From Yinghuangia soli (GTDB lineage Bacteria; Actinomycetota; Actinomycetes; Streptomycetales; Streptomycetaceae), in contig NZ_JAKFHA010000001.1 of the NCBI RefSeq assembly GCF_021502675.1, positions 458,855 to 522,854 of the forward strand: a stretch of DNA of 64,000 bases. The letters are read 5' to 3'. The notes beneath the pieces were generated by a model, which had not been told where the DNA came from, searched no databases, and saw only the letters and a list, made by a program, of their open reading frames with translations. Positions 1 through 64,000 of the stretch are shown here, one piece after another. How positions within the stretch are numbered: the stretch's first letter is position 1; every line of letters starts with the position of its first letter. The position numbers and the translations under genes were made by a program.

Positions 1-945
1 GTCGCTGATGAAGCAGCACAGCATGTGCTTGCGGAAGATCTCGGCGGGCCCCGAAACCCCCTCGGGGAAGGCCGCCTTGGTCCAGCCGGAGTGCCGGCGC
101 TGGACGTGCTCGGCGCGCCACAGGAAGTACGGAATCCACCCGATGTCGCCCTCGGTGAGCGAGAAGCGCAGGTCGGGGAAGCGGTGCCAGATGTCCGCCC
201 AGATCAGTTCGACGAGCGAGAACGTCGACATCACCGACGACAGCGTCATGTTGACGCTCGCGGGCGCGTCGGACGAGGACGGGGCCCGGCGCGAGGACGA
301 ACCCACGTGCAGGCACAGCACGGTGCCCTCGTCGCAGGCGGCCGCGAACAGCGGGTCCCAGTAGCGGGTGTGGATGCTGGGCAGTTGCAGCGCCTCGGGG
401 TTCTCCGAGAAGGTCACCGCGTGCACGCCCTTGGCGGCCAGCCGGCGCAGTTCGGCGGCCGCGTGCTCGACGTCGTACAGCGGCAGGATGCCGCACGGGA
501 TGAACCGCTCGGGGTACGCCCCGCACCATTCGTCGACGTGCCAGTCGTTGTAGGCGCGGATCATCACCTCGTTGACGGCGCGGTCCGGGCCCTGCCACAG
601 CACCTGCCCGGAAAAGCCGGTGAAGTTGGGGAAGTTGAGGCCGGCGAGCTGGCCGCCGGCGCTCATGTCCCGGACCCGTTCGTGCACGTCGTAGCAGCCG
701 GGGCGCATCTCGTCGTAGCGGCTGGCGTCGATGTTGAACATCTCGGGCGGCTTGCCGGCCACCGCGTTGAGGCCGAGGTCGCGGCCGCGGGCGTCGCCGT
801 ACATCCACTGCTGGACGCCGTCGTCGCGCACCACGACGCGCGGGGCCCGGTCGCGGTAGCGCGCCGGGACGTGGGCGTCGAACATCGTGGCCGGCTCACA
901 GATGTGGTCGTCCACGCTGACGAGGATCAGGTCGTCCTTGCGCAC
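1..945 (-). CDS. Amidohydrolase family 2 metal-dependent hydrolase (partial, 3' end beyond window)
   Basis: The 315 visible codons read as an amidohydrolase-2 (ACMSD-like TIM-barrel) protein. The N-terminus carries VSVDDHICEP, the Asp-x-His variant of the metal-binding start motif, and the middle has the typical LPLYDVEHAAAEL and CLHVG segments. The C-terminus is cut by the window edge. The start is GTG at 945, chosen because GGAGG lies 5 nt upstream. Such enzymes hydrolyse or decarboxylate cyclic intermediates and are common in actinobacterial lipid and sterol catabolic clusters. It has its own candidate operator at 970-987, so it may be transcribed separately from the alpha/beta hydrolase upstream. 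The substrate is unknown. Confidence 0.88.
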   Translation of the reverse strand, partial: MRKDDLILVSVDDHICEPATMFDAHVPARYRDRAPRVVVRDDGVQQWMYGDARGRDLGLNAVAGKPPEMFNIDASRYDEMRPGCYDVHERVRDMSAGGQLAGLNFPNFTGFSGQVLWQGPDRAVNEVMIRAYNDWHVDEWCGAYPERFIPCGILPLYDVEHAAAELRRLAAKGVHAVTFSENPEALQLPSIHTRYWDPLFAAACDEGTVLCLHVGSSSRRAPSSSDAPASVNMTLSSVMSTFSLVELIWADIWHRFPDLRFSLTEGDIGWIPYFLWRAEHVQRRHSGWTKAAFPEGVSGPAEIFRKHMLCCFISD

Positions 946-969
946 GACTGCCTCCAGGCACTTATTTCT

Positions 970-987
970 CTATCTTTATAAGAATAG
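970..987. promoter_or_regulatory. Putative GntR operator upstream of the amidohydrolase
   Basis: The 18-bp element CTATCTTTATAAGAATAG is an imperfect inverted repeat 25 bp upstream of the amidohydrolase start, in an unusually AT-rich spot. It matches the site at 4121-4138 at 14 of 18 positions. I infer that the GntR regulator encoded at 3318-4082 binds both. Confidence 0.55.
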
Positions 988-1003
988 GAATGCCCGGCCG
1001 ATG

Positions 1004-1921
1004 CTAGCCGTTGGCGGCAACGGAGTCGAGGAGTCCGAGCAGCGCTCCGGCGAACACGTCGTTGTCGTCGCCGACCACCATGTGGCCCGCGTCCGCGACG
1101 TCGGCGAAGGTGGATCCGGGGATCAGGTCGAGCATTTCGTGCACCGCCTCCAGGCTCACCACGTCGGACTGGCGGCCGCGCACGACGAGGGTGGGCACCG
1201 CGATCTTGCGGGCCGCGTCGGCGAGGCGCTCCGGGGTGACGACCGGGCCGCGGCCGGTAGTGCCGCCCAGGCTGCCCATGAACTGCGGGTCCCAGTGCCA
1301 GTACCAGCGGCCGTCGGCGTGCTGCCGGACGTTGCGGGCCAGCTTGGCGTGGTCGGTCTGCCGGGGCCGGTCCGGCTGGTACTCGTGGAGCGCGTCGGCG
1401 ACCTCGCCGAGGTCCGCGAAGCCGGCGCGGTGCGCGAGCATGAACGCGGCGATGCGGTCGGTGCCCTCCCGCTCGGTGCGGTGCGTGATGTCGACGAGCA
1501 CCAGGCCGCGGGCGTACGCGTCGCCCTCCCCCTCGCCTTCGGCGATCAGCGAGATCCACCCGCCGAACGACGCGCCGACGAGGACCGGCGGGCGGCCCTG
1601 CTCGGCGGCCACCGCCCGGGACACCGCGCGCACGTCGGCGACGAACGCGTCGATGCTGTAGTCGCCGTCCGCCGACCAGTCGCTCTCGCCGTGCCCGCGC
1701 TGGTCGAGGGCGAGCGCGGTCCAGCCCTGCCCGGCCAGGGTGGCCGCGGAGCGCGTCCACGACCCGCGGGCCTGGCCGCCGCCGTGCAGCAGCAGGACGG
1801 TCCCGGCCGACCCGCCCTCCGGGTCCCACCGGTCGCCGACCACCTCGAGGGGGCCGCCGGCGTCGTTGCGGGAGCCGTATTCGGCGGCGTGGAACCGCAC
1901 CTGACGGGGCGTCGGGGGCAT
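1004..1921 (-). CDS. Alpha/beta-fold hydrolase
   Basis: A 305-residue cytosolic alpha/beta hydrolase. LLLHGGG (residues 43-49) supplies the oxyanion loop, GASFG places the nucleophile at Ser118, DQRGHGES follows the strand-4 region, and DAGHMV gives the catalytic His near residue 280. The ATG at 1921 was chosen because AGGAG stands upstream and the conserved fold begins shortly after; an in-frame start at 1978 would add an unconserved tail. It lies downstream of the thiolase on the same strand with a 135-bp gap. It probably hydrolyses an ester, thioester or C-C bond in the same pathway; the substrate cannot be read from the sequence. Confidence 0.88.
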   Translation of the reverse strand: MPPTPRQVRFHAAEYGSRNDAGGPLEVVGDRWDPEGGSAGTVLLLHGGGQARGSWTRSAATLAGQGWTALALDQRGHGESDWSADGDYSIDAFVADVRAVSRAVAAEQGRPPVLVGASFGGWISLIAEGEGEGDAYARGLVLVDITHRTEREGTDRIAAFMLAHRAGFADLGEVADALHEYQPDRPRQTDHAKLARNVRQHADGRWYWHWDPQFMGSLGGTTGRGPVVTPERLADAARKIAVPTLVVRGRQSDVVSLEAVHEMLDLIPGSTFADVADAGHMVVGDDNDVFAGALLGLLDSVAANG

Positions 1922-1989
1922 GGCGACTCTCCTAGCGGTCGTACCGGCCCGCCCGGGGGGCGGGACGTAGCGGAACACAGGCGTACGCG

Positions 1990-2008
1990 GCCCCTGGGGC
2001 CCAGGGGC
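1990..2008. terminator. GC-rich hairpin between thiolase and hydrolase genes
   Basis: A near-perfect GC palindrome (arms GCCCCTGGG and CCCAGGGGC around one base) sits 49 bp after the thiolase stop. It could attenuate or end thiolase transcription. No U-run follows, so this is weak evidence. Confidence 0.3.
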
Positions 2009-2056
2009 GTGCGCGCCGCATCTTCGCGCGCGGACTGCGAATGATCCATACGTGCG

Positions 2057-3271
2057 TCAGAGGAGTTCGAAGACGGCGGCGAGCCCTTGGCCGCCCCCTA
2101 TGCACATGGTCTCCAGGCCGTAGCGGGCGTCGCGGCGCCGCATTTCGTGGAGCAGGGTGGCCAGGATGCGGCCGCCGGTGGCGCCGACCGGGTGGCCGAG
2201 GGAGATGCCCGAGCCGTTGACGTTGAGCCGGTCGAAGTCGGTGGCCCCGAAGCGCCATTCGCGGGTGCAGGCGAGGACCTGCGGGGCGAAGGCCTCGTTG
2301 AGTTCGATCAGGTCGATGTCGGCGAGGGCGAGCCCGGCGCGTTCGAGGGCGGCCGCGGTGGCCGGGACGGGGCCGATGCCCATGGTGGCGGGCGGGACGC
2401 CGGCGACGGCCCAGGAGACGAGGCGGGCGTAGGGGCGCAGTCCCAGGCGCTCGGCCTCGTCCCGGTGCGTGACCAGGCAGAGCGCCGCGCCGTCGTTCTG
2501 GCCGCTGGCGTTGCCCGCGGTGACGGTCGCGTCCGGGTCCTGACGGGACATCACCGGGCGGAGCCGGGCCAGGGTTTCGGGGGTGGTGTCGGCGCGGGGG
2601 TGCTCGTCGGTGTCGACGAGGACATCACCGGACCGGGCGGGCACGGTGACCGGGACGATCTCGTGCGCGAAGACGCCGGACTTCTGCGCGGCGACCGCGT
2701 TCATGTGCGAGCGGTAGGCCAGTTCGTCCTGCTCCTCGCGGCCGATGCCGTAGTCGCGGCGCAGGTTCTCGGCGGTCTCCAGCATGCCGCCGGGCACCGG
2801 GAAGTTCCGGCCGCCCGCGGTGACGCGGCCGCGGGCCAGGCCGTCGTGCAGGGCTATGCCGTCGCCGCGGGCGCCCCACCGCATCTGGGTGGAGTAGAAG
2901 GCGGTCTGGCTCATGCTCTCCGCGCCGCCCGCCAGCACGCGGTCGCTGATGCCGCCCGCGACCTGGAGTGCGGCGTACAGGACGGCCTGCAGGCCGGAGC
3001 CGCAGCGGCGGTCGACCTGGAGGCCGGTGACCTCGACCGGCAGGCCCGCATCGAGGGCGACCACACGGCCTATCGCGGGCGCCTCGCCGTTGGGGTAGCA
3101 CTGGCCGAGCAGGACGTCGTCGATCCGGGCCGGGTCCAGTCCGGTGCGCCGGACGAGTTCGCGGGCCACGGTGGCGCCCAGTTCGGCGGCGGTGACGTCC
3201 CGGAAGACGCCGCCGTACCGGCCCACCGGCGTCCGCAGCGGCTCGCAGATGACCGCCTCGCGCATGAGCAT
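2057..3271 (-). CDS. Thiolase (acetyl-CoA acetyltransferase family)
   Basis: A 404-residue thiolase, which cleaves 3-ketoacyl-CoA with CoA (or condenses acyl-CoAs). All catalytic blocks are visible: nucleophilic Cys90 in DRRCGSGLQA, the LNEAFA segment, His360 in GISLGHPVGATGGR and the proton-shuttling Cys390 in MCIGGGQGLA. Length is normal for the family. The start is ATG at 3271 with AAGG 9 nt upstream; a second ATG six bases on is possible. It follows the GntR gene by 46 bp on the same strand, so the two are probably cotranscribed. With the nearby CoA-transferase, SDR and MaoC hydratase it supplies the final step of a beta-oxidation-like route. Confidence 0.93.
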   Translation of the reverse strand: MLMREAVICEPLRTPVGRYGGVFRDVTAAELGATVARELVRRTGLDPARIDDVLLGQCYPNGEAPAIGRVVALDAGLPVEVTGLQVDRRCGSGLQAVLYAALQVAGGISDRVLAGGAESMSQTAFYSTQMRWGARGDGIALHDGLARGRVTAGGRNFPVPGGMLETAENLRRDYGIGREEQDELAYRSHMNAVAAQKSGVFAHEIVPVTVPARSGDVLVDTDEHPRADTTPETLARLRPVMSRQDPDATVTAGNASGQNDGAALCLVTHRDEAERLGLRPYARLVSWAVAGVPPATMGIGPVPATAAALERAGLALADIDLIELNEAFAPQVLACTREWRFGATDFDRLNVNGSGISLGHPVGATGGRILATLLHEMRRRDARYGLETMCIGGGQGLAAVFELL

Positions 3272-3317
3272 GAACGTCCGCCTTCCCCGTCGGGCGGTCC
3301 GGGCCGGGCGCCTTGCC

Positions 3318-4082
3318 TCAGCGCACGAGCCGGGACCGTACTCTGCGGGCCGCGTCCTCGCGGCCCGTGTAGCGCTGCGTCGCATCGAGGTGGCGGCTCG
3401 CGATCCGCGCGGCGCGGGCCGCGTCGCCCGCCTCGATGGCGTCGACGAGCTTCTCGTGATCGCGCAGGCCCGCATCGAAGGCCTCCTGCGCGGTCTGCGC
3501 GCCGGCCGCCGAGGCCTCGCGCACCCATTCCTCTTCGTGCCGCGACCACACCTGCTCCAGGCCGCCGACGACCAGGGCGAGCGTGGCGTTGCCGCAGCCG
3601 TCGACCAGCACCTCGTGGAAACGCCGGGCGGCGTGGTTGAACGCGGGCGTGTCGCCGGTCATCTCGCGCTGTTCGGCGAGCACGTCGCGCAGCGCCGGGA
3701 CGACCGTCGCGGACCGGTCCTCACGGCCCGCGCACAGCGCCGCGCAGATCGGTTCGAGTTCGAGCACCGCGGAGCCGAGGTCGGTCAGCGGGGCGCGCTC
3801 GGCCTCCAGGACGAGGGCCAGCGTGTACGCGACGCGCGCCGAGGTCGGCAGGTGCACGGTGCCGCCGCCGACGTTGCCGCGCCGCACGGTGACCAGGCCC
3901 TCGGTCTCCAAAATGCGCAGCGCCTCGCGCACCGAGGGGCCGCTCACGTTGAAGCGGGCCATGAGGTCTTCCTGCCGGGGCAGGCTCTCGCCCTGCCGCA
4001 GCCGACCGGCGAGGATCTCCTCGCGCAGATCGTCGGAGACCATCTCGGCCAGCCGGGGCTGGCGCATTTGCCGCTGACGCAT
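3318..4082 (-). CDS. GntR-family transcriptional regulator, FadR subfamily (FCD domain)
   Basis: A 254-residue regulator. Residues 8-75 form a GntR winged helix (LREEILAGRLRQGESLPRQ, SVREALRILETEGLV) and the rest is an all-helical FCD ligand-binding domain, including a His-rich segment (RRFHEVLVDG, then RHLDATQRY). FCD domains bind metal plus carboxylate or acyl ligands. Start ATG at 4082 has GGGAAG about 10 nt upstream. It heads the minus-strand catabolic genes and is divergent from the CoA-transferase. The inverted repeat at 4121-4138 in the shared promoter is its likely operator and a second copy lies at 970-987. An acyl-CoA or acid inducer is inferred. Confidence 0.92.
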   Translation of the reverse strand: MRQRQMRQPRLAEMVSDDLREEILAGRLRQGESLPRQEDLMARFNVSGPSVREALRILETEGLVTVRRGNVGGGTVHLPTSARVAYTLALVLEAERAPLTDLGSAVLELEPICAALCAGREDRSATVVPALRDVLAEQREMTGDTPAFNHAARRFHEVLVDGCGNATLALVVGGLEQVWSRHEEEWVREASAAGAQTAQEAFDAGLRDHEKLVDAIEAGDAARAARIASRHLDATQRYTGREDAARRVRSRLVR

Positions 4083-4120
4083 GGGGTCCGTGCTTCCCGT
4101 CCGGAGGTTCTGCCAGGGGT

Positions 4121-4138
4121 CTATCTTGCTAAAGATAG
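4121..4138. promoter_or_regulatory. Putative GntR operator in the divergent promoter
   Basis: CTATCTT and AAGATAG form a perfect 7-bp inverted repeat with a 4-nt spacer. It lies 39 bp upstream of the GntR start and 47 bp upstream of the CoA-transferase start. It is the only AT-rich stretch here and resembles the site at 970-987 (14 of 18 identical). Confidence 0.65.
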
Positions 4139-4184
4139 TAAGGTCTGGACCCGCCGCGCCGACGCAGCTTGGGAGGCCATGCCC

Positions 4185-5381
4185 ATGGACCACGCGCCGA
4201 GCCCCCCGCCGGAGGCAGCGGAGGACACCGAACCGGGCGCGGGTCCGCTGGCCGGCATCGTGGTGGTGGCCCTGGAGCAGGCGGTGTCCGCGCCGTTCGC
4301 GACCCGGCACCTGGGCGACTACGGAGCCCGCATCATCAAGGTGGAGCGGCCGGACGGCGGGGATTTCGCGCGCGACTACGACGACCTCGCGAGCGGCATG
4401 GGTGCGCATTTCACCTGGTGCAACCGCAACAAGGAGTCGGTCGCGCTCGACCTCGCCTCGCCCGAGGGGCGGCAGGCGATGGCCGCCCTGCTCGCGCGCG
4501 CGGACGTCTTCGTGCAGAACCTGGCGCCCGGTGCGGCCGCCCGACTCGGCCTGGGCGGCGCCGAATTGACGCAGCGTCATCCCCGGCTGGTGGTGTGCGA
4601 GGTGAGCGGCTACGGCGTGGGCGGGCCGTACGACGCGCGCCGCGCGTACGACGTGCTCGTGCAGGCGGAGGGCGCGGTGGCCACCGTGACCGGTTCGCTG
4701 GACGAGCCGCTCAAGGCGCAGGTGCCGGTCGCCGACCTGGCCACCGGCCTGTACGCGCTGTCCGCGATCACCACCGCGCTGCTGCACCGCGAACGCACCG
4801 GGCGCGGCTGCGTGCTGCAGGTCTCGATGCTCGACACGATCGCCGAACTCATGGGCTACTGCACGACGGTGGTGCGGCACGGTGGTACGCCCGAGGTGCG
4901 CCGTGGCATGAGCCACCCGGCCATCTCGCCGTACGACGCGTACCGTGCGGGCGACGGCCGCCATGTGGTGGTCAGCGTGACCAACGACCGCGAGTGGGCC
5001 CGCCTGGCCGAGCATCTGCTGGGCCGGCCCGAGTTGGCCCGCGACCCGGCGTTCGCGAAGAACCCGGACCGGGTCCGCAACCGCGCCGCGGCGGATGCGC
5101 TGATCTCCGCGGCGCTCGCCGCGCACACCGCGGACGCCGCCATTGCGCTGCTCGAAGCGGCCGGGGTGCCGTGCGGCAAGGTCAACTCGGTCGCCGAACT
5201 CGTCGACCACCCGCAGCTGACCGCGCGCGGCCGCTGGCAGCAGGTGGGCTCGCCGGTCGGCCCGATCCCCGCACTGCTGCCCCCGGTGGTGTCCGACACC
5301 TGGGCGCCGCGCCTGGATCCGGTCCCCGCACTGGGCGAGCACACGGCGAAGGTACTTGCGGATCTTGACGATCCGTCATAA
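4185..5381 (+). CDS. Family III CoA-transferase (CaiB/BaiF type)
   Basis: A 398-residue class III CoA-transferase that moves CoA between carboxylic acids. The N-terminal LAGIVVVALEQAVSAPFATR and DYGARIIKVERP blocks, RNKESVALDL, and the VPVADLATGLYA segment with nucleophilic Asp184 are all typical. ATG at 4185 is preferred over the in-frame ATG at 4179 because GGGAGG ends 8 nt before it and only 2 nt before the other. It is divergent from the GntR gene and shares its operator region, so it is probably the main regulated promoter. It would activate the pathway substrate to its CoA thioester. A 10-bp AT palindrome overlaps its stop codon (5379-5388). Confidence 0.92.
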   Translation: MDHAPSPPPEAAEDTEPGAGPLAGIVVVALEQAVSAPFATRHLGDYGARIIKVERPDGGDFARDYDDLASGMGAHFTWCNRNKESVALDLASPEGRQAMAALLARADVFVQNLAPGAAARLGLGGAELTQRHPRLVVCEVSGYGVGGPYDARRAYDVLVQAEGAVATVTGSLDEPLKAQVPVADLATGLYALSAITTALLHRERTGRGCVLQVSMLDTIAELMGYCTTVVRHGGTPEVRRGMSHPAISPYDAYRAGDGRHVVVSVTNDREWARLAEHLLGRPELARDPAFAKNPDRVRNRAAADALISAALAAHTADAAIALLEAAGVPCGKVNSVAELVDHPQLTARGRWQQVGSPVGPIPALLPPVVSDTWAPRLDPVPALGEHTAKVLADLDDPS

Positions 5382-5471
5382 GTACTTAACCCAGTCAATG
5401 ATTCCGGGAGTCGGGGCCGGGGACCGGATTCCCGGTGCGGCGCCCGCCGCCTCGCCGTGGGGAGAACCAGC

Positions 5472-6275
5472 ATGGGCCGACTGCAGGACCAGGTCGCGGT
5501 CATCACCGGCTCGGGAGCCGGGATCGGCCGCGGTATCGCCCGCAAGATGGCCGCCGAGGGCTCGCGCATCCTGGTCAACGACATCCGCGCCGAGCACGCC
5601 GAGGCGGCTGCCAAGGCGATCGCCGACGACTTCGGCGTCGACGTGCTCGCGATACCCGCCGACGTCACCGTGAAGGAGCAGGCGGTCGGCCTGGTCGAGG
5701 CCGCGGTGGCCCGCTGGGGCCGCATCGACACGCTCGTCAACAACGCCTGGGGCGGCGGCCGCATCAACCGCCTGGAGAACAAGACCGACGAGATGCTCGA
5801 ACACGGCCTCCATATGGGCCTGTGGGCGGGCTGGTGGACGATGCGCGCGGCCTTCCCGCACATGCGGGACGCGGGCGGCGGGAGCATCGTCAACGTCGCC
5901 TCCCTCAACGGCGTCAACGCGCACCAGTTCACCGCGGAGTACAACATCTCCAAGGAGGCGCTGCGCGCGCTGACCCGCTCGGCGGCCCGCGAGTGGGCGC
6001 CGCACCAGATCCGCGCGAACGTCATCTGCCCCGGTGCCAAGACCGACGCCTTCGCCGCGTACGCCCGGATCAACCCGGAGGGCGCCGCCGAGGCCGAGGC
6101 CCGCAACCCGATGGGGCGCATGGGCGACCCGGAGGACGACATCGGCGGCGTCGCCGTCTTCCTTGCCTCCGCGGACGCCCGGTATCTGACCGGCAACACC
6201 CTGTTCGTCGGCGGCGGCAGCCACATCAACGGCGTCTCCTGGGCCCCGGTCCCGGAGGAGGAGCGCGCGAAGTAG
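5472..6275 (+). CDS. Short-chain dehydrogenase/reductase
   Basis: A 267-residue classical SDR with TGSGAGIG (residues 12-19) for NAD(P) binding, NNAWG, catalytic Ser144 and the YNISK pair Tyr157/Lys161. Start ATG at 5472 has GGGGAG 7 nt upstream. It follows the CoA-transferase by 90 bp on the same strand and would oxidise a hydroxyacyl-CoA or alcohol intermediate of the same pathway. Asp at the end of strand 2 (LVNDI) points to NAD(H) preference by family rules. The substrate is not identifiable. Confidence 0.92.
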   Translation: MGRLQDQVAVITGSGAGIGRGIARKMAAEGSRILVNDIRAEHAEAAAKAIADDFGVDVLAIPADVTVKEQAVGLVEAAVARWGRIDTLVNNAWGGGRINRLENKTDEMLEHGLHMGLWAGWWTMRAAFPHMRDAGGGSIVNVASLNGVNAHQFTAEYNISKEALRALTRSAAREWAPHQIRANVICPGAKTDAFAAYARINPEGAAEAEARNPMGRMGDPEDDIGGVAVFLASADARYLTGNTLFVGGGSHINGVSWAPVPEEERAK

Positions 6276-6391
6276 CCCGCTGCGTACGGACGGTTGCGCA
6301 AGGTCCGCGAATTCGCCGCATGTCGCGGGCCGGGGCGCGGCCCGCGGCATGCACGCGCGATTTGTCGGACCGCACGTCTAGGCTGCGATAT

Positions 6392-7375
6392 GTGATCGAT
6401 GCCGACGGAACCGCGACGCTGGAACTCGCGCTCGAACAGCACCGGACCGAGTTGACCGGCTACTGCTACCGCATGCTCGGCTCCCCGTTCGAGGCCGAGG
6501 ACGCCGTCCAGGACACGATGGTCCGCGCCTGGCGCGGCTACGACAAATTCGAGGGCCGCGCGGCCCTGCGGTCGTGGCTGTACCGCATCGCCACCAACGT
6601 GTGCCTGGACATGCTGGGCGGCAAGGAGCGCAAGGCCAGGCCGACCGACTTCACCACGGTCGGCTCGGCCTCGGACCCCTCCCTCGCCACCCACCCGGAG
6701 AACACCTGGCTGGCCCCGACGCCGGACCACAAGGTCCTCGTCGGCGGCGACCCGGCCGACGTCGTGGTCGCGCGCGACTCGGTGCGGCTGGCGTTCGTCG
6801 CCGCGCTGCACCACCTGCCGGCCCGGCAGCGCGCCGTGCTGATCCTGCGCGAGGTGCTGGCCTGGCCGGCCGCCGACGTGGCGGAGCTGCTGGACACCTC
6901 GGTCGCCTCGGTCAACAGCGCCCTGCAGCGTGCCCGCGCCACGCTGGCCGCGGCCGATGTGGCCGCGACCGACCTCGAGGAGCCGGACGACGAGGCGCAG
7001 CGGGTCCTGCTGGCCAAGTACGTCAAGGCGTTCGAGACCTACGACCTGGAGTCGCTGGCCGCGCTGCTGCACGAGGACGTCACGCTGTCCATGCCGCCGT
7101 TCGAGCTGTGGCTGCGCGGCGCCGACGAGATCCGCACCTGGATGCTCGGCACCGGCAACGGCTGCCGCGGCTCGCGCCTGGTCCCGGTGGTGGCCGCCAA
7201 CGGCACGCCGGCGTTCGGGCAGTACCGCCCGGCCGGGCCGGGGCGGTACGAGCCGTGGGCGCTCCAGGTCATCGAGATCGCCGACGGCCGCATCGTCGGC
7301 CTCAACTCGTTCCTGGACACCGATCAGCTGTTCCCGCTGTTCGGCCTGCCGCCGCACCTCGAGGACGAGGACTAG
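6392..7375 (+). CDS. ECF RNA polymerase sigma factor with SnoaL-like C-terminal domain
   Basis: A 327-residue extracytoplasmic-function sigma factor. Sigma region 2 (residues about 15-85, AEDAVQDTMVRAWRGYDKF) and region 4 (about 130-185, LPARQRAVLILREVLAWPAADVAELL) are followed by a SnoaL/NTF2-like domain (about 200-320) that in this sigma group replaces an anti-sigma factor as the ligand-sensing module. GTG at 6392 is chosen since no other start fits the conserved N-terminus. A TAGGCT hexamer 8 nt upstream suggests a leaderless transcript. The stop overlaps that of the convergent STAS gene by 4 bp. Target genes are unknown. Confidence 0.88.
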   Translation: MIDADGTATLELALEQHRTELTGYCYRMLGSPFEAEDAVQDTMVRAWRGYDKFEGRAALRSWLYRIATNVCLDMLGGKERKARPTDFTTVGSASDPSLATHPENTWLAPTPDHKVLVGGDPADVVVARDSVRLAFVAALHHLPARQRAVLILREVLAWPAADVAELLDTSVASVNSALQRARATLAAADVAATDLEEPDDEAQRVLLAKYVKAFETYDLESLAALLHEDVTLSMPPFELWLRGADEIRTWMLGTGNGCRGSRLVPVVAANGTPAFGQYRPAGPGRYEPWALQVIEIADGRIVGLNSFLDTDQLFPLFGLPPHLEDED

Positions 7376-7770
7376 AGCAGCAGCCCGGAGACCGGGTGCG
7401 GGCCCGCCGCCGGCGGTGGCGGGTCCGCAGGTGGCGCGGGCGGGCCGTCCGCCGGCTCGGCGGCGTCCAGCGGTACGGCGGCCGCGAGGCCGACCAGGCC
7501 CAGGAGTTCGCCCAGCTCCGCCGGGGCGTCTCTGACCTGGTAGACCCGGCCGCGGCGTTTGGCGGTCAGGCGCAGCCGGGCGAGGGCGTCGATCAGTGCC
7601 AGGTCGGCGGGGCGCCCGGGCGGCACCTCGCAGACGAGGCGCGCGTCCGGGAGTCCGGCCAGCCGTTCGTCGGCCAGCGCGCACAATGCGGGTACTTCGG
7701 CCCGGGTCAGGGCGCCCAGCGCCACCACGACCTCCCCTGCGGCCACGCGCACGCCAACCCATCCGCCCAC
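7372..7770 (-). CDS. STAS-domain protein (anti-sigma-factor-antagonist-like)
   Basis: A 132-residue protein whose first 95 residues look like a STAS fold (LVCEVPPGRPADLALIDALARL, then GRVYQVRDAP and LGELLGLVGL), as in MlaB-type or antagonist proteins. The last 35 residues are a Pro/Ala-rich tail. The Asp-Ser phosphorylation motif of classical anti-anti-sigma factors is not obvious, so phospho-regulation is doubtful. It is convergent with the ECF sigma gene, with overlapping stops. A regulatory link between the two is possible but unproven. Confidence 0.7.
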   Translation of the reverse strand: MGGWVGVRVAAGEVVVALGALTRAEVPALCALADERLAGLPDARLVCEVPPGRPADLALIDALARLRLTAKRRGRVYQVRDAPAELGELLGLVGLAAAVPLDAAEPADGPPAPPADPPPPAAGPHPVSGLLL

Positions 7771-8056
7771 GTCGAACTCCTCCCGTAGCGCCGGTCCTGC
7801 GCCCGGCGAGGGCGCGGCACGGCGGATCGAAGGCCGCGTCGTCCCGAAGCCCCGTGCAATGGAGACCGTGGCGCCGCCGGAAACTCATCGCACCCGGTCG
7901 GCGGCCTCGCGCGCAGTGGACAGAACCGGTCGCGGAACGGGCGGACTGCGCCGCGGAACCGGCCGTGCACAGCCCGGATTCGAGGGACTTCTGCCTGCTG
8001 GCGGTACGTACGCCGGTGGTAGGGTCCCCGCCGTTGATCGACGAAACGGGGCCGTG

Positions 8057-9121
8057 ATGGGGAACTGGCATTCGCCGCCGAACGATTCGGGCGGAGCGGG
8101 AGGATACGGCGGGCCGGGAGGGTCGTGGCCGGGCGGCCCGGGACCGCACGACCAGCCGCCCGGCGGCTCGGGACCGGGGTTCGGCGGGAGCGGCCCCGGC
8201 GGTCCTGGCGGGCTCGGCCCGGCCGGCCCGGGCGGCCTCGGCATGCCGCCCGGCGGTGCCGGGCAGCCGAGCAGCGGCGCCCAGGCCGGCGCGGTCGTCG
8301 GGGTCATCGCGCTGATCATCGCCGTCATGGCGGTGCTCGCCGGAGCCAGCGGAGGCGGCAGCAAGGTGCCGATCGGGGCGGGTTCGTCGGGCGGGGGCGG
8401 GTTCTCGTCGTCCGGCAGCGCGTCGTCGAGCGGGTCCTCGGGCTACAGCAGTTCCGGCGGGTCGTCCGGCTCCGGGAGTTCGTCGGGGTCCTCGTCCGGG
8501 TCCGGCTCGTCGGGGTCGTCCGGGTACAGCTCCTCGGGGTCGTCCGGGTACAGCTCGTCCGGGTCGTCGGGGTACAGCTCTTCGGGTTCGTCCGGCAGCG
8601 TCACGCCGCGGGCCACCGAGGACCCGGTGGACCAGGCCTTCCGCAAGATCCAGACCGGCCACTGCCTGAGCCAGTACTGGGAGGACAAGGCGTTCTCCGA
8701 GAAGACGCCCTCGGTCGTCGCGTGCGACCGGGACAACGCGTACCTGCACGTCACGCGGGTCGGCACCAGCTCCAGTGCCTGCTCCGAGAGCGGCGAGGGC
8801 CGCTCGTACTGGCGGTCGCCGGACGGCGGCACCGTGCTGTGCGTGGAGCGCGTCTTCCACGTCGGCGACTGCTTCCCGGTCCAGTGGACGCAGAAGGACA
8901 AGAACTCCGACATCCGCGCGACCGCCGAGCTGTTCACCCAGTGGCCGTGCAGCTCGAACGAGGTGCCGAGCGGGAACAACGGCATCGTGCGCATCACCAA
9001 GATCTACAAGTGGCAGACCGGGCAGACGTACCCGTGCGGCCGCGATGCGAAGAACCGCAACGAGCTCTGGTACCCGCTCGAGGACCGCAAGATCAGCATC
9101 TGCTCGGCCTTCACCGACTGA
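8057..9121 (+). CDS. Membrane protein with Gly/Pro-rich N-terminus, Ser/Gly/Tyr repeats and Cys-rich extracellular domain
   Basis: A 354-residue predicted single-pass protein. Residues 1-75 are Gly/Pro-rich and cytosolic, residues about 78-96 form one membrane span (VVGVIALIIAVMAVLAG), then comes a Ser/Gly/Tyr low-complexity spacer built of GYSSSGSS units (to about residue 183). A C-terminal extracellular domain follows with six or more cysteines (SVVACDRD, DCFPVQWT, QWPCSSNE), resembling actinobacterial septum-formation or LppU-like domains with disulfides. ATG at 8057 follows GTG at 8054; either could serve. Its function is unknown. The repeat spacer probably carries the domain out through the cell wall. 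Confidence 0.75.
   Translation: MGNWHSPPNDSGGAGGYGGPGGSWPGGPGPHDQPPGGSGPGFGGSGPGGPGGLGPAGPGGLGMPPGGAGQPSSGAQAGAVVGVIALIIAVMAVLAGASGGGSKVPIGAGSSGGGGFSSSGSASSSGSSGYSSSGGSSGSGSSSGSSSGSGSSGSSGYSSSGSSGYSSSGSSGYSSSGSSGSVTPRATEDPVDQAFRKIQTGHCLSQYWEDKAFSEKTPSVVACDRDNAYLHVTRVGTSSSACSESGEGRSYWRSPDGGTVLCVERVFHVGDCFPVQWTQKDKNSDIRATAELFTQWPCSSNEVPSGNNGIVRITKIYKWQTGQTYPCGRDAKNRNELWYPLEDRKISICSAFTD
8521..8604 (+). repeat. 24-bp tandem coding repeats (GYSSSGSS)
   Basis: Three to four copies of a 24-bp unit encode GYSSSGSS within the cell-wall spacer of the membrane protein, with degenerate Ser/Gly codons on either side. Near-identical DNA copies suggest recent repeat expansion. Confidence 0.8.
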
Positions 9122-9227
9122 TCCGCAGGGCCGATTCCCGTATGACAAGCGCCACCTGGCGGTCCGTCAGATACGCGGTGCTTGCTATACAGGGGATGCC
9201 GACAGTCCAGCCGAACACGGAGATCAC

Positions 9228-9686
9228 ATGGCCGTCACGACCTTCACCGATCTGCAGCAGATCAAGGACTCGCTGGGCAAGCACCTCGGCTACAGCGAGT
9301 GGCTGGAGGTGACCCAGGAGCGCATCAATCTGTTCGCCGATGCGACCGGGGACCACCAGTGGATCCATGTGGACGTGGAGAAGGCGAAGGAGGGCCCGTT
9401 CGGCGCCCCGATCGCGCACGGCTACCTGACGCTGTCGCTGTCGAACCTGTTCCTGCCGCAGATCGTCGAGGTGCAGAACATCTCGATGGGCGTGAACTAC
9501 GGGGTCGACAAGATCCGCTTCCCGAACCCGGTCAAGGTGAACCAGCGGGTGCGCGGCGGGGCCGAGATCGCCGCGGTGAGCGACATCCCGGGCGGCATCC
9601 AGGTGACCATCAAGATCACCATCGAGATCGACGGCGAGGCCAAGCCGGCCTGCATCATCGAGTCGCTGACCCGCTACCTGGTCTGA
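9228..9686 (+). CDS. MaoC-family (R)-specific enoyl-CoA hydratase
   Basis: A 152-residue single-hotdog MaoC protein. The hydratase-2 signature DATGDHQWIHVD gives catalytic Asp42 and His47, and FGAPIAHGYLTLSL is the following conserved block. Length matches short homodimeric enzymes such as NodN/PhaJ types. Start ATG at 9228 has GGAG 5 nt upstream. It hydrates trans-2-enoyl-CoA to (R)-3-hydroxyacyl-CoA and so complements the thiolase and SDR of this region, although it stands alone with its own promoter. It could equally serve membrane lipid metabolism. Confidence 0.93.
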   Translation: MAVTTFTDLQQIKDSLGKHLGYSEWLEVTQERINLFADATGDHQWIHVDVEKAKEGPFGAPIAHGYLTLSLSNLFLPQIVEVQNISMGVNYGVDKIRFPNPVKVNQRVRGGAEIAAVSDIPGGIQVTIKITIEIDGEAKPACIIESLTRYLV

Positions 9687-9771
9687 GACGCGCCGATACG
9701 CGCAAAGCCCGCGGGGCCCGTACGCCGGACAACCGCCGACCGGCCCCCCCGTGTTTCGCCCGTCCCGGCGC

Positions 9772-10998
9772 TCACACGACCGTCGGGGGCTCCGGGTCGA
9801 TGACCACGCAGCGGGTGCCGGAGTAGATCGTCGGCATGCAGCGGTTGCAGTGGATGCACAGCGACTTGACGGCCTGCCGGCTCTCGTCCGCGGCGATCCG
9901 GTTGATCAGGTCCGGCTCGCGCAGGATCGCGCGGCCCATCGCGACGAACTCGAAGCCCTCGCGCATCGCGAGGTCCATCGTCTCGCGGTTGGTGATGCCG
10001 CCCAGCAGGATCAGCGGCAGGCTCAGCTCGGCCCGGAACTGCCGGGCGAACTCCAGGAGGAACGCCTCCTGGTACGGGTAGGCGATGAGGAACTTCTTGC
10101 CGACCAGCCGGATGCCGAGCCGGGTGGGCTGCGGGAAGTTCGCGGCGAACTCCGGGATCGGGGCGTCTCCGCGGAACAGGTACATCGGGTTCAGCAGCGA
10201 GCTGCCGGCGGTGAGTTCGAGGGCGTCGAGGCCGCCGTCCTCCTCCAGCCACTTCGCGGTCTGCAGGCTCTCGGCGAGGTCGATGCCGCCGGGGACGCCG
10301 TCGGACATGTTGAGCTTGGCGGTGACGGCGATGCGGTCGCCGACCGCATCGCGGACCGCACGGCACACGCCGCGGGCGACCTTGGCCCGGTTCTCCAGCG
10401 AACCGCCGTACTCGTCCTTGCGCTTGTTGAGCTTGGGGCTCAGGAAAGCGCTGGCGAAGTAGTTGTGGCCGAGGTGGATCTCGACCGCGTCGAAGCCGGC
10501 CTCGACCGCGGTCCGGGCCGCGTTGGCGTGCGCCTCGGTCACGCGCGCGATGTCCTCGGCGGTGGCGGGCTTGCTCGACTTCATGCTGATCGGGCTGAAG
10601 AGCTTGCCCGGGGCGAGCGCGGGCAGCCCGTTGGACTTGGCGTTGGCGACCGGCCCGGCGTGCCCGATCTGGGCGGACACCGCGGCGCCTTCGGCGTGCA
10701 CGGCGTCGGTGAGGCGGCGCAGCCCGGGGACGGCCTCGGGGCGCATCCATATCTGGTGCCGGTCGGTGCGGCCTTCGGGGGCCACCGCGCAGTAGGCGAC
10801 GGTGGTCATGCCGATGCCGCCGGCCGCGGGCTTGACGTGGTAGTCGATGAGGGCGTCGGTGACGAGCGCGTCGGGGGTGACGCCCTCGAAGGTGGCGGCC
10901 TTCACGATGCGGTTGCGCAGGGTGAGCGGGCCGAGTTTGGCGGGCTCGAAGACGTCGGGGACGGTCGGCGAGGCCGGGACGCCGGGGGCGGGGGTCAT
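9772..10998 (-). CDS. NADH:flavin oxidoreductase, old yellow enzyme family, with C-terminal Fe-S motif
   Basis: A 408-residue FMN TIM-barrel of the OYE / 2,4-dienoyl-CoA reductase N-domain type: LRNRIVKAATFEG at the start, GHAG, EIHLGHNYFASAFLSP and KRKDEYGGSLENR as hallmark blocks. The C-terminus (CIHCNRCMPTIYSGTRC) has the Cys pattern that binds a 4Fe-4S cluster in dienoyl-CoA reductases, yet the FAD/NAD domain that normally follows is absent, so an external electron donor is implied. Start ATG at 10998 has AAAGG 8 nt upstream. It follows the TetR gene by 5 bp, so the two form an operon. Likely a reductase of an enone or dienoyl-CoA. Confidence 0.9.
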   Translation of the reverse strand: MTPAPGVPASPTVPDVFEPAKLGPLTLRNRIVKAATFEGVTPDALVTDALIDYHVKPAAGGIGMTTVAYCAVAPEGRTDRHQIWMRPEAVPGLRRLTDAVHAEGAAVSAQIGHAGPVANAKSNGLPALAPGKLFSPISMKSSKPATAEDIARVTEAHANAARTAVEAGFDAVEIHLGHNYFASAFLSPKLNKRKDEYGGSLENRAKVARGVCRAVRDAVGDRIAVTAKLNMSDGVPGGIDLAESLQTAKWLEEDGGLDALELTAGSSLLNPMYLFRGDAPIPEFAANFPQPTRLGIRLVGKKFLIAYPYQEAFLLEFARQFRAELSLPLILLGGITNRETMDLAMREGFEFVAMGRAILREPDLINRIAADESRQAVKSLCIHCNRCMPTIYSGTRCVVIDPEPPTVV

Positions 10999-11003
10999 GG
11001 GGG

Positions 11004-11672
11004 TCACCTTTCGGCGGGTGGACGTTCCGGTGCGGAGGCAGCGGGCGCGGCCGGGGCGTCGAGCCCGGCCGCGACGAATGCGGCGACCTCGCGCGCGTCC
11101 GGCGGCGGTACGGCGCCGATCCGGTCGGCGGGGGCGAGGGGTTCGCCGTAGGTGTGGAGGAGCAGCGCGAAGGCGAGCCGCCAGCGGTCGCGGACCGCGC
11201 GGGCGTCGAGGTCGGGGCGCATCGCGGCGAGCAGTTCGCGCCAGGGGCGGTGCTCGAACCACGGGTCGTCCCAGGGCAGCCGGTCGTTGCCGAGCACCAC
11301 GCGGGCCAGCAGGTGCAGCAGCATGCGGCCGTCGGCGGTGCGGGACAGGGCGTCGAACGGGCGCACGATGATGTCGGCGAGCTCGGCCGGGGTAGGCGTC
11401 CAGCCGGACGCGCACCGCTCGGTGAGCGCCTGGAGGTCGCCGGCCCACAGCGGTCCGAGACGCTGCTGGAGGAGCGCGACGACCAGGGCTTCCTTGGAGC
11501 CGAAGTGGTAGTGCACGGCGGCCGGGTTCATGCCGGCCGCGGCGTTGACCGCACGGACCGAGACCTTCTCGTAGCCCTGCGCGAGGAAGAGCCGCTCGGC
11601 TTCGGCGAGGAGGCGCGCCCGGGTGGCGGCGGTGGCGCCGTTCGGGACGCGCGGTTTGTCGGTGGTGCCCAT
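11004..11672 (-). CDS. TetR-family transcriptional regulator
   Basis: A 222-residue TetR repressor. The N-terminal helix-turn-helix (LLAEAERLFLAQGYEKVSVR, AAGMNPAAVHYHFGSKEAL) is clear; the C-terminal ligand domain is Leu/Ala-rich and ends in a disordered Ala/Pro tail. ATG at 11672 gives the expected N-terminal length; GTG at 11702 is an alternative directly next to the operator. It is cotranscribed with the OYE gene 5 bp downstream and probably autoregulates through the palindrome at 11703-11723. The ligand is probably an enzyme substrate or product; this is inferred. Confidence 0.92.
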   Translation of the reverse strand: MGTTDKPRVPNGATAATRARLLAEAERLFLAQGYEKVSVRAVNAAAGMNPAAVHYHFGSKEALVVALLQQRLGPLWAGDLQALTERCASGWTPTPAELADIIVRPFDALSRTADGRMLLHLLARVVLGNDRLPWDDPWFEHRPWRELLAAMRPDLDARAVRDRWRLAFALLLHTYGEPLAPADRIGAVPPPDAREVAAFVAAGLDAPAAPAASAPERPPAER

Positions 11673-11702
11673 GGGCGGACATGAGAGCACGATCCGCGGC
11701 AC

Positions 11703-11723
11703 TTTTCAATCAGTGATTTAAAA
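11703..11723. promoter_or_regulatory. Putative TetR operator (21-bp palindrome)
   Basis: TTTTCAATCA and TGATTTAAAA flank one central G, with 9 of 10 arm positions complementary. It lies immediately upstream of the TetR gene in an AT-rich island. A degenerate relative occurs at 11772-11793. Confidence 0.65.
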
Positions 11724-11772
11724 ATGCCCCCGCCGAGCAGAACGGCGTACAGGCGCCCAGCTCCCGCGGCAC
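11710..11772 (-). CDS. Possible 20-residue leader peptide upstream of tetR
   Basis: A GTG codon at 11772 has AAGGAG exactly 6 nt upstream and opens a 20-codon frame ending in TGA 7 nt before the alternative TetR GTG start. The peptide begins MPRELGACTPFCSAG. The DNA after both GTG codons is the same (GTGCCGCGG), so this may be a duplicated, decayed start region rather than a real leader. Evidence is only the strong ribosome binding site. Confidence 0.25.
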   Translation of the reverse strand: MPRELGACTPFCSAGAFLNH

Positions 11773-11793
11773 TTTACACTCCTTGTTTTAAAC
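11772..11793. promoter_or_regulatory. Second, degenerate copy of the TetR operator region
   Basis: The stretch from GCGGCACTTT onward (11766-11793) resembles 11697-11724 in sequence and spacing to a GCGGCAC flank, about 69 bp away. Two related sites in tandem suggest cooperative repressor binding or a local duplication. Confidence 0.4.
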
Positions 11794-12064
11794 GGCCCGC
11801 GGACGAGCTGACGGTGACTCAGGACCGCGCTGCCGGTCGGCCGCCCAGGAGCCGCGGGCGCCGGATGGAGGCAGCGCGAGCGGGCCCCGAGGGTGGGGGC
11901 GACGCGGGAGGGCGCTGGACGCCGAGGGTGCGGCCGGGCGGCGGGAGACTCCGCTCGCCGGGCGGGTCGGCGCTGGGGCGCCCGGCGGCCGCGCGGGGCG
12001 GCTGCCGGGCAGGCGTGGCGGACGTGGGGGCAGCTGCCGCGGCCCCGTGCGCGGCGCCGCCGGA
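11794..12064. other. Intergenic region without a recognisable gene
   Basis: This GC-rich stretch lies between the tetR promoter and the 3' end of the universal stress protein gene. Open frames here are Arg/Gly/Pro-rich shadows without ribosome binding sites. Nothing else is seen. Confidence 0.5.
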
Positions 12065-13000
12065 TCAGGTCAGCGGGACGACCAGGACCGGGCAGTTCGC
12101 GTGTTCGATGACGGTGTGGGCGACGTGGCCGACCCAGTGCCGGAGGAGGCCGTTGCGGTGCCGGACGCCGACTACCGCGACAGCAGCGCCGGCCGTCGCG
12201 GAGACGAGCGTGCCGGCCGCATCGCCCAGGATGGCCTGCTCGGTGCCGAACACGTCGGGGTAGATCTCGCGGACCTGGCCCAGGGCCGAGTCCAGGCACA
12301 CCGCGTGCGCCTCGGTGACCGCCTTGAGGTCCTCGGGGCTGGGCCCGGACATGCCGACGTAGCCGGGCCAGGCGTACGCGTGCACGGCGTAGACGGGCAG
12401 GCCCCAGCGGCGGGCCTCGGCGTACGCGGCGCGCCCGGTCGGCGCATCGCCCTCGCCCTGGATGCCGACCACGACCTTGTCGCCGTCCAGCTCCAGGTCG
12501 CCGTCGTCGCTGGGGGCGCCGTGCTCGCCGCGCACCACGAGCATCGGGCAGGGCGTGCGGGCGGCCAGGAAGCGGGCCACCGAGCCGAGCAGAAGGTTGG
12601 CGAATCCGCCGCGCCCGCGCGAGGAGACCACCAGCAGTTCGGCGCCCTGGGCGGCGTCCAGGAGGACGTCGCCGGGCAGCCCGACCGCGACGTCGCCGTC
12701 CACGGACAGGTCGGGGTGCCGGTGCAGGACCTGCGCGGCGGCAGCCTCGACGAGGCGGACGCCGGCGTCCTGCGCGACCGGGTCCGGCGCGGCGTCGCCG
12801 TGCTGCGGCGGGGCCGCGGTGGGCACCCGTACGGCGTGCACGATGCGCAGCGCGGCGCCGCGGCGCACCGCCTCGGCGGCGGCCCGCATGACCGCGCGCA
12901 TTCCCGGGTCGGATCCGTCGGTGCCGACGACGACAAGACCCGGCGGCGGCCCGCCCGGGGCGGGCTGCGGCGGATTGCCGGTCTCGACTGCGGTGCTCAC
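12065..13000 (-). CDS. Universal stress protein with two UspA domains
   Basis: A 311-residue tandem UspA protein. Domain 1 starts LVVVGTDGSDPGMRA and ends GRGGFANLLLGSVARFL...CPMLVV, the GxxG-x9-GS nucleotide-binding signature. Domain 2 starts KVVVGIQGEGD and ends LLRHWVGHVAHTVIEHANCPVLVV, where the signature is altered, so ATP binding may be limited to domain 1. GTG at 13000 has GGAGG 5 nt upstream. Streptomyces tandem Usps are commonly part of hypoxia/dormancy (DevR/OsdR) responses; the palindromes upstream (13061-13081, and GGTCC/GGACC near 13093) would suit control of that kind, but this is inference. Confidence 0.9.
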   Translation of the reverse strand: MSTAVETGNPPQPAPGGPPPGLVVVGTDGSDPGMRAVMRAAAEAVRRGAALRIVHAVRVPTAAPPQHGDAAPDPVAQDAGVRLVEAAAAQVLHRHPDLSVDGDVAVGLPGDVLLDAAQGAELLVVSSRGRGGFANLLLGSVARFLAARTPCPMLVVRGEHGAPSDDGDLELDGDKVVVGIQGEGDAPTGRAAYAEARRWGLPVYAVHAYAWPGYVGMSGPSPEDLKAVTEAHAVCLDSALGQVREIYPDVFGTEQAILGDAAGTLVSATAGAAVAVVGVRHRNGLLRHWVGHVAHTVIEHANCPVLVVPLT

Positions 13001-13060
13001 GTGCGCCTCCACGGCTCGGGGCGGATTGCCCGACGGGTACCCGTTCCCATGGATATCCCC

Positions 13061-13081
13061 ACCTGTCTGCCGCAGACAGGT
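13061..13081. promoter_or_regulatory. Perfect 21-bp palindrome upstream of the usp gene
   Basis: ACCTGTCTGC and GCAGACAGGT flank a single base with no mismatch, 61 bp upstream of the usp start. This is a strong candidate operator. The cognate regulator is not evident in the window. Confidence 0.6.
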
Positions 13082-13183
13082 CCGGAGGTCCCGGTCCGAC
13101 GGGACCATGGGCCTGTCGGCGCGGTGCGCCACCCTGGCCGGAGCCGCCCGCGGCGGAACCGTCCGCGGCCGATATTCGTCTCA

Positions 13184-13212
13184 TTGACGAAAATCAGCGC
13201 CCTCGTTATCGT
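13184..13212 (+). promoter_or_regulatory. Sigma-70-like promoter for the SPFH/NAD-kinase-like pair
   Basis: TTGACG at 13184-13189 and TATCGT at 13207-13212 are 17 bp apart, matching the HrdB consensus TTGAC-N17-TAnnnT. A start near 13219 gives a leader of about 50 nt to the SPFH ATG at 13270. Confidence 0.55.
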
Positions 13213-13269
13213 CATCCTGACAAATGAAGATCGGCTTCGCGACCGGTCTCCGGCCCCGGGGGAGTCCCG

Positions 13270-14313
13270 ATGGTCCACATCCAGCGCCGCCCGTTCATCA
13301 GCCACCTGCGCGCCGACCCCGTGCAGTGGATCCGCCACCAGCACAGCGGCCAGGTCGTCCACGAGGGCGCCGGACTCGCCTTCTGGTTCCGCCCGCTGAC
13401 CGCGGCGCTCAGCGAAGTGCCGATCGACGACCGCGAGTTGCCGGTGCTGTTCCACGTGCGCACCAGCGACTTCCAGGACGCCACCGTGCAGGGCACCGTC
13501 ACGTACCGGATCACCGACCCCGCGGTCGCGGCCACCCGGCTCGACTTCGGCGTCGACCCGGCGACGGGCCGCTGGCGGTCCACGCCGCTCGAGCAGCTGG
13601 CCTCGCTGCTCACCGAGAGCGCCCAGCAGCACGCCGTCGACACGCTCGCCGACCTGGACCTGATGGCCGCCGTCACGCGCGGGCTCACCGAGGTCCGCAA
13701 CCGGGTGACCGCGGGCCTGTCCGAGGACTCCCGGCTGAGCGACTCCGGGGTCACCGTGCTCGGCGTCCGCATAACCTCGATCCGGCCGGAGGCCGACCTC
13801 GAACGCGCGCTGCAGGCCCCGGCCCGCGAGCGCGTGCAGCAGGCCGCCGACGCGGCCGGGTTCGAGCGCCGCGCGCTGGCCGTCGAGCGCGAGCGCGCCA
13901 TCGCCGAGAACGAGCTCCAGAACCAGATCGAACTGGCCCGGCGCGAGGAGCAGTTGGTCGAGCGCAAGGGCCTCAACGAGCGCCGCCGCGCGGAAGAGGC
14001 GGCGGCCGCGGCCCGCATCCAGTCCGAGGCGCAGGCCGAGCGCGACCGGCTGTCCGCGGCCACCGCGGCGGAGAACCGCAGGCTGCTCGGTGCCGCCGAG
14101 GCCGAGGCGCACGCCGCCCACGTGGCCGCGTACGCAGGCGCCAGCCCGGCCGTCCTGCTCGCCCTCGCGGCGCAGGAACTCGCCGAGCGCTTCCCGGAGA
14201 TCGGCACCCTCAACATCACCCCGGACCTGCTGAGCGGCGCCCTGAGCCGGCTCGCCGAGGCACCCGCCGCACCGGGCGGGCCCGCGCCGCAGCAGATCCA
14301 GCAGGCGCGGTGA
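13270..14313 (+). CDS. SPFH/band-7 domain protein
   Basis: A 347-residue slipin/flotillin-like protein. The band-7 core spans about residues 25-175 (LPVLFHVRTSDFQDATVQGTVTYRI, VTVLGVRITSIRP), followed by a long Ala/Glu/Arg coiled coil (about 185-285) and a helical tail. No N-terminal hydrophobic anchor is visible, so it may attach to membrane peripherally or through a partner. ATG at 13270 has GGGGGAG upstream. The NAD-kinase-like gene starts 4 bp after its stop, so the two are coupled. SPFH proteins form large ring-like membrane scaffolds; the role of this pair is unknown. Confidence 0.88.
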   Translation: MVHIQRRPFISHLRADPVQWIRHQHSGQVVHEGAGLAFWFRPLTAALSEVPIDDRELPVLFHVRTSDFQDATVQGTVTYRITDPAVAATRLDFGVDPATGRWRSTPLEQLASLLTESAQQHAVDTLADLDLMAAVTRGLTEVRNRVTAGLSEDSRLSDSGVTVLGVRITSIRPEADLERALQAPARERVQQAADAAGFERRALAVERERAIAENELQNQIELARREEQLVERKGLNERRRAEEAAAAARIQSEAQAERDRLSAATAAENRRLLGAAEAEAHAAHVAAYAGASPAVLLALAAQELAERFPEIGTLNITPDLLSGALSRLAEAPAAPGGPAPQQIQQAR

Positions 14314-14317
14314 CGCG

Positions 14318-15208
14318 GTGGCGCAAGTCCCCCGGGCGGTCTTCGTGCACCGGCAGTCCGCGCTGCAGCAGCTGATCAACCGGCACGGCACGTACAACCA
14401 GGGCAGCTTCTTCCTCAGCAACAAGGGGCTGTCCGCGAAGAGCATGGTGGCGCAGAACGACACGGTCCAGGACGCGCTGGCGCTGGCCGGCGCGTCGGTG
14501 CCGCCGCACTGGCGGCGCGGCACGGTCGAGCGCGGCGACCTGGACCGGTTCCTGTTCGACGAGCACGACGTGGTCGTGGTGGTCGGCCAGGACGGCCTGG
14601 TCGCGAACGTCGCGAAGTACCTCGACGGCCAGCCGGTCATCGGGGTGAACGCGGATCCGGGCAACACCGGGGTGCTGACCCGGCACGGCCCGGACGCCGT
14701 CGAGCGCCTGCTGCACCGGGTCGAGGCCGGCACCGCGCAGTGCGAGCTGCGCACGATGGCCGAGGCGCGCACCGACGACGGGCGCACGCTGACCGCGCTC
14801 AACGAGGTGTTCCTGGGCCACCCGTCGCACCAGACCGCGCGCTACCGGCTGGCGACCCCGGACGGGCGTACCGAGCGACAGGCCTCGTCGGGCGTGCTGG
14901 TCGGGACGGGTACGGGCTCGACCGGCTGGTGCGGCTCGGTGCAGCGCGAACGCCCGGGCGCACCGCGGCTGCCCGGGCCGACGCAGGACCAGTTGGTGTG
15001 GTTCGTGCGCGAGGCGTGGCCCTCCCCCACCACCGGCACCGACCTGACGCAGGGCACGCTGGACGGGGCCGCGACGCTTTCGCTGACCGTGGAGTCGGAG
15101 GGGCTGGTGGCGTTCGGCGACGGGATCGAGGCGGACCGCCTCGTGCTCTCGTGGGGCGAACGCGTGGACATCGGCCCGGCCGGCAAGCGGCTGCGCCTGG
15201 TGGTGTGA
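14318..15208 (+). CDS. Divergent NAD-kinase-like protein
   Basis: A 296-residue protein with the NAD-kinase layout. The GGDG motif appears as VVGQDGLVANVAKYL, followed by PVIGVNADPGNTGVL, the ALNEVFLGH block (NE motif) and SGVLVGTGTGSTGW in place of DGxxVSTPTGST. The first Gly of GGDG is replaced by Gln, so catalytic competence is uncertain. GTG at 14318 is 4 nt after the SPFH stop. It may phosphorylate NAD or another nucleotide, or only sense it, at an SPFH membrane scaffold. It is not the housekeeping ppnK by sequence. Confidence 0.75.
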   Translation: MAQVPRAVFVHRQSALQQLINRHGTYNQGSFFLSNKGLSAKSMVAQNDTVQDALALAGASVPPHWRRGTVERGDLDRFLFDEHDVVVVVGQDGLVANVAKYLDGQPVIGVNADPGNTGVLTRHGPDAVERLLHRVEAGTAQCELRTMAEARTDDGRTLTALNEVFLGHPSHQTARYRLATPDGRTERQASSGVLVGTGTGSTGWCGSVQRERPGAPRLPGPTQDQLVWFVREAWPSPTTGTDLTQGTLDGAATLSLTVESEGLVAFGDGIEADRLVLSWGERVDIGPAGKRLRLVV

Positions 15209-15254
15209 CGGGGGTCGTACCGGCCGAGGGCACGACAGGGCCGTACGAGGGGCC

Positions 15255-15283
15255 GGGCCGCCCCGGGAGAGGGGAGGCGGCCC
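15255..15283. terminator. Putative terminator hairpin after the NAD-kinase-like gene
   Basis: GGGCCGCC and GGCGGCCC form an 8-bp GC stem with a 13-nt loop between two convergent genes. It could end transcription from both sides. No U-run is present, as is usual in this GC range. Confidence 0.45.
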
Positions 15284-15300
15284 GCCCGTACTCGGCAGAC

Positions 15301-15495
15301 CTAGAAGTTCAGGTTGCCGAGCAGATTCGCGACGCTGTTGCCGCTCGTCCTGATGCTCGGTGCGATGGACGTGCTGGCCAGGTAGAACCCGAGCAGCGCG
15401 CAGACGATCGCGTGCCAGATCTTCATGCCGCCCTTGCGGATGAAGAGGAACACGATGACCGCCAGCAGGACGACGACGGAAACGTTCAAAGCCAT
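15301..15495 (-). CDS. Small two-span membrane protein
   Basis: A 64-residue protein with two hydrophobic segments (residues about 3-20, VSVVVLLAVIVFLFI; about 26-45, IWHAIVCALLGFYLAS) split by a basic RKGGMK loop. Start ATG at 15495 has GAGGAG 5 nt upstream, which makes a real gene likely. Similar short proteins are widespread in streptomycetes and some sit in mobile elements, but I see no mobile-element genes here. Function unknown. Confidence 0.75.
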   Translation of the reverse strand: MALNVSVVVLLAVIVFLFIRKGGMKIWHAIVCALLGFYLASTSIAPSIRTSGNSVANLLGNLNF

Positions 15496-15858
15496 GGGGA
15501 CTCCTCGAAGGGGCGCAGGTTAAGCGCAGGGGACGGCACGCTTGCCGCGACCAGGGGGGATGTGTGGCTTTCCAGGCCGCTTTGAACGCTTTTGGCGCAG
15601 GCGGCCCCTATCGGGATGACTACCGAAAGTGTCTACAAAGTAGCAAAGCGTCATCTTTTGTCCGGGAGGCGCCGCGCAGGCCGACGGCGTGTCCCGGACA
15701 GATCACCCGGACGCCGCGACGGTCAGGCGTTCTGTCTTCCCCGTTCCGGGGCCGCGTGGCATGCTCCGGGGCAGTCGCCACACGCCGCACCCGCGCAGCC
15801 GCGCGCCGCGTGCAACACGCCGCACCACCGCACCTTTTCCGTCCACGAAAGGTCCGCC
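15496..15858. other. 363-bp intergenic region upstream of the P450 gene
   Basis: This divergent region should hold promoters for both the small membrane protein and the P450. A small AT-richer patch near 15620-15660 includes the dyad CTACAAAGTAG, a possible regulator site. No supported gene is present. Confidence 0.5.
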
Positions 15859-17103
15859 GTGCCCCACCCCGCGCCTGCCTCCGCCGACGTCGCCGAGATC
15901 GACGTCTACTCCGCGGACGCCTACGAGAACGGCATCCCGCACGAGTCGTTCGCGACGCTGCGCCGCGAAGCCCCGGTCCACCGCCACCCCGACCCCGAGG
16001 TCCCCGAGGGTTTCTGGGCGGTCACCCGGCACGCCGACGTCGTGACGGTGTCGCGCAACCCCGAGATCTTCTCGTCCTACGAGCGCCTGTCGCTGCTGAT
16101 CGAGCCGGTCGGGGACACCCTCGACACGCAGCGCATGATGATGCTCAACATGGACCCGCCGGAGCACTCCCGGCTGCGCAACATCGTCAACCGCGGCTTC
16201 ACCCCGCGGACCACGCTGACCCTCGAGGGCAAGGTCGAGGCGGCCTGCGAGCGGATCGTGGACGAGGCACTGGCGCAGGGCGAGGGCGACTTCGTCACCA
16301 TGTGCTCGGCCGAGCTGCCGCTCGTCGTCATCGCCGACCTGATGGGCGTCCCCCAGGAGCACCGCCACCAGCTCTTCCACTGGTCGAACGCCCTGGTCGG
16401 CTCCGAGGACCCGGACCTGCGCAAGGGCGAGGGCCCGGACGCCGGGCAGGCCGTGCAGATGGAGATGTTCGCGTACGCCGACCAACTGGGCGCCGAGAAG
16501 CGCGCCTGCCCGGTCGACGACATCGTCTCCAAGCTGGTCCAGCCGGACCGCGACGGCAACGAGCTGACCGCGCTCGAGTTCGACCTGTTCTTCATGCTGC
16601 TGGCCGTGGCCGGCAACGAGACCACCCGCAATGCGATATCCGGCGGCATGCTGGCCCTCATCGAGCACCCCGAGCAGTGGGCGCGCCTCAAGGCCGACCC
16701 GGAGGGCCTGGCGGCGACCGCGGCGGACGAGATCGTGCGCTGGGTGTCCCCGGTCAACGCGTTCCGGCGCACCGCGGTCCAGGAGACCGAGCTGGGCGGG
16801 CAGAAGATCTCGGTGGGCGACAAGGTCATCGTGTTCTACGGCTCGGCGAACCGCGACGAGTCGGTGTTCGAGGACCCGCACACGTTCGACATCGGCCGGG
16901 ACCCGAACCCGATGCTGGGCTTCGGCGGCGGCGGCCCGCACTTCTGCCTGGGCCGGCACCTGGCGAAGCTCGAGCTGGAGATCATGTTCAAGACGATGGC
17001 CCGCAAGTTCGACCGCGTCGAACTGACCGGCCCGGCGCGGCGGATGCGCTCCAACTTCCTGAACGGCGTGAAGGACATGCCGGTCCGGATCATTCCGGCC
17101 TGA
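15859..17103 (+). CDS. Cytochrome P450 (CYP125/CYP142-like)
   Basis: A 414-residue soluble bacterial P450. MLNMDPPEHSRLRNIVNRGFTP is the C-helix block, AGNETTR the I-helix oxygen-activation motif, EIVRW the ExxR motif, and FGGGGPHFCLG the heme loop with ligand Cys363. The AGNETTRN form and the GGGGPHFCLG loop recall the actinobacterial CYP125/CYP142 group that oxidises sterol side chains. GTG at 15859 has GAAAGG 6 nt upstream. It needs ferredoxin and a reductase, neither encoded nearby. Its stop region overlaps that of the convergent NACHT gene by 14 bp. The substrate assignment is inference. Confidence 0.9.
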   Translation: MPHPAPASADVAEIDVYSADAYENGIPHESFATLRREAPVHRHPDPEVPEGFWAVTRHADVVTVSRNPEIFSSYERLSLLIEPVGDTLDTQRMMMLNMDPPEHSRLRNIVNRGFTPRTTLTLEGKVEAACERIVDEALAQGEGDFVTMCSAELPLVVIADLMGVPQEHRHQLFHWSNALVGSEDPDLRKGEGPDAGQAVQMEMFAYADQLGAEKRACPVDDIVSKLVQPDRDGNELTALEFDLFFMLLAVAGNETTRNAISGGMLALIEHPEQWARLKADPEGLAATAADEIVRWVSPVNAFRRTAVQETELGGQKISVGDKVIVFYGSANRDESVFEDPHTFDIGRDPNPMLGFGGGGPHFCLGRHLAKLELEIMFKTMARKFDRVELTGPARRMRSNFLNGVKDMPVRIIPA

Positions 17104-19339
17104 CGGTCTCCCGCAGGGCCGGCTGCTCCTGGCGGCCGGCCCCGCGGCGGCGACCCGTGCCGAGCGGCACGTCGATCCAGATCGAGTCCGCCTCCGGAGC
17201 ATGCAAGAGCAGCTTGCCGATCCGCCCGATGACGTCATCGGTACGGCCGGGCACACGGGCGTCCCAGAGTCGGCCTACCAACCAGGCCTCGGCTTCGCCC
17301 TGAGTCGGCCGAGTGGACCATCTCCAACCGTTGTCGGGCTGCGGCCCCACATACCGCTGCCATTCCCCGGCCATCGACGCCAGGCACAGCGCCGCACACA
17401 GCGCGCGGGCATCGTCGTCGGCGAGCCACGGGACCAGCATGAGGGCGGCAGGGCCCGGGCCCATGCCCTGGACAAGACTGACGACCAGCATCTGCTCCCT
17501 TCCCCAGGGCCGACCCGTATCGGCTATCGGCTCGAGCGCCGGGATGGCGATCTCCCGCATTGCTGCCAGCGCCGAAAAGGCCTCTTGGGAGCGGGCGAAC
17601 GACCTGACCAGGATCTCGGCGGCTTCGGGAAGGCTGGTGTAGGCCAAGGCATCCGCGGCGAACCTGTGCAGCCCTGCCCCGTTCCCCGGATCCGCCAACA
17701 CGCTCGCCAGATAGGCAAGTGTCCTTTCGCCGCGCGGAGTCCGCGCGGCCGCCACCCGGCCGAATTCGCCGGTGAACCCCCAACCGGGCCTCGGAGCGGA
17801 CGCATTGTGCTCAGCTCGCTCCTGCGCGTACGCCACGATGAGGTCGGCGATCTCGTCCGCCACCGCGTGCACCTCGGCCAGCGCCTCGAAGGCCAGCAGC
17901 CCGTCCACCGCGAAAAGCTGCTCCAGGAATTCCGTGCAGTCGCGTTCCGCCATCCCGCACCACAGCAGCACGGTCTCGCGCCAGCGCAACCGGTCGTTGC
18001 GGAAGCGGCCGAGCAACTCGTCCGGCCGGTCCTGGAGTTGGCGGGCCGCGAAAAACTCCTGGAGCGTCAGGTGCGCGAACTGGACCTTGTCGCCGCCGTC
18101 CACGTACACCAGCAGCCCACTGCGGTGCACGATCTCGTCCAGCATCTCCCGCGCCTCGGACGGGTCGCGGTTCAGGTCCGGCAGCTTTTCCGCGATCAGC
18201 CGGACCACCTCGTGGTACGGCAGCGCCAGGCGGTCGGCGTCCATGACGCCGCCGTTCTCCATCGCGGCCAACGCCACGGCCTGCAGCACGATCTTCTTCT
18301 CCGGCCCCACATAGCGGTTGTGCCGGTTGTTCCAGCGGTGCAGCAGCTCGGTGGTCACCTCGTTGTAGAACTCCGCCCGCGAGTGCGGCAGTCGCTTGCC
18401 GCTGTGCACGTACACCTCGCTGTAGAGCCACGCGATCATCGTGAGCAGCAGCGGGTTGCGGGCCAGCTGCATGACGCGCGGCGCGTTCCGCAGCGCGGCC
18501 ATCAGTTGCTCGACGGTCGAGCGCCCTTCCGGCAGCCCGGGCCAGGCCTCCAGAAAGCGCCGCATCAGCCGGTCGTCGAACTCCCCGATCCGCACCTCGT
18601 CGGCGAACTCCGGCCGCAAGCCGCCGTCATACACAGCCGATCTGCAGCTGACCACGATCCGGCACTCCGGGTACGCGGTCGCGAAGTCCCTGATGCCGCC
18701 CATCGCGCGCATGCGGTCTGCGCTGTCGACCTCGTCCAGGCCGTCCAGGTAGACGGTGAGCGTGCCGGCCTCCAGCCGCCGGGCCACGAATTTGTCGGCC
18801 CGCGGGAAGCGGTGCCGGGCGAACTGGTCGACGATCAGGCGGCGGAACGCGTCCGGCCCCTCCACGTCCACTAGGCCGTTGAGCCGGTGGAGCTCGACCA
18901 GTACTGCCACGGCACCGCGTCCCGGCTTCGGGGCCGTAGCCCAACGGAGCAGGCTGTGCCGCAGCAGGACCGACTTCCCCGCCCCGGGATCCCCGATCAC
19001 GACCGCCCGCCGGTGCGCGTGCAACACCTCGTACGCGTCCCGCCGCTCGTCGGCCCACCCGAACTCGTGGACTGCCAGCGGGACGTAGATCTCGCTCATC
19101 TTCAGCGTGCCGCGCGTGGCAAACGGCACCGGGACCGCCTCGTACGCCTCGGCCACCGAGCGGGCGTACCGCTTGAGGACGGTACGCCGCAGCAGCGCGC
19201 TGCCCGCGAGCCGGTCGAGGGCCAGGTTGTAGAGCTTTGCCGCGGCCTTCTCGATGGAGTCCTTCAGCAGCGCGAGGACCACGCCGGCGAGGAACAGCCC
19301 CGCCCCGACTCCGATCCCGGTGACACTCGCCCAGTCCAT
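17090..19339 (-). CDS. Membrane-anchored NACHT-domain NTPase
   Basis: A 749-residue protein. Residues 9-25 form an N-terminal membrane span (IGVGAGLFLAGVVLALL), the NACHT NTPase begins near residue 110 with Walker A GDPGAGKS (116-123) and Walker B LTVYLDGLDEVD (194-205), then RNPLLLTMIAWLY (winged-helix region) and FAHLTLQEFFAARQL, both NACHT hallmarks. The C-terminal half is helical and repeat-like, a probable sensor. ATG at 19339 follows GGGGG by 5 nt. NACHT proteins act as signal-dependent oligomerising switches and many bacterial ones are anti-phage, usually with a recognisable effector domain; here none is visible except the membrane anchor. Confidence 0.88.
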   Translation of the reverse strand: MDWASVTGIGVGAGLFLAGVVLALLKDSIEKAAAKLYNLALDRLAGSALLRRTVLKRYARSVAEAYEAVPVPFATRGTLKMSEIYVPLAVHEFGWADERRDAYEVLHAHRRAVVIGDPGAGKSVLLRHSLLRWATAPKPGRGAVAVLVELHRLNGLVDVEGPDAFRRLIVDQFARHRFPRADKFVARRLEAGTLTVYLDGLDEVDSADRMRAMGGIRDFATAYPECRIVVSCRSAVYDGGLRPEFADEVRIGEFDDRLMRRFLEAWPGLPEGRSTVEQLMAALRNAPRVMQLARNPLLLTMIAWLYSEVYVHSGKRLPHSRAEFYNEVTTELLHRWNNRHNRYVGPEKKIVLQAVALAAMENGGVMDADRLALPYHEVVRLIAEKLPDLNRDPSEAREMLDEIVHRSGLLVYVDGGDKVQFAHLTLQEFFAARQLQDRPDELLGRFRNDRLRWRETVLLWCGMAERDCTEFLEQLFAVDGLLAFEALAEVHAVADEIADLIVAYAQERAEHNASAPRPGWGFTGEFGRVAAARTPRGERTLAYLASVLADPGNGAGLHRFAADALAYTSLPEAAEILVRSFARSQEAFSALAAMREIAIPALEPIADTGRPWGREQMLVVSLVQGMGPGPAALMLVPWLADDDARALCAALCLASMAGEWQRYVGPQPDNGWRWSTRPTQGEAEAWLVGRLWDARVPGRTDDVIGRIGKLLLHAPEADSIWIDVPLGTGRRRGAGRQEQPALRETVRPE

Positions 19340-19398
19340 CGGCACCCCCGCAACCAGGCTAGAACCAGCGCCACTTGCGGGGGCCCGTTTGCCGCCGC

Positions 19399-20055
19399 CT
19401 ACGTGGTTCCGTAGGCGGCGGCCCTGCGGCGGGCGTACTGGCGCCGCCACGCCAGCCGCCACATCACGCCCGCGCCCGGCGGGGCGAAGCGGAGCAGACG
19501 GATCTGCTCGACCGGGTCGGCGTGATGCAGATAGAGGGAGATGAACACGGGCAGGTCGCGGCCCCAGCCGCGCAGGGTGCGGCGTACCAGCCTGCCGTGT
19601 TCGCGGTTGCTCACGTGCCGCCGCATGAGGGGGAACAGGTCGCGCTCCTCCTGATAGGTATGCCGGGCCACGAGATCGTGCAACCGGCCTACCGCGGGGG
19701 CGCGTTCGCGGAGCGGAACGCGGACGTCGGCGGCGCGGCGGGTGAGGGTGTCGAGCGAGTCGTGGTCGCCTTCCAGGTCGCTGAAGACGCGTCCGGGGAC
19801 CGGGGCGCGCAACCGGGCCCGGACGCGCGGGTAGACGACGGTGTCCTCTTCGCGGTGGTGGGCCGCCAGGAAGCGCAGCACCAGGGCCAAGTGCTCTTCC
19901 ACTGCCTGGACTTGGCGGATGTCGGCGGGGTTGACCTCGCGGGTGGCGACGGCCAGCCGGGCCAGTTCCTCGCGCAGTCCGCGGTGCGCGAGGTAGCCGG
20001 GCGTCAGGTCGGGAGGAGGAGAGGGAAGGGAAGGACGAACAACGGTTGATGCCAC
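19399..20055 (-). CDS. Hemerythrin (HHE cation-binding) domain protein
   Basis: A 218-residue helical-bundle protein. The iron ligands are seen as HRGLREEL, LAAHHREEDTVVYP, LEGDHDSLD and LHDLVARHTYQEERDLFPLM, spaced as in HHE domains (residues about 20-150). The C-terminal 60 residues are basic. GTG at 20055 is the longest plausible start, with only a weak ribosome binding site. Members bind O2, NO or reactive oxygen at a di-iron centre; the role here is unknown. It lies 59 bp downstream of ... no shared operon is evident, since the NACHT start is 59 bp beyond its stop on the same strand and could be cotranscribed. Confidence 0.85.
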   Translation of the reverse strand: MASTVVRPSLPSPPPDLTPGYLAHRGLREELARLAVATREVNPADIRQVQAVEEHLALVLRFLAAHHREEDTVVYPRVRARLRAPVPGRVFSDLEGDHDSLDTLTRRAADVRVPLRERAPAVGRLHDLVARHTYQEERDLFPLMRRHVSNREHGRLVRRTLRGWGRDLPVFISLYLHHADPVEQIRLLRFAPPGAGVMWRLAWRRQYARRRAAAYGTT

Positions 20056-20224
20056 AGGGGACCGCCAGACGTGCGCTCGAACCGAGCCTCACAGCTTGGC
20101 ACACGGCGCGGCGCCGTTCCCGCCGGACAAGATGGTTTTACGCCGTTCTCCGAAACTGGCCCCAAGTCGACCGTTCCCGGCGGAAATCCCCGGGAAGGAC
20201 CGGGAAATCGGTGTCCGAAAACGA

Positions 20225-20260
20225 CGCTCCGCGACCTCGGATGACCGAGGCCGCGGAGCG
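20225..20260. terminator. Strong hairpin terminator downstream of ung
   Basis: A 16-bp stem with one mismatch (CGCTCCGCGACCTCGG / CCGAGGCCGCGGAGCG) closes a 4-nt ATGA loop 49 bp after the ung stop. It separates ung from the hemerythrin gene. Confidence 0.75.
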
Positions 20261-20308
20261 CTGGTGGTGCGGTGGTGATGCCGTGGTGCCGTGGTGGCAC
20301 GGGAATTG

Positions 20309-20995
20309 TCAGGCGTCGACCTTGCCGAGGTCCGGGATCTGCCAGTCGATCTTGCCGTGGCCCATCTTCTCCAGCGCGGCGTCGATCTGCGAGAACGGCT
20401 TGCTGCCGAAGAACTTCTTCGCGGACAGCGGGGAGGGGTGGGCGCCTTCGACGATCACGTGCCGGGACGTGTCGATGAGCGCGGCCTTCTTCTTGGCGTG
20501 CGCGCCCCACAGCAGGAACACGACCGGCTGCTCGCGGTCGCTGACCGACTTGATGACCGCGTCGGTGAAGCGCTCCCAGCCCTGGCCCTTGTGCGAGGCG
20601 GCCTCGTGCGCGCGCACGGTGAGCACGGTGTTGAGCAGGAGCACGCCCTGCTCGGCCCACGGCATCAGGTAGCCGTTGTCCGGCACGGTCAGGCCGATGT
20701 CGGTGACCGACTCCTTGTAGATGTTGCGCAGCGACGGCGGCACCTTGATGCCGGGGCGCACCGAGAAGCACATGCCATGTGCCTGGTTGTTGTCGTGGTA
20801 CGGGTCCTGGCCGACGACGAGGACCTTCACGTCCTCGTACGCCGTCGCCTCGAGTGCCGCGAAGACCTCGTCCTCGGGCGGGAAGACCTCGTGTGCCGCG
20901 CGCTCGGCGTCGACGAACGCGGTGAGTGCGGCGTAGTAGTCCGCGGTCAGCTCGTCGGCGAGGACCGGGCGCCACGACTCGGGCAGCGTCTGCAC
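20309..20995 (-). CDS. ung: Uracil-DNA glycosylase, family 1
   Basis: A 228-residue UDG that removes uracil from DNA to start base-excision repair. Motif A GQDPYHDNNQAHGMCFS places the catalytic Asp64, and motif B HPSPLSAKKFFGSKPF the catalytic His186; LLLNTVLTV is the uracil-recognition strand. Length is the family norm. GTG at 20995 was chosen for GGAGG 8 nt upstream. It appears monocistronic and ends at the hairpin at 20225-20260. Confidence 0.97.
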   Translation of the reverse strand: MQTLPESWRPVLADELTADYYAALTAFVDAERAAHEVFPPEDEVFAALEATAYEDVKVLVVGQDPYHDNNQAHGMCFSVRPGIKVPPSLRNIYKESVTDIGLTVPDNGYLMPWAEQGVLLLNTVLTVRAHEAASHKGQGWERFTDAVIKSVSDREQPVVFLLWGAHAKKKAALIDTSRHVIVEGAHPSPLSAKKFFGSKPFSQIDAALEKMGHGKIDWQIPDLGKVDA

Positions 20996-21201
20996 AGCAA
21001 CAACCTCCACGCATTGGTTCGACTTCGGCGCCCGGGGCACGCGCGGGGAGCCGCGACGGATCGCGGCCCGCACCGGTCGGGTGCAGCGCCTTCGTGTCCA
21101 CCCAACGTAGTCGCCCGGGACGACAACGGGGGCGGCACCTGCCGGTTCGACCGATCGACCGGCGGTGCCACCCCCGCATGTGCTTGTGCGCGGCGTACGG
21201 A

Positions 21202-21759
21202 TCAGACCGTTTCGTCCGGCTTTTCCTCGGGCTTGTAGCAGAGCTTGAGGAGCAGGGCCGCGTTCGCGATGCCGAGGCCGGCCGCGACGAGCGCGGGCTT
21301 GGCGCCGGAGGATTCGCGGCCGAACAGCCGGTCCACCGAGTACTTGCCGTTGCCCAGGCCGGCCAGCGCGACCGCGGCGCCGCCGACGACCGCGCAGTAC
21401 TCCCAGCCGCCCTTGAAGACGAAGTAGCCCTTGCCCCGGTGGTCGGTGCGCGCCGCGACCGACATCAGGCCGACGGTGGCGGCCGCGGGCAGCGGGTTGG
21501 CTATGCCGAGGGTGAGGCCGACGCCGGCCGCCATCTCGGTGCCGGCCGCCATCTTGGCGTGAACCTCGGCGGGCTTGAGGCCGAGCGCCTCGAACCAGCC
21601 GGTGGTGCCCTTGAGGCCGCCCGGGCCCGCGACCTTGTTGTAGCCGTGCGCGAAGAGCATCGGGCCCAGGGTGGCGCGGAGCACCAGGGCCGCGACGTCC
21701 TTGCCCGTGCCGTCCGCCGCCGCCTTGCCGGCCGCGGCCGCCTTCTTCCTGCCGAACAT
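21202..21759 (-). CDS. DoxX-family membrane protein
   Basis: A 185-residue protein with four predicted membrane spans and the DoxX-like blocks LRATLGPMLFAHGYNKVAGPGG, TEMAAGVGLTLGIANPLPA and GKGYFVFKGGWEY. DoxX proteins are quinone-linked or redox-associated subunits of oxidative-stress complexes; this one has no partner gene alongside. ATG at 21759 follows GAGG by 6 nt; ATG at 21771 is possible. Confidence 0.85.
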   Translation of the reverse strand: MFGRKKAAAAGKAAADGTGKDVAALVLRATLGPMLFAHGYNKVAGPGGLKGTTGWFEALGLKPAEVHAKMAAGTEMAAGVGLTLGIANPLPAAATVGLMSVAARTDHRGKGYFVFKGGWEYCAVVGGAAVALAGLGNGKYSVDRLFGRESSGAKPALVAAGLGIANAALLLKLCYKPEEKPDETV

Positions 21760-21925
21760 CGCCCACCTCATCTTTTCGCCACCGCGACCGTCGCCGAGGA
21801 CCGGCCGGCGCACCTGCGGACCGCCGTGGGGCAGAACGGATCTGACCCACCGTCACATTGCTTGTGCAACCTACCGGACGCAGGGCTGGATGCGCCGTGG
21901 CGAACGTCATTCCGCGGCGGCCTGC

Positions 21926-22951
21926 TCAGCGGGCGGCGATCTCCGGGAAGCCGGCTGCGGTGACCTTGCCCGCACGGTCGGCGTACAGCAGCGCGTCCGC
22001 GCCCGACCAGGCCAGGGCGACGACCGGGGCGCCCGTGTGGCGGCGGGCGACCGGGACCGCGGAGCGGCGTGCGGAGCCGGCCCGGACGTCCCACAGCGAC
22101 ACCGTGCCGTCCACTCCCCCGGTCGCGACGACCGCGCCGCGGGCCGCCGGGCGCCACGCGGCGACGCCCATGCCGATGCGCGCTTCGAGGCGGCGCGGGC
22201 GGGGGCGGACGCGTCCGCCGCGGGCGGCGAGGTCCCACACCGTCAGCCCGCCGTCGACCTCGGCGGCCAGCCACTGGCCCGTGGCGTCCAGCGTGAGGCC
22301 GTCGATCAGCCCGTGGCCCTGCGTCGGGAGGTCTTCGTACGTGCCGCCGATGCCGCGGATGTAGACGCCCGGGCCGTCCCCCGCGGCGCACAGCCACGCG
22401 CCGTCGGTGCCGCCCGCGAGGACGCGGACGGGGGCGGGGTACGACCAGGCGGCGACGCGTCCCCGTGCGGAGTACGCGTGCGCCTCGCCGCCGACCGCCA
22501 CCGCGATCATGCGGCCGCGGTCGAACCAGGTCATGTCGTCCACCGCGACCGCCCCGTCCACCGGGCGCCACTGCTCCATCCCGGTCGCGGCGTCGAAGAC
22601 GCGGACCGTGCCGGCGGACGAGACCGCGCACAGATTGCCGTCGGTCCAGGCGAAGCGCGACGCCGCCTCGGTGGTCCGCATCATCACCGCGCCGTCGGCG
22701 ATCCGCCACAAGGCGTATCCGCGGGGGCCGGCGAGGGCGACGACGGTGCCGTCCGGGGAGAACTGCACCTGGCGGGCGCCACCCGGCAGCACGAGCTTGG
22801 CGAGGAGCCGGCCGGTGGCCATGTCGAGCAGGTTGACCGCGCCCCCGTGCCCGGCCACCACGCACTGGGTGCCGGAGACCGCCAACGCGGCCGGTACGTC
22901 GTCGATTTCCCGTTCCCAGCCCAGTGCCGCCTGCGTCGCCATGACACCCAT
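21926..22951 (-). CDS. WD40-repeat protein
   Basis: A 341-residue protein with at least five WD-type repeats, seen from their strand-d cores VNLLDMATG, YALWRIADG, VRVFDAATG, LTVWDLAARG and VSLWDVRAG, enough for a seven-bladed propeller. No signal peptide or kinase domain is attached, so it is a free cytosolic propeller, probably a protein-interaction platform. ATG at 22951 follows GAGAGG by 6 nt. Function unknown. Confidence 0.85.
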   Translation of the reverse strand: MGVMATQAALGWEREIDDVPAALAVSGTQCVVAGHGGAVNLLDMATGRLLAKLVLPGGARQVQFSPDGTVVALAGPRGYALWRIADGAVMMRTTEAASRFAWTDGNLCAVSSAGTVRVFDAATGMEQWRPVDGAVAVDDMTWFDRGRMIAVAVGGEAHAYSARGRVAAWSYPAPVRVLAGGTDGAWLCAAGDGPGVYIRGIGGTYEDLPTQGHGLIDGLTLDATGQWLAAEVDGGLTVWDLAARGGRVRPRPRRLEARIGMGVAAWRPAARGAVVATGGVDGTVSLWDVRAGSARRSAVPVARRHTGAPVVALAWSGADALLYADRAGKVTAAGFPEIAAR

Positions 22952-23328
22952 CGCGGTCCTCTCGTCCGGTGACGCGGCCGGGGAACCGCCCGGAACCGCC
23001 CCGAACCGCCGCCCGCGACGGCAAGCCTCTCGGCGCCATGTTACGGGCGTGAAAATTTCATCGTTCGGTTCCGTTTCCGGTTGACTTTTTCGGCCGATTC
23101 GATCATGCGTTCCACGCAAGGATCTTGACGGGCCGTCATATGTCGCATCGGACCGCGCCGGACGCAGGGCTGGGCCGACCAGGGCGGGATCTGAAGGGAA
23201 TTCACCCACTCGGGAATCTGTGTGGCTTTCGGGTGAACTCCCGCAACCAAACCATTCTTTGGCTGTTAGTCAGGCTGCCGCAGCGCTAGCAGCACCCTTT
23301 ACGGCAACCCATATTCGAAGGAAGTCTG
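22952..23328. other. 377-bp divergent intergenic region
   Basis: The region between the WD40 gene and the rodlin gene holds no gene. It contains the 11-bp palindrome TGAAAATTTCA at 23050-23060, a TTGACT at 23081-23086, and a possible developmental promoter at 23242-23269. Confidence 0.5.
23242..23269 (+). promoter_or_regulatory. Possible BldN-type promoter of the rodlin gene
   Basis: CGCAAC at 23242-23247 and TGTTAG at 23264-23269 are 16 bp apart, loosely like the sigma-BldN pattern CGTAAC-N16-CGTTGA that drives chaplin and rodlin genes in streptomycetes. Only part of the hexamers match, so this is tentative. Confidence 0.3.
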
Positions 23329-23724
23329 ATGACGAACGCTCTCAAGCGCGTGTCCGCCACCACCCTCATGGCCGCGTCGGTCCTCGGCCTGACGGCTGCC
23401 GGGGCGCCCGTGGCCATGGCTGGGGGTCAGGACGGCAACAACGCGGTCTCGTACGGCAACAGCTCCAACCAGCAGATCGCCAACACGACCAGCGGCGGCT
23501 ACATGAGCCCGAACATGGCGCTCGTCCAGGGCGGCGTCGTGAACTGCTTCGGCCTGCAGAAGATCCCGGTCAACGTGCCGGTCGGCGTCATCGGCGCGGG
23601 CATCGGCGTCCAGGACGTCCTGACCGACCAGGTCAACCAGTACTGCAGCCCGAACGCGGTGCAGCAGACCGGCGACGACCCGCTGGCGCACGTCCTGCAG
23701 AGCGTCATCTCCGAGAACGGCTGA
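23329..23724 (+). CDS. Rodlin-family secreted protein
   Basis: A 131-residue secreted protein. A signal peptide (residues 1-31, ending GAPVAMA) precedes a mature part with the rodlin layout: an Asn/Ser/Gly stretch, YMSPNMALVQGGVVNCFGL, a hydrophobic VPVGVIGAGIGVQD, VLTDQVNQYC and a DPLAHVLQSV tail. Two cysteines are conserved as in RdlA/RdlB. Rodlins pair with chaplins to make the rodlet layer of aerial hyphae and spores. GAAGGA lies 6 nt before the ATG. Only one rodlin gene is present here, whereas S. coelicolor has an adjacent pair, and no chaplin gene is nearby. Confidence 0.88.
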   Translation: MTNALKRVSATTLMAASVLGLTAAGAPVAMAGGQDGNNAVSYGNSSNQQIANTTSGGYMSPNMALVQGGVVNCFGLQKIPVNVPVGVIGAGIGVQDVLTDQVNQYCSPNAVQQTGDDPLAHVLQSVISENG

Positions 23725-23924
23725 CCCTACCTCCGAGGCCTCCGGCCGTTGCGCGGGAACTCCTCCACCCCCGCGCTTCTCGGGAACGGCCGGCCAGGTT
23801 GACAGGTGAGTACGCGGCGTCGGGCTTCGGCCCGGCGCCGCGTGCGCCGTTCCGCGGCCGTTTGTACGGCCGTCTCCGGTGCCGATCCCGATGCCGAACC
23901 CCGTGCGGCTTCCGGTGCCGTGCC

Positions 23925-24000
23925 GGGGGCAGGTGCCGGGTGCCGGGTGCGTGCCGGGTGCCGGGTGCCGGGTGCGTGCCGGGTGCCGGGTGCCGGATCA
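23925..24000. repeat. Short GTGCCGG tandem repeats overlapping the marR 3' end
   Basis: About ten copies of a 7-bp GTGCCGG unit occur in two interleaved longer units with GTGC spacers, ending at the marR stop codon. A second set of three GCTCGGTGCT copies lies just upstream of that gene (about 24520-24548). Both are prone to slippage. Confidence 0.75.
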
Positions 24001-24504
24001 GTCCTCGGCCATCGTGGTCAGGGCCCGGGCCAGGCGGCCCAGCAGCAGCGGGAGCATCTGGCGTTCCGCATCGCCCCAGGCGGCGGTGGCCTCGCCGAGC
24101 AGGCTCGTCCACGCGTCCCAGATCAGCCGCAGCGTGGCAGTGCCCTGCGGGGTGAGCTCCAGTGTCGCGGCGCGGGCATCCTGCGGGTCGGGGGTGCGCG
24201 CCACCAGCCCGGCGGCGACCAAGTCGGCGACCTGGCGGCTGAGCGTGGTGCGGCCGATGCCCATCTGGTCGGCCAGGTCGGTCAGCCGGACGGGCTGGAA
24301 GTCGCCGATCCGGGTGAGCGCGAGCACCAGGTGGGTGGGCACGTCGACCTCGGCGGCCCGGCCCACGCGCGCGAGCAGGCGGTCGTCGCGGGCCGCGCGG
24401 ACCAGGTCGCGCAGCGGCGGCACGAGCGCCGCGAGCCAGACGGCGTCGTCCGTTCCGCTCCGGGCCGGGGCGGACGGAGTTCCGGTCGTGTGTACGTCTG
24501 CCAT
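23998..24504 (-). CDS. MarR-family transcriptional regulator
   Basis: A 168-residue winged-helix regulator. HLVLALTRIGDFQPVRLTDLADQ, MGIGRTTLSRQVADLVAAGLV and TPDPQDARAATLELTPQG are the typical MarR recognition helix and wing. The C-terminal dimerisation helix ends LARALTTMAED. ATG at 24504 is the start in keeping with homologues; an upstream GTG at 24603 would add a repeat-encoded tail. It is on the same strand as the small and SnoaL genes upstream, and may belong with them. Ligand and targets are unknown. Confidence 0.85.
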   Translation of the reverse strand: MADVHTTGTPSAPARSGTDDAVWLAALVPPLRDLVRAARDDRLLARVGRAAEVDVPTHLVLALTRIGDFQPVRLTDLADQMGIGRTTLSRQVADLVAAGLVARTPDPQDARAATLELTPQGTATLRLIWDAWTSLLGEATAAWGDAERQMLPLLLGRLARALTTMAED

Positions 24505-24627
24505 CGGCCTGCCCTGCCTGCTCGGTGCTGCTCGGTGCTGCTCGGTACTGAAGTCCCACGTACTGCGGTACTGCGCCGCGTCGCGGTGCCGCGGCCGCAA
24601 CACCCTATGCCGCCGCCCCGGCCCCGG

Positions 24628-24810
24628 TCAGACGCCCGCGGCGTACGTGTCGGCCGGGCGGGGCGCGCGGAGGCCGGCCAGTGCCGCCATCGTGCGCAGC
24701 AGGTGGATCTCGTCGTCGGTGAGCGTCCGGCGGCCGCCGGCCACGACGACGTCGAGCCCGGTGCCGTCGGGCGTGCCGGCGGCACCTCCCGCGCGGGGAT
24801 GGTCGGTCAT
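24628..24810 (-). CDS. Small hypothetical protein (60 residues)
   Basis: A 60-residue acidic-basic mixed protein with a short helical segment LTDDEIHLLRTMAALAGLRA. The reason to accept it is GGAGGA 7 nt before the ATG at 24810 and its place 33 bp after the SnoaL gene on the same strand. No family is recognised. Confidence 0.55.
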   Translation of the reverse strand: MTDHPRAGGAAGTPDGTGLDVVVAGGRRTLTDDEIHLLRTMAALAGLRAPRPADTYAAGV

Positions 24811-24843
24811 GGCCGGCTCCTCCGTCTTCGACTGCCCCGGAGG

Positions 24844-25284
24844 CTACTCCCCGGCGGCGTCGCCGATGACCGCCTCGACCGCGATCCAGTCCGGCGGCAT
24901 CTGCGGCGGGGTCTTCCAGAAGATGTCGAGCTTGCTGATCAGGCCCTCGTCGTTCAGTTCGAGGTAGTTCGCGAACCGCATCGCGAGCGGCTCCTCGCCC
25001 GGCGCGTACGTGATGATCTCGACGGCCTCGTTGAAGGCGAAGCGGCCGTCCTCGCTGAGGAAAGTGAAGCGGGACTGCAGTTCGTGCTCGACCATGCGCG
25101 AGATGACGCCGGAGACGAAGGCGATGTAGTTCTCCTTGCCCCGGCAGGTGTCCGCCTCGTTGTCGCGCATGCCGATGCGCACGAAGTCGTCGGCCAGCGT
25201 GGACGCCACCAGGTCCCAGTCGTGGCTGTCGACGCCCTTCCAGAAGTCGGCGACGGTCTGTGCCCGCTTCTCGCGGTCGGTCAT
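24844..25284 (-). CDS. SnoaL-like (NTF2 superfamily) protein
   Basis: A 146-residue SnoaL/NTF2-fold protein: DFWKGVDSHDWDLVASTLADDFVRIG at the start, a central VEHELQSRFTFLSEDGRFAFNEAVE beta-sheet block, and a polar/acidic pocket. Members are polyketide cyclases, epoxide hydrolases, isomerases or binding proteins, and the activity cannot be told from sequence. GGGAG lies 6 nt before the ATG at 25284. Two palindromes directly upstream (25323-25337 and 25353-25377) imply tight control. Confidence 0.82.
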   Translation of the reverse strand: MTDREKRAQTVADFWKGVDSHDWDLVASTLADDFVRIGMRDNEADTCRGKENYIAFVSGVISRMVEHELQSRFTFLSEDGRFAFNEAVEIITYAPGEEPLAMRFANYLELNDEGLISKLDIFWKTPPQMPPDWIAVEAVIGDAAGE

Positions 25285-25322
25285 CTTCCGCTCCCTCCCC
25301 TGCCACCTGCCCGGCTGACGAC

Positions 25323-25337
25323 CTGACGGACCGTCAG
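25323..25337. promoter_or_regulatory. Perfect 15-bp palindrome CTGACGG-A-CCGTCAG
   Basis: It lies 39 bp upstream of the SnoaL start, in the divergent promoter shared with the DUF5994 gene. The form is typical of TetR-family operators. Confidence 0.55.
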
Positions 25338-25352
25338 TGGCGCCACGCAACC

Positions 25353-25377
25353 ATAGTTGCGCCACTTGCGCAACTAT
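25353..25377. promoter_or_regulatory. Perfect inverted repeat with 10-bp arms
   Basis: ATAGTTGCGC and GCGCAACTAT flank CACTT. A third half-site (CGCAAC at 25346-25351) precedes it, giving overlapping dyads. The repeat is AT-richer than its surroundings and suits a MarR or HxlR dimer. Confidence 0.6.
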
Positions 25378-25501
25378 CTCCTGCGTCCGCGGAATCGGCG
25401 CAGTAGTGTGGAGAACGGCCGCGGGCCGTCGCCCGTCGGCGTACCGCCGACGGCGCCCGCGGCCGCGAGCGGCCCGCTCCGGGCCGGGCTGGACGGCACG
25501 C

Positions 25502-25969
25502 ATGCCGACTCCCGAAAACGCGAACTCCCCCTGGGGGATCTGGGGTCCCCCGTGGTCGCCGCTGCTCCCCCGGCTGGCTCTGCTCCTGGACCGCGAGGGC
25601 ATGTTCGACGGAGCGTGGTGGCCGCGCAGCGACGATGCGCAGACCGAGCTGACCGACCTGGTGACCGCGGTCGGCGCGCACATCGGACCCGTCCTGCGGA
25701 TCGGCATCCACCACGCCGATTGGCGCTCGGTGCCGCAGGCCGTGCTCACCGAGGCCGCACCGGCGAAGGTGAGCCCGCTGTCGACCACCGCGCACACGGT
25801 GCACCTGGCGCACGGTCTGGAGGACCACGTGCTGCTGCTGGTCGTGCCGCCGGACACCGACGAGGCGACCGCGGCCGCGGCCATGGCCCGGGCGGCGTCG
25901 GCCGGCAACCGCGCCACGGCCGCCGACCTTCTCGCCGGACGCGAGAACGGGGCGCGGCCCGCGGACTGA
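25502..25969 (+). CDS. DUF5994 family protein
   Basis: A 155-residue actinobacterial protein with the DUF5994 pattern: RLALLLDREGMFDGAWWPRS, LTDLVTAVGAHIGPVLRIGI, HHADW, HVLLLVVPPDTDEATA and AAMARAASAGNRATA. The family has no known function; members often occur in several copies per streptomycete genome near regulators and stress genes. The ATG at 25502 gives the usual N-terminal length. It is divergent from the SnoaL gene. Confidence 0.85.
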   Translation: MPTPENANSPWGIWGPPWSPLLPRLALLLDREGMFDGAWWPRSDDAQTELTDLVTAVGAHIGPVLRIGIHHADWRSVPQAVLTEAAPAKVSPLSTTAHTVHLAHGLEDHVLLLVVPPDTDEATAAAAMARAASAGNRATAADLLAGRENGARPAD

Positions 25970-25991
25970 CGGACTCCCGGCGGTCGGAACT

Positions 25992-26030
25992 AGTCGGGCC
26001 GAGTCGGGCCGGGTCGGGTCGGGCCGAGTC
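25992..26030. repeat. Short GTCGGGCC tandem repeats
   Basis: Four to five degenerate copies of a 7-10 bp AGTCGGGCC unit lie between the DUF5994 gene and the 3' end of the YibE/F gene. They may act as a weak transcription barrier; no other role is visible. Confidence 0.6.
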
Positions 26031-26068
26031 AGCCGATGCAGGCCGAGTCGGACCTCGGACCTCAGCCC

Positions 26069-27610
26069 TCAGACCGAGGCGGAGTGCTTGTGCTTGCGCC
26101 GCGCGCCGCGGCCGCGCGGGGCGGCGTGGCCGTGGTGCCCGGACGCCTGCGGCACGCGCTCGCGCGCCGCGACGACCGCGGCCAGGGCCGTCGTCAGCGG
26201 CACGGACGCGACCAGGCCGATGCTGCCGACCAGGGTGCGGATCACTTCCTCGGCCACGATCTCGCTGGTGAGCAGGCCGTTCACGGCGAGGTCGGAGCCG
26301 GAGAAGAGGAGCAGCAGCGGCAGCGAGGCGCCCGCGTACGCCAGGACCAGGGTGTTGACGGTCGAGGCGATGTGGTCGCGGCCGATGCGCACGCCCGCGC
26401 GGTACAGGTCGCGGGCCCGCAAGGCCGGGTTGGCGTGCTTGAGTTCCCATACCGCGGACGTCTGCGTGACGGTCACGTCGTCCAGGACGCCGAGCGAGCC
26501 GATCACCACACCGGCGAGCAGCAGGCCGCGTACGTCCACTTCGGCGTGCAGTGCGCGCACCATCGTGGCTTCCTCGGACGCCATGCCGCTCAGCCGGGTC
26601 AGCCCGATGAACACCTCGCCGAGCACCCCGATCAGCGCGAGGCTCACCAGGGTCCCGAGCACCGCGATCGAGGTGCGCGCGCTGAAGCCGTGGCACAGGT
26701 AGAGGGTGACGAGCATGATCGCGGACGCCCCGACGACGGCCACCGGAAGCGGCGAGCTGCCCTGCAATATCGCGGGCAGCACGAACCACACCAGGACCGC
26801 GAAGCTGCCCGCCAGGCCGACCAGCGCCATCAGGCCGCGCCACCGCCCGACCGCGACGACGGCGAGGGCGAAGATCCCGGCCAGCCACAGCATCGGCTTG
26901 TCGCGCTGGTAGTCGACGATGGTCCACTGCGCTTCGGGCGGCGCGTTCTCGGCGTAGTCGAGGACGACCTTGTCGCCGACCTTGAGGCCGGCGAGCCCGG
27001 CGCCGGGCGAGATCAGCTGGCGGACGGTCGTGCCGCGGCCGGGGCCTTTGGCGACGTCGACGGCGACCGAGGTGCAGTTGCGCGGTGCGGCCGGGGCCGG
27101 GGCGGCGTTCTGGGGCGGAGTCCCCGGGGCACCCGCGGCTCCCGACGCGGCGTCAGGAGGCGTACCGGGGGCGGCCGCCGGGTCGGCCCCGGGGGTGGTC
27201 TCCGGCGTCGTTCCCGGGTTCGTTCCCGGCGCGGCTCCCGGGACGCCGGTGCCGTCCGCGCCCGAGACCCCAGGGTCGCAGGACACCGCGGCGGTCGCGG
27301 TGACCTCACCGTACGCGGTCTCGACGCCTTGCGTGGCCTTCCCGTTGCGGTGCCGGTCGGTGTCGTGGGAGGGCCACATGAGGTACATGGCGACGGCCAC
27401 CGCGAGGGCGAACGGGATGAGCACCATGGCCAGCATGCGGCGTACCCGTGAAGACGCGGGCGCGGCGGGACCGTGGCCATGACCATGCCCGGCGTGGCCG
27501 TGCCCCTGACCGGCGTGGCCGTGGGTGCCGTCGGCGCCCCGGCTTTGCGTCGGTATGCCCCCGGAGCCGCCTCGCGGGCGCCTCGGGTCGGCGGCGCGGT
27601 CGTCGGTCAT
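26069..27610 (-). CDS. YibE/F-family multispan membrane protein
   Basis: A 513-residue membrane protein. A His/Gly-rich N-terminal tail (HGHAGQGHGHAGHGHGHG) precedes a first span (LAMVLIPFALAVAVAMYL), then an extracytoplasmic domain with a Pro/Ala/Gly-rich insert and a VGDKVVLDY fold, and seven or more further spans (LWLAGIFALAVVAVG to VASVPLTTALAAVVAARE). The TQTSAVWELKHANP loop is a YibE/F hallmark. The C-terminus is again His/Arg/Lys-rich. The His-rich ends suggest metal contact. Transport function is not established for the family. ATG at 27610 has GGAGG 5 nt upstream. Confidence 0.87.
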   Translation of the reverse strand: MTDDRAADPRRPRGGSGGIPTQSRGADGTHGHAGQGHGHAGHGHGHGPAAPASSRVRRMLAMVLIPFALAVAVAMYLMWPSHDTDRHRNGKATQGVETAYGEVTATAAVSCDPGVSGADGTGVPGAAPGTNPGTTPETTPGADPAAAPGTPPDAASGAAGAPGTPPQNAAPAPAAPRNCTSVAVDVAKGPGRGTTVRQLISPGAGLAGLKVGDKVVLDYAENAPPEAQWTIVDYQRDKPMLWLAGIFALAVVAVGRWRGLMALVGLAGSFAVLVWFVLPAILQGSSPLPVAVVGASAIMLVTLYLCHGFSARTSIAVLGTLVSLALIGVLGEVFIGLTRLSGMASEEATMVRALHAEVDVRGLLLAGVVIGSLGVLDDVTVTQTSAVWELKHANPALRARDLYRAGVRIGRDHIASTVNTLVLAYAGASLPLLLLFSGSDLAVNGLLTSEIVAEEVIRTLVGSIGLVASVPLTTALAAVVAARERVPQASGHHGHAAPRGRGARRKHKHSASV

Positions 27611-27795
27611 GGCGGCCTCCGGAGTGGGGGGCCGACACTTTCTCGTACCGGGTGCGCGGCGGGCAAGTCATCTCGATCATCGCAATCCACCGCGCGGCGC
27701 GGGCGTTCCGTTCCGGGTCGGGCTCCCGCAGGGGCTCTGGTCCTGCTAGGAAGGTCGCAGACACCCGGTCGGCATAAGGACAGAAGAGCAACTGC

Positions 27796-28485
27796 ATGCT
27801 GCAGAACACGTCAACGAAGACGTTGCGCCGCGTCGCGGCCGTCACCATCGCCGTGGGCGCCCTGGCCGTGGCCGCGCCGTTCACGGTACGTGCGGTGCCC
27901 GGCCTGCAGGACGACCCGCAGCCGGTCCTCGCCGACACCGGCGCGACCGGCAAGGACCCGGCGATCCTCACCGCGGGTGTCGCGATGCTGCTGGGCGGCG
28001 CGGCGGTCGTCGGCGTGGTCCGGGTACGCGCGGCGCGGGCCGCGGCCGCGGAGGACGACCTCGACGAGGACTGGGACGACGACTGGGACGACGAACTGGA
28101 CGACGAGGAGGACGAGGCGGCCGCAGAGGCTGCACCGGCCTTGCCTTCATCGCCATCGGCGCAGTCGTCACCGGCATCTGCCGCCGCCGGGTCGGAACCG
28201 GCTGACGCTCCGGCGCCGGACGCCGGGAAGACCGCGGGCAGCCGGGCGGAAGAAGCCGAACCCGACGCCCCGGAAGCGGAAGCGAAGCGGGCAGCCGAAC
28301 CAGAGCCCGACACCGCCCCGGCCTCCGACGCTGCTTCCGGAGCCGACTCCGCTGCCGCTCCCGACGCCGGCCCGGATGCCGCGTCGGACTCGGATGCGGA
28401 AGCCGAAGCCGATGTCGACACCGACACCAACCCCGAGACCGACGCACCCGAGTCCCGGAAGCCGGACGGCCCCGCCTCCGCCTGA
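27796..28485 (+). CDS. Secreted or membrane-tethered acidic repeat protein
   Basis: A 229-residue protein with a signal-like N-terminus (RRVAAVTIAVGALAVAAPFTV), a second hydrophobic stretch (AILTAGVAMLLGGAAVVGVV, residues about 56-75), a basic RVRAARAA stop, and a long Asp/Glu/Ala/Pro tail with repeats such as DDDWDDELDDEEDE. If the second stretch is a membrane span, the acidic tail is cytosolic. Composition is strongly biased and no family is recognised. It is divergent from the YibE/F gene. Confidence 0.6.
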   Translation: MLQNTSTKTLRRVAAVTIAVGALAVAAPFTVRAVPGLQDDPQPVLADTGATGKDPAILTAGVAMLLGGAAVVGVVRVRAARAAAAEDDLDEDWDDDWDDELDDEEDEAAAEAAPALPSSPSAQSSPASAAAGSEPADAPAPDAGKTAGSRAEEAEPDAPEAEAKRAAEPEPDTAPASDAASGADSAAAPDAGPDAASDSDAEAEADVDTDTNPETDAPESRKPDGPASA

Positions 28486-28536
28486 CCGCCGGGGGCAGCG
28501 CGCGGCCCCCGGCTCGTCCGCTATTCGGCGCGTCCC

Positions 28537-29016
28537 CTATTCGGTGCGTGCTCCGGCCGCCAGGTCGGGGCGCGGCCAGGGGTTGCCCTGCAGGTCCTCG
28601 ATGGAGCGGTTGAACCGGGCCAGGACGTCGAGGAGTTCGCGGCGCTCCGCGTCGCTCCAGTTCGCGACCACGCGTTCGACGCCGCGGCAGTAGCGCTCGC
28701 GGTCCGCGGCCAGCCGCCGGCGGCCTTCATCGGTGGCGCGGAGCTTGCGGGCGAGTCCGCCGTCCGGGTCGACGATGCGTTCCGCGAGTCCGCCGCGCAG
28801 CAGGGCGGCGACCTGGCGGTTGACGGTCGAGGTGTCCAGGCTGAAGGCGTCGGCGAGTTGGCCGATGGACATCGGGCCTTCGTCCTCGAGCCGGCTGATG
28901 AGCAGGTACGCCGAGCGTTCCAGCGGGTGCCCCTCGGCATTGCGGTTGACCATCACCTGATGCCGGGCCAGGAGCATGCACTCGCGCTCGATCTGGGCCA
29001 GCACGTGGTCCAGCAC
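28537..29016 (-). CDS. MarR-family regulator of the adjacent MFS exporter
   Basis: A 159-residue MarR protein: YLLISRLEDEGPMSIGQLADAFS and LDTSTVNRQVAALLRGGLAERI form the winged helix, with wing DPDGGLARKLRATDEG. GTG at 29016 follows GAGGGAGG by 5 nt. It is divergent from the MFS gene and the 33-bp palindrome at 29105-29137 lies between them, so it probably represses the exporter and itself until a toxic ligand binds. Confidence 0.92.
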   Translation of the reverse strand: MLDHVLAQIERECMLLARHQVMVNRNAEGHPLERSAYLLISRLEDEGPMSIGQLADAFSLDTSTVNRQVAALLRGGLAERIVDPDGGLARKLRATDEGRRRLAADRERYCRGVERVVANWSDAERRELLDVLARFNRSIEDLQGNPWPRPDLAAGARTE

Positions 29017-29104
29017 GTCGTCCTCCCTCGGATCGCCTATTGCCGCAACGTGTACCGGATCTGCGGCGTTCCGGTCATTTTCCCGTCTCTTGGCCCCACC
29101 TGAA

Positions 29105-29137
29105 TATGCACGATACACACTATGTGTATCGTGCATA
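29105..29137. promoter_or_regulatory. Perfect 33-bp hyphenated palindrome (MarR operator)
   Basis: Two exact 15-bp arms (TATGCACGATACACA and its complement) flank CTA. It is centred 105 bp from the MarR start and 63 bp from the MFS start. Such length without mismatch is unusual and marks a high-affinity operator. Confidence 0.85.
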
Positions 29138-29183
29138 CCGAACGACCTCCCGCCGCCTCGGCCGGGACAGCCTCGGAGGGCAG

Positions 29184-30698
29184 ATGACCGCCGCACCTTC
29201 CGCCGGCGACGCGACCGCGCCGCCGGCCCACGACGCAGCCGCCGGACGTGCCGGCCCCGGCGTGATCGTCACCGTTCTCGCCTTCTGCGGCATCGTCGTC
29301 TCGCTGATGCAGACGCTCGTCGTCCCGCTGCTCACCGACCTGCCGCAACTGCTCGACACCTCGGCGTCCAACGCCTCGTGGGTGATCACCGCGACGCTGC
29401 TCTCCGGTGCGGTGTTCACGCCGGTGATGGGCCGGCTGGGCGACATGTACGGCAAGCGGCGCATCCTCGCGCTCTGCCTGGGGCTGCTGACCGTCGGCTC
29501 GTCGATCTGCGCGCTCAGCGACACCATCGGCCCGATGATCGTCGGACGCCTGCTCCAGGGCGCGTCGTTCGGTGTCATCGCGCTCGGCATGAGCCTGATG
29601 CGCGACGAGCTCCCGCCCGCGAAGCTGGGCCCGAGCGTCGCCCTGATGAGCGCCACGCTCGGCATCGGCGGCGCGGTCGGCCTGCCGATCGCCGCCGTGG
29701 TCGCGCAGAACGCCGACTGGCACATGCTGTTCTGGGGCGCGGCGGTCCTGGGGGCCGTCGACATCGTCCTGGTCCTGCTCCTCGTCCCGGAGTCGCCGGT
29801 ACGCACGCCCGCCCGCTTCGACTTCGTCGGGATGCTCGGCCTCTCGGCCGGGCTGGTCGCGCTGCTCCTTGCCCTGTCCAAGGGCTCCGACTGGGGTTGG
29901 GGCAGCGCGACGACGCTCGGCCTGATCCTTGCCGCGCTGCTCGTCCTGCCGCTCTGGGGCTGGATCGAACTGCGCACCCCCGCACCGCTGGTGGACCTGC
30001 GCATCAGTGCCCGTCCGCAGGTTCTCTTCACCAACCTCGCGTCCATCGTCATCGGATTCTCGATGTACGCGCAGTCGCTGGTCTTCCCGCAGATCCTGAT
30101 GCTGCCGGAGTCGACCGGTTTCGGGCTCGGCAAGTCGATGGTGGTCACCGGTCTGGTGATGGCCCCGGCGGGCTTGGTGATGATGTTCGTGTCGCCGCTC
30201 TCCGCGAAGCTGTCCGCCGCCAAGGGCCCGAAGGTCTCGCTGTTCATCGGCAGCGCCATCACGGCACTCGGCTACCTGCTCGCGATCCTCATGCTGGACG
30301 CGGTCTGGAAGATCATCCTGGTCACCTGCGTCGCCACGGTCGGCTGCGCGTTCGCCTACTCGGCGATGCCGGCCCTGATCATGCAGGCCGTCCCTCCGCA
30401 GCAGACCGGCGCCGCGACAGGGCTCAACACCCTGATGCGCTCGATCGGCACCTCGACCTCTGCGGCCGTCGTCAGCATGATCCTGGCGTCCATGACCATG
30501 GACCTGGGCCCGCGCACGATCCCGTCCCTGGACGGGTTCAAGGCGGGCCTGTGGACCGGCTTCGCCGCCGCGGTCCTGGGCGCGCTCGCCACCCTCCTCA
30601 TCCCCGGCCGCGGCTCCGCCGCTTCCGGCGAATCCCCGGTGGCGGCTCCGGTCCCGGCCAAGGACCACCCCGCCCCGGCCGCGACCCCGGCCGCCTGA
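29184..30698 (+). CDS. MFS transporter, DHA2-type multidrug exporter
   Basis: A 504-residue proton-driven exporter with about 14 predicted spans. GRLGDMYGKRRIL is the MFS motif A, GRLLQGASFGVIALGMSL and LGIGGAVGLPIAAVVAQ (antiporter motif C type) follow. The C-terminal 35 residues are Pro/Ala-rich. ATG at 29184 has GGAGGG just upstream. Regulated by the divergent MarR through 29105-29137. Substrate unknown, most likely a drug or toxic metabolite. Confidence 0.92.
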   Translation: MTAAPSAGDATAPPAHDAAAGRAGPGVIVTVLAFCGIVVSLMQTLVVPLLTDLPQLLDTSASNASWVITATLLSGAVFTPVMGRLGDMYGKRRILALCLGLLTVGSSICALSDTIGPMIVGRLLQGASFGVIALGMSLMRDELPPAKLGPSVALMSATLGIGGAVGLPIAAVVAQNADWHMLFWGAAVLGAVDIVLVLLLVPESPVRTPARFDFVGMLGLSAGLVALLLALSKGSDWGWGSATTLGLILAALLVLPLWGWIELRTPAPLVDLRISARPQVLFTNLASIVIGFSMYAQSLVFPQILMLPESTGFGLGKSMVVTGLVMAPAGLVMMFVSPLSAKLSAAKGPKVSLFIGSAITALGYLLAILMLDAVWKIILVTCVATVGCAFAYSAMPALIMQAVPPQQTGAATGLNTLMRSIGTSTSAAVVSMILASMTMDLGPRTIPSLDGFKAGLWTGFAAAVLGALATLLIPGRGSAASGESPVAAPVPAKDHPAPAATPAA

Positions 30699-30745
30699 TC
30701 CGGGCCCCTGATCCGGGCCCCTGATCCGGGCCCCTGATCCGGGCC
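30694..30745. repeat. Four exact 13-bp tandem repeats at the MFS stop codon
   Basis: The unit CCTGATCCGGGCC occurs four times head to tail, and the MFS TGA stop lies in the first copy. A related CTGATCC-based 12-bp array occurs at 39917-40072. Confidence 0.85.
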
Positions 30746-30789
30746 GGGCCCGGTCTGCGGACTCTGTACGCCTGCTGCTCGCAACGCAC

Positions 30790-30825
30790 GTGTGGCCGCC
30801 GACCCTTGCGGGTCGGCGGCCACAC
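30790..30825. terminator. Perfect 16-bp hairpin terminator
   Basis: GTGTGGCCGCCGACCC and GGGTCGGCGGCCACAC close a TTGC loop between the convergent MFS and sigma-factor genes. It probably terminates in both directions. Confidence 0.85.
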
Positions 30826-30848
30826 GCCGTCTCGCGGTTCGCCGCGGC

Positions 30849-31883
30849 TCAGTTCGGGACCATCAGGCGCTCTCTGAGGGAGGCGAGGGTGCGGGCCAGG
30901 AGGCGGGAGACGTGCATCTGGGAGATGCCGACGCGTTCGCCGATCTGGGCCTGGGTGAGGTTTCCGTAGAAGCGCATCACGAGGATGGCCCTTTCGCGGC
31001 CCGGGAGTTCGGCGAGGAGGGGACGCAGGGCCTCGCGGTATTCGACGAGGTCGAGCTCGTGGTCCTCGGCACCCAGGCGGTCGCCGACGGTCTCCTGGCC
31101 TTCGGCGTCGCCGTACGCGGTCTCGTCGAGGGACGTGGCCGTGTACACCGTGCAGGCGTCCAGGCCCTCGACGACTTCTTCCTCGGTGATGCCGATGCGT
31201 TCGGCGAGTTCGCGCGGGGTCGGGGTGCGGCCCAGCGTGGCGGTGAGCTCGTCCGTGGCCCGGAGGAGCTCGGTGCGCAGTTCGCGGAGTCGGCGGGGCA
31301 CCCGGACGGACCAGGAGGTGTCCCGGAAGAAACGTTTGATCTCGCCGATGATCGTGGGCATCGCGTAGGCCATGAAGCTGCTGCCCCGGTCGGCCTCGTA
31401 GCGGTCGATGGCCTTGATCAGGCCGATGGTGCCGACCTGGACGATGTCCTCGACCGGCTCGCCGCGGCGCCGGTAGCGGCCGGCGGCGTGCCGGACCATC
31501 GGGAGGTTGAGCTCGACCAGCAGGCCGCGCACGTAGCTGTGCTGCGCGGTGCCCGGTTCCAGGGTGGCGAGCCGGGCCAGCAGCCCGTCGCCGGCCTCGC
31601 GGGCCAGCGGGGTGGGCAGGTGGTTGAGCAGTTGCGGGTACGCGAGCAGCTCGTCGATGTCGAGCGTCGATCCTGTGCGGACCGGCGACAGCTGGTCGGC
31701 CGGTGCGGGCGGGACGACGGTCGCCGCGACGGATGGTGCGGCGGCGGCCGCGGTGGCTGCCGGGTGTGCCGCGGGGTCGGCAGAGTGGTCGGCAGCGGGC
31801 ACGCTCGCGGGCTCGGTCGCCACGGCTGCGGGGCGTTTGCCCCGCCGGGCCACGGCGGCGTCGTACTCGAGGCGCACAGCCAT
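30849..31883 (-). CDS. Group 3 sigma factor, SigB/SigF type
   Basis: A 344-residue alternative sigma factor. After a disordered Ala/Pro N-terminus (residues 1-75) come region 2 (LNLPMVRHAAGRYRRRGEPVEDIVQVGTIGLIKAIDRYE), region 3 (FMAYAMPTIIGEIKRFFRD, PRRLRELRTELLRATDELTATLGRTPTPRELAERIG) and region 4 (LPGRERAILVMRFYGNLTQAQIGERVGISQMHVSRLLARTL). Streptomycetes have several such factors (SigB, F, G, H, I) for osmotic stress and development. ATG at 31883 follows GGAGA by 5 nt. No anti-sigma gene is adjacent, so control must be in trans. Confidence 0.92.
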   Translation of the reverse strand: MAVRLEYDAAVARRGKRPAAVATEPASVPAADHSADPAAHPAATAAAAAPSVAATVVPPAPADQLSPVRTGSTLDIDELLAYPQLLNHLPTPLAREAGDGLLARLATLEPGTAQHSYVRGLLVELNLPMVRHAAGRYRRRGEPVEDIVQVGTIGLIKAIDRYEADRGSSFMAYAMPTIIGEIKRFFRDTSWSVRVPRRLRELRTELLRATDELTATLGRTPTPRELAERIGITEEEVVEGLDACTVYTATSLDETAYGDAEGQETVGDRLGAEDHELDLVEYREALRPLLAELPGRERAILVMRFYGNLTQAQIGERVGISQMHVSRLLARTLASLRERLMVPN

Positions 31884-32352
31884 ACAGGTCTCCAAAACCG
31901 GACGGACAGACACCGAAACCCCGAGTGGACACTGAGTCTGTGACGCCGGACACGTAAGGGCAAGAGGCCCGACGGGTTACGGAAGTGTCCAAAACACCAC
32001 AAAACCCCCTTCTACGGGCGTTAACGCGCGCAAGGAGCGTCCGAAAAACTGATGAGACGCCGTTCATTCGGCCTAATGTCCGCTTATCGGAACCGCCGAA
32101 TGGGAGTGCCGGGCCGAGAGGCAGGGGGCGTCCGAAATCAAACGCTTCGCGTGCGGCGATGAACGTCACATATCGGGCAACGTGTTGGTTTGCCGCGACG
32201 GGCGGCACGATGCCGGGCCGCGCGGCTTGGCGCGGGGCCGCGCGGGTTTCGCTCGATGCGGCGCGGGCGCGGGGCGAACGCGGGCGCGGGGCGAACGCGA
32301 CGTGGGCTCAGCTTGAGCTCGGGGCACGACGCGGGATCGGCGTCGCCGAGTA
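31884..32352. other. Intergenic region between the sigma-factor and pyc 3' regions
   Basis: The first half must hold the sigma-factor promoter; AT-richer DNA near 31985-32085 would suit it. The rest reads only as Arg-rich shadow frames without ribosome binding sites. No gene is supported. Confidence 0.5.
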
Positions 32353-32393
32353 CGCCGAAGGGCGGTGCGCTGTGTGCGCACCGCCCTTCGGCG
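32353..32393. terminator. Strong terminator of pyc
   Basis: An 18-bp perfect stem around GCCGAAGGGCGGTGCGC with a TGTGT loop lies about 90 bp beyond the pyc stop codon. Confidence 0.85.
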
Positions 32394-32484
32394 GTAGTTC
32401 CGCCGCTGTGCGGCTGTGCGTCGACCTGGGCGAACCCGGGTGCGGACTGCGTCGGCCAAGGGTCGGCCGACGGTCAGCGGAAGG

Positions 32485-35400
32485 TCAGCCGACGACGACG
32501 AGCAGGTCGCCGGCCTCGACGGAGGCGACCTTGTCGATGGCGAGCCGTTCGACCGTGCCGGAGGCCGACGCGGTGATGGAGGCCTCCATCTTCATCGCCT
32601 CGATGGTGGCCACCGCCTGGCCGGCCTCGACCTGGTCGCCGACGCCGACCTGGAGCGTGACGACGCCGCTGAAGGGTGCGGCGACGTGGCTCGGGTTGTC
32701 CGGGTTGGCGCGCTCGCTTTCCGGGCGGGCGGGCTTGACGGACCGGTCGCGGACGGACAGCACGCGGGGCTGGCCGTTCATGCGGCAGTAGACCGTGCGG
32801 TAGCCGCGCTCGTCGGCTTCGCCGATGGCCTCGACGGCGAGGTAGATCGCGACACCGGTGGCGAGTTCCACGGTGAGTTCCTCGCCCGGCTTGAGGCCGT
32901 GCAGGAACGCCGGGGTCGGGACCACCGAGACGTCGCCGTAGAGCCGGCGGGCCTCTTCGTAGTCGCGGGCCGGGCCCGGGAACAGCAGCCGGTTGAGGGT
33001 GCCGCGCACGTCGTCGCCGTCGAGGGCGGCGTCCTGCTCGGCGGACAGTTCGACGGTGCGGGACACCGTGGTGCTGCGGCCGGCCAGGGCCCGGGAGCGG
33101 AACGGCTCGGGCCAGCCGCCGGGCGGCGTGCCCAGCTCGCCTTGGAGGAAGCCGATGACGCTGTCCGGGATGTCGAACGCGGCGGGGTCGTCCTCGAACT
33201 TGGCCGGGTCGGCGCCGACCGCGCTCAGGTGGAGGGCGAGGTCGCCGACCACCTTGGAGGACGGGGTGACCTTGACGATGTTGCCGAGGATCGCGTTGGC
33301 CGCGGCGTACGCGTCCTCGATCTGCTCGAACTTGTGGCCGAGGCCGAGGGCGATGGCCTGCTGGCGGAGGTTCGACAGCTGGCCGCCGGGGATCTCGTGC
33401 CGGTAGACGCGGCCGGTCGGTGCGGGCAGGCCCGATTCGAACGGCGCGTACACCTCGCGGACCGCGGCCCAGTAGGGCTCCAGGTCGCATAGGGCGTCCA
33501 GGGAGAGCCCGGTGGCGCGCTCGGTGTGGTCGGTGGCGGCGACGATCGCGGACAGCGGCGGCTGGCTGGTGGTGCCGGCCAGGGCCGCGGAGGCGCCGTC
33601 GACCGCGTCCACGCCGGCCTCGATGGCGGCGAGGTAGGTGGCGAGCTGGCCGCCCGCGGTGTCGTGCGTGTGCAGGTGGACGGGCAGGTCGAAGTTCTCG
33701 CGCAGCGCGGTGACGAGCGTGCGTGCGGCGGGGGCGCGCAGCAGGCCGGCCATGTCCTTGATGCACAGCACGTGCACGCCCGCCTCGACCAGTTGCTCCG
33801 CGAGCCGCAGGTAGTAGTCGAGGGTGTAGAGCGTCTCGTCGGGGTTCGCGAGGTCGCCGGTGTAGCAGAGGGTGCCTTCGGCGATGGCGTGCGTGCCGAG
33901 GGTCGCCTCGATGGCCGGGCGCATGGCTTCGATGTCGTTGAGCGCGTCGAAGATGCGGAAGATGTCGATGCCGGTGCGGGCGGCCTCTTCGACGAACTTC
34001 ACGCACACCTTGTCGGGGTACGGGGTGTACCCGACGGTGTTGCGGCCGCGCAGCAGCATCTGCAGGTTGAGGTTCGGCATGGCCTCGCGCAGCGTGCCGA
34101 GCCGCTCCCAGGGGTCTTCGGTGAGGAAGCGGAGCGCGACGTCGTAGGTCGCGCCGCCCCAGGCCTCGACGCTGAGCAGCTGCGGCGTCAGCCGGGCCAC
34201 GTGCGGTGCCGCGGCGGCCAGGTCGAAGGTGCGGACCCGGGTCGCGAGGAGCGACTGGTGGGCGTCGCGGAAGGTGGTGTCGGTGACGGCGAGCGCGGTC
34301 TGCGCGCGCAGTGCCTCGGCGAAGCCCTTGGCGCCGAGCGCGAGGAGCTGCTGGCGGCCGCCGTCCGGGGCGGACCCGGCCGGGAGTTCGGGCAGCTTGG
34401 TGCGCGGCGTGGCGAGCGCGGGGGCGGGGCCGTGCGGGCGGTTGACGGTGACGTCCGCGAGGTACGCGAGGAGGCGCGTGCCGCGGTCCGCGCCGGCGCG
34501 GGCGCGGAGCAGGTCGGGGCGGTCCTCGATGAAGGACGTGGTGACCTTGCCGTCCCGGAACTCGGCGTCGTCGAGGACGGCCTGCAGGAACGGGATGTTG
34601 GTGGCCACGCCGCGGATCCGGAACTCGGCGACCGCGCGCCGCGCCCGGGCCACCGCGTCGCCGAACGTCCGGCCGCGGCAGGTCAGCTTGACCAGCATGG
34701 AGTCGAAGTACGGCAGTACCTCGGCGCCGGTGAAGGTGCCGCCGTCGAGGCGCACGCCCGCGCCGCCCGGCGAGCGGTAGGCGGAGACGGTGCCGGTGTC
34801 GGGGCGGAACTCGAGGGCCGGGTCCTCGGTGGTGATGCGGCACTGCAGCGCGGCGCCCTGGACGCGGATGGCGTCCTGGGACAGGCCCAGTTCGGCGAAC
34901 GTCGCGCCGGAGGCGATGCGCAGCTGGGACTGCACGAGGTCGATGCCGGTCACCTCTTCGGTGACGGTGTGCTCGACCTGGATGCGCGGGTTCATCTCGA
35001 TGAAGACGTAGCGGCCGCGCTCGTCGAGGAGGAACTCGACGGTGCCGGCGTTGCGGTAGCCGATGGTCTCGGCGAAGCGCACCGCGTCGGCGCACATGCG
35101 GGCCCGGATGTCCGGGTCCAGGTGCGGCGCGGGGGCGATCTCGACGACCTTCTGGTGGCGCCGCTGCACCGAGCAGTCGCGCTCGTACAGGTGCACGACG
35201 TTGCCGGCCGCGTCGGCGAGGACCTGGACCTCGATGTGCCGCGGGCGGATCACCGCCTCTTCGAGGAAGACGGTCGGGTCGCCGAAGGCGGTCTGCGCCT
35301 CGCGCATCGCGGTCTCGATCGCGCTGCGCAGGTCTTCGCGCCGGTCGACGCGGCGCAGGCCGCGCCCGCCGCCGCCGGCCGCGGCCTTGACGAAGATCGG

Positions 35401-35859
35401 GAAGCCGATCTCGTCGGCGGCGGCGAGCAGCGCGTCGATGTCGTCCTGCGGGTCGGCGGTGCGCAGCGTGGGCAGGCCGGCCGACTTGGCGGCCTCCAGT
35501 GCGCGGACCTTGTTGCCGGCCAGGGACAGGACGTCGGCGTTGGGGCCGACGAACTGGATGCCGTTGGCCTCGCAGGCCTCGGCGAGCAGCGGGTTCTCGG
35601 ACAGGAAGCCGTAGCCCGGGTAGATGGCGTCCGCACCGCACGCGAGCGCGGCGTTGACGATGGTGTCGACATCCAGATAGGCGCGCAGCGGGTGGCCGCG
35701 TTCGCCGATCTCGTAGCTCTCGTCTGCTTTCTGACGGTGGAGCGAGTGGCGGTCTTCATACGCGTAGACGGCCACGGTGGTGATGTCCAGCTCGGTTGCG
35801 GCACGCAGCGCCCGCACGGCGATCTCGCCGCGGTTGGCCACCAGCAACTTGCGGATCAC
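32485..35859 (-). CDS. pyc: Pyruvate carboxylase
   Basis: A 1124-residue single-chain pyruvate carboxylase making oxaloacetate from pyruvate, bicarbonate and ATP. The biotin carboxylase domain (1-450) starts KLLVANRGEIAVRALRAA with AAAGGGGRG in the ATP-grasp loop; the carboxyltransferase domain (about 530-800) shows FRDAHQSLLATR and the metal-binding HLHTHDT; the biotin carrier domain ends the protein with EAMKM, Lys1090 being the biotinylation site. GTG at 35859 has AAGGAGGG 10 nt upstream. It appears monocistronic, ending at the hairpin 32353-32393. It supplies C4 units and anaplerosis for growth on acyl-CoA-yielding substrates. Confidence 0.96.
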   Translation of the reverse strand: MIRKLLVANRGEIAVRALRAATELDITTVAVYAYEDRHSLHRQKADESYEIGERGHPLRAYLDVDTIVNAALACGADAIYPGYGFLSENPLLAEACEANGIQFVGPNADVLSLAGNKVRALEAAKSAGLPTLRTADPQDDIDALLAAADEIGFPIFVKAAAGGGGRGLRRVDRREDLRSAIETAMREAQTAFGDPTVFLEEAVIRPRHIEVQVLADAAGNVVHLYERDCSVQRRHQKVVEIAPAPHLDPDIRARMCADAVRFAETIGYRNAGTVEFLLDERGRYVFIEMNPRIQVEHTVTEEVTGIDLVQSQLRIASGATFAELGLSQDAIRVQGAALQCRITTEDPALEFRPDTGTVSAYRSPGGAGVRLDGGTFTGAEVLPYFDSMLVKLTCRGRTFGDAVARARRAVAEFRIRGVATNIPFLQAVLDDAEFRDGKVTTSFIEDRPDLLRARAGADRGTRLLAYLADVTVNRPHGPAPALATPRTKLPELPAGSAPDGGRQQLLALGAKGFAEALRAQTALAVTDTTFRDAHQSLLATRVRTFDLAAAAPHVARLTPQLLSVEAWGGATYDVALRFLTEDPWERLGTLREAMPNLNLQMLLRGRNTVGYTPYPDKVCVKFVEEAARTGIDIFRIFDALNDIEAMRPAIEATLGTHAIAEGTLCYTGDLANPDETLYTLDYYLRLAEQLVEAGVHVLCIKDMAGLLRAPAARTLVTALRENFDLPVHLHTHDTAGGQLATYLAAIEAGVDAVDGASAALAGTTSQPPLSAIVAATDHTERATGLSLDALCDLEPYWAAVREVYAPFESGLPAPTGRVYRHEIPGGQLSNLRQQAIALGLGHKFEQIEDAYAAANAILGNIVKVTPSSKVVGDLALHLSAVGADPAKFEDDPAAFDIPDSVIGFLQGELGTPPGGWPEPFRSRALAGRSTTVSRTVELSAEQDAALDGDDVRGTLNRLLFPGPARDYEEARRLYGDVSVVPTPAFLHGLKPGEELTVELATGVAIYLAVEAIGEADERGYRTVYCRMNGQPRVLSVRDRSVKPARPESERANPDNPSHVAAPFSGVVTLQVGVGDQVEAGQAVATIEAMKMEASITASASGTVERLAIDKVASVEAGDLLVVVG

Positions 35860-36148
35860 GAGCTACCTACCCTCCTTGCCCGGTCGCCCGGGGATTCCGG
35901 TCGGAATGCCCCGAACCATAGGACAGATGTACTGGTCCCCCGCAGGTCGGTCCCATATGCCGGGCACCGTGCGTGATTGCGGAGCAACAGCGCTGACCAG
36001 CGGGAACATTGTTCCCTCACAGGTCGTAAGCGGTTCTGTGAGCTTGGTCTCAACGCGCCGGGGACTGTGCGGGACGACAAATATTGCGGGCGCCGGGGCT
36101 GCGCACCGCACAATCCACGGGGCGGTTCAGGGGGACCGGGGGCTGCGG

Positions 36149-38719
36149 TCAGCGCATGATCCAGGTGTCCTTGGCGCCGCCGCCGCGGAGGGAGTGGACG
36201 AGGAGGCTGCGGCAGGGGGCCGACCGGGTGAGGGCGACGGGCAGGACGGTCGCGCTGCCGGACTGGCAGACGAAGGCGCGCAGGTCGACGGCGCGGGGTT
36301 CGAAGCGCTCGCCGGTGAAGGTGGGGTGGGTGGAGAGCGGCACGGTCTCCTGGGCGACCCAGCGGCGCGGGGCGGCGGCGATGTCGGCGCGGGCCTGTTT
36401 GAGTTCGGCGTCGGTGGCGTCGGGGCCGATGAGGACGCCGTTGCCGCCGGCTCCGTCGACGGGTTTCACGACGAGCCGGTCGATGTGGTCGAGCACGTGG
36501 GCGCACTCGTCGGGGTCGCCGCACATGTAGGTGCGTACGGAGCGCAGGAGCGGCTGCTCGCCGAGGTAGTACTCGATGAGGCGGGGCACGAAGGCGTACA
36601 GGACCTTGTCGTCGGCGACGCCGTTGCCGAGGGCGTTGGCGACGGCGACCTTGCCGGCGCGTACCGCGTCGAGGAGGCCGGGGCCGAGGGGGCGGCGGTC
36701 GGCGCCGAGGGCGGCGACGAGGCGGTCTTCGTCGATGCGCCGGTAGAGGACGTCGACGGGGTAGGCGCCGTAGCGGCCGCCCATGACGACCACGCGGTCG
36801 TCGACTATGCGGAGTTCGCCGGGGGTGACCACCGGGACGCCCATCTCGGTGGCGAGGAGCTTGTGCTCGAACCAGGCGGGGCTGTCCGGGCCTTCGCTGA
36901 GGACGGCGACGACGGGGTCGCGTTCGGAGCGGCGCGGGGCCGCGGCGAGGAGGGCTCCTTTGAGCAGGCTGGGGACTTGATCGGGCGTCAGGACCAGGTC
37001 GCCGGGCTCCAGTTCGGGCAGGACCACGGTGGAGAGGCGGCGGGCGGCGAGGGCGTACGCGATGCCGGAGGGGGTGCGGAGGTTGTCCTCGAGGACCATC
37101 CAGTGGCCGTCGCCGTCGCGGACGAGGTCGATGCCGGCGAGGGTGATGCGGACGGTGTCGGCGGGTACGCGGGCGCCGGTGTCGCGCAGTCCGGGGGCGT
37201 CCTCGACGACCCAGGCGGGCACGATGCGGTCGCGGACGGCCATGCGGTCGCCGTGCACGTCGTGCAGGAACGCTTCGAGGGCGGAGACGCGCTGGGCGAG
37301 GCCGCGGCGCAGCAGGGACCAGTCTTCGCCGTCGACCATGCGCGGGAGCAGGTCGTAGGGGAACAGGCGTGGCTCGTCGGCGCCTTCGGGCCGGAAGAGG
37401 GTGCCGTCGACGCGCTGGAGTTCGTCGCGGGCGCGGGCGCGTACCCGCAGGCGGGCGGCGCCGAGGCGGGCGAGGGCGGCGACGGGGCCGGCATAGGCGG
37501 GGCGTACCCGGCCGTCGGGGCCGACGGCTTCGTCGGTGGGGGCTGCGTAGCCCTCGAAGAGTCCGGGGGTGCGCTGGGCGGGGATGGTGCCGCCGAGCGG
37601 CCATACCGGGGTGGTGCGGGTCTGGCCGACGACGAGGTCGACGGCGTCGGCGAGCGAGCCGCCGCGGGCGACGGCTTCGCGCTGCCGGGCGGCGGAGGTG
37701 CCGTGGGCGAGGACGGCGAGGGCCGCGGCGGACATCTCGTCCCAGTCGCCGAGGTCTTCGAGGTAGGGCCGCAGGGTTTCCAGGAGCTGGTGCACGACCT
37801 CGCCTGCGGGGGCGGCGTCCAGGCGTACGGGGTCGACGAGTTCGCCTTCGAGTCCGGAGCGGGCGGCGCGCCAGGTGGCGGCGCGGAGCCATTCGTCGCG
37901 CATGTGCGGGGGGCGGGTGCCCTTGGCGGCGTTCGTGCAGCCGCGGACGACCAGGGCGCGGAAGAGGCCGGCGATGAGGAGGACGTCGTCGACGTTGGGG
38001 CAGGCGTCGGTGATGCGGAGTTCGAGGGTGGGCAGGTGGCGTGAGGGGCGGACGTCGTAATAGACCATGCCGGGGTCGCTGATCACGCCGGACCGGAGCA
38101 GCCCTTCGACCATCTCGTCGTATTCGGCGGCGGAGGAGAAGCTCCCGGCGGGGCCGGTGGTGGGCCAGCGCTGCCACACGCTGGTGCGCCAGCTGGCGTA
38201 GCCGGTGTCGGTGCCGAGCCAGTAGGGCGAACTCGCGGAGATGGCGAGCAGGACCGGTAACCAGGGGGCGAGCCAGGGCAGCGCGGCGACGGCGAGGTCG
38301 CGGTCGGACACGCCGACGTGGACTTGGGCGCCGCAGATGAGCTGCTCGTGGGCGACGCGCTGGTAGGCGTCGACCATGTGCAGGTAGCGCGCGTCGGGGG
38401 TGACCGAGATTTCCTCGATGCGGGCCAGCGGCACGGTCCCGGCGGCCACGATCGCCAGGCCGGACTGCTCGGCGGCGTCGGCGAGTTCGCGGCGCGACCG
38501 GACGAGGTCGTCGCGCAGCTCGGCGAGGCCGGTGTGCGGATGGCTGTTGGTCTCCACCACGGACTGCTGCAGCTCGGCGGTGAACCCCTTGCCCGGCAGG
38601 CGCTCCAGCACTTCACGGGCGCCCGGTACGAGATGCCTGGTGTCGAGCCCGACGAGGTGGAATTCCTCCTCGACCCCGACCGTCACTGCGCGCGTCGCAC
38701 CTGCACTGCCGCCGCCCAT
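36149..38719 (-). CDS. Fusion of YbdK-type carboxylate-amine ligase and circularly permuted ATP-grasp protein
   Basis: An 856-residue two-enzyme fusion. Residues about 12-375 match the GCS2/YbdK glutamate-cysteine ligase-like fold (TVGVEEEFHLVG, QQSVVETNSHPHTGL, AQVHVGVSDRD, RPSRHLPTLELRITDACP). Residues about 385-850 match type 2 circularly permuted ATP-grasp proteins (DGTLFRPEGADEPRLFPYDLLPR, VLEDNLRTPSGIAYALA, RRIDEDRLVAALGAD, LVVKPVDGAGGNGVLIG). Together they probably make a gamma-glutamyl or peptide amide bond to an unknown partner; neither domain's product is known in streptomycetes. ATG at 38719 is used; an in-frame ATG at 38752 adds 11 residues and neither has a clear ribosome binding site. 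Confidence 0.85.
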   Translation of the reverse strand: MGGGSAGATRAVTVGVEEEFHLVGLDTRHLVPGAREVLERLPGKGFTAELQQSVVETNSHPHTGLAELRDDLVRSRRELADAAEQSGLAIVAAGTVPLARIEEISVTPDARYLHMVDAYQRVAHEQLICGAQVHVGVSDRDLAVAALPWLAPWLPVLLAISASSPYWLGTDTGYASWRTSVWQRWPTTGPAGSFSSAAEYDEMVEGLLRSGVISDPGMVYYDVRPSRHLPTLELRITDACPNVDDVLLIAGLFRALVVRGCTNAAKGTRPPHMRDEWLRAATWRAARSGLEGELVDPVRLDAAPAGEVVHQLLETLRPYLEDLGDWDEMSAAALAVLAHGTSAARQREAVARGGSLADAVDLVVGQTRTTPVWPLGGTIPAQRTPGLFEGYAAPTDEAVGPDGRVRPAYAGPVAALARLGAARLRVRARARDELQRVDGTLFRPEGADEPRLFPYDLLPRMVDGEDWSLLRRGLAQRVSALEAFLHDVHGDRMAVRDRIVPAWVVEDAPGLRDTGARVPADTVRITLAGIDLVRDGDGHWMVLEDNLRTPSGIAYALAARRLSTVVLPELEPGDLVLTPDQVPSLLKGALLAAAPRRSERDPVVAVLSEGPDSPAWFEHKLLATEMGVPVVTPGELRIVDDRVVVMGGRYGAYPVDVLYRRIDEDRLVAALGADRRPLGPGLLDAVRAGKVAVANALGNGVADDKVLYAFVPRLIEYYLGEQPLLRSVRTYMCGDPDECAHVLDHIDRLVVKPVDGAGGNGVLIGPDATDAELKQARADIAAAPRRWVAQETVPLSTHPTFTGERFEPRAVDLRAFVCQSGSATVLPVALTRSAPCRSLLVHSLRGGGAKDTWIMR

Positions 38720-39079
38720 TACCGCAGCGTAAGGCCCGTGTGTTACAGGCATATGTCAGAGTTGATCAGTGTTATGACGTTGCGTCAGCATACAGGCGGG
38801 TTCATTGACGCTGAGTGAGAACGAAGGGCTGGAGCCGTGCACGCGCCGCCGCGGAACCCCTCCCCCATCGCATTCGTTATGGCTGCAAGGGACCCACCCG
38901 CTTTACAAACACCTGACTCCCTTTTCCACCACCCGTGACATACGCCGCCCCGCCAGGCCCAGGCCCGCCCCGCCAGGCCCAGGCCCAGGCCCGCCCGGCC
39001 CAGGCCCGCTCGGGCCGCCAGGCCCGCCAGGCCCGCTCGGGCCGCCAGGGCAGCCCGGCCCGCCCGGTAGGTTCGGCGG
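38720..39079. other. Intergenic region with GC-rich GGCCCAGGCCCGCC-type repeats
   Basis: The first part (38720-38870) is the divergent promoter region. From about 38945 to 39070 the DNA is a dense array of CCAGGCC and GCCCGC units; it reads as Gly-Pro collagen-like peptide in some frames on either strand, but neither has a start signal. I treat it as non-coding low-complexity DNA. Confidence 0.6.
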
Positions 39080-39919
39080 GTGCCTCCGTCTGACGTGCCA
39101 CCCCCCGCCCAGCCACCCGCGGCCGCGCCTGCACCCGCGTCCGGGCACGCGCCCGGGCCCGCGTCCGGCCGCCCCGACGCCGCGCAGATCCAAGGCGCCC
39201 TCGCCGACTGGTGTCCCGAGTACCGCCCCCAACTGCTCCCCTCCCCCGCCGACACCGCCGTCCCCGCCTCCGCCGTGCTCGACGCCGCCTGGCTGGCCGA
39301 CCGGGTCGCCGAGTCCGCGCGCCGCTACCGCACCGCCGACGCCCGCGTCGCGGCCGTGCTCTGGTGGTACTCCGCGAGCAGCGTCCTGCTCACCCCCGCC
39401 CTCGCCTCGTACGCCATCACCCGCTGGGCCGTCGACCCGCGCCCCGCCGCCACCGTGCTCCACCTGCGCCGGGACGGACTGCCGTCCGGCGCCCGGTCGT
39501 CCGCCGTCGCGGGCAGCGATCCCGCCGAGGTCGGGACGGCGCTCGGCGAGGCGCTCCGCTCCTACGTCACCGCGCTGTCCGCCGCCGCCCCCGTGCGCCC
39601 GCGCGCCGCCTGGGCGATCGGGGTCGACGCCGCGGCCGGCGTCCTGCTCCGCGCCGGGACGGTGATCGGCGAGGCTCCCCGGGCGACCGCCCTCGCCGCG
39701 CCGCTCTTCGCCGCAGCGTCCGAAGCGGTCGGCGAGCCGCTCCCGCCCCCGCGCTACGTCGACTTCGGCCGCACCCGGTTCGTGCACCGCACCTCCTGCT
39801 GCCTCATCTACCGCGCCCCCGGCCAGGCGATGTGCACAAGCTGCCCGGGCCGCCCGCCGGCCGAACGCACCGCGGATCTGGCGCAATTGGCGTCGCGGAT
39901 GGGCGGCGGACGCGGCTGA
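39080..39919 (+). CDS. FhuF-like siderophore-iron reductase (2Fe-2S protein)
   Basis: A 279-residue protein. After a Pro/Ala-rich tail (residues 1-33) comes an FhuF-type domain ending in SCCLIYRAPGQAMCTSCP, the Cys-Cys-x10-Cys-x2-Cys ligand set that binds a 2Fe-2S cluster in FhuF ferric-siderophore reductases. WWYSASSVLL and GTALGEALRSYV are also typical. GTG at 39080 has GGTAGG 8 nt upstream. It would reduce and release iron from hydroxamate-type siderophores in the cytosol. No siderophore transport genes or clear iron boxes are adjacent. Confidence 0.85.
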   Translation: MPPSDVPPPAQPPAAAPAPASGHAPGPASGRPDAAQIQGALADWCPEYRPQLLPSPADTAVPASAVLDAAWLADRVAESARRYRTADARVAAVLWWYSASSVLLTPALASYAITRWAVDPRPAATVLHLRRDGLPSGARSSAVAGSDPAEVGTALGEALRSYVTALSAAAPVRPRAAWAIGVDAAAGVLLRAGTVIGEAPRATALAAPLFAAASEAVGEPLPPPRYVDFGRTRFVHRTSCCLIYRAPGQAMCTSCPGRPPAERTADLAQLASRMGGGRG

Positions 39920-40072
39920 CCCGGCGGATGATCCGGAGGCTGATCCGGAGACTGACCCAGTGGCTGATCTGGCGGCTGATCCGCCGGCGGGCCGGCACCT
40001 GATCCACCCTGATCCAGCGGGTCATCCAACGCCTGATCCAGCGCCTGATCCAGCGCCTGATCCATTGTCCGC
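39917..40072. repeat. Degenerate 12-bp CTGATCCnnnnn tandem array
   Basis: About twelve 12-bp units based on CTGATCC run from the FhuF stop into the next gene's leader, the last three nearly identical (CGCCTGATCCAG). On the minus strand they read as DQAL or DQPP peptide repeats without a start signal. Confidence 0.75.
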
Positions 40073-40121
40073 GGCGGCGCGGTGCCGGACCATGAGATCC
40101 GGGCGTGCGAGCGGCAGGGGG

Positions 40122-40703
40122 GTGTCGGCGTTGGATGCTCGTCAGCAGCCGGGCCACGGGGCGACGTGGCAGCGGGACAGCGACGAGGCGCTGATCCGCG
40201 AGGCGGCCGAGGCGCGGGCAGCGGCCGCCGAGGCGCGCCGCACCGGCCGCGTCATCGCCGGGCAGCAGCTGTGGAAGATGCTCCTGGTGAACGGCCCGTA
40301 CGGTACGCGCTACGTGTACGTCCACCGCGTGGACGTCCCGCCCGCCGACGTCCTCCCCGACCCCGTCGCGCCGCACCGGTGGGCCGCCGCCGAACCCCTT
40401 GACGCCTACACCCTCGACGCCGCGCTGCGCGAGCTGAGCCGATGGGCGAACGCGCCGGTGCGCTGGGAGGTCGCCGCCTGGGAGGCCCTGGAGGCGGAGT
40501 CCGGTACGCGGCTCGCGCTGTGGTGGGAGGCGCTGTTTCCGGACTCGGACGTGTTCTCCTCGTACCCGTGGTCGCGCACCGCAACCACCCCGCCGCGCCC
40601 GAGCAGTCCTCCCGCCTCCGCACCGACGACGCCGGGGGCGACTCCGGGGGCGACGCACCACACCAGCCATGGCGCACACCACAGTTGCGGTGCGTCGTTC
40701 TGA
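40122..40703 (+). CDS. Hypothetical protein, actinobacterial
   Basis: A 193-residue protein. The core (residues about 15-150) contains DSDEALIREAAEARAAAAEARRTG, WKMLLVNGPYGTRYVYVHRVDVPP, LDAALRELSRWANAPVRWEVAAWEALEAE and LWWEALFPDSDVF; the tail is Pro/Thr/His-rich. No family is recognised. GTG at 40122 directly follows a GGGGG run; ATG at 40092 would add ten residues. It converges on the lipoprotein gene with a 15-bp gap. Confidence 0.6.
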   Translation: MSALDARQQPGHGATWQRDSDEALIREAAEARAAAAEARRTGRVIAGQQLWKMLLVNGPYGTRYVYVHRVDVPPADVLPDPVAPHRWAAAEPLDAYTLDAALRELSRWANAPVRWEVAAWEALEAESGTRLALWWEALFPDSDVFSSYPWSRTATTPPRPSSPPASAPTTPGATPGATHHTSHGAHHSCGASF

Positions 40704-40718
40704 GCGAAGCTCCCGGCG

Positions 40719-41507
40719 TCAGCGCGTCGGGAACACCGGGTTAAGCGGCGCAAGGACAGGTTGCGGGATCCCCAACTCGCTGTATTCGATGCTGCGTTCG
40801 CGTGATCCGGTGAAGATGGCCCGGGACGGGAGGATCGCTTCGCCGGTGAGGTGCACGGTGAGTTCACCGCCCTGGGCGCGGCCCTTCAAGGCGGTGACCG
40901 GGCCCTGCCCCTCGGCCTGGACGGTCACCTTCTCCGGACGTCCGTCCCAGCTGGTCAGCACGAATTCGGGCACCGACTGCTCCAGCAGCACTTCGAACGC
41001 GTCGAAGTTCGGGTCCACGGTGGCGGCAACGTACCGGTCGCCGAGCTGCTGGGCGTCGCTCTCCGGCCACCCGAGATCCATCCAGTACGCCATCGACGCG
41101 CTCACCCACGCGTCCGGCCCGATCCGGACGATGTCGCGTGTGAACCGGCCGGAGACGACAATGGCCGTGTACGTGTTCTCGCGCGGGTTGTAGCCGGCGT
41201 CCACGAGGCTGATCCCGCTCCGCGCGTCCGGCCCGATCCGGATCCGCAGGCCTTGCAGGTCGGCGACGGCGAGCCGGGCGCGGCGCAGGAGTTCGGCGGC
41301 GTCCAGCGCGTCGGGGCGTACACCGCCGCCAGGCGCACCGGACACGGGCGGCGTGGTGCCGCGGCCGGGGGCAGGGGCGGTCACCGGGGCCGTGGCGGTG
41401 GGCCAGCGGTCCGGGAACGCGTCGTTCCGGTTCTCGAACCTGCTGCAGCCGGTCAGGACACTCAGCAAGCCCGCCAGAGCGAGCCCCACCGAAACGCCGC
41501 GACGCAT
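40719..41507 (-). CDS. Lipoprotein, LppX/LprG-like fold suspected
   Basis: A 262-residue lipoprotein: signal peptide with lipobox LLSVLTGC (lipid-modified Cys21), a Pro/Thr/Gly spacer, then a domain opening with AAELLRRARLAVADLQGLRIRI and continuing as antiparallel strands (VVSGRFTRDIVRIGPDAWVSASMAYWMDLG). This resembles LppX/LprAFG lipid-carrier lipoproteins but similarity is structural guesswork. ATG at 41507 follows GAGGGGG. Probably anchored to the outer face of the membrane. Confidence 0.72.
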   Translation of the reverse strand: MRRGVSVGLALAGLLSVLTGCSRFENRNDAFPDRWPTATAPVTAPAPGRGTTPPVSGAPGGGVRPDALDAAELLRRARLAVADLQGLRIRIGPDARSGISLVDAGYNPRENTYTAIVVSGRFTRDIVRIGPDAWVSASMAYWMDLGWPESDAQQLGDRYVAATVDPNFDAFEVLLEQSVPEFVLTSWDGRPEKVTVQAEGQGPVTALKGRAQGGELTVHLTGEAILPSRAIFTGSRERSIEYSELGIPQPVLAPLNPVFPTR

Positions 41508-41544
41508 TGCGCCCCCTCGATCTTGTGCCCCCGTGGTGCCGGAC

Positions 41545-41660
41545 TGTGCCGAGCCGAGCCGAGCTGTGCCGAGCCGAGCTGTGCCGAACTGTGCCGAGCC
41601 GATCCGAACCAAGCCGATCCGTACCGGGCTGTGCGGAACCGAGCCGAACCGAGCCTCTGT
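41545..41660. repeat. GCCGAGC/CTGTGCC degenerate repeats
   Basis: Units GAGCCGAG and CTGTGCCGA alternate about ten times just upstream of the lipoprotein gene. The array degrades towards GAACCGAGCC units at its right end. Confidence 0.7.
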
Positions 41661-41730
41661 TCAGGCGGTGCATTCGATACGCGTCGGACCAGACGTCCGA
41701 GCCGTGCGCTGCGTGCTGTCCGTACAAGCG

Positions 41731-41778
41731 GTACGTGGAGCGCCGTACATGGAGCGCGGTACGTGGAGCGCCGTACAT
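41731..41778. repeat. 14-bp tandem repeat, about 3.5 copies
   Basis: Units GTAC-G/A-TGGAGCGCC/G follow head to tail; the fourth copy is partial. GTAC dyads recur every 14 bp. Confidence 0.8.
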
Positions 41779-42027
41779 AGTTCGTGGTGCGTGCGCAGTG
41801 CGCTGCGAGCAATGCGCCGTTCACGCCGCACAGGCCCGCCCGGCCCCACCCGGTACTGCCCGCGCCTGCCCCCGGCGCCTTCCCCCGCGCCTGTCCCCCG
41901 GCCCTGGCCTCGCGACCAGGGTGAACGGCATGATCCCAGCCCGCACGGCGCCGGACCATCCCTTGGCCGGGAAGAAAGGGAGACTGCCTACGATCGGGCC
42001 GTACCCGTCACCCCGTGGAGGCCCCCT

Positions 42028-43485
42028 GTGACCCCGCCCGCGACCCCGTCCGCGACCCCGCTCGTGCCCCTCGCCGTCCCGGCGGCGGCCGACCGCCCGG
42101 ACGCCGTCGTCGTGGACGGCCGGGCGATGAGCCGCGAGGAGCTGTTCGGCGCGGCCGCGGCCGTGGCCCGGGACATCGCAGGCGCACGTGCCGTCGCCGT
42201 CCGCGCGACCGCATCCGCGGGCACGGTGGCGGCGACGCTGGGCGGGCTGCTGGCCGGGGTCCCCGTGGTGCCGGTACCGCCGGACTCCGGGCCGGTCGAA
42301 CGCGCGCACATCCTGGGCGACTCCGGAGCCGAACTGCTCCTGGAGCCCGATCCGGCCGGTGCCCCCGGCTGGTCGACAGACGACCTGGCCCTCCCCGTCG
42401 TCCCGGTCGACCCGGCACGCCGCGCCGACCCCGCGTACACCCGGACCGCGCCCGAGCCCGCACCCGACAGCGCCGCGCTCATCCTCTACACGAGCGGCAC
42501 GACGGGTGCCCCCAAGGGCGTACTGCTGTCCGCGGCCGCGCTGGCCGCCGACCTGGATGCGCTGGCCGACGCGTGGGCGTGGACGCCCGACGACGTCCTC
42601 GTCCACGGCCTGCCGCTCTTCCACGTGCACGGTCTGGTCCTGGGCGTGCTGGGCGCACTGCGCACCGGCTCGCGCGTCGTGCACACCGGGCGCCCGACCC
42701 CGCAGGCGTATGCCAAGGCCGGCGGCTCGCTCTATTTCGGCGTCCCCACGGTGTGGTCGCGGATCGCCGACGACCCGGCGTCGGCGCGGGCGCTCTCCGG
42801 TGCGCGGCTGCTGGTCTCCGGCAGTGCACCGCTCCCGGTCCCGGTCTTCGACCGGCTCGCCGCGCTGACCGGGCAGGCCCCTGCAGAGCGGTACGGCATG
42901 ACCGAGACGCTGATCACCGTCTCGGCCCGCGCGGACGGCCCGAAGCAGGCCGGCTGGGTCGGTACGCCGCTCGCCGGCATCGCCACGCGCCTCGTCGGCG
43001 AGGACGGCTCCGCGGTGCCGCACGACGGTGAGTCGGTCGGTGAACTCCAGGTCTCCGGGCCGACGTTGTTCGACGGCTACCTGAACCGTCCGGACGCCAC
43101 CGCGGAGTCGATGACCCCGGACGGCTGGTTCCGCACCGGCGACGTCGCCGCGGTCGCGGCGGACGGCCGGCACCGGATCGTGGGACGCGCGTCCACGGAC
43201 CTGATCAAGACCGGCGGCTACCGCGTAGGCGCGGGCGAGGTGGAGAGCGCGCTGCTCGCCCATCCGGGGGTCCGCGAGGCGGCGGTCGTCGGCCGCCCGC
43301 ACGACGATCTCGGCCAGGAGATCGTGGCGTACGTGGTGGCCGAGGGGGTCTCCGGTACGGAGCTCACCGACTTCGTGGCCCGCTCGCTGTCGGTCCACAA
43401 GCGCCCGCGCCGCGTCCTGCTGCGCGACGAACTGCCGCGCAACGCGATGGGCAAAGTCCAGAAGAAGCAGCTGGCGGACGACTGA
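42028..43485 (+). CDS. MatB-like acyl-CoA synthetase (malonyl/methylmalonyl-CoA ligase type)
   Basis: A 485-residue adenylate-forming enzyme that makes acyl-CoA from acid, ATP and CoA. Motifs: LYTSGTTGAPKGVLL (P-loop), VHGLPLFHVHGLVLGVLGALR, ERYGMTETL, DGWFRTGD, TDLIKTGGYRVGAGEVE and PRNAMGKVQK with the catalytic Lys. The block HTGR-P and LLVSGSAPLP and MTETL are very close to the S. coelicolor malonyl-CoA ligase MatB, including the Arg (in VVHTGR) that pairs with the distal carboxylate in MatB. GTG at 42028 has GGAGG 6 nt upstream. It could supply malonyl- or methylmalonyl-CoA; specificity is unproven. Confidence 0.9.
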   Translation: MTPPATPSATPLVPLAVPAAADRPDAVVVDGRAMSREELFGAAAAVARDIAGARAVAVRATASAGTVAATLGGLLAGVPVVPVPPDSGPVERAHILGDSGAELLLEPDPAGAPGWSTDDLALPVVPVDPARRADPAYTRTAPEPAPDSAALILYTSGTTGAPKGVLLSAAALAADLDALADAWAWTPDDVLVHGLPLFHVHGLVLGVLGALRTGSRVVHTGRPTPQAYAKAGGSLYFGVPTVWSRIADDPASARALSGARLLVSGSAPLPVPVFDRLAALTGQAPAERYGMTETLITVSARADGPKQAGWVGTPLAGIATRLVGEDGSAVPHDGESVGELQVSGPTLFDGYLNRPDATAESMTPDGWFRTGDVAAVAADGRHRIVGRASTDLIKTGGYRVGAGEVESALLAHPGVREAAVVGRPHDDLGQEIVAYVVAEGVSGTELTDFVARSLSVHKRPRRVLLRDELPRNAMGKVQKKQLADD

Positions 43486-43536
43486 CCGGAGCGCCGCGGC
43501 GCGGGCACCCGCGGACGGACATGACAAGCTGTCGCC

Positions 43537-43899
43537 ATGGGTTTGTTCACTGTCGACGAGGCGCGCGAGGTCCTGGCCGAGCTGCTCCCGGTCCTCGACG
43601 AGATCGTGGCGCTGCGCGCACAGGCCGCCGAGTTGTCCACCGACCTCGCGGAGGGCACCGGCCCGACCGAGCACGGCGGGCTCCCCGAGCTCAAGGGCTT
43701 GCACGCCCGCCTCGACGAGCTGATGACCCGCGTCCAGGAGACCGGCGCCGAGCTCAAGGGGTTCGCTCCCCTCCTCGTCGACTTCCCGTCCGACCTCGAC
43801 GGCACCCCGGTGCTGCTCTGCTGGCTCGAAGGCGACCGCGCGCTCACCTGGTACCACCGCACCGACACCGGCTTCGCCGGCCGCCGGCCGCTCACGTAG
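43537..43899 (+). CDS. DUF2203 family protein
   Basis: A 120-residue helical protein with the DUF2203 pattern: LFTVDEAREVLAELLPVLDE at the start, a GTELKGFAPLLVDFP-type block (GAELKGFAPLLVDFP) and the ending VLLCWLEGDRALTWYHRTDTGFAGRRPL. Function is unknown for the family. It follows the acyl-CoA synthetase by 51 bp on the same strand and may be cotranscribed. Confidence 0.88.
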   Translation: MGLFTVDEAREVLAELLPVLDEIVALRAQAAELSTDLAEGTGPTEHGGLPELKGLHARLDELMTRVQETGAELKGFAPLLVDFPSDLDGTPVLLCWLEGDRALTWYHRTDTGFAGRRPLT

Positions 43900-43954
43900 C
43901 GGCTCCGCACGAAGCGGCCGCACACGCAGCGACTCCTCAGCACACCGGAAGCCT

Positions 43955-45439
43955 TCAAGCCACGCCGCCTCGGCCAAGGAACGCCCGTACCACACCGTCC
44001 AGTTCGTGTACGTCCAGGCGATACTCCGCGGCCGCCACGTTCATACCGATCCAATGCCCGATCGGCACACTCCACGCCGCCTCCACCGCGACGGGCGTCC
44101 TCTGTGGCTCACGCAATTCCGCGGTAAGGCGCCCAAAGTCCGCCGCAGCCCTGCCCGTCTTGCCTGGCGATCCCGTCGTCTCTCCCGTACGCCAGATAAC
44201 CGCCGACCCCACGCTCTTCCACGCGTCCACGACGCCCACTTCGAGCGTGTCCGGCGCCGCCGCGGACAGCAGCGCCGTGCCGTCCGGCAGCCTCCAGTAC
44301 TCCGGGGCAGCGGCAAGCGACCTCCACCGCCCATCCCAGACTGCAGCCGCCACCCCGTGCAGGAACTCCCGATCCCTGGTCCGAGCCCCAAGGAAGACCC
44401 GGTCCGCGAAGAACACCTCCACGGCAACGTCCTCACCCTGCGCGTCCAGCCACTCGTCGAGAAGCCGCACAGCTCCCCCGGCACCGCCGATACTCCCGGC
44501 ACCCTCCGCCCCAGGCTCCAGAACCAGCGGGTGCTCCCACGCCCCATCGGCGGCCAACTGCACCTTGGTCACCGGAAGCCGCCCCCACCGAGCCAGCGCC
44601 GCAGGCAATAGCTCCGTCGGATCCGCCTCCACCCCCGAAGCCAGACGTGCCCGATCCGCAGCCGCCCCCACAGCACGCCGTACCGCCAACGGCACGTCCG
44701 CACCGTCCAGTTCGTCGAGCGCAGCCCGTGTCGTCCCGCCCGGCGTGGCCACCGCCTCCACCAGAGCCGCAGGCGTATCGGCCGACCCCCGCATCAAGGC
44801 GGCCGCCCCGAACAGGGTCTGCGTGACCAGGGTGCGAACGGCGTCCGCATCCAGCCCCTGCCCCAGCGCGGCGTCCGACATCGCCGACGCCTGGTGATAC
44901 AGGAACGCGGGCCCGGACCCGGCAATCGCCGTCGCCGCAGGCTGCGCGTCCTCACCGACCCACAACGTCGCCCCAAGCAGATCGAACAACGCCTGCACAC
45001 GCGCCCGTTCACCGACCCCCAGGCGAGCATCAGCTGACAGACACGACATCCCTTCCCGCACACCCACCGCCGTATTGGTCATCGCCCGCACCACAGACGT
45101 ACCCGATGGCAGCAACGCCCCCAGCCGCGCCAGCGACACCCCGGCCGCCAGGGACACCACCACGGCATCCGGCCGGAGCACCGGCGTCACCCGTTCGAGA
45201 GTCGCCGCCACCGCACCCGGCGGTACAACCAACACCACAACCCCCGCACCGCCGACCACCTCGCGCGCATCGGCCGACACGCGGACCCCGTACGTCGCGG
45301 ACAGCCGCTCGGCATCGTCCGCGGACCGCGTCGAGCCGGAAAGAGCGGTACGCGCCACGCCCGCGTCGAGCAGTCCGCGGAGGATCGCCTCCCCGAGGTG
45401 CCCGAGTCCGACGATGGCGACAGCGTCGTGATCATCCAT
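43955..45439 (-). CDS. Pyrroline-5-carboxylate reductase-like protein fused to an unknown C-terminal domain
   Basis: A 494-residue fusion. Residues 1-265 are a ProC-type reductase: VAIVGLGHLGEAILRGLLDAG (NAD(P) fold), SGSTRSADDAERL, AIAGSGPAFLYHQASAMSDAA and VATPGGTTRAALDEL. It would reduce pyrroline-5-carboxylate or a related imine. Residues about 285-494 are a separate domain (VEVFFADRVFLGARTRDREFLHGVAAAVWDG, EYWRLPDGTALLSAAAPDTLEVGVVDAW) with no family I recognise. The frame is continuous, so this is a true fusion. ATG at 45439 has only a weak ribosome binding site. A housekeeping proC is expected elsewhere. Confidence 0.82.
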   Translation of the reverse strand: MDDHDAVAIVGLGHLGEAILRGLLDAGVARTALSGSTRSADDAERLSATYGVRVSADAREVVGGAGVVVLVVPPGAVAATLERVTPVLRPDAVVVSLAAGVSLARLGALLPSGTSVVRAMTNTAVGVREGMSCLSADARLGVGERARVQALFDLLGATLWVGEDAQPAATAIAGSGPAFLYHQASAMSDAALGQGLDADAVRTLVTQTLFGAAALMRGSADTPAALVEAVATPGGTTRAALDELDGADVPLAVRRAVGAAADRARLASGVEADPTELLPAALARWGRLPVTKVQLAADGAWEHPLVLEPGAEGAGSIGGAGGAVRLLDEWLDAQGEDVAVEVFFADRVFLGARTRDREFLHGVAAAVWDGRWRSLAAAPEYWRLPDGTALLSAAAPDTLEVGVVDAWKSVGSAVIWRTGETTGSPGKTGRAAADFGRLTAELREPQRTPVAVEAAWSVPIGHWIGMNVAAAEYRLDVHELDGVVRAFLGRGGVA

Positions 45440-45510
45440 CCCGGGCCGGTTCCCCGAAGCCGCCGACCCCAGACATCCCCCGCGTCCACCAAGCCGACCG
45501 ACGGACGCCG

Positions 45511-45834
45511 TCACCAGCCCTTGGCAGCCCCCGCCCGGTCGACCAGCAGCGGGATCGCCGTGCAGCTCCAGTAGTGCAGAGACACTATGCCGTCGCTGAT
45601 CCCCGACCCGGTACGGAACTGCGCGACCGGGATCGCTTCGTCCTGCCCCGGCAGCCACTGCGGCGCCACGCCCACCACCTCGGTGAAGGCCTCCTCGAGG
45701 ACGCGCCGCGTCGCGAAGGCGTCGTCAGGCAGCGGCCGGCCCCGCAGGTACTCGCGCATCGCCGCCCACACATGAGGGTCGCCGCGCAGGCCCCACTGCC
45801 ACGGCGAGCGCTCGAACAACTCGTCCAGGTTCAC
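45511..45834 (-). CDS. Hypothetical protein (107 residues)
   Basis: The start GTG at 45834 has AGGAGG 5 nt upstream, which strongly supports a gene. The protein (LDELFERSPWQWGLRGDPHVWAAM..., FATRRVLEEAFTEVVGVAPQWL, IVSLHYWSCTAIPLLVDRA) is Trp-rich and soluble. It resembles the many small partner or immunity-type proteins of streptomycetes in size and composition, but no family is recognised. It lies 71 bp before the ProC fusion on the same strand and may form an operon with it. Confidence 0.72.
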   Translation of the reverse strand: MNLDELFERSPWQWGLRGDPHVWAAMREYLRGRPLPDDAFATRRVLEEAFTEVVGVAPQWLPGQDEAIPVAQFRTGSGISDGIVSLHYWSCTAIPLLVDRAGAAKGW

Positions 45835-45993
45835 CGCGGCCTCCTGACCGAAAGATCCCGACCACGATATCGAGCCGCCGTCCGCGCTCCGCGTTTGCCG
45901 ACCCCCGAAGCGGCAAGCGTCAAGGTCGCCAACCACCCGTCACACACGCCACCCCGCCCACCACCCACACACCCTCAGGACCGGAGAGGCTCC

Positions 45994-46431
45994 ATGGCAC
46001 TCACCCACCAAGAACGCGAGGCAATGCTGGCCGAACCGCACGTGGCGGCCCTGTCCGTGGACGCGGGACCAGGCCGCGGCCCGCTGACCGTACCCCTCTG
46101 GTACCTCTACACCGCGGACGGCGACCTCCAGATCCTGACCGGCGCCGACTCCCGCAAGGCCCGGCTGATCAAGGCCGCAGGCCGGTTCTCCCTGATGATC
46201 GACCGCGTCGACCCCACCGCCCGCTACATCTCCGTCGAAGGCCCGGTCATCGACATCAGCCCCGGCACACGCGCCCACCTCCACGCCATGGCGTCGCGCT
46301 ACCTCCCCGCAGAACTGGTCGACGCCTACGTGGATTTCGCCGACGCCAACCACGGCGAGACGGTACTGATCACCCTCCGCCCCGAACACCACCTGAGCGC
46401 CGACCTAGGCGACGGATCCGTCGCCAACTGA
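45994..46431 (+). CDS. Pyridoxamine 5'-phosphate oxidase-like (split-barrel flavin/F420-binding) protein
   Basis: A 145-residue split beta-barrel protein: EAMLAEPHVAALSVDAGPGRGPLTVPLWYLYTADGDLQILTG, SRKARLIKAAGRFSLMIDR and RYISVEGPVIDI are characteristic of PPOX-like FMN/F420 or heme-binding proteins. ATG at 45994 has GAGAGG 4 nt upstream. Members reduce small enones or dyes with F420 or FMN; the cofactor cannot be assigned safely. Confidence 0.87.
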   Translation: MALTHQEREAMLAEPHVAALSVDAGPGRGPLTVPLWYLYTADGDLQILTGADSRKARLIKAAGRFSLMIDRVDPTARYISVEGPVIDISPGTRAHLHAMASRYLPAELVDAYVDFADANHGETVLITLRPEHHLSADLGDGSVAN

Positions 46432-46512
46432 CCCCCGCCGCCCGCTGGCGCCGCCCCCTCCGCCCACCACCCCGGTCGGACGCCCTCTCCCCACCAGCCA
46501 CGGGCAGGCGGG

Positions 46513-47295
46513 TCATCGCCGATCCGTTGTGCCTACCGGCTGCCGGACTTCGCTGCGCAGTTGAAGGGTCGTGCGGGCGAACGCGGCCAGGTCCACCTCT
46601 CGGGGATCCTCGACATCGGCACGCAGGATCGGGACCTTGACCGTCCCGAGGGTGTTGTCGTCGGCCCATGCGCACAGGGCGTATGCGCCTTCAGGCCCGC
46701 CGGTGTGCACCACGCAGCCGACCTTGACGTCGGAACCGGGCGGTGTCATGTCACGCGGCGGCACCGCCACGACGACTTGTTGAGGGACATCGGGCCTCAG
46801 CAATTTCTCGCGGTGGAGGTCCGGATTCCTGAAACGGCCGTGCATACCGAAGAAGAGCAACGGGCCGGCACCGGTCGAGGCCATCGCGTTCGGAGTGGCG
46901 GGCCCGTAAACGGCAGCGACCGGTATCGGATCCTTGGCGTCCGGGATCTCGGTGCCGTCGTCGCGCTGGTTCACGGTCGGGCGCTCCTGCAGCTTGTACG
47001 CGCCGTCCATCAGCGTCTCCGGCACCACGATCCGGTACTCCGCGGCGGGGAACTCACTCTCGGAGTCCTCGTTCCCGCCGGCCAGCTTGTACGCGCCTAC
47101 GCCCAACCCCAACGCCAGCACAAGGCAGCCCGCGACAGCCGCCACCAGCCGGGTCCGCTTCCGCTTCGGTGCCGCGGTCGGCGCCGTGCCCCAGGACGGC
47201 TGCGCCTGGGGCGGTTGCGGCCAGGACCCGTTCCCGGGTCCGTGCGTCGGCTCGCCCGGCGCGGGGGGCTGCGGGGGCCTGGGGGGAATGGTCAT
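46513..47295 (-). CDS. Single-pass membrane protein with Pro-rich cytosolic tail
   Basis: A 260-residue protein: a Pro/Gln-rich cytosolic N-terminus (1-42), a KRKRTR stop-transfer and span LVAAVAGCLVLALGLGVGAYKLAG (residues about 50-72), and an extracellular domain with two cysteines (KVGCVVHTGG, AYALCAWAD). This layout is widespread in streptomycetes. No family is recognised. Start at 47295 is chosen by frame; the ribosome binding site is weak. Confidence 0.72.
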   Translation of the reverse strand: MTIPPRPPQPPAPGEPTHGPGNGSWPQPPQAQPSWGTAPTAAPKRKRTRLVAAVAGCLVLALGLGVGAYKLAGGNEDSESEFPAAEYRIVVPETLMDGAYKLQERPTVNQRDDGTEIPDAKDPIPVAAVYGPATPNAMASTGAGPLLFFGMHGRFRNPDLHREKLLRPDVPQQVVVAVPPRDMTPPGSDVKVGCVVHTGGPEGAYALCAWADDNTLGTVKVPILRADVEDPREVDLAAFARTTLQLRSEVRQPVGTTDRR

Positions 47296-47427
47296 GGCAG
47301 CGAAGCTACTTCACGGCCGTGCTGCCGCGCGTTGCGGGCCAGGGGCACCGGCACGCCGCATCGCGGTCGCCCTCATCGGAGACAGAGCCGCTCACACGCG
47401 AAAGAGCCTCGCCCTACTGGGCCGTGA

Positions 47428-47760
47428 TCAGCCAGTCACATAGTGACCGGTGATCAGAAGGCGCGCTTCGTAGTGCGCGCGCATGTCGGGGAAGGCGTCG
47501 TCATTCAGCGCCGCAGCTATGTACTGCTTCATCTGCGGGGTCTCCGGCCCGTCGGTCCACTCAAGAACCCATCGCTTGTTCCGGAACCGGAGCGTCACCT
47601 CGACTCCGGCGACTCCTGACAGCTGCGCAGCGAGGCGATGCGCTTGGACACTGCGGCTGACCACGAAAACTCCCAGACCGTCGGCGGCATGTTCGAGATG
47701 CGTGGCGAGCCTATCCACGCCGACAGACACAGCAGTTGTCCCCGCACACAGATCCGTCAC
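47428..47760 (-). CDS. Small hypothetical protein (about 110 residues)
   Basis: A mixed alpha/beta protein (VSVGVDRLATHLEHAADGLGVFVVSRSVQAHRLAAQLS, VTLRFRNKRWVLEWTDG, MKQYIAAALNDDAFPDMRAHYEARL). Codon bias supports coding. GTG at 47760 is the best start by conservation-like content, with a weak ribosome binding site. The domain looks like those of small streptomycete regulator-associated proteins; function unknown. Confidence 0.55.
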   Translation of the reverse strand: MTDLCAGTTAVSVGVDRLATHLEHAADGLGVFVVSRSVQAHRLAAQLSGVAGVEVTLRFRNKRWVLEWTDGPETPQMKQYIAAALNDDAFPDMRAHYEARLLITGHYVTG

Positions 47761-47906
47761 GCCGCGCCCCGCTTCGGGTGGCAGGTTCCAATACGTGGGG
47801 CCAGATCTGGGTGGAACCGTCCCGCCGAACCAGCGAGTCGACCAAGTACAGCGCTGTCCGTGGCGTTCATGCGAACGCCGACACCGGAGGCAGACTGCTC
47901 CGACGC

Positions 47907-48164
47907 CTACGGCCGCCATTCCTCGCGGTAGGCGGCGCTGTAGTCATACGCCTGGGTGAGAACGCGAAGGGCGTATTCCACCCCCGCCGAACGGGCATCC
48001 GTGGCATCCATGGCCTTGTGGTCGTTCGCCAGTTGCCAGATCAGGTCGAGCATAGGCAGATGGCTGTCCAGAAGGGCTTCTCCGCCCATGGTGTCGGCCA
48101 CGAAAGCATAGGCATGGTTGTCGTCCATGATGCGCCCGACGAGGAACCCCAGCAGATCGTCCAT
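47907..48164 (-). CDS. DUF6221-like small protein
   Basis: An 85-residue protein whose C-terminus (ALRVLTQAYDYSAAYREEWRP) matches the YR-D/E-EWRP ending typical of DUF6221 proteins of streptomycetes and their phages, and whose N-terminus MDDLLGFLVGRIMDDN also fits. It is shorter than most members, lacking the Cys/Trp middle portion. AGGATGAG lies before the ATG at 48164. Function unknown. Confidence 0.7.
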   Translation of the reverse strand: MDDLLGFLVGRIMDDNHAYAFVADTMGGEALLDSHLPMLDLIWQLANDHKAMDATDARSAGVEYALRVLTQAYDYSAAYREEWRP

Positions 48165-48727
48165 GCACTCATCCTGGCGCGCCGCGCTGCTCGGCCGCCC
48201 CCGATTAAGGACGGTGGCGAACCGGCGGGTGCGGATCACGTCTCGTCAGAATTGTTGTTGCCAGAGCGCTCAACGCGTCGTCGCGTTGCCGGCGCTCGAG
48301 ACGGAACGAGCCGAACGCCGTGTGGTCGCGAGTCTTGCGGTGAGGCTGCGCGAAGGAGTCTCAGACCACGAGATCTGCGCTCATGGTGATGCGGCCGTGA
48401 GTGGCCGGCATGCCCGCTCTCCGCATTCACGGCCGAGCAAACGCGTCCCCGGCCCCATCGCGTCGGTGGACGGTCCGCGGAAGTCACGGCAGTTCGCGAG
48501 ATCCGTGACAACCTTCAGGGTGCCGGCGTACTTGCCGGCCATGGACCGGTGCGGCCGGTTTCGTCTCGTCGGCGTGCGCGCCCCACCGCAGCGCGCGGCA
48601 GGTGCTCAGTGTCATCCATCGCCTCGCCCAAGGCCGCAAAGGGGAATTCCCTATTCCGCTGCCGGAGTTGCCGAAGTTCCGGGATGCTGGGCCGTGTTAC
48701 TGCACACGTTGTGGACCGGGGGCGGCA
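48165..48727. other. 563-bp region without a recognised gene upstream of the STAND gene
   Basis: Frames here lack supported starts. A small GCCGGCGTACTTGCCGGC hairpin lies at about 48521-48538. Codon periodicity near 48600-48725 in the frame of the following gene includes PCYCTRCGPG, which may be the end of a lost gene or an N-terminal extension, but GGGGG 5 nt before the ATG at 48728 favours the shorter protein. Confidence 0.4.
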
Positions 48728-51409
48728 ATGACGGGTGGGGAAAGAGCGCTGTCGGTAGGTGGCGACGCCATCGGCCAGTTCTCCACCGGAGACCACAACG
48801 TGCTCGTGACCGCCAATGCTTCGCTGGTGCAGGTCCACCTGGCCGCCCCGCGTGTGAAGCCTCAACGGCGGACGCACATCGAGCGCCTCCCCCGCCGCGG
48901 CGCCGGCCCTTTGGGACGCGACGACGAAACGGCGCTGGTGCTGCGCTCCATCGCGGACAACGAGCCCGTGCAGGTATACGGCGCGGACGGAATCGGCAAG
49001 AGCACACTGATCCGGCACGCCGCCCTCGAACTCGACGGCCGCGATGGGGTGGTGTTCCTCGACGGGTACGGGAAGGAACTCGACGACCTGCTTCAGAGCG
49101 TGTTCGAGGCGTGCTACGACAGTCCTGGCTACCGTCCGAGCGACGGGGAGTTGCACGCCCTGTTGGCCGACATCCGGCTTTGCCTGGTTGTCGACGACTT
49201 CGACGAGCCGAGTCGGCATCTGGCGCGGCTTCAGGACGCGATACCCGTCGGCACCGTCCTGGTCGCCTCCGGCGAGCGCACGCTTTGGGGACACGGCCAG
49301 GCGCTCGAACTCGCCGGTATCCCGCAGTCGGCGGCACTGCAGCTGTTTGCCGGAGAGTTGCGGCGTGAACTGTCCCCGGCGGACGAAGTCGGCGTGTCCC
49401 TGCTCTGGGAAGCGTGCTCGGGGCACCCCTTCAAGCTGTTGCGCGCCGCCGCGCTGGGCCGGCGCGATGCCGGAACAGGACTTGCGCGGTTGCCTGCTCC
49501 GGCCGAGGTTCCCGAGATCCTGCACGACTTCATCACGGCCGCGACCAGCGTGGAAAGTGAGATCCTCGGGCTGCTGTCGGTGGCCCAGGCCGCCGAGGTG
49601 TCGATCGACCTGCTGGCGGTTCTGCTGGCCCCCTCCGCGACTGCCGAAGCAGTACGTTCGACCGCCGCGCGGCTCGCCGCATTCGGGCTCCTCACCCGTA
49701 CCGACGAGAAGGTCAGAGTCTCCCCGGATGTTGTCGCAGCCCTCGCCACGGACCCCGGCCAGGACACGGCCCGGATCGCCGAGATCACCGGCCGGATGAC
49801 AGCGTGGGCCATGGCACACGACACGTCGGTCGCAGCGGTCGCCGAGCACGGCCCGCTCATCGCCGCCTGGATCGAGGCCGCAGGCCGTTCCGGTCGGCCG
49901 GATCTCGGAGTCGGGCTGGCCCGGGCTGCTGCTCCTGCCGCAGCCTGCTCCCTGCGGTGGGGGGCCTGGGGACGCATCCTCACCCGGGGCCTGACCGCGG
50001 CACAGCAAGCCGGTGACGAGCGTGCCCGCGCCTACTTCACCCACGAGACCGGCGTCCGGTCCCTGCTCACCGGCAAGCGGATCGCCGCTGTGGCAGCCTT
50101 TGCCGCGGCCGCAGCCGTCTGGCGCTCACTGGGCGACGACGGCGGTGCGGGCATCGCCGAGCACGGTCAGGCACTCGCCGACCCCCACGGCACGACGACC
50201 GGATCGCCGGGGCTGGACTCGGGCGCGCAATCGGCTCAGGGCGGATCCCCCTCGGCGGACGGCAACCAGGCGAGCGACCCGCCTCACCTCGGAGACGGAC
50301 ACGACAACGGCGCGGACAGCCGGCCCGGTTCGGCAGACGGCCATTCCGGTGGCGCGGAACATGCGAAGGAGCCAGGGTCCGTCGATCACGGCGCTGCCGA
50401 CACGATCCCGACACCTCGCCGCCCCGGAATCGACGGCCACACGCCACCCGGCGGAGGGGTCGCCCCAGGTGGCCTGACACTGACCGCCAAGCTCGTGATC
50501 GGCGTTACCTTGCTGGCACTCGGAGGCGGCGGCCTGTGGGTGCTCGGTCAGGGCGGCGGCGGAGGTGCCAAGCCCTCGGTGCCGCTGCGCGTTCAGGTGG
50601 CGACCGACGTCTTCGAGGTCGGTGCGATGCCCGGCACAACCGAGGGAACTTGCCGTGTCGAGGCCGGCCAGACCGACTGCACGAAGATCGTCCAGGTGGC
50701 CAAGGGAGAGCGGGGACCCGTCACGGTCGTGCCCGACGGACCCCTGCCCGCCGGTGTCGGCATCGTCTACTGGGGCTGCGACGAGGGCGCGGCGTCGGCA
50801 ATTTGTACCGTCACAGCGGACGCCGAGCGCTCAATATGCGTCACGACAACCAGTCCGAAGGACACGGCGGCCCGCAGCAGATGTGCCGCGCTCGGCGGCG
50901 CCGGCCAGGAGGCACCTACGCCGACCGCCCTCGGCACCTCGCCGGCGTCGATCTCGCCGTCCCCAGCGCCAGGCGGCTCGAACGCGGACCCGCAGCCCGC
51001 GTTCGATCCCTGCGTAATCCTGAAACCGTCCGACCTGCAACGCACCGCTGGATATCTGGCGGTTGCCACGGAGTTGGACGTCCGAAGAAACTCGGACCCT
51101 GGGAACAACGGTGCCGCGTTCTTCGCGCAATGCGCGTACTACACACCGCCGAATACCGACAACTCCGCATCTGTCGAATGGTCATACCAGCCTTCACTGA
51201 AGAACTCGAGCAGCACTGAATGCCGTCGGATCGACATCTCCGGCAATTCCTGGATCTGTCCGTACGGGCGCAACGTAGAGGAAGTCCGCGTTCAGCTCGG
51301 CAATGGAACCGGCCTTGTAGTGCGCGTCAGGCGGCAGCAGGGATGGGACTCGACCGGCGACATCGCGGCGGCCCAAGCACTCATGAAGATCATTCTCTCG
51401 CGCATCTGA
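48728..51409 (+). CDS. STAND/NLR-like ATPase with N-terminal amyloid-type motif, one membrane span and extracellular domain
   Basis: An 893-residue protein. Residues 9-27 hold SVGGDAIGQFSTGDHNVLV, like RHIM/BASS amyloid signalling motifs. Then a P-loop NTPase: Walker A GADGIGKST (85-93), Walker B CLVVDDFDE (152-160), VLVASGERTLWG (sensor-like) and a helical region to about 515. A Gly/His/Asp-rich linker leads to one membrane span at 583-607 (KLVIGVTLLALGGGGLWVLG). The outside part has about ten cysteines and ends in a DUF3558-like domain (FDPCVILKPSDLQRTAG from residue 759). GGGGG is 5 nt before the ATG. The next gene carries the same motif. I infer an outside-sensing NLR that triggers the partner by motif templating. 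Confidence 0.85.
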   Translation: MTGGERALSVGGDAIGQFSTGDHNVLVTANASLVQVHLAAPRVKPQRRTHIERLPRRGAGPLGRDDETALVLRSIADNEPVQVYGADGIGKSTLIRHAALELDGRDGVVFLDGYGKELDDLLQSVFEACYDSPGYRPSDGELHALLADIRLCLVVDDFDEPSRHLARLQDAIPVGTVLVASGERTLWGHGQALELAGIPQSAALQLFAGELRRELSPADEVGVSLLWEACSGHPFKLLRAAALGRRDAGTGLARLPAPAEVPEILHDFITAATSVESEILGLLSVAQAAEVSIDLLAVLLAPSATAEAVRSTAARLAAFGLLTRTDEKVRVSPDVVAALATDPGQDTARIAEITGRMTAWAMAHDTSVAAVAEHGPLIAAWIEAAGRSGRPDLGVGLARAAAPAAACSLRWGAWGRILTRGLTAAQQAGDERARAYFTHETGVRSLLTGKRIAAVAAFAAAAAVWRSLGDDGGAGIAEHGQALADPHGTTTGSPGLDSGAQSAQGGSPSADGNQASDPPHLGDGHDNGADSRPGSADGHSGGAEHAKEPGSVDHGAADTIPTPRRPGIDGHTPPGGGVAPGGLTLTAKLVIGVTLLALGGGGLWVLGQGGGGGAKPSVPLRVQVATDVFEVGAMPGTTEGTCRVEAGQTDCTKIVQVAKGERGPVTVVPDGPLPAGVGIVYWGCDEGAASAICTVTADAERSICVTTTSPKDTAARSRCAALGGAGQEAPTPTALGTSPASISPSPAPGGSNADPQPAFDPCVILKPSDLQRTAGYLAVATELDVRRNSDPGNNGAAFFAQCAYYTPPNTDNSASVEWSYQPSLKNSSSTECRRIDISGNSWICPYGRNVEEVRVQLGNGTGLVVRVRRQQGWDSTGDIAAAQALMKIILSRI

Positions 51410-51421
51410 AAGAAGGAAGCC

Positions 51422-51787
51422 GTGACAGAATCCCCCGGCGCCCGCAGCATCAGTGTCGGTGGCAACGCCATCGGCCAACTCAACACCGGCGACGGCAATG
51501 TACTCACAAGCCGACAGGCATCCGACCGCGAAGCCCTGAGCGCCTTCGTCACCATGATGTCCCGTGAACTGGCTGCCATCAGCATGGCAGCGGAGCACCG
51601 AGCCGGAGCACAGGCTGCATTGGCCGAAATCGAAGAAGCTGCCTCGGCCGAAGCAGCAGATCCCGGACGCCTGCGGGCCGCGTTCGCACGCTTCGCCTCG
51701 TTCGTTGCCGAAGCAGGCCAGCCTGCTCTGACGGCGGTGATCATGACCCTCGCTCTGAACCTCGGGGCGGTGGCGCAACCGAGGTGA
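51422..51787 (+). CDS. Small motif-sharing partner protein (putative membrane-active effector)
   Basis: A 121-residue protein starting 12 bp after the STAND gene, with AAGGA before GTG 51422. Residues 11-28 (SVGGNAIGQLNTGDGNVL) repeat the N-terminal motif of the STAND protein, identical at 14 of 18 positions. Residues 33-100 are Ala/Glu-rich helices and 103-118 a hydrophobic stretch (PALTAVIMTLALNLGAVA). This matches the idea of Bell-type effectors of bacterial NLR/BASS pairs, which carry an amyloid motif plus a membrane-targeting helical bundle; here the motif is at the N-terminus. The killing role is inferred. Confidence 0.75.
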   Translation: MTESPGARSISVGGNAIGQLNTGDGNVLTSRQASDREALSAFVTMMSRELAAISMAAEHRAGAQAALAEIEEAASAEAADPGRLRAAFARFASFVAEAGQPALTAVIMTLALNLGAVAQPR

Positions 51788-51835
51788 CCGCCTGTCGACC
51801 AACGTGGCCACGCCGTCCGGGTTATCGAACAATCT

Positions 51836-52756
51836 TTAGTCCGCCGTGATCGCGTTCAGTTGGCCCCGCAGGTAGACGTGCGAGTCGATGCCCCGTACGT
51901 CCGTCCCCGGGTCGCAGTCGTAGAAGTAGACCAGCGAGATCAGTTCTTCGTTCGGTGTGTGCTCCGGCGGGGGCAGGACGCGGTGGCGGCCGGAGCGCCA
52001 GCGGTCGTCCGACCAGCGGGCCATCAGGTCGCCGATGTTGATGGTGAACGCGTCGGGGTTGTACGGCGCGTCCTCCCAGCCGCGCTCGTCGGTGAACACC
52101 TGCAGGCCGCCGCTGCCGGCTTCGCGGTCCAGCACGGTCACGGTCCCGAAGTCGGTGTGCGGGCCGATCCGGAACTGGCCGGGAGCCGCGGGGCCGACCC
52201 GGTCCGTGCCCGGGTACCAGTTGATGTTGAAGCCCCAGGTCGGGTGCTTGGTGTGCGCGGTGAAGTAGTCCTCCCCGGCGCCGAGCGCCACGCCCAGCAG
52301 TTCCAGCAGCCGGTCCGAGAGTTCCCGCATTTGGCCCAAGTAGGTCTCCACCAGCGGCCGCAGTCCGGGCACCTCGCCGGGCCACACGTTGGGGCGGAAC
52401 CACTCCTCGTCCACGATCGGATCGCCGGTCGGCTCGTCGGAGACGAACGAGTACGACTCCTTCAAGTCCGGCGGGCCTTCCCCGCCCTCGGCGTACGCGT
52501 TGGCCTCCGCCCCCGGTCCGAGCCACCCGCGGCCGCCCACCTTCACCGCGTACGCCTGCTTGGCGTCCGCCGGCAGGTGGAAGAACTTGCGGGCCGCCGC
52601 GCGGATTTCGGCGCGCGGACCCGGATCGATGCCGTGCCCGGTCACCAGCAGGAACCCCGCCGTACGCAGGGCCTCGTCGACGGTCCGGCCGATCGTGCCG
52701 CGGGCCTCGGGGCCGCCGGCAATCCACGGTCCGAGGTCGATGGTGGGGATGCTCAT
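51836..52756 (-). CDS. 2-oxoglutarate/Fe(II) oxygenase, isopenicillin-N-synthase-like family
   Basis: A 306-residue non-heme iron oxygenase: PTIDLGPWIAGG and GFLLVTGHGI at the N-terminus, then iron ligands His200 and Asp202 in IGPHTDFGTVTVL and His258 in WRSGRHRVLPP. The usual Arg-x-Ser for 2-oxoglutarate binding is not plain (ISLVYFY follows), so co-substrate use is uncertain. ATG at 52756 is the start fitting the conserved N-terminus. No pathway genes are adjacent; a catabolic or secondary-metabolite role is open. Confidence 0.9.
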   Translation of the reverse strand: MSIPTIDLGPWIAGGPEARGTIGRTVDEALRTAGFLLVTGHGIDPGPRAEIRAAARKFFHLPADAKQAYAVKVGGRGWLGPGAEANAYAEGGEGPPDLKESYSFVSDEPTGDPIVDEEWFRPNVWPGEVPGLRPLVETYLGQMRELSDRLLELLGVALGAGEDYFTAHTKHPTWGFNINWYPGTDRVGPAAPGQFRIGPHTDFGTVTVLDREAGSGGLQVFTDERGWEDAPYNPDAFTINIGDLMARWSDDRWRSGRHRVLPPPEHTPNEELISLVYFYDCDPGTDVRGIDSHVYLRGQLNAITAD

Positions 52757-52991
52757 TCCCCAACTGTGTGGCCTCGTTCGCAGGCCGATCAAGTCGGCGG
52801 CCGCGCGTTCGCATCAGGCCGCTGAGACGATCAGACGATTTCCGTAGGGATGGATCTCGCCGCCGTCGGCCCCGACGCCCGCACTCCTGTGACGAATCGC
52901 CCCTTGCTGGCCCGCTCGGTGATCGCAAGGATGATGCCCGGCCAGGCGACGAATCGTCCGGATCCGGACCAACACGAAAACGGGGGCGTCG

Positions 52992-53675
52992 ATGCGGCAC
53001 GCGCAGCAACGGCAACGGCAATGTCGGTTGGCGCACGGCATGCTGGCGATCGCTCTGGCGGTCGGCCTGGCCGCCTGCACCTCCGATTCCGGGGACAAGC
53101 AGCCGAGCCGGACGGGTCCCGTCCCCACCAACCCCCAAAGCACAGGCGGCGGCACGGCCGGCCCGAGCGGCGGCAGCGGAGTCGCTCCCACCGGACCGCC
53201 CCTGCCCGGTACGTACGACGTGTCCGTCACCGGCACCGCGCCGTCTTTCCAGCTCAGTGGGACGCTCTACCTGCGCTCCGGCGTCGTGGACGACGACACC
53301 ACCAGTGCCGTCAACATGGTCGAGATCTGCCTGGTCACGGGTTATCCGTACGAGCGGCCCGAAATGCCGTCGATCTGGTTCGGCAGCAATGCGGTCTGCC
53401 AGCCGGACGCGGGCGAGAAGGACCTGGGATTCGTCGCGGTCGAGGGTACGCAGGTGCTCTTCGAGCCCGACCCCGTGGAAGCCGTGGGCCGCGCGAACGT
53501 CTTCACCGCCGGTACGTCCCCGACCTGCGTGTACAAGGCGACGTCCGGACGGCTGACCGTCACCGCGGGTACGACTGAGGGGACGGTCACCGGCACGGTC
53601 GAGGTCTCCGGCCCGGCAAATGGGGCGTGCCCGCCGGAACGCGTCCAGGCGACGTTCACCGGAACCCGCAGGTAG
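52992..53675 (+). CDS. Putative lipoprotein (227 residues)
   Basis: A basic N-terminus and hydrophobic core end in lipobox VGLAAC, so the protein is probably lipid-anchored at Cys29. A Ser/Thr/Gly/Pro spacer (30-72) leads to a beta-rich domain with four cysteines (EICLVTGYP, AVCQPDAG, TCVYKATSG, GACPPERV) that may form disulfides. No family is recognised. ATG at 52992 follows GGGGG. Confidence 0.72.
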   Translation: MRHAQQRQRQCRLAHGMLAIALAVGLAACTSDSGDKQPSRTGPVPTNPQSTGGGTAGPSGGSGVAPTGPPLPGTYDVSVTGTAPSFQLSGTLYLRSGVVDDDTTSAVNMVEICLVTGYPYERPEMPSIWFGSNAVCQPDAGEKDLGFVAVEGTQVLFEPDPVEAVGRANVFTAGTSPTCVYKATSGRLTVTAGTTEGTVTGTVEVSGPANGACPPERVQATFTGTRR

Positions 53676-53759
53676 GCGCGGGAAGCGGCACGCTCCGCCG
53701 AATACCCGGGCGCCACAGATCTGTTCGCGGTACCGCTCCCCCGGTTGACCGGTGGACCC

Positions 53760-54902
53760 TCACGCCCGCCGCCCGCCCTGCCATTCCTCCCGGCTCACCG
53801 CATACTCGACGTCGCCCTCCTCCGACCCCTCGATCGCCACCGGCCACTCCTCGAAGAAGGTCCGGACGTACCGCAGCCCGGCCTTCTCCATCACGCGGCG
53901 CGAACCCGCGTTGACGGTCATCGTGTCGGCGACGATCCGCTCGGCCCCGTACGCCGCGAAGCCGCGCTCGACCAGGGCACGCGCGCCTTCCGTCGCGTAG
54001 CCGCGGCCCCACGTGTCCCGGCGCAGGCGGTAGCCGAGTTCGGCCTCGGCGACGGAGTCGTCGTCCTCCGGGCAGAGTTCGAACCAGCCCAGGAATTCCC
54101 CGGTGGCCTTGTCCTCGGCGGCCCAGGTGCCCGGCAGCCCGGCGATGACCGGGTAGCGGTGCAGCACGTGCGGCATGACCTCGTCGCGGACCCGCTCGGG
54201 CGGCGTCGGCTTGCCGTCGTCGAGGAAGCGCATGACCTCCGGGTCGGAATCGAGCTCGACCATCAGGTCGAAGTCGTCCGGAGTGAACGGGCGCAACCGC
54301 ATCCGCTCGGTCTCCCACGCCTCGCTCCCGGCGGCCGCGATCTCGGCGGCCAGCCATTCCGGACGCGTCAGTTCGTACTCGACCTCGCCCTGCTCGCCGC
54401 CCTCGACCTCGGCGAACCGGCCGCGGAACACCGTGCGGCGGTAAGCGAGTCCGCACTTCTCCATGACGCGGCGCGAGCGCGCGTTGACGACCAGGGTCTC
54501 GGCGTAGACGCGGCGAACGCCCAACTCGGTGAAGGCCTTTCGTACGAGCGCACGTCCGCCTTCGGTGGCGAGGCCGCGTCCCCACGCGTCGCGGCGCAGG
54601 CGGTAGCCGAGTTCCACGGCATCCGCGGCGTCCATGGCCGGCGGCCGCAGCGCGAACCACCCCAGGAACGCATCGGTCGCCTTCTCCTCCACGGCCCAGA
54701 AGCCGGGCCGCCCGCCGATGCCGGGGTAGGGCTCGGTCAGGCGGTGGATGACCCGGCCCGCGATGTCGTCGCGCGGGGTCGGGACGCCGCCGTTCAGGTA
54801 GCGCATCACCTCGGGATCGGCGTCCAGCGCCACGAGCAGGTCGACGTCGTCAAGCGTGAACGCGCGCAGCCGGAGGCGGTCGGTCTCGGCGAAGATGTCC
54901 AT
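53760..54902 (-). CDS. Tandem GNAT acetyltransferase (two RimJ/RimL-like domains)
   Basis: A 380-residue protein of two similar GNAT domains. Domain 1 (1-185): ETDRLRLRAFTLDDVDLLVALDADPEVMRYL, VELGYRLRRDAWGRGLATEGGRALV and SRRVMEKCGL. Domain 2 (195-380) repeats this as ETERMRLRPFTPDDFDLMVELDSDPEVMRFL, AELGYRLRRDTWGRGYATEGARALV and SRRVMEKAGL. Both have the acetyl-CoA signature RDxWGRGxATEG, so both may be active. The pair arose by internal duplication. ATG at 54902 has GAGGA 7 nt upstream. Substrate unknown (protein N-terminus or small amine). Confidence 0.9.
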   Translation of the reverse strand: MDIFAETDRLRLRAFTLDDVDLLVALDADPEVMRYLNGGVPTPRDDIAGRVIHRLTEPYPGIGGRPGFWAVEEKATDAFLGWFALRPPAMDAADAVELGYRLRRDAWGRGLATEGGRALVRKAFTELGVRRVYAETLVVNARSRRVMEKCGLAYRRTVFRGRFAEVEGGEQGEVEYELTRPEWLAAEIAAAGSEAWETERMRLRPFTPDDFDLMVELDSDPEVMRFLDDGKPTPPERVRDEVMPHVLHRYPVIAGLPGTWAAEDKATGEFLGWFELCPEDDDSVAEAELGYRLRRDTWGRGYATEGARALVERGFAAYGAERIVADTMTVNAGSRRVMEKAGLRYVRTFFEEWPVAIEGSEEGDVEYAVSREEWQGGRRA

Positions 54903-55134
54903 CCGCGGATCCTCACCCGCCGCCCGAAATCGGGCAAACCGATTTGCCGTATGACGCGGACGCGCCCTGTCCGCAGCCCGCATCCCAGGCGTTTCAGGCC
55001 AATGTGCCCCGTCCCTCCCCCAGTCGTCCTCGTTCCGCCCATGGGTGGTCGGCCCGCCCCTGATACTGACGGGCGTGGGGCCCGCCCTACCGGTTGCGGC
55101 GCGGCGGGGAACTGACGGAGACCGGGGGGTCGCC

Positions 55135-56625
55135 ATGACGGAACAGCCGGGTGGACACAACGTACCGACGGCGCCCAAGGAGCCGACCGAAGCGCAGATG
55201 GAGGCGTTCCTGCTGGCCGCGCTGAAGGCGCTGGCGGGCGGAAAGGTCTTCGCATGGCACAAGGCGGCCCTTGCCGCCGTGGACCAGCAACTCGCGGCGA
55301 TCCCCGCCGGCCCGCGCCGCACGCTGTGGGTCCAGCAGATGAACGCCCTCATCGCCCAGATGTACGCGCAGATCCTGGCCGAGCTCCCGCCGACGTTCGA
55401 CACCGCCATGCAGGAGGTCATGGAGGACCTCCAAGGCGTCGCGCACGGCTTCACCGCCGCGGAGGTGGACCCGGTCGACATCACTCCGGCACTCGCCAAG
55501 CGGGCGAACCAGTACGTGGGTTCCAGCACGTGCATGAAGAACATCACGGACACCGTGCTGCCGGACAAGACCAAGAAGCTTGCCGCTTTCGCGAGCCGCC
55601 CGCTGCGCCTGGAGCCGTGCATCGTCGAACAACTTGCCTCCTATGCAAAGGAGTTCAACGAGCTCAGCCTGATGGTCGGCGATGTCGACCGGATCGAAGC
55701 CCAGATCTCCGGCATGAAGCTCACCGTGTTCCTCGGCCCGTTGACCGAGCAGCTGTACGCGCTGCGCGCGAAGGCCCGCCTGGCGCTGCAGACCACGCCC
55801 GCGCAGACGGCGACGCTCATCGACCAGCAGCTGCTGGCGACGTTCGCGGCGACCGAGGAGGTCCAGGAGCAGCTGATCAAGGACCTGTGCGGGACCCCGA
55901 AGGCCGAAGCGCAGATCTGCACGCTGAACCTGAGCGGCGAACTCGTCCGGACGTCGCCTCCGCTGATCGGACGCTTCGCTCCCCTGTCGGGCATGGGCGG
56001 CGCCGCGATCAAGACGTGCACGTCGCTGTCGCAGACGTACGGCAAGCCGTTCGTCCTGTGCTTCGGGGCGCAGGAGCCGGACGCGATGGCGAGGGTCGTG
56101 CTGCACTGCCAGAACAAGACGATCTTCCAGGCGGTGACCAAGCGCCTGGGGCAGCACCCGCCTCTGTCGATGGTCTCCAAGGTGGTCGGCATCCTGGCCT
56201 GGGACAACCCGGAGTGGGACCAAGTCTGCCTGGCAATCAACAAGTTCGCGTACACGGAGATCGACCTGCCCCCGCACACCGACGCCATCATCTGGCAGCC
56301 GCTGGGCAACCTGTGGGTGCCGGTGGCGATGGAGGGCGCGGGGTTCCAGACCGACCAGGCCTGCATCAAGCACCACAAGCAGGAGCTCGGCGCCAACCCG
56401 TCGAAGGCCAAGGCCGAGGCCTACTACGCGGAACTCGCCGAGGCCTGCCGCCAGGCCTGCCAGTTCTGGTACGCGAACGGCCGCCCGCAGTCCATCGACG
56501 CCCCCGACCTGCAACTGGCCGTCGGCAACTGGCGCATCAAGGTGAGGAACCTCTACGGCAAGCCCGAGGTCTTCCACATCGACAGCCACTACCAGCACTC
56601 GGCCTGGATCAACCACAAGGTGTGA
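55135..56625 (+). CDS. Hypothetical protein, 496 residues, Cys-rich, no recognised family
   Basis: A full-length coding gene by codon use but of unknown family. No signal peptide or membrane span. The N-terminal half is Ala/Leu/Gln-rich helices (EAFLLAALKALAGGKVFAWHKAALAAVDQQLAAI, IAQMYAQILAELPPTFDTAMQEVMEDL); the C-terminal part is mixed (QPLGNLWVPVAMEGAGF, GNWRIKVRNLYGKPEVFHIDSHYQHSAWI). Eleven cysteines are spread through it. ATG at 55135 has a GGGGGG run upstream. Context: divergent from GNAT, followed by the duplicated ankyrin 5' fragment. Confidence 0.68.
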   Translation: MTEQPGGHNVPTAPKEPTEAQMEAFLLAALKALAGGKVFAWHKAALAAVDQQLAAIPAGPRRTLWVQQMNALIAQMYAQILAELPPTFDTAMQEVMEDLQGVAHGFTAAEVDPVDITPALAKRANQYVGSSTCMKNITDTVLPDKTKKLAAFASRPLRLEPCIVEQLASYAKEFNELSLMVGDVDRIEAQISGMKLTVFLGPLTEQLYALRAKARLALQTTPAQTATLIDQQLLATFAATEEVQEQLIKDLCGTPKAEAQICTLNLSGELVRTSPPLIGRFAPLSGMGGAAIKTCTSLSQTYGKPFVLCFGAQEPDAMARVVLHCQNKTIFQAVTKRLGQHPPLSMVSKVVGILAWDNPEWDQVCLAINKFAYTEIDLPPHTDAIIWQPLGNLWVPVAMEGAGFQTDQACIKHHKQELGANPSKAKAEAYYAELAEACRQACQFWYANGRPQSIDAPDLQLAVGNWRIKVRNLYGKPEVFHIDSHYQHSAWINHKV

Positions 56626-56700
56626 GGGCCCTGAACGACAGGGACGCCGATACCGACGCCGCCGCCGACGCCGCCCTGCCCGCAGTAGCCGGGGCAGGGG

Positions 56701-56776
56701 CGGCGGCCAAGGTCCACGGATGGAGAAGCTCTTCCGGGCCCTCCGGCATGGTGACGTTGCCGTCGTCGCGGCTCTG
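56701..56776. repeat. Direct repeat, left copy (76 bp)
   Basis: This segment matches 58641-58716 at 70 of 76 positions. Its right end abuts the stop codon of the metalloprotease gene (56777). It contains a copy of the ankyrin gene start. Confidence 0.88.
56720..56776 (+). pseudogene. Truncated duplicate of the ankyrin gene 5' end
   Basis: The frame reads MEKLFRALRHGDVAVVAAL, against MEKLFRAIRHGDIAVVAAL at the start of the intact gene at 58660. Homology ends at 56776, where the metalloprotease gene 3' end begins, so only 19 codons remain. The two copies lie 1940 bp apart in direct orientation. Confidence 0.8.
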
Positions 56777-58516
56777 TCAGTACATGATGGTGTTCTGCCA
56801 GAGGCACTTGAGTGCACCGGGGGAAGCCACGTTGTACCCGTCGGTCCGTCGGGCGTCCCAGAATTCGCGGAACGTCTTCGGCCGGTGCTTGGCCGTGGTC
56901 TTCCAGATGTACGCCGGCGAACCTTCGCCGTAGGTGTCGGACCCGTCGTTCATGTAGTCGGAGATGTCCACGAGAGCGCCGGCGACGCGGCCTTCGACGG
57001 TGTCGCCGTCGTCCCAGTCCAGGTTGGCCGTCTCCAGGCTGCTGGGGGCACCGACCGGCCAGCGCACCCACGGATCATCCAGGGCGGACGCCGCGACCCA
57101 GTGGGCGAAACCTTCGACCCATGCGCAATTGGGCCCGGTCGGACGGTGGAGATAGTGGGGCGACGCACAGTCGAGGGGCGGCGGTGCGTCCTCGTACAGG
57201 TCGTCCATGAGGGCATGCCCCATTTCGTGGACCACGATGAACGGCGCCTTCGGCTCGATGCCGTTGAGGAACGTCTCGTTGATGTCGCCCCGGTAGTACG
57301 TGCCGCCGGTGCCGCCGGGCGTCCAGTTGAGAATGTGCTTGCGGCAGACGGCGTCGTCCTCGTCCCAGCACGTACCGCCCGGTACCCAGCGCCACAGATC
57401 GTTGGCGGCTTTGAAGGCGGCCCAGGCACGCATCAGGGCCGGGTCGGCGGGCTTGAGGGGGCCGAAGTCGTTGGTGCTGCCCTTGAGGGTGTTGCCGATC
57501 GTACGGCTGACGAAGACGTACGGCTCGGGGGTGCCGGTCTTCTGGACCCGGTACCGGCTGGTCTCGGTGATGAACTTCAGGTAGACGTCCTGGCCGCCGG
57601 CGTCGGTGTTCGGGAAGCAGATCCGGTAGTCGCCGACCGAGCCCGTTGTGCCGACGGCGAGGCGGTCGTGGGCGCTGTCGGTGTCGGCGTCCCACGCCTC
57701 GACGGTGGCGTTGACGACCAGCCGCGTGGCCCCCGTGTCGTCCACGTACGCCCACTGGCCGGTCACGCACGCCGTCCCGGCGGCGGTCTTCGCCGCTTCG
57801 GTCCACGGTGCGTCGTCGTTCGGCCCGGTCGGCGCGGGGTCGGCGGGAACCTTCTTCTGGATGACCCCGGCGTACCGGCTCGGCAGCGTGGCGGTGGTGG
57901 TGGCGCCCGGCGCGGCGGCGGCCGCGGCGACGCCGAAGGCGGACACCCCGGAGCCTTGGGCCATGGTCAGAAAGACGGTGTCCTCGCCGATGGACTCCCG
58001 GCCGCTGCCCGCGCGCACGCGGATCTCGGTCGAGCCAGGCGCGACCGCGGTGACCTTGCCTTCGTACGTGCGCACTTGGCCGGCTTTGAACGCGTGATCC
58101 GTCGCGGCGCGGTGGAGGGTGCCGCCGGTGACGGGCGCGGGGTCGGCGACCGTGGTCCCGGTGAGGCCCGCGGGGAGCGCCGCCCAGGTCATGCCCGCCG
58201 GAAGGTCGGCTTCCACGCGGACGTTCTTCGCCGCATGTTCGGCGGTGACGGTGAAGCGGATGGTCGCGGTCTCCCCCACGGCGGGTGCCCGGTCGAGGGA
58301 AGCGTCCACGGTGAAGCACGAGCGGCTCTCGCTCAGGTCGGACTGGTCCGGATTCGGCTTCAGAGTGCACCGGGCCGCGGAGGTCGAACCGGCGTCGCCC
58401 GATGTCTGCTCGGCGTAGGCCGCCACACCCAATCCGGCGGTGACGGACAGGACTCCGGCGACGACGAGCAGCCCACGTCCGCGAGGCTTCCGGGGTATGA
58501 ATCGATGTTGTCCCAC
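56777..58516 (-). CDS. Secreted zinc metalloprotease-like protein (HExxH)
   Basis: A 579-residue exported protein. An N-terminal basic stretch and span (PRGRGLLVVAGVLSVTAGLGVAAYA) act as signal peptide; residues about 60-220 form beta-sandwich domains; HEMGH at 430-434 with WVEGFAHW (Glu468) 34 residues on gives a zinc-binding metallopeptidase site. Four cysteines nearby (GTCWDEDDAVC, PLDCASPH, PNCAWVEG) suggest disulfides outside the cell. GTG at 58516 is chosen to give a normal signal peptide, though the ribosome binding site is weak. The gene sits exactly between the two direct repeats. Confidence 0.82.
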   Translation of the reverse strand: MGQHRFIPRKPRGRGLLVVAGVLSVTAGLGVAAYAEQTSGDAGSTSAARCTLKPNPDQSDLSESRSCFTVDASLDRAPAVGETATIRFTVTAEHAAKNVRVEADLPAGMTWAALPAGLTGTTVADPAPVTGGTLHRAATDHAFKAGQVRTYEGKVTAVAPGSTEIRVRAGSGRESIGEDTVFLTMAQGSGVSAFGVAAAAAAPGATTTATLPSRYAGVIQKKVPADPAPTGPNDDAPWTEAAKTAAGTACVTGQWAYVDDTGATRLVVNATVEAWDADTDSAHDRLAVGTTGSVGDYRICFPNTDAGGQDVYLKFITETSRYRVQKTGTPEPYVFVSRTIGNTLKGSTNDFGPLKPADPALMRAWAAFKAANDLWRWVPGGTCWDEDDAVCRKHILNWTPGGTGGTYYRGDINETFLNGIEPKAPFIVVHEMGHALMDDLYEDAPPPLDCASPHYLHRPTGPNCAWVEGFAHWVAASALDDPWVRWPVGAPSSLETANLDWDDGDTVEGRVAGALVDISDYMNDGSDTYGEGSPAYIWKTTAKHRPKTFREFWDARRTDGYNVASPGALKCLWQNTIMY

Positions 58517-58640
58517 GTCGGGGGATGGTAGGGCGGCACTCGGATTCGACGCTATCCACCCAGGAACAGACTCCCCGCGGTTCACGGCTACGCCGCATGC
58601 GGCAATGCCTGCGGACGCCGCCGCGGCCCCAGGGCGCAGG

Positions 58641-58716
58641 CGGCGGCTAGGGTCCACGGATGGAGAAGCTCTTCCGGGCCATCCGGCACGGTGACATCGC
58701 CGTCGTCGCGGCTCTG
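58641..58716. repeat. Direct repeat, right copy (76 bp)
   Basis: The partner of 56701-56776. It spans 19 bp of upstream leader and the first 19 codons of the intact ankyrin-type gene. Confidence 0.88.
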
Positions 58717-59271
58717 CTCGACAAGAACCCCGCGCTGGTGGCCGCCGTACGCAAGCCCCCGCCCAAGAAGGACGCGGGCCAACAGCCGCTCGGCGTCGCC
58801 CTCAAGACTGCCCGGTACGAGATCGCCCGGCTTCTCCTCGACCGCGGCGCCGACGTCGACTTCATCGAGGCCCCGTCGATCCCCGGCCGCCAGCCCGTGA
58901 TCAACGACGCCGTCGAGGCAGCGCTCGTGGACGCCTTGAGGCTCAACGCGACGCGGACCGAAAGCCTTGCGCTGCTGACCCGCATGCTCGACGCGGGAGC
59001 CGACGTGGCCACTCCGCACCCCGATACCCAACGTACGGTCCTGGGCTGGGCGGTCTTCCGCGTGTGGCGGTGGCACAAGGAGCAGCTCACCCTTGCCCAG
59101 GTCGAGGCCCTCACCCCGGTGTTCCAGGCCCTCATCGACGCCGGCGCCGACCCCGACGCACCCTCAAGCGAGCAGACCAGCGTACGGACGCACCTGACCG
59201 AATCCGGCTCGCGAGGCCAGGAACCCTACGCGAGTCTGCTGCCGCTCATCGACGGACTCGGGCAGCCCTGA
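58660..59271 (+). CDS. Ankyrin-repeat-like protein
   Basis: A 203-residue protein of about four ankyrin-type units: EKLFRAIRHGDIAVVAALLDKNPALVAAV, QPLGVALKTARYEIARLLLDRGADVD, LALLTRMLDAGADVATP and LTPVFQALIDAGADPDAP. The -LLL-GADVD- turns are characteristic. No enzymatic domain. ATG at 58660 sits in the direct repeat. Its duplicated 5' end lies beyond the metalloprotease gene. Confidence 0.85.
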   Translation: MEKLFRAIRHGDIAVVAALLDKNPALVAAVRKPPPKKDAGQQPLGVALKTARYEIARLLLDRGADVDFIEAPSIPGRQPVINDAVEAALVDALRLNATRTESLALLTRMLDAGADVATPHPDTQRTVLGWAVFRVWRWHKEQLTLAQVEALTPVFQALIDAGADPDAPSSEQTSVRTHLTESGSRGQEPYASLLPLIDGLGQP

Positions 59272-59277
59272 GCACAC

Positions 59278-59469
59278 TCAGCGCGCAAGCTCCGCGACGA
59301 ACGACCGCCACCCAGCAACCGTAGCCGTGACCCGGGGCCCGTCGGCCACCTTGGAGTCCCGAACAAGGATCCCGGCGTCCACGACACCCATCTCGACGCA
59401 CTCGGTTCCGTTGCCGGAGTACGACGACTTGCGCCAATCCGACGGCTCGACCTTGGCGGGAGAGTTCAC
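59278..59469 (-). CDS. DUF397 protein
   Basis: A 63-residue DUF397 protein (WRKSSYSGNGTECVEMGVVDAGILVRDSK, then WRSFVAEL). It starts by ATGA overlap with the XRE gene stop, a typical translational coupling. DUF397 proteins antagonise or modulate their partner XRE regulator in streptomycete development loci such as those of WhiJ and AbaA. Confidence 0.93.
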   Translation of the reverse strand: MNSPAKVEPSDWRKSSYSGNGTECVEMGVVDAGILVRDSKVADGPRVTATVAGWRSFVAELAR

Positions 59470-60329
59470 AGCAGTTCCTCCAGCTTGCGCGCGACCAGGT
59501 CCATCGACTCCGCGGGGCTCAACGCCGAGTTCGCCAGGTTCTCGAAGACACGGGCGATTCGCCGCACGTCCCGCAGGTCGTCTCTCAGGAGATTACCTCC
59601 GATGACGTCGAGGAATGCCACGCTGGGGTCCCCGGAATCGGGGAAGTCGAATAGCGTCGCACCGCTCGTGTGCGCGCTTAGTGACTGCGACGTATACGGC
59701 ACGATCTGTACCGTCACGTTGGGCAGTTCGGCAGCGCTCAGCAGGTGCTGCAACTGGCCGCGAAGGCCCGCTGCTCCGCCCAGCTGGATGTTGAGAGCTG
59801 CCTCGGTCATGAAGGCGTGCAGCTCCAGCCCGTCTTCATCGGTCAGCCGTCGCTGCCGCAGCATGCGGATCTCGACCAGGTCGTCCACCTGATCCGGACC
59901 GAACGCGAAGAAGCCGGTGGCATGTGTCGCACGCGCATACGCCTCGGTCTGCAACAGGCCAGGGACGATCAGTGGTTGATACTGCCGGGCCACTGCGGCC
60001 TCAGCCTCGAACGCCAGGAACTCGGCGTAGCCCGCGGACAAAGTCTCGTTGTAGCGCGCCCACCAGTTCGCACCCCGGCGGTTGCCACCGCGGACGTAGC
60101 GCTCGAGTTCGGCCCGTGCAGTGCCCGAGACCCCGTACAGGCGAAGAAGTGCGTTGAGGTCGGCCGCGGCGACCGAACTCTTCCCCTTCTCGATGCGCCC
60201 CAACTTGCTTCGCGTGATGTCCACACGCTCCGCCACGCCTTCCATCGTCAGCCCGGCTTCGTCACGCAATCGCGCCAACTCGGCTCCCAGTCGGCGGCGT
60301 TCGAGCACGGATCCGGCGTTGATCGGCAT
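59466..60329 (-). CDS. XRE-family regulator with DUF5753 (Scr1-like)
   Basis: A 287-residue regulator: helix-turn-helix at residues 10-65 (LGAELARLRDEAGLTMEGVAERVDITRSKLGRIEKGKSSV) followed by the DUF5753 ligand or partner domain (ANWWARYNETLSAGYAEFLAFEAEAA, YQPLIVPGLLQTEAYARA, QLQHLLSAAELPNVTVQIVPY). ATG at 60329 has AAGGGG 6 nt upstream. It is divergent from an RsbW-type ATPase gene; XRE, DUF397 and the ATPase form the classic triad. Confidence 0.93.
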   Translation of the reverse strand: MPINAGSVLERRRLGAELARLRDEAGLTMEGVAERVDITRSKLGRIEKGKSSVAAADLNALLRLYGVSGTARAELERYVRGGNRRGANWWARYNETLSAGYAEFLAFEAEAAVARQYQPLIVPGLLQTEAYARATHATGFFAFGPDQVDDLVEIRMLRQRRLTDEDGLELHAFMTEAALNIQLGGAAGLRGQLQHLLSAAELPNVTVQIVPYTSQSLSAHTSGATLFDFPDSGDPSVAFLDVIGGNLLRDDLRDVRRIARVFENLANSALSPAESMDLVARKLEELL

Positions 60330-60445
60330 CCGATTCCCCTTCGATTTTGGGATCCCGCTTGTGTGACTGAACGAACAGGAGGATGGTTGCACGCAGTAAC
60401 TCAGCGCGTCCAGACGATCACAGATCTCACCTTCGGGAGTTGCCC

Positions 60446-60832
60446 ATGGACTCCAGCCTCCGGCTGCCCGCCGTCCCCGCATCCGTCCCTGCCGCACGGC
60501 GCCATGTGCGGGCCGTGTGCGCGGCGCATCGTACGGACAGCGAGGGGCCGGAGCTCGCGGTGTCCGAGCTGGCGACGAACTCCGTTGTCCACGCCGGTGT
60601 TCCGGACTTCGAGGTGCGGGTCGTCGTACGCGAAGAACTGCTCTGGGTCGAGGTTCTGGACGGCTCTCCCGGCATGCTCCCGATCTCGCGCATGCCCGGG
60701 CTCTTCGACGAGGGCGGCCGCGGCCTGACCCTCGCCTTCGCTGGTGCGGACGCCTATCGCCTCGAAGTCGGCAAGGGCATCAAGGCCGTGTGCGCGGGGT
60801 TTTCGCTGCTCGCAGCGAACCGCAGCGACTGA
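60446..60832 (+). CDS. RsbW-like ATP-binding protein (anti-sigma kinase fold)
   Basis: A 128-residue HATPase-c2 protein: the N-box ELATNSVVHAGVP, then VEVLDGSPGMLPISR (G1) and DEGGRGLTLAFAGADAYRLEV (G2). It lacks the further domains of large anti-sigma phosphatases. Such proteins occur in the triad with XRE and DUF397. GGGAG lies 6 nt before the ATG at 60446. It may inhibit a SigB-type factor, such as that at 30849-31883, but no direct link is shown. Confidence 0.88.
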   Translation: MDSSLRLPAVPASVPAARRHVRAVCAAHRTDSEGPELAVSELATNSVVHAGVPDFEVRVVVREELLWVEVLDGSPGMLPISRMPGLFDEGGRGLTLAFAGADAYRLEVGKGIKAVCAGFSLLAANRSD

Positions 60833-60998
60833 CCTGGAGTTCCCGGATGACGCACGCCGACATGTCGGATGCCGCCCGCATAGCCGTCCATAACGTCTCG
60901 CATACTGGATAGTGGGCGCGACCCGCCCGCTTCGACACTGGCCTGAGCAACAACGCGACTCCTGAACACAGTTCGTCCCCAACGAGCGAGGAGATCAC

Positions 60999-61184
60999 AT
61001 GCGTACACTCAAGGCCGGCACCGGGCGCATCATCGAAAAGCTCCTGCCCAAGGCGAGTGCCGAGGCGTCCTGCTGGAACGAGTGCTGGAACGAACGGAAC
61101 AGCGCGACCGGACAGTGCCGCACCTGTTGCATGAAGGCGACGGGCGGTTGCCGTATCACGTGCAGCAGCTGGGCCGCCTGCTGA
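60999..61184 (+). CDS. Cys-rich peptide precursor (61 residues, possible RiPP or disulfide peptide)
   Basis: A short gene with a strong ribosome binding site (GAGGAG, 5 nt before ATG 60999). The basic, leader-like N-terminus (MRTLKAGTGRIIEKLLPK) has no hydrophobic signal core. The C-terminal half has eight cysteines at 25, 29, 40, 43, 44, 51, 55 and 61 with Ser, Thr and Trp between (SCWNECWNE, CRTCC, CRITC). A terminator follows directly. No modifying enzyme, protease or exporter lies nearby, so a RiPP assignment is speculative; a cytosolic metal-binding peptide is an alternative. Confidence 0.68.
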   Translation: MRTLKAGTGRIIEKLLPKASAEASCWNECWNERNSATGQCRTCCMKATGGCRITCSSWAAC

Positions 61185-61189
61185 GACCT

Positions 61190-61244
61190 CTCGGCCAGGG
61201 CCGGACAGCGGACGCTACGTTCCGCTCTCCGGGCCTTGGCCGAG
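61190..61244. terminator. Compound hairpin after the Cys-rich peptide gene
   Basis: CTCGGCCAGGGCC pairs with GGCCTTGGCCGAG (12 of 13), enclosing a second stem AGCGGA/TCCGCT. It overlaps the 3' end of the convergent LysR gene and could serve both. Confidence 0.65.
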
Positions 61245-62135
61245 GATCGCCAGAAGGTTGGACACCACCGGGTTCGCGTCGTCTCTGCGCCACGCGACGG
61301 CGACGCGGGTACGCACCCTCGCCGCGGCGCCGGGGTCGATCCCCCGGAACGCGACCCCGCCCAGCCGGATACGCCGCACACTCGCCGGGGCCAGCGACAC
61401 ACCCAGCCCGGTTCCGACCAGGGCGCAGACGGTCTGCCACTCGACGGCGTTCTGCACCACCCGGGGCGTGAAGCCGGCGTCGGCGCACAGAGCAGTGATC
61501 TGGTCGTAGAGCGGTGGTCCGACCTCGCGAGGCAGCAACACAAAGGGCAACTCCGCCAGTTGCTCGATCCGGACCGTACGTTGCCCGGCAAGCGGGTGCC
61601 CGGCCGGCACGACGGCGACGAACGGCTCGGTCAGAACCGTCCGGAAGCACAGGTCCGCGTCCCCGGTCGGCGGTTCGCGCAGCAGCCCGATGTCGATCAT
61701 CCCCGCACGCAACGCGGACAGCTGCGGTGCGCTGGTCATCTCCCGGATATCCAGGCGCACCGCTGGGAAGTCCGCCCTGAACCTGCGCAGCAGATCCGGA
61801 AGAACAGTCAGCGCCAGCGACGCGGCGAAGCCGATCCGCAACCGCCCGGCCCGCCCACTGCCCGCCTCGCGCGCCGCTGCCACACCCTTCGCAATCAGCG
61901 CGAGCGCCTGCCGGGCCGCAGGAAGCAGCTCCTCCCCCGCCGGGGTCAGCGCGACCCGTCCCGGCTCGCGGGTGAAGAGCGGATAGCCGACCTTCTCCTC
62001 CAGCCGCCGGATCTGCTGGCTCAGCGGCGGCTGCGCGATCCCCAGCCGTACCGCCGCCCGCCCGAAATGGAGTTCCTCGGCGAGCACGGCGAAGGCGTGC
62101 AACTGGGCGAGGGGAAGTTCCGGCCGGTCGTCCAT
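61215..62135 (-). CDS. LysR-family transcriptional regulator
   Basis: A 306-residue LysR protein: N-terminal HTH (LAQLHAFAVLAEELHFGRAAVRLGIAQPPLSQQIRRLEEKVGYPLFTR), then a two-lobed effector domain (RIGFAASLALTVLPDLLRRFRADFP, IDIGLLREP, EPFVAVVPAGHPLA). ATG at 62135 lies right behind GGAGGT. It is divergent from the RidA gene and probably controls it through the intergenic dyad near 62173-62184. Confidence 0.92.
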   Translation of the reverse strand: MDDRPELPLAQLHAFAVLAEELHFGRAAVRLGIAQPPLSQQIRRLEEKVGYPLFTREPGRVALTPAGEELLPAARQALALIAKGVAAAREAGSGRAGRLRIGFAASLALTVLPDLLRRFRADFPAVRLDIREMTSAPQLSALRAGMIDIGLLREPPTGDADLCFRTVLTEPFVAVVPAGHPLAGQRTVRIEQLAELPFVLLPREVGPPLYDQITALCADAGFTPRVVQNAVEWQTVCALVGTGLGVSLAPASVRRIRLGGVAFRGIDPGAAARVRTRVAVAWRRDDANPVVSNLLAILGQGPESGT

Positions 62136-62172
62136 ACCTCCAGAGATATCACGTAGCCGCACGACGAGTATT

Positions 62173-62184
62173 AGACGTATGTCT
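62173..62184. promoter_or_regulatory. Possible LysR-type binding dyad
   Basis: AGAC-GTAT-GTCT lies in the 72-bp divergent region between LysR and RidA starts, 24 bp upstream of the RidA ATG. It is short, so evidence is modest. Confidence 0.35.
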
Positions 62185-62207
62185 CCCGCCCACCTACGGT
62201 TCGGCGC

Positions 62208-62597
62208 ATGACGACCGAGCGACGTTCCATCCTCAGCGGTTCGACCTTCGAAGAGCAGATCGGCTACGCCCGCGCCGTGGTCGACGGCGACTGGGTGCAC
62301 GTGTCCGGGACGACCGGCTTCGACTACGCCGCGATGACGATCTCCGACGACGTCGTGGCGCAGGCCGAGCAGTGCCTGCGCAACATCGCGGCCGCACTCG
62401 ACGAGGCGAAGTGCACCTTCGCCGACGTGGTCCGCGTCCGTTACCTCCTGCCCGCCCGCGCCGACTTCGAGCCCTGCTGGCCCGCCCTGCGCCGCGCCTT
62501 CGGCGACGTACGCCCGGCCGCGACGATGATGGTCTGCGGCCTCGCCGACCCCCGCATGAAGATCGAGATCGAGGTCTGTGCACGACGCGCTGCCTGA
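62208..62597 (+). CDS. RidA/YjgF-family protein
   Basis: A 129-residue RidA-fold protein: GYARAVVDGDWVHVSGTTGFDY, EQCLRNIAAALDEAKCTFADVVRVRYLL and RPAATMMVCGLADPRMKIEIEVCA. In catalytic RidA enamine deaminases the last block reads PAR; here PAA removes the catalytic Arg. It thus probably belongs to a non-deaminase Rid subgroup. Its divergent LysR neighbour suggests inducible expression. Confidence 0.9.
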   Translation: MTTERRSILSGSTFEEQIGYARAVVDGDWVHVSGTTGFDYAAMTISDDVVAQAEQCLRNIAAALDEAKCTFADVVRVRYLLPARADFEPCWPALRRAFGDVRPAATMMVCGLADPRMKIEIEVCARRAA

Positions 62598-62632
62598 CCC
62601 GGGCGCGGCCGCCGACCGGGTAGCTTGGAAGC

Positions 62633-63793
62633 ATGGCCGGTCGGCGTACTGGTGATGGTGGGGTTGCCCTCGATCAGTCTCTTCAGCTTGTCGTGGAGAG
62701 CGGGCGGGGGGCTGCGGACGTCGTGGGGGCGGCGGCGCGGAGGTTGCTCAAGGTGGTGCCGGCGGACGTCTGGTGTGCGGTGCTTCTGGACCCTTCGACG
62801 CTGCTGGACACCGGGGGCGTGCACGAGGACGGGTTCCCCGAGCACGTGATGCCCCGGCTCTTCGAGATCGAGCATGTCGAGCACGACGACGTGGACAACT
62901 TGCGGGCGCTGACAAGGCGTTCGGTGCCGGTGAGTTCGCTGCACAACTCCACGCAGGGCGACCTCGCTACGAGCAAGTACTACCGCGACATCCTGCGCCC
63001 ACTGGGCCTGGGCGACGAACTTCGGGTGCTGCTGCGCGAGCGCGGCCGCACCTGGGGGATGTTCGTCATGTGCCGCGAGGCGCGCAAGGGCGGGTCGGAA
63101 GCCGGGTTCTCGGCGCGGGATCTTGCGGCGGCGCGGACGTTCTGTGCGCCGACCACGCGTGCGGTACGGCGTTCGCTGGTCGCGACCGGGACCGACTCGG
63201 GACTGGAACTCGCCGCCGACGGCACCGGGTTCGTCGTGCTGGACGAGCACCAAAGGCTCGTCGAGTGCAGCCTCAGTGCGGAACGCCTGATGGCACGCAT
63301 CGAGGAGACGCCGACGAGCGGTCGCCCCAAGTCGTGCCCGCATGCGGTACGGGCTGTCGCGGCGGCGGCTCGGGCGTCGCGGGACGGGGAGACCACGCGT
63401 TCGCTGGTCCGGACGCACAGCGGCCACTGGCTCACCCTGCACGCCTGGCGGCTGGTCACGTCCGACCGTCCGATGACGATGGTGTCGATCGGTCCGCCGG
63501 AGCCGGGCATGCTCATCGCGCTGGTCCTCGAGGCGTACGGTCTGAGCGAGCAGCAGCGCAGGATCGCCCAGTCGGTCCTGCTGGGGCGGTCGAGCCACGA
63601 GATCGTCGTGGAGCTGCACATCACCCGCAACACCCTGAACGACCACTTGGCGAAGATCTTCGACAAGGTCGGCGTCCGCAGTCAGCGCGAGCTGGCAGGC
63701 GCGATCTTCGCGCGGCACTACTGGCCCCGCATCGGGACGGGCCCGCTGGCGCTGGACGGCCGCGTACCTCTGCTCCCGGCCGCCGGCGCCTGA
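62633..63793 (+). CDS. LuxR-family transcriptional regulator
   Basis: A 386-residue regulator. The C-terminal HTH (GLSEQQRRIAQSVLLGRSSHEIVVELHITRNTLNDHLAKIFDKVGVRSQRELAGAIF) is LuxR/NarL-type. The N-terminal 300 residues contain a GAF-like segment (RGRTWGMFVMCREARKGGSEAGFSARDLAAARTFC) and a PAS-like segment (GTGFVVLDEHQRLVECS). No phosphoacceptor receiver domain, so it senses a ligand or light or redox change directly. The start at 62633 is an in-frame GTG; ribosome binding site weak. It stands 35 bp after the RidA gene. Confidence 0.88.
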   Translation: MAGRRTGDGGVALDQSLQLVVESGRGAADVVGAAARRLLKVVPADVWCAVLLDPSTLLDTGGVHEDGFPEHVMPRLFEIEHVEHDDVDNLRALTRRSVPVSSLHNSTQGDLATSKYYRDILRPLGLGDELRVLLRERGRTWGMFVMCREARKGGSEAGFSARDLAAARTFCAPTTRAVRRSLVATGTDSGLELAADGTGFVVLDEHQRLVECSLSAERLMARIEETPTSGRPKSCPHAVRAVAAAARASRDGETTRSLVRTHSGHWLTLHAWRLVTSDRPMTMVSIGPPEPGMLIALVLEAYGLSEQQRRIAQSVLLGRSSHEIVVELHITRNTLNDHLAKIFDKVGVRSQRELAGAIFARHYWPRIGTGPLALDGRVPLLPAAGA

Positions 63794-64000
63794 ACGGACC
63801 GGATGCGGCCGGCCCCCTGCCCTGCGGCGACCGGTCCGCCGAATACCCCACAGTCATGGGGTTATCGCCTCCCCGCCCACTGCCTAGCATCCAACTGTCG
63901 GGCGCGCCGTGGGGGCGGCGGGGGGAGGCGCCCGACGCGTCCGCCGTAGGCGGGGGTACGGGCGCACGCGGGGGCCCACGTCCGGTAGCCGGGTGGGTCC
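63794..64000. other. Window end, noncoding
   Basis: The last 207 bases are GC-rich with no supported gene. A TAGCAT at about 63886-63891 may be a promoter -10 for a gene beyond the window. Confidence 0.4.

Follow-up and report, generated by a model that had tools for sequence, protein, structure and literature searches.

Two 18-bp elements in a stretch of Yinghuangia soli DNA (the window, that is, the whole 64,000 nucleotides analysed) are probably operators of an autoregulated FadR/FCD-type GntR repressor which, to judge from sequence, would govern an acyl-CoA catabolic regulon. The elements, at 970-987 (site 1, CTATCTTTATAAGAATAG) and 4121-4138 (site 2, CTATCTTGCTAAAGATAG), are identical at 14 of 18 bases, and an earlier note on this DNA had given both coordinates and identity exactly. 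They are the sole places in the 64-kb window that match the palindrome CTATCTT-N4-AAGATAG (CTATCTTNNNNAAGATAG) with three mismatches or fewer, whereas the mean expected by chance is 0.08 and none of 100 dinucleotide shuffles of the window reaches two. A third site outside the window, together with the same element near related genes in other actinobacteria, suggests a gene set for acid breakdown under GntR control. The assignment of the sites to the GntR regulator and to a catabolic regulon, as the earlier note had it, is very probably correct, given the scores of a matrix built from orthologues only and the conserved links between sites and genes.

The two elements and the genes around them

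Site 2 fits the strict pattern without mismatch and site 1 with two, both carried by one imperfect arm, a point against the reading preferred here; each site is self-palindromic at 14 of its 18 positions. Site 1 is intergenic, in the 58-bp gap between the stop codon (1004) of an alpha/beta hydrolase gene (1004-1921, minus strand; PF00561/PF12697) and the GTG start codon (945) of an amidohydrolase gene (1-945, minus strand; Amidohydro_2, PF04909), 25 nt from the GTG. The amidohydrolase gene runs out of the window, is complete as L016:18499-19800 and is followed, outside the window, by a gene for a 111-aa protein that matches no family. Site 2 occupies the middle of a 96-bp divergon (gap 4083-4178) between gntR (3318-4082, minus strand) and a family III CoA-transferase gene (4179-5381, plus strand; PF02515). 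It is separated by 39 nt from the gntR start codon (ATG, 4082) and by 41 nt from that of the CoA-transferase gene (ATG, 4179); the latter start was corrected by hand, the crude gene caller having over-extended the ORF across the site. A short-chain dehydrogenase gene (5472-6275, plus strand; PF13561) follows the CoA-transferase gene after a 90-bp gap that holds no site and, going by gene order, would be a member of the same unit.

The gntR product, a protein of 254 aa and the presumed binder of both sites, combines a GntR winged helix-turn-helix (HTH) domain (PF00392, 66.7 bits against a cut-off of 27) with an all-helical FCD C-terminal domain (PF07729, 68.3 bits against a cut-off of 24.3), and loci of its relatives carry matching sites. 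Its best NCBIfam hit is to the NanR model, at 106.3 bits below the cut-off of 260, and the PdhR model gives 66.9 bits, below the cut-off of 330.

The sites had been taken to tie four enzymes to one regulator and one pathway. They do lie beside the CoA-transferase and amidohydrolase genes, but the hydrolase gene and the thiolase gene (2057-3271, minus strand; PF00108/PF02803) are not tied in this way: the gaps before them (1922-2056, the 135-bp gap behind the thiolase gene, and 3272-3317, the 46 bp behind gntR) hold no match to the operator pattern with fewer than seven mismatches. What links these two genes to gntR is their same-strand neighbourhood only, to which the thiolase adds a 69% identical counterpart about 8 kb from the gntR of a family-f6 locus (L148), and they would be part of the regulon only through co-transcription with gntR. 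All the enzymes may form one pathway. Among models that might have pointed to its substrate, those for the FadD3 family, IpdE2, EchA19 and pimeloyl-CoA dehydrogenase give own-genome hits that are all below cut-off.

Both sites had also been placed in promoters and in AT-rich islands. They are indeed intergenic and near start codons, but the promoters are presumed: a promoter and terminator scan, with its sigma-70-type part covering 900-4300, found no sigma-70-type promoter at either site, which is counted against the reading preferred here. The islands are evident over 40 bp, where GC content is 37.5% at site 1 (lowest 0.03% of the window) and 47.5% at site 2 (lowest 0.4%), but over 100 bp the figures are 55% and 62%, the mean of the window being 72%; for the most part, then, the islands consist of the sites, and they provide no independent evidence.

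Sites across the genome and in relatives of the regulator

Scanning the whole genome with the strict pattern, as the earlier note had proposed, gives one match at zero mismatches, three at up to one, nine at up to two and 31 at up to three. At the last threshold the reversed-pattern control gives 20, so that loose matches are mostly noise. At up to two mismatches three of the nine fall within 8.7 kb around gntR, with a chance of about 1e-4 for random places; the remainder comprise four at two paralogue loci (C28 and C50), one on C33, 19 nt ahead of an acyl-CoA dehydrogenase-like gene, and one on C4. At C5:70135 a match and the beginning of a small ORF overlap; this may be a chance product of coding sequence.

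The third site near gntR (CTATCTTTATAATGATTG, C1:454369-454386) was missed by the earlier note because it lies outside the window, 4,486 bases ahead of it and 5,455 from site 1. It occupies the short gap that separates an acyl-CoA dehydrogenase gene from the main acyl-CoA operon, which starts 36 nt beyond the site and is a run of seven same-strand genes for a 439-aa protein (no matched family), an enoyl-CoA hydratase family protein (ECH), an acyl-CoA dehydrogenase, two further ECH proteins and two AMP-forming acyl-CoA ligases. The orthologue-only matrix was trained without this genome, on loci picked by regulator homology and sites picked by the earlier note's pattern. Applied to 12 own-genome stretches selected for their candidate sites (232 kb in all), it ranks the third site first (31.4) and gives site 1 a score of 27.7 and site 2 one of 27.1, with sites from paralogue loci interleaved among them; elsewhere in the window no independent place exceeds 10.8, a gap of 16 points.

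The regulator is rare in its own order (two of 293 genomes, itself included, at E 1e-40), and at E 1e-30 its class has matches in 70 of 394 genomes. Loci of its relatives are rich in sites: five Streptosporangiaceae loci, with regulators 55-56% identical, hold 14 in 103.6 kb (expected 0.1), and eight loci of family f6 hold eight in 159 kb, one each and beside gntR (expected 0.45). Nine loci of distant homologues, part of those fetched, have two in 186 kb (expected 0.25). Family f6 is probably mycobacterial, as a named Mycobacterium MAG (L037) stands among its rows in the tree. Of the 22 sites in the 13 Streptosporangiaceae and f6 loci, a crude gene caller places 21 between genes, and we think that the ORF holding the remaining one is spurious. 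In six of the eight f6 genomes the gntR site is found at up to two mismatches, being the sole match of the genome in G504, G542, G528 and G431, and in G549 and G612 it has three mismatches. Whole-genome counts in f6 at up to two mismatches (0-4) are no higher than in the reversed control (2-5), so it is position and not number that tells; four Streptosporangiaceae genomes have 4-8 matches against 2-4 for the control.

The same targets recur. The second gene of the run behind the third site is an ECH gene (L016:12176-13018). Its product is 54-57% identical to the protein encoded 55-110 nt from a site in L033, L035, L036 and L053; in L149, L152, L153 and L156 an ECH gene that diverges from gntR, or neighbours the gntR divergon, has a product 47-52% identical to it. 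This conservation of one target in three lineages is, at the level of sequence comparison, the best evidence that the sites may function. The sites themselves, their non-random occurrence and their conserved association with the regulator group and with a single lineage of enoyl-CoA hydratases are computed observations. Both ligases of the run behind the third site likewise have relatives (44-57% identical) beside sites in Streptosporangiaceae loci. For the hydrolase and the amidohydrolase no match at E 1e-20 was found in the Streptosporangiaceae or f6 loci, and the lack of a close relative of the amidohydrolase there is counted against the preferred reading; Amidohydro_2 proteins do recur in own-paralogue and f6 clusters, at 19-26% identity to that of the window.

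The operator type marks part of the regulator group, not all of it. Among SLV-type regulators, seven of eight have an intergenic site at two to three mismatches in 20-kb loci, L037 having none; in the 3.7-kb loci (L037 being read at 20 kb) they had shown no site. Six of the seven sites lie in one luciferase-like/acyl-CoA dehydrogenase divergon, that of L162 being assigned to it by its near-identical site and flanks, as its dehydrogenase gene escaped the gene caller. Where f6 genomes carry SLV-type regulators (six genomes), the whole-genome count at up to two mismatches (0-4) is like that of the eight site-bearing f6 genomes. No site was found within 20 kb of the SKP (three of three) or SYP/SHP (two of two) regulators, and the fact that these and L037, all of similar identity, are without one is counted against the preferred reading. 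Of the SRP loci, L167 has one intergenic site at three mismatches, L154 two poor ones, and L168 and L169 none. No palindrome shared upstream of SLV, SKP, SRP and SYP/SHP regulators was found. The idea that only regulators with an S-x-P recognition helix have the site was rejected, given the sites at seven of the eight SLV-type regulators, and a label count on the regulator tree that predates the 20-kb SLV result is not counted as evidence.

Three paralogues of the regulator in its own genome, 45-46% identical to it, also have such sites nearby, and cross-binding is conceivable. This makes it possible, if rather unlikely, that sites 1 and 2 are operators mainly of another regulator sharing them, either one of these paralogues or a protein of another family. 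That explanation sits poorly with the recurrence of the sites at relatives of this regulator in other families, and the paralogues' own sites differ somewhat (CTATCATGG- and CTAACTTAG-type arms) and lie at their own loci on other contigs.

The operator code and a further half-site

According to PMC4494728, operators of the FadR subfamily share TKGT/ACMA boxes in which 2-3 nt separate GT from AC, with BioR and NanR as the named exceptions, and single sites usually sit in the middle of a divergon (section 15). The present system resembles the FadR-subfamily repressors PdhR, LldR, FadR, GlcC and DgoR in its GntR HTH and FCD-type C-terminal domain, in a palindromic operator placed mid-divergon with the regulator gene, and in its catabolic targets. 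It differs in the operator itself, which has CTATCTT/AAGATAG arms spaced by 4; TKGT/ACMA boxes with GT and AC 2-3 nt apart are absent from sites 1 and 2 and from the third site, and this departure from the subfamily consensus is counted against the preferred reading. The CTATC and GATAG arms and the spacing of 4 are conserved, while the centre varies, and in several f6 sites it is TTGTACAA, that is, TKGT/ACMA boxes at zero spacing.

The regulator diverges at the corresponding positions. E. coli FadR reads G through Arg-35 and Arg-45 (PMC4494728, Table 1), whereas an alignment with PdhR and NanR places Glu and Gly at the equivalent HTH positions (28 and 38) of the gntR protein. The Streptosporangiaceae regulators have Glu and Leu there, and the f6 SPP group has Glu or Asp and Pro. 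SLV regulators also carry Glu and Leu, so the loss of the arginines accompanies the group but does not by itself predict a site. BioR (operator TTATMKATAA) likewise departs from the TKGT/ACMA consensus (PMC4494728) but differs in motif and in the genes regulated, which are those for biotin (PMC4554459). In the part of the literature that was searched, no paper was found that describes this motif or a matching cluster, and the motif is absent among the predicted M. smegmatis operators in the part of PMC2018728 consulted.

Some sites of this operator group have an extra half-site, and the NanR operator also consists of several half-sites (PMC8012715), although NanR binds direct repeats and the operator core here is an inverted repeat. 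Half-sites stand at a spacing of 4 and, after another 9-bp step, at one of 13. All eight f6 sites (scores 2.2-11.6) have an additional half-site directly next to the palindrome, as do all eight further own-genome sites (4.9-11.9), five of them at paralogue gntR loci and three elsewhere; in this scoring flank means are about -14 to -17, and 1.5% of AT-rich window 9-mers reach 4.9. The f6 sites are orthologous and two of the own loci are near-copies, so that independent cases are few. Among the Streptosporangiaceae sites, one of 14 has an abutting half-site above score 2. In the window, a possible weak third half-site (TAAGGTCTG, 4139-4147) abuts site 2 with a score of 1.9 against a flank mean of -16.6, a hint only, as its chance in AT-rich DNA is about 0.08. 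The corresponding score at site 1 is 0.8 (chance about 0.12), and at the third site (-5.1) there is none.

Mechanism and significance

In the mechanism that we propose, a GntR dimer would bind to each of three CTATCTT-N4-AAGATAG palindromes in this part of the chromosome. At site 2 it would bring about autoregulation in the gntR/CoA-transferase divergon, at site 1 it would repress the amidohydrolase gene, and at the third site the seven-gene acyl-CoA operon. Judged from site position, repression by occlusion is most likely, as the near ends of the sites are 25 to 41 nt from start codons. Release of the repressor would be triggered by a pathway intermediate, either a carboxylic acid or an acyl-CoA, by analogy with the subfamily, whose ligands are carboxylic acids (PMC4494728). 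We infer binding, repression, ligand and co-transcription in this scheme, as well as the membership of the enzymes in one pathway.

Everything computed is also compatible with a protein that activates at these sites, or that represses itself while activating the catabolic operons. We consider this improbable, because distances of 25-41 nt from start codons are poor for classical activation unless the starts lie far from their promoters. A chance likeness between two pieces of AT-rich intergenic DNA, which the genome-wide counts at up to three mismatches (31 against 20) could be taken to favour, is very improbable and already largely refuted by the site counts at relatives in two other families and by the orthologue-only matrix with its 16-point gap, besides the 0.08 matches expected in the window.

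Repression by the FadR-type regulator is thus the reading that we retain, and the operator is very probably real, as is the larger regulon, with an ordinary biological role and a somewhat unusual DNA code. More tentatively, and with less confidence than doubt, we suggest that an actinobacterial group of FadR-type GntR regulators lacking both G-reading arginines has its own code, CTATCTT-N4-AAGATAG, with partly tripartite operators (a third half-site in 9-bp phase, for more than one dimer), and may have radiated together with this operator over many acyl-CoA catabolic clusters in the present genome, in Streptosporangiaceae and in f6.

GntR/FCD regulators are numerous in actinobacteria and, to our knowledge, few of them have a known operator. 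An operator that can be read from sequence would allow the regulons of anonymous acyl-CoA clusters to be mapped in many genomes, and one tied to a group without the usual base-reading arginines would offer a clean test of how the family shifts its DNA specificity.

Paralogue clusters and related sites elsewhere in the genome

The genome of Yinghuangia soli holds two further clusters that are alike in content, L018 (contig C28, 30000-49000) and L019 (contig C50, 10000-29000). Both carry a paralogue of gntR together with genes for an amidohydrolase and acyl-CoA dehydrogenases, and both have sites related to the CTATCTT-N4-AAGATAG operator. The amidohydrolases of the two are 96% identical; the remaining genes look less similar, and for this reason L018 and L019 seem to be two real clusters rather than a single cluster assembled twice. 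On contig C33, the site CAATCTTTATGAAGAAAG (L021:7493-7510; C33:45492), which scores 20.9 with the weight matrix built only from the loci of relatives, lies 19 nt upstream of a gene for a 583-aa acyl-CoA dehydrogenase-like protein, making this gene a candidate additional member of the regulon. An array of 9-bp units resembling half-sites, in the order CCATCATGG-CCATGATAG-CCATGATGG-TGATGAAAG, is found on contig C7 (L025:7044-7070; C7:119043 and on).

The FCD domain of the regulator

In the FCD domain of the GntR regulator (window 3318-4082, minus strand), alignment places an Ala at the third residue before the conserved F-H, where LldR (2di3) has an Asp that we take to be metal-binding. Most aligned relatives have Ala, Gly or Ser at this position, and two other His residues are retained.

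Distribution of the regulator and origin of the cluster

The gene that follows the cluster (window 6392-7375) reads, judged solely by its sequence, like one for an ECF sigma factor with an additional C-terminal domain. Among 293 genomes sampled from the order, only two, its own included, have a match to the regulator at E 1e-40, and the closest regulators found are in Streptosporangiaceae. The cluster at window 3318-6275, comprising gntR and the divergent CoA-transferase and short-chain dehydrogenase genes, may have been acquired.

Follow-up and report, generated by a model that had tools for sequence, protein, structure and literature searches.

In most discussions, bacterial NLRs recognize phage proteins within the cytosol, and for the amyloid-motif NLRs found in filamentous bacteria it is an open question which stimulus they sense. 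A gene of Yinghuangia soli raises this question in a new form, being predicted to encode an NLR-type ATPase whose C-terminal part would lie outside the cell: could such a receptor read the cell surface and pass the signal to a partner inside? The window in which it lies is the whole stretch of 64,000 nucleotides that was analysed. A preliminary description of the window had drawn attention to positions 50,473-51,409, which correspond to receptor residues ~583-893.

The receptor and its membrane segment

The receptor comprises, in this order, a Gly/Asn motif, a P-loop ATPase, a helical region extending to residue ~485, a polar linker, a transmembrane (TM) segment and a C-terminal part. An orthologue, 79% identical over the full length, is encoded on plasmid NZ_CP109155.1 of Streptomyces europaeiscabiei (locus L061). 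The features of the receptor gene in the window are as follows:

48728..51409, forward strand: gene for the TM-STAND receptor, 893 aa (open reading frame translation; ATG conserved in the plasmid orthologue)
48749..48811, forward strand: RHIM/BASS-like motif at the receptor N-terminus, residues 8-28, LSVGGDAIGQFSTGDHNVLVT (L061 agrees at all 19 aligned residues; matched by the partner motif)
48980..49006, forward strand: Walker A, GADGIGKST, residues 85-93 (family alignment)
49178..49207, forward strand: Walker B, LCLVVDDFDE, residues 151-160 (family alignment)
49421..49429, forward strand: GxP motif of STAND ATPases, here GHP, residues 232-234 (family alignment)
50474..50548, forward strand: transmembrane segment, residues 583-607 (hydrophobicity, same-genome and family comparisons)
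50579..50893, forward strand: proximal ectodomain module with six invariant Cys, residues 618-722 (alignment of relatives)
50894..50995, forward strand: Pro/Ser/Ala-rich connector, residues 723-756
50996..51406, forward strand: distal ectodomain, DUF3558-like, residues 757-893 (exchanged among relatives)

The Walker A, Walker B and GxP motifs that characterize STAND ATPases are all present, and the Walker A Lys is kept in 10 of the 11 motif-bearing family members. By Pfam, the AAA_16, NACHT and nSTAND matches of the window receptor are all sub-threshold (AAA_16, 24.3 bits against a cut-off of 32.6); because the relatives at L042 (36.8) and L046 (32.9) exceed the AAA_16 cut-off, STAND (NLR-type) ATPase is a fair name for it. 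Within the helical region (residues 340-485), residues 400-485 have a TPR-like pattern by eye, and Pfam returned no match to superstructure repeats in this protein. None of the PADLOC defence family models fits the receptor over its full length, the matches being local to the ATPase (mad8, 2e-4; DpdH, 0.0098), and a search of the phage collection gave no match.

The proposed membrane span at residues 583-607 is borne out as a single segment, the sole strongly hydrophobic 19-mer of the receptor being residues 589-607 (LVIGVTLLALGGGGLWVLG; Kyte-Doolittle 1.98). It is Gly-rich and of modest strength (summed Hessa 0.5). The same genome has 32 further AAA_16/NB-ARC matches, a few of them possibly in the wrong frame. 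A segment of comparable strength follows the ATPase in one of these (summed Hessa 1.8), whereas the others score at least 3.6, so that this measure sets apart the window receptor and its only paralogue (-1.1). Across the family, the summed Hessa value at this position is below 2.5 in 30 of the 33 sequences and 2.5-3.0 in the remaining three; loss of the segment from homologues, which the preliminary description had named as the observation that would speak against its proposal, is therefore not what we found. Its view that the design is uncommon holds for this genome, but family members as a rule have such a segment, and the motif-less branch of the family is widespread in Streptomycetaceae.

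In this core branch (L009-L029, L031 and the own-genome paralogue L093), Arg replaces the Walker A Lys (GR[ST]). Its members have no clear amyloid motif and, past the TM segment, carry a Pro/Ser/Thr-rich low-complexity stalk without Cys. Among the Streptomycetaceae sampled, this motif-less, P-loop-altered branch occurs in 44 of the 61 genomes with any match.

As anticipated, the segment is followed by a Cys-rich region, the 285-286 residues past it holding 10 Cys (642, 651, 684, 693, 704, 719, 762, 802, 832 and 844) against four in the 583 residues before it. In the 15 residues on either side of the segment, family members have on average 3.4 K+R before and 0.8 after, with more before than after in 23 of 30 members and equal numbers in five. 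The flanks of the window receptor itself are unbiased (one K/R before, two after), so the topology assignment leans on the family, whose flanking charges predict an N-inside, C-outside orientation. Taken together with the conserved Cys and the occurrence of the six-Cys module as an anchored protein of its own, next to a lipoprotein-like gene (see below), this makes it very likely that the ATPase and motif lie inside and the Cys-rich part outside, as originally proposed. Measured against the plasmid orthologue, omega is 0.19 for the TM segment and 0.23 for the proximal module, indicating purifying selection on both, compared with 0.28 for the ATPase.

A neighbouring gene with a matching motif

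The start of a second, small gene lies 12 bases past the receptor stop codon:

51412..51419, forward strand: GAAGGAAG, from which ribosomes probably start on the partner gene (likely ribosome-binding site, from the sequence)
51422..51787, forward strand: gene for the 121-aa partner, beginning with GTG; N-terminal motif followed by a DUF5955-like helical bundle (next to the receptor gene, L061 has an orthologue and L032 and L034 have relatives)
51446..51505, forward strand: partner copy of the motif, SISVGGNAIGQLNTGDGNVL (motif pairing)

The receptor and partner motifs align with a score of 91, compared with a maximum of 45 among shuffled sequences, none of 2000 shuffles reaching the observed value. 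Indeed, the receptor motif is matched by an adjacent small gene at all 11 loci, the score of the locus' own pair being reached in 0 of 2000 shuffles at ten of them and in 8 of 2000 at L033. Motif scores average 61 within subfamilies versus 36 between them (11 loci). With its G-D-x-N-V core, the motif resembles BASS3/RHIM, a likeness judged against the BASS3 peptide VDLRDAKGVQVGDGNVQINRF, which aggregates as amyloid (PMC8086366); the L033 motif, VTIGDNNIVV, is RHIM-like. According to PMC7889193, signal transfer from an NLR to an effector through amyloid templating of such motifs is known from fungi and has been proposed for bacteria.

The partner scores 23.4 bits against DUF5955, under the Pfam gathering cut-off of 27.1. 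Its structural model (pLDDT 70) has four helices, with the motif disordered, and matched nothing in the PDB with E <0.6. The helices lack strong hydrophobicity (sum 5.4), so direct membrane insertion of the partner is not indicated.

Eleven divergent DUF5955 matches (L164-L174) are each preceded by a Gly/Asn-rich N-terminal stretch, for example GGAIHIAGSVTGNVQTGSHARAEY, and the sequences suggest that motif plus bundle is a recurrent architecture. We rejected the broader idea that a DUF5955 protein is always an amyloid partner, as the typical ones have no N-terminal motif and the Gly/Asn-rich stretch belongs to the divergent ones.

The small partner at sister loci (L042-L047) is 77-113 aa long and begins with motif A, which is the motif of the receptor there, while its C-terminus bears a further motif B (TVYTVxxGxLxIxx). 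These two-motif proteins lie beside sister TM-STAND genes at the following positions:

L042, 4622-4918, reverse strand
L043, 8903-9133, forward strand
L044, 4743-4997, reverse strand
L045, near 4450-4810, reverse strand
L046, 1323-1607, reverse strand

Motif B resembles the C-terminal motifs of two kinds of neighbour, namely cyclase-like proteins (so called by eye, with no Pfam match) and 'MATDLW' proteins; its support is weaker (0-130 of 2000 shuffles). From their sequences, these small partners look like bivalent prion-type adaptors. Crp-family regulators are encoded near the sister TM-STAND genes at L042 (7648-8385; cNMP-binding and HTH domains by Pfam) and L046 (9649-10341). With Crp-type genes adjoining the cyclase-like proteins, a cyclic-nucleotide output is possible at these two loci.

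A conserved proximal module and an exchanged distal domain

The preliminary description had treated the C-terminal region as one domain, leaving unseparated two parts that behave differently, a conserved proximal module and a swapped distal domain. In the proximal module, all six Cys are invariant in the five sequences compared, and its identity in the distant relatives L032, L033 and L034 is 58-66%, versus 41-52% for the whole protein. We read it as a putative module of the disulphide type; a profile search of the PDB gave no convincing relative (best E 0.4). The structure prediction for the ectodomain of the window receptor is poor (pLDDT 41), so no claim about its fold is possible.

Two other genomes (L048; L059/L095) encode the proximal module on its own, behind an N-terminal membrane anchor; the standalone protein has a TM sum of -0.1 and a basic N-terminus. 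At L048 (6098-12339) and L095 (4074-10283), the receptor appears in a split form, the anchored module being followed by a second Cys-domain gene and then by a large protein. The second gene has a lipobox-like VAAC signal in genome G485 (L095), and the large protein is nSTAND1-WD40 by Pfam in genome G151 (L048), its G485 counterpart resembling it at the N-terminus. The six-Cys module thus appears to associate with STAND receptors in two ways, as a fused part or as a protein of its own, and in the latter case its export is expected.

As regards the distal domain, the DUF3558-like end noted earlier is a real resemblance (PF12079, residues ~725-893; 22.4 bits, E 1.3e-4), albeit a distant one that falls under the Pfam gathering cut-off of 34.1. 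Profile-profile comparison gave E 2.8e-4 over 144 columns with a probability of just 18%, controls being at 0.19 or worse. The five DUF3558 proteins examined in full all have a lipobox-type signal; because members are lipoprotein-like in this way, an extracytoplasmic position of the distal domain fits. The domain differs by relative: DUF3558-like in the window, a second, similar Cys module in L032 and L034, and in L033 a stretch that is propeller-like by eye, with no Pfam match. The plasmid orthologue has an extra ~95-aa beta-type domain ahead of its DUF3558-like one, at the place of the connector.

The plasmid copy delimits the unit. DNA homology with it covers the following stretch:

48642..51799, no strand assigned: the two genes plus ~85 bp upstream, and nothing further (DNA alignment)

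As far as residue 722, the two DNAs are 89% identical (81-94%), and beyond it identity falls to 52-77%. Likewise, dS is 0.19-0.33 in the receptor up to residue 722, 0.49 in the connector and 0.71 in the distal domain, with 0.29 in the partner gene; the raised distal value comes from one sequence pair, the window and L061. Because the rise is confined to the distal domain, it argues for replacement by a diverged allele and not for fast amino-acid change, which suggests that the distal ectodomain was replaced as a cassette after residue 722. An old duplication followed by loss could also have raised the distal dS. Positive diversifying selection on this domain was ruled out, omega being 0.45 and dS itself being raised. 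Modularity of the ectodomain is well supported by these comparisons. In the plasmid record (WP_327349072.1), the annotated GTG start lies inside the motif (L061 6001-6028), and the start of the window receptor has its counterpart in an in-frame ATG lying 27 bases further upstream; the record is probably N-terminally truncated.

Conservation of the TM segment and of the Cys module, together with the exchange of distal domains, points to the cell surface, and the receptor probably senses outside the cell. Its TM segment and ectodomain might instead merely anchor a cytosolic NLR to the membrane or wall, the trigger being sensed inside, for example by helical region 340-485. Such tethering would suit the Cys-free stalk of the motif-less sister branch and the TPR-like residues 400-485, which occupy the usual NLR sensor position. 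However, two Cys-containing domains under purifying selection, the distal one exchanged, would be needless for a pure tether, and we regard this explanation as unlikely.

The receptor could also be a sensor of envelope stress or development rather than an immune receptor, controlling hyphal growth or sporulation through its partner. The prevalence of the P-loop-altered branch suggests housekeeping use, and the Crp-type regulator near sister loci is compatible with it. The window unit itself has a different character. It occurs sporadically, with a known plasmid copy, and GC3 is 0.81 in the receptor, 0.76 in the distal domain and 0.69 in the partner, against 0.92 in the neighbouring oxygenase gene, as expected of acquired DNA. 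In an empty-site comparison with a same-genus genome, the oxygenase alone aligns with the window. Sporadic occurrence, plasmid sharing, atypical GC3 and an exchanged distal domain are more typical of conflict systems, which renders a developmental role improbable. Separately, GC content is 63-67% at 47300-48800 and 50900-51800 of the window, with ~70-72% around these stretches, consistent with acquired DNA.

That the hydrophobic stretch is no true TM segment and the receptor wholly cytosolic, as its Gly-rich, modest character and the lack of local charge bias might suggest, is very improbable given the family-wide segment and charge bias, the conserved Cys set and the standalone module with its expected export.

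A putative outside-in relay and its relatives

The sequences directly display a gene pair, motif identity, a TM segment, Cys conservation, distal-domain exchange and purifying selection. Building on these, our assessment leans slightly towards a horizontally moving two-gene signalling unit, centred on a single-pass transmembrane STAND receptor and operating as a full outside-in relay. Outside, the six-Cys module by the membrane would carry an exchangeable distal domain recognizing a ligand or envelope state; the preliminary description had put forward surface damage or phage adsorption as a possible stimulus. Ligand binding would promote nucleotide-dependent assembly of the STAND ATPase inside, gathering the N-terminal RHIM/BASS-like motifs into a beta (amyloid-type) seed, on which the almost identical motif of the partner would be templated. 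The helical bundle of the partner would then produce the response: most likely, the hyphal compartment would stop growing or die, this being the least certain step. We infer amyloid templating and output by analogy with BASS and HET-s and, with moderate confidence, ligand sensing. More tentatively, extracellular recognition may be converted into amyloid templating across the membrane, with specificity supplied by recombined ectodomain cassettes on a conserved scaffold. Distal-domain exchange offers an experimental handle on ligand specificity.

In the openly accessible papers that we searched, we found no description of a membrane-crossing amyloid NLR. The closest relatives are the BASS systems (Dyrka et al. 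2020, as covered by the review PMC7889193 and applied in PMC8086366), which likewise combine, in filamentous actinobacteria, an NLR-type gene bearing an N-terminal Gly/Asn motif with an adjacent small gene bearing a matching motif. The window pair shares these matching motifs on NLR and neighbour, but its partner motif is N-terminal, whereas that of the BASS effector is C-terminal on a Bell domain, and the partner bundle resembles DUF5955 instead of Bell and has no strong TM helix. The window receptor further adds a TM segment and an exchangeable ectodomain, absent from the BASS descriptions consulted.

The iSTAND ternary, GAP1-N2 and EACC1/EACC2 systems (PMC7159879, PMC8195603) likewise belong to multicellular bacteria and centre on an NTPase or a caspase; they have TM segments, and their variable extracellular domains have been proposed to point towards the wall. 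They differ in their NTPase families and gene sets and include no NLR with a prion-like motif and a motif-matched partner. From the DUF3558 lipoproteins (PF12079), which its distal domain weakly resembles, the window protein departs in that this domain scores below the cut-off and is fused to a receptor, not to a lipobox signal.

In NACHT/Avs-type anti-phage NLRs, regarded as cytosolic sensors of phage proteins, the STAND switch is proposed to assemble on ligand recognition. The window receptor has a STAND ATPase switch as well but is predicted to sense outside, and no PADLOC model fits it. Membrane-linked STAND/NTPase systems and amyloid NLR pairs were thus already known separately, in silico; none of the openly accessible papers searched unites the two in a single receptor whose ectodomain is exchanged. 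If true, the outside-in design would give bacteria an equivalent of the immune receptors at cell surfaces, uniting Toll-like topology and RHIM-type signalling in one protein.
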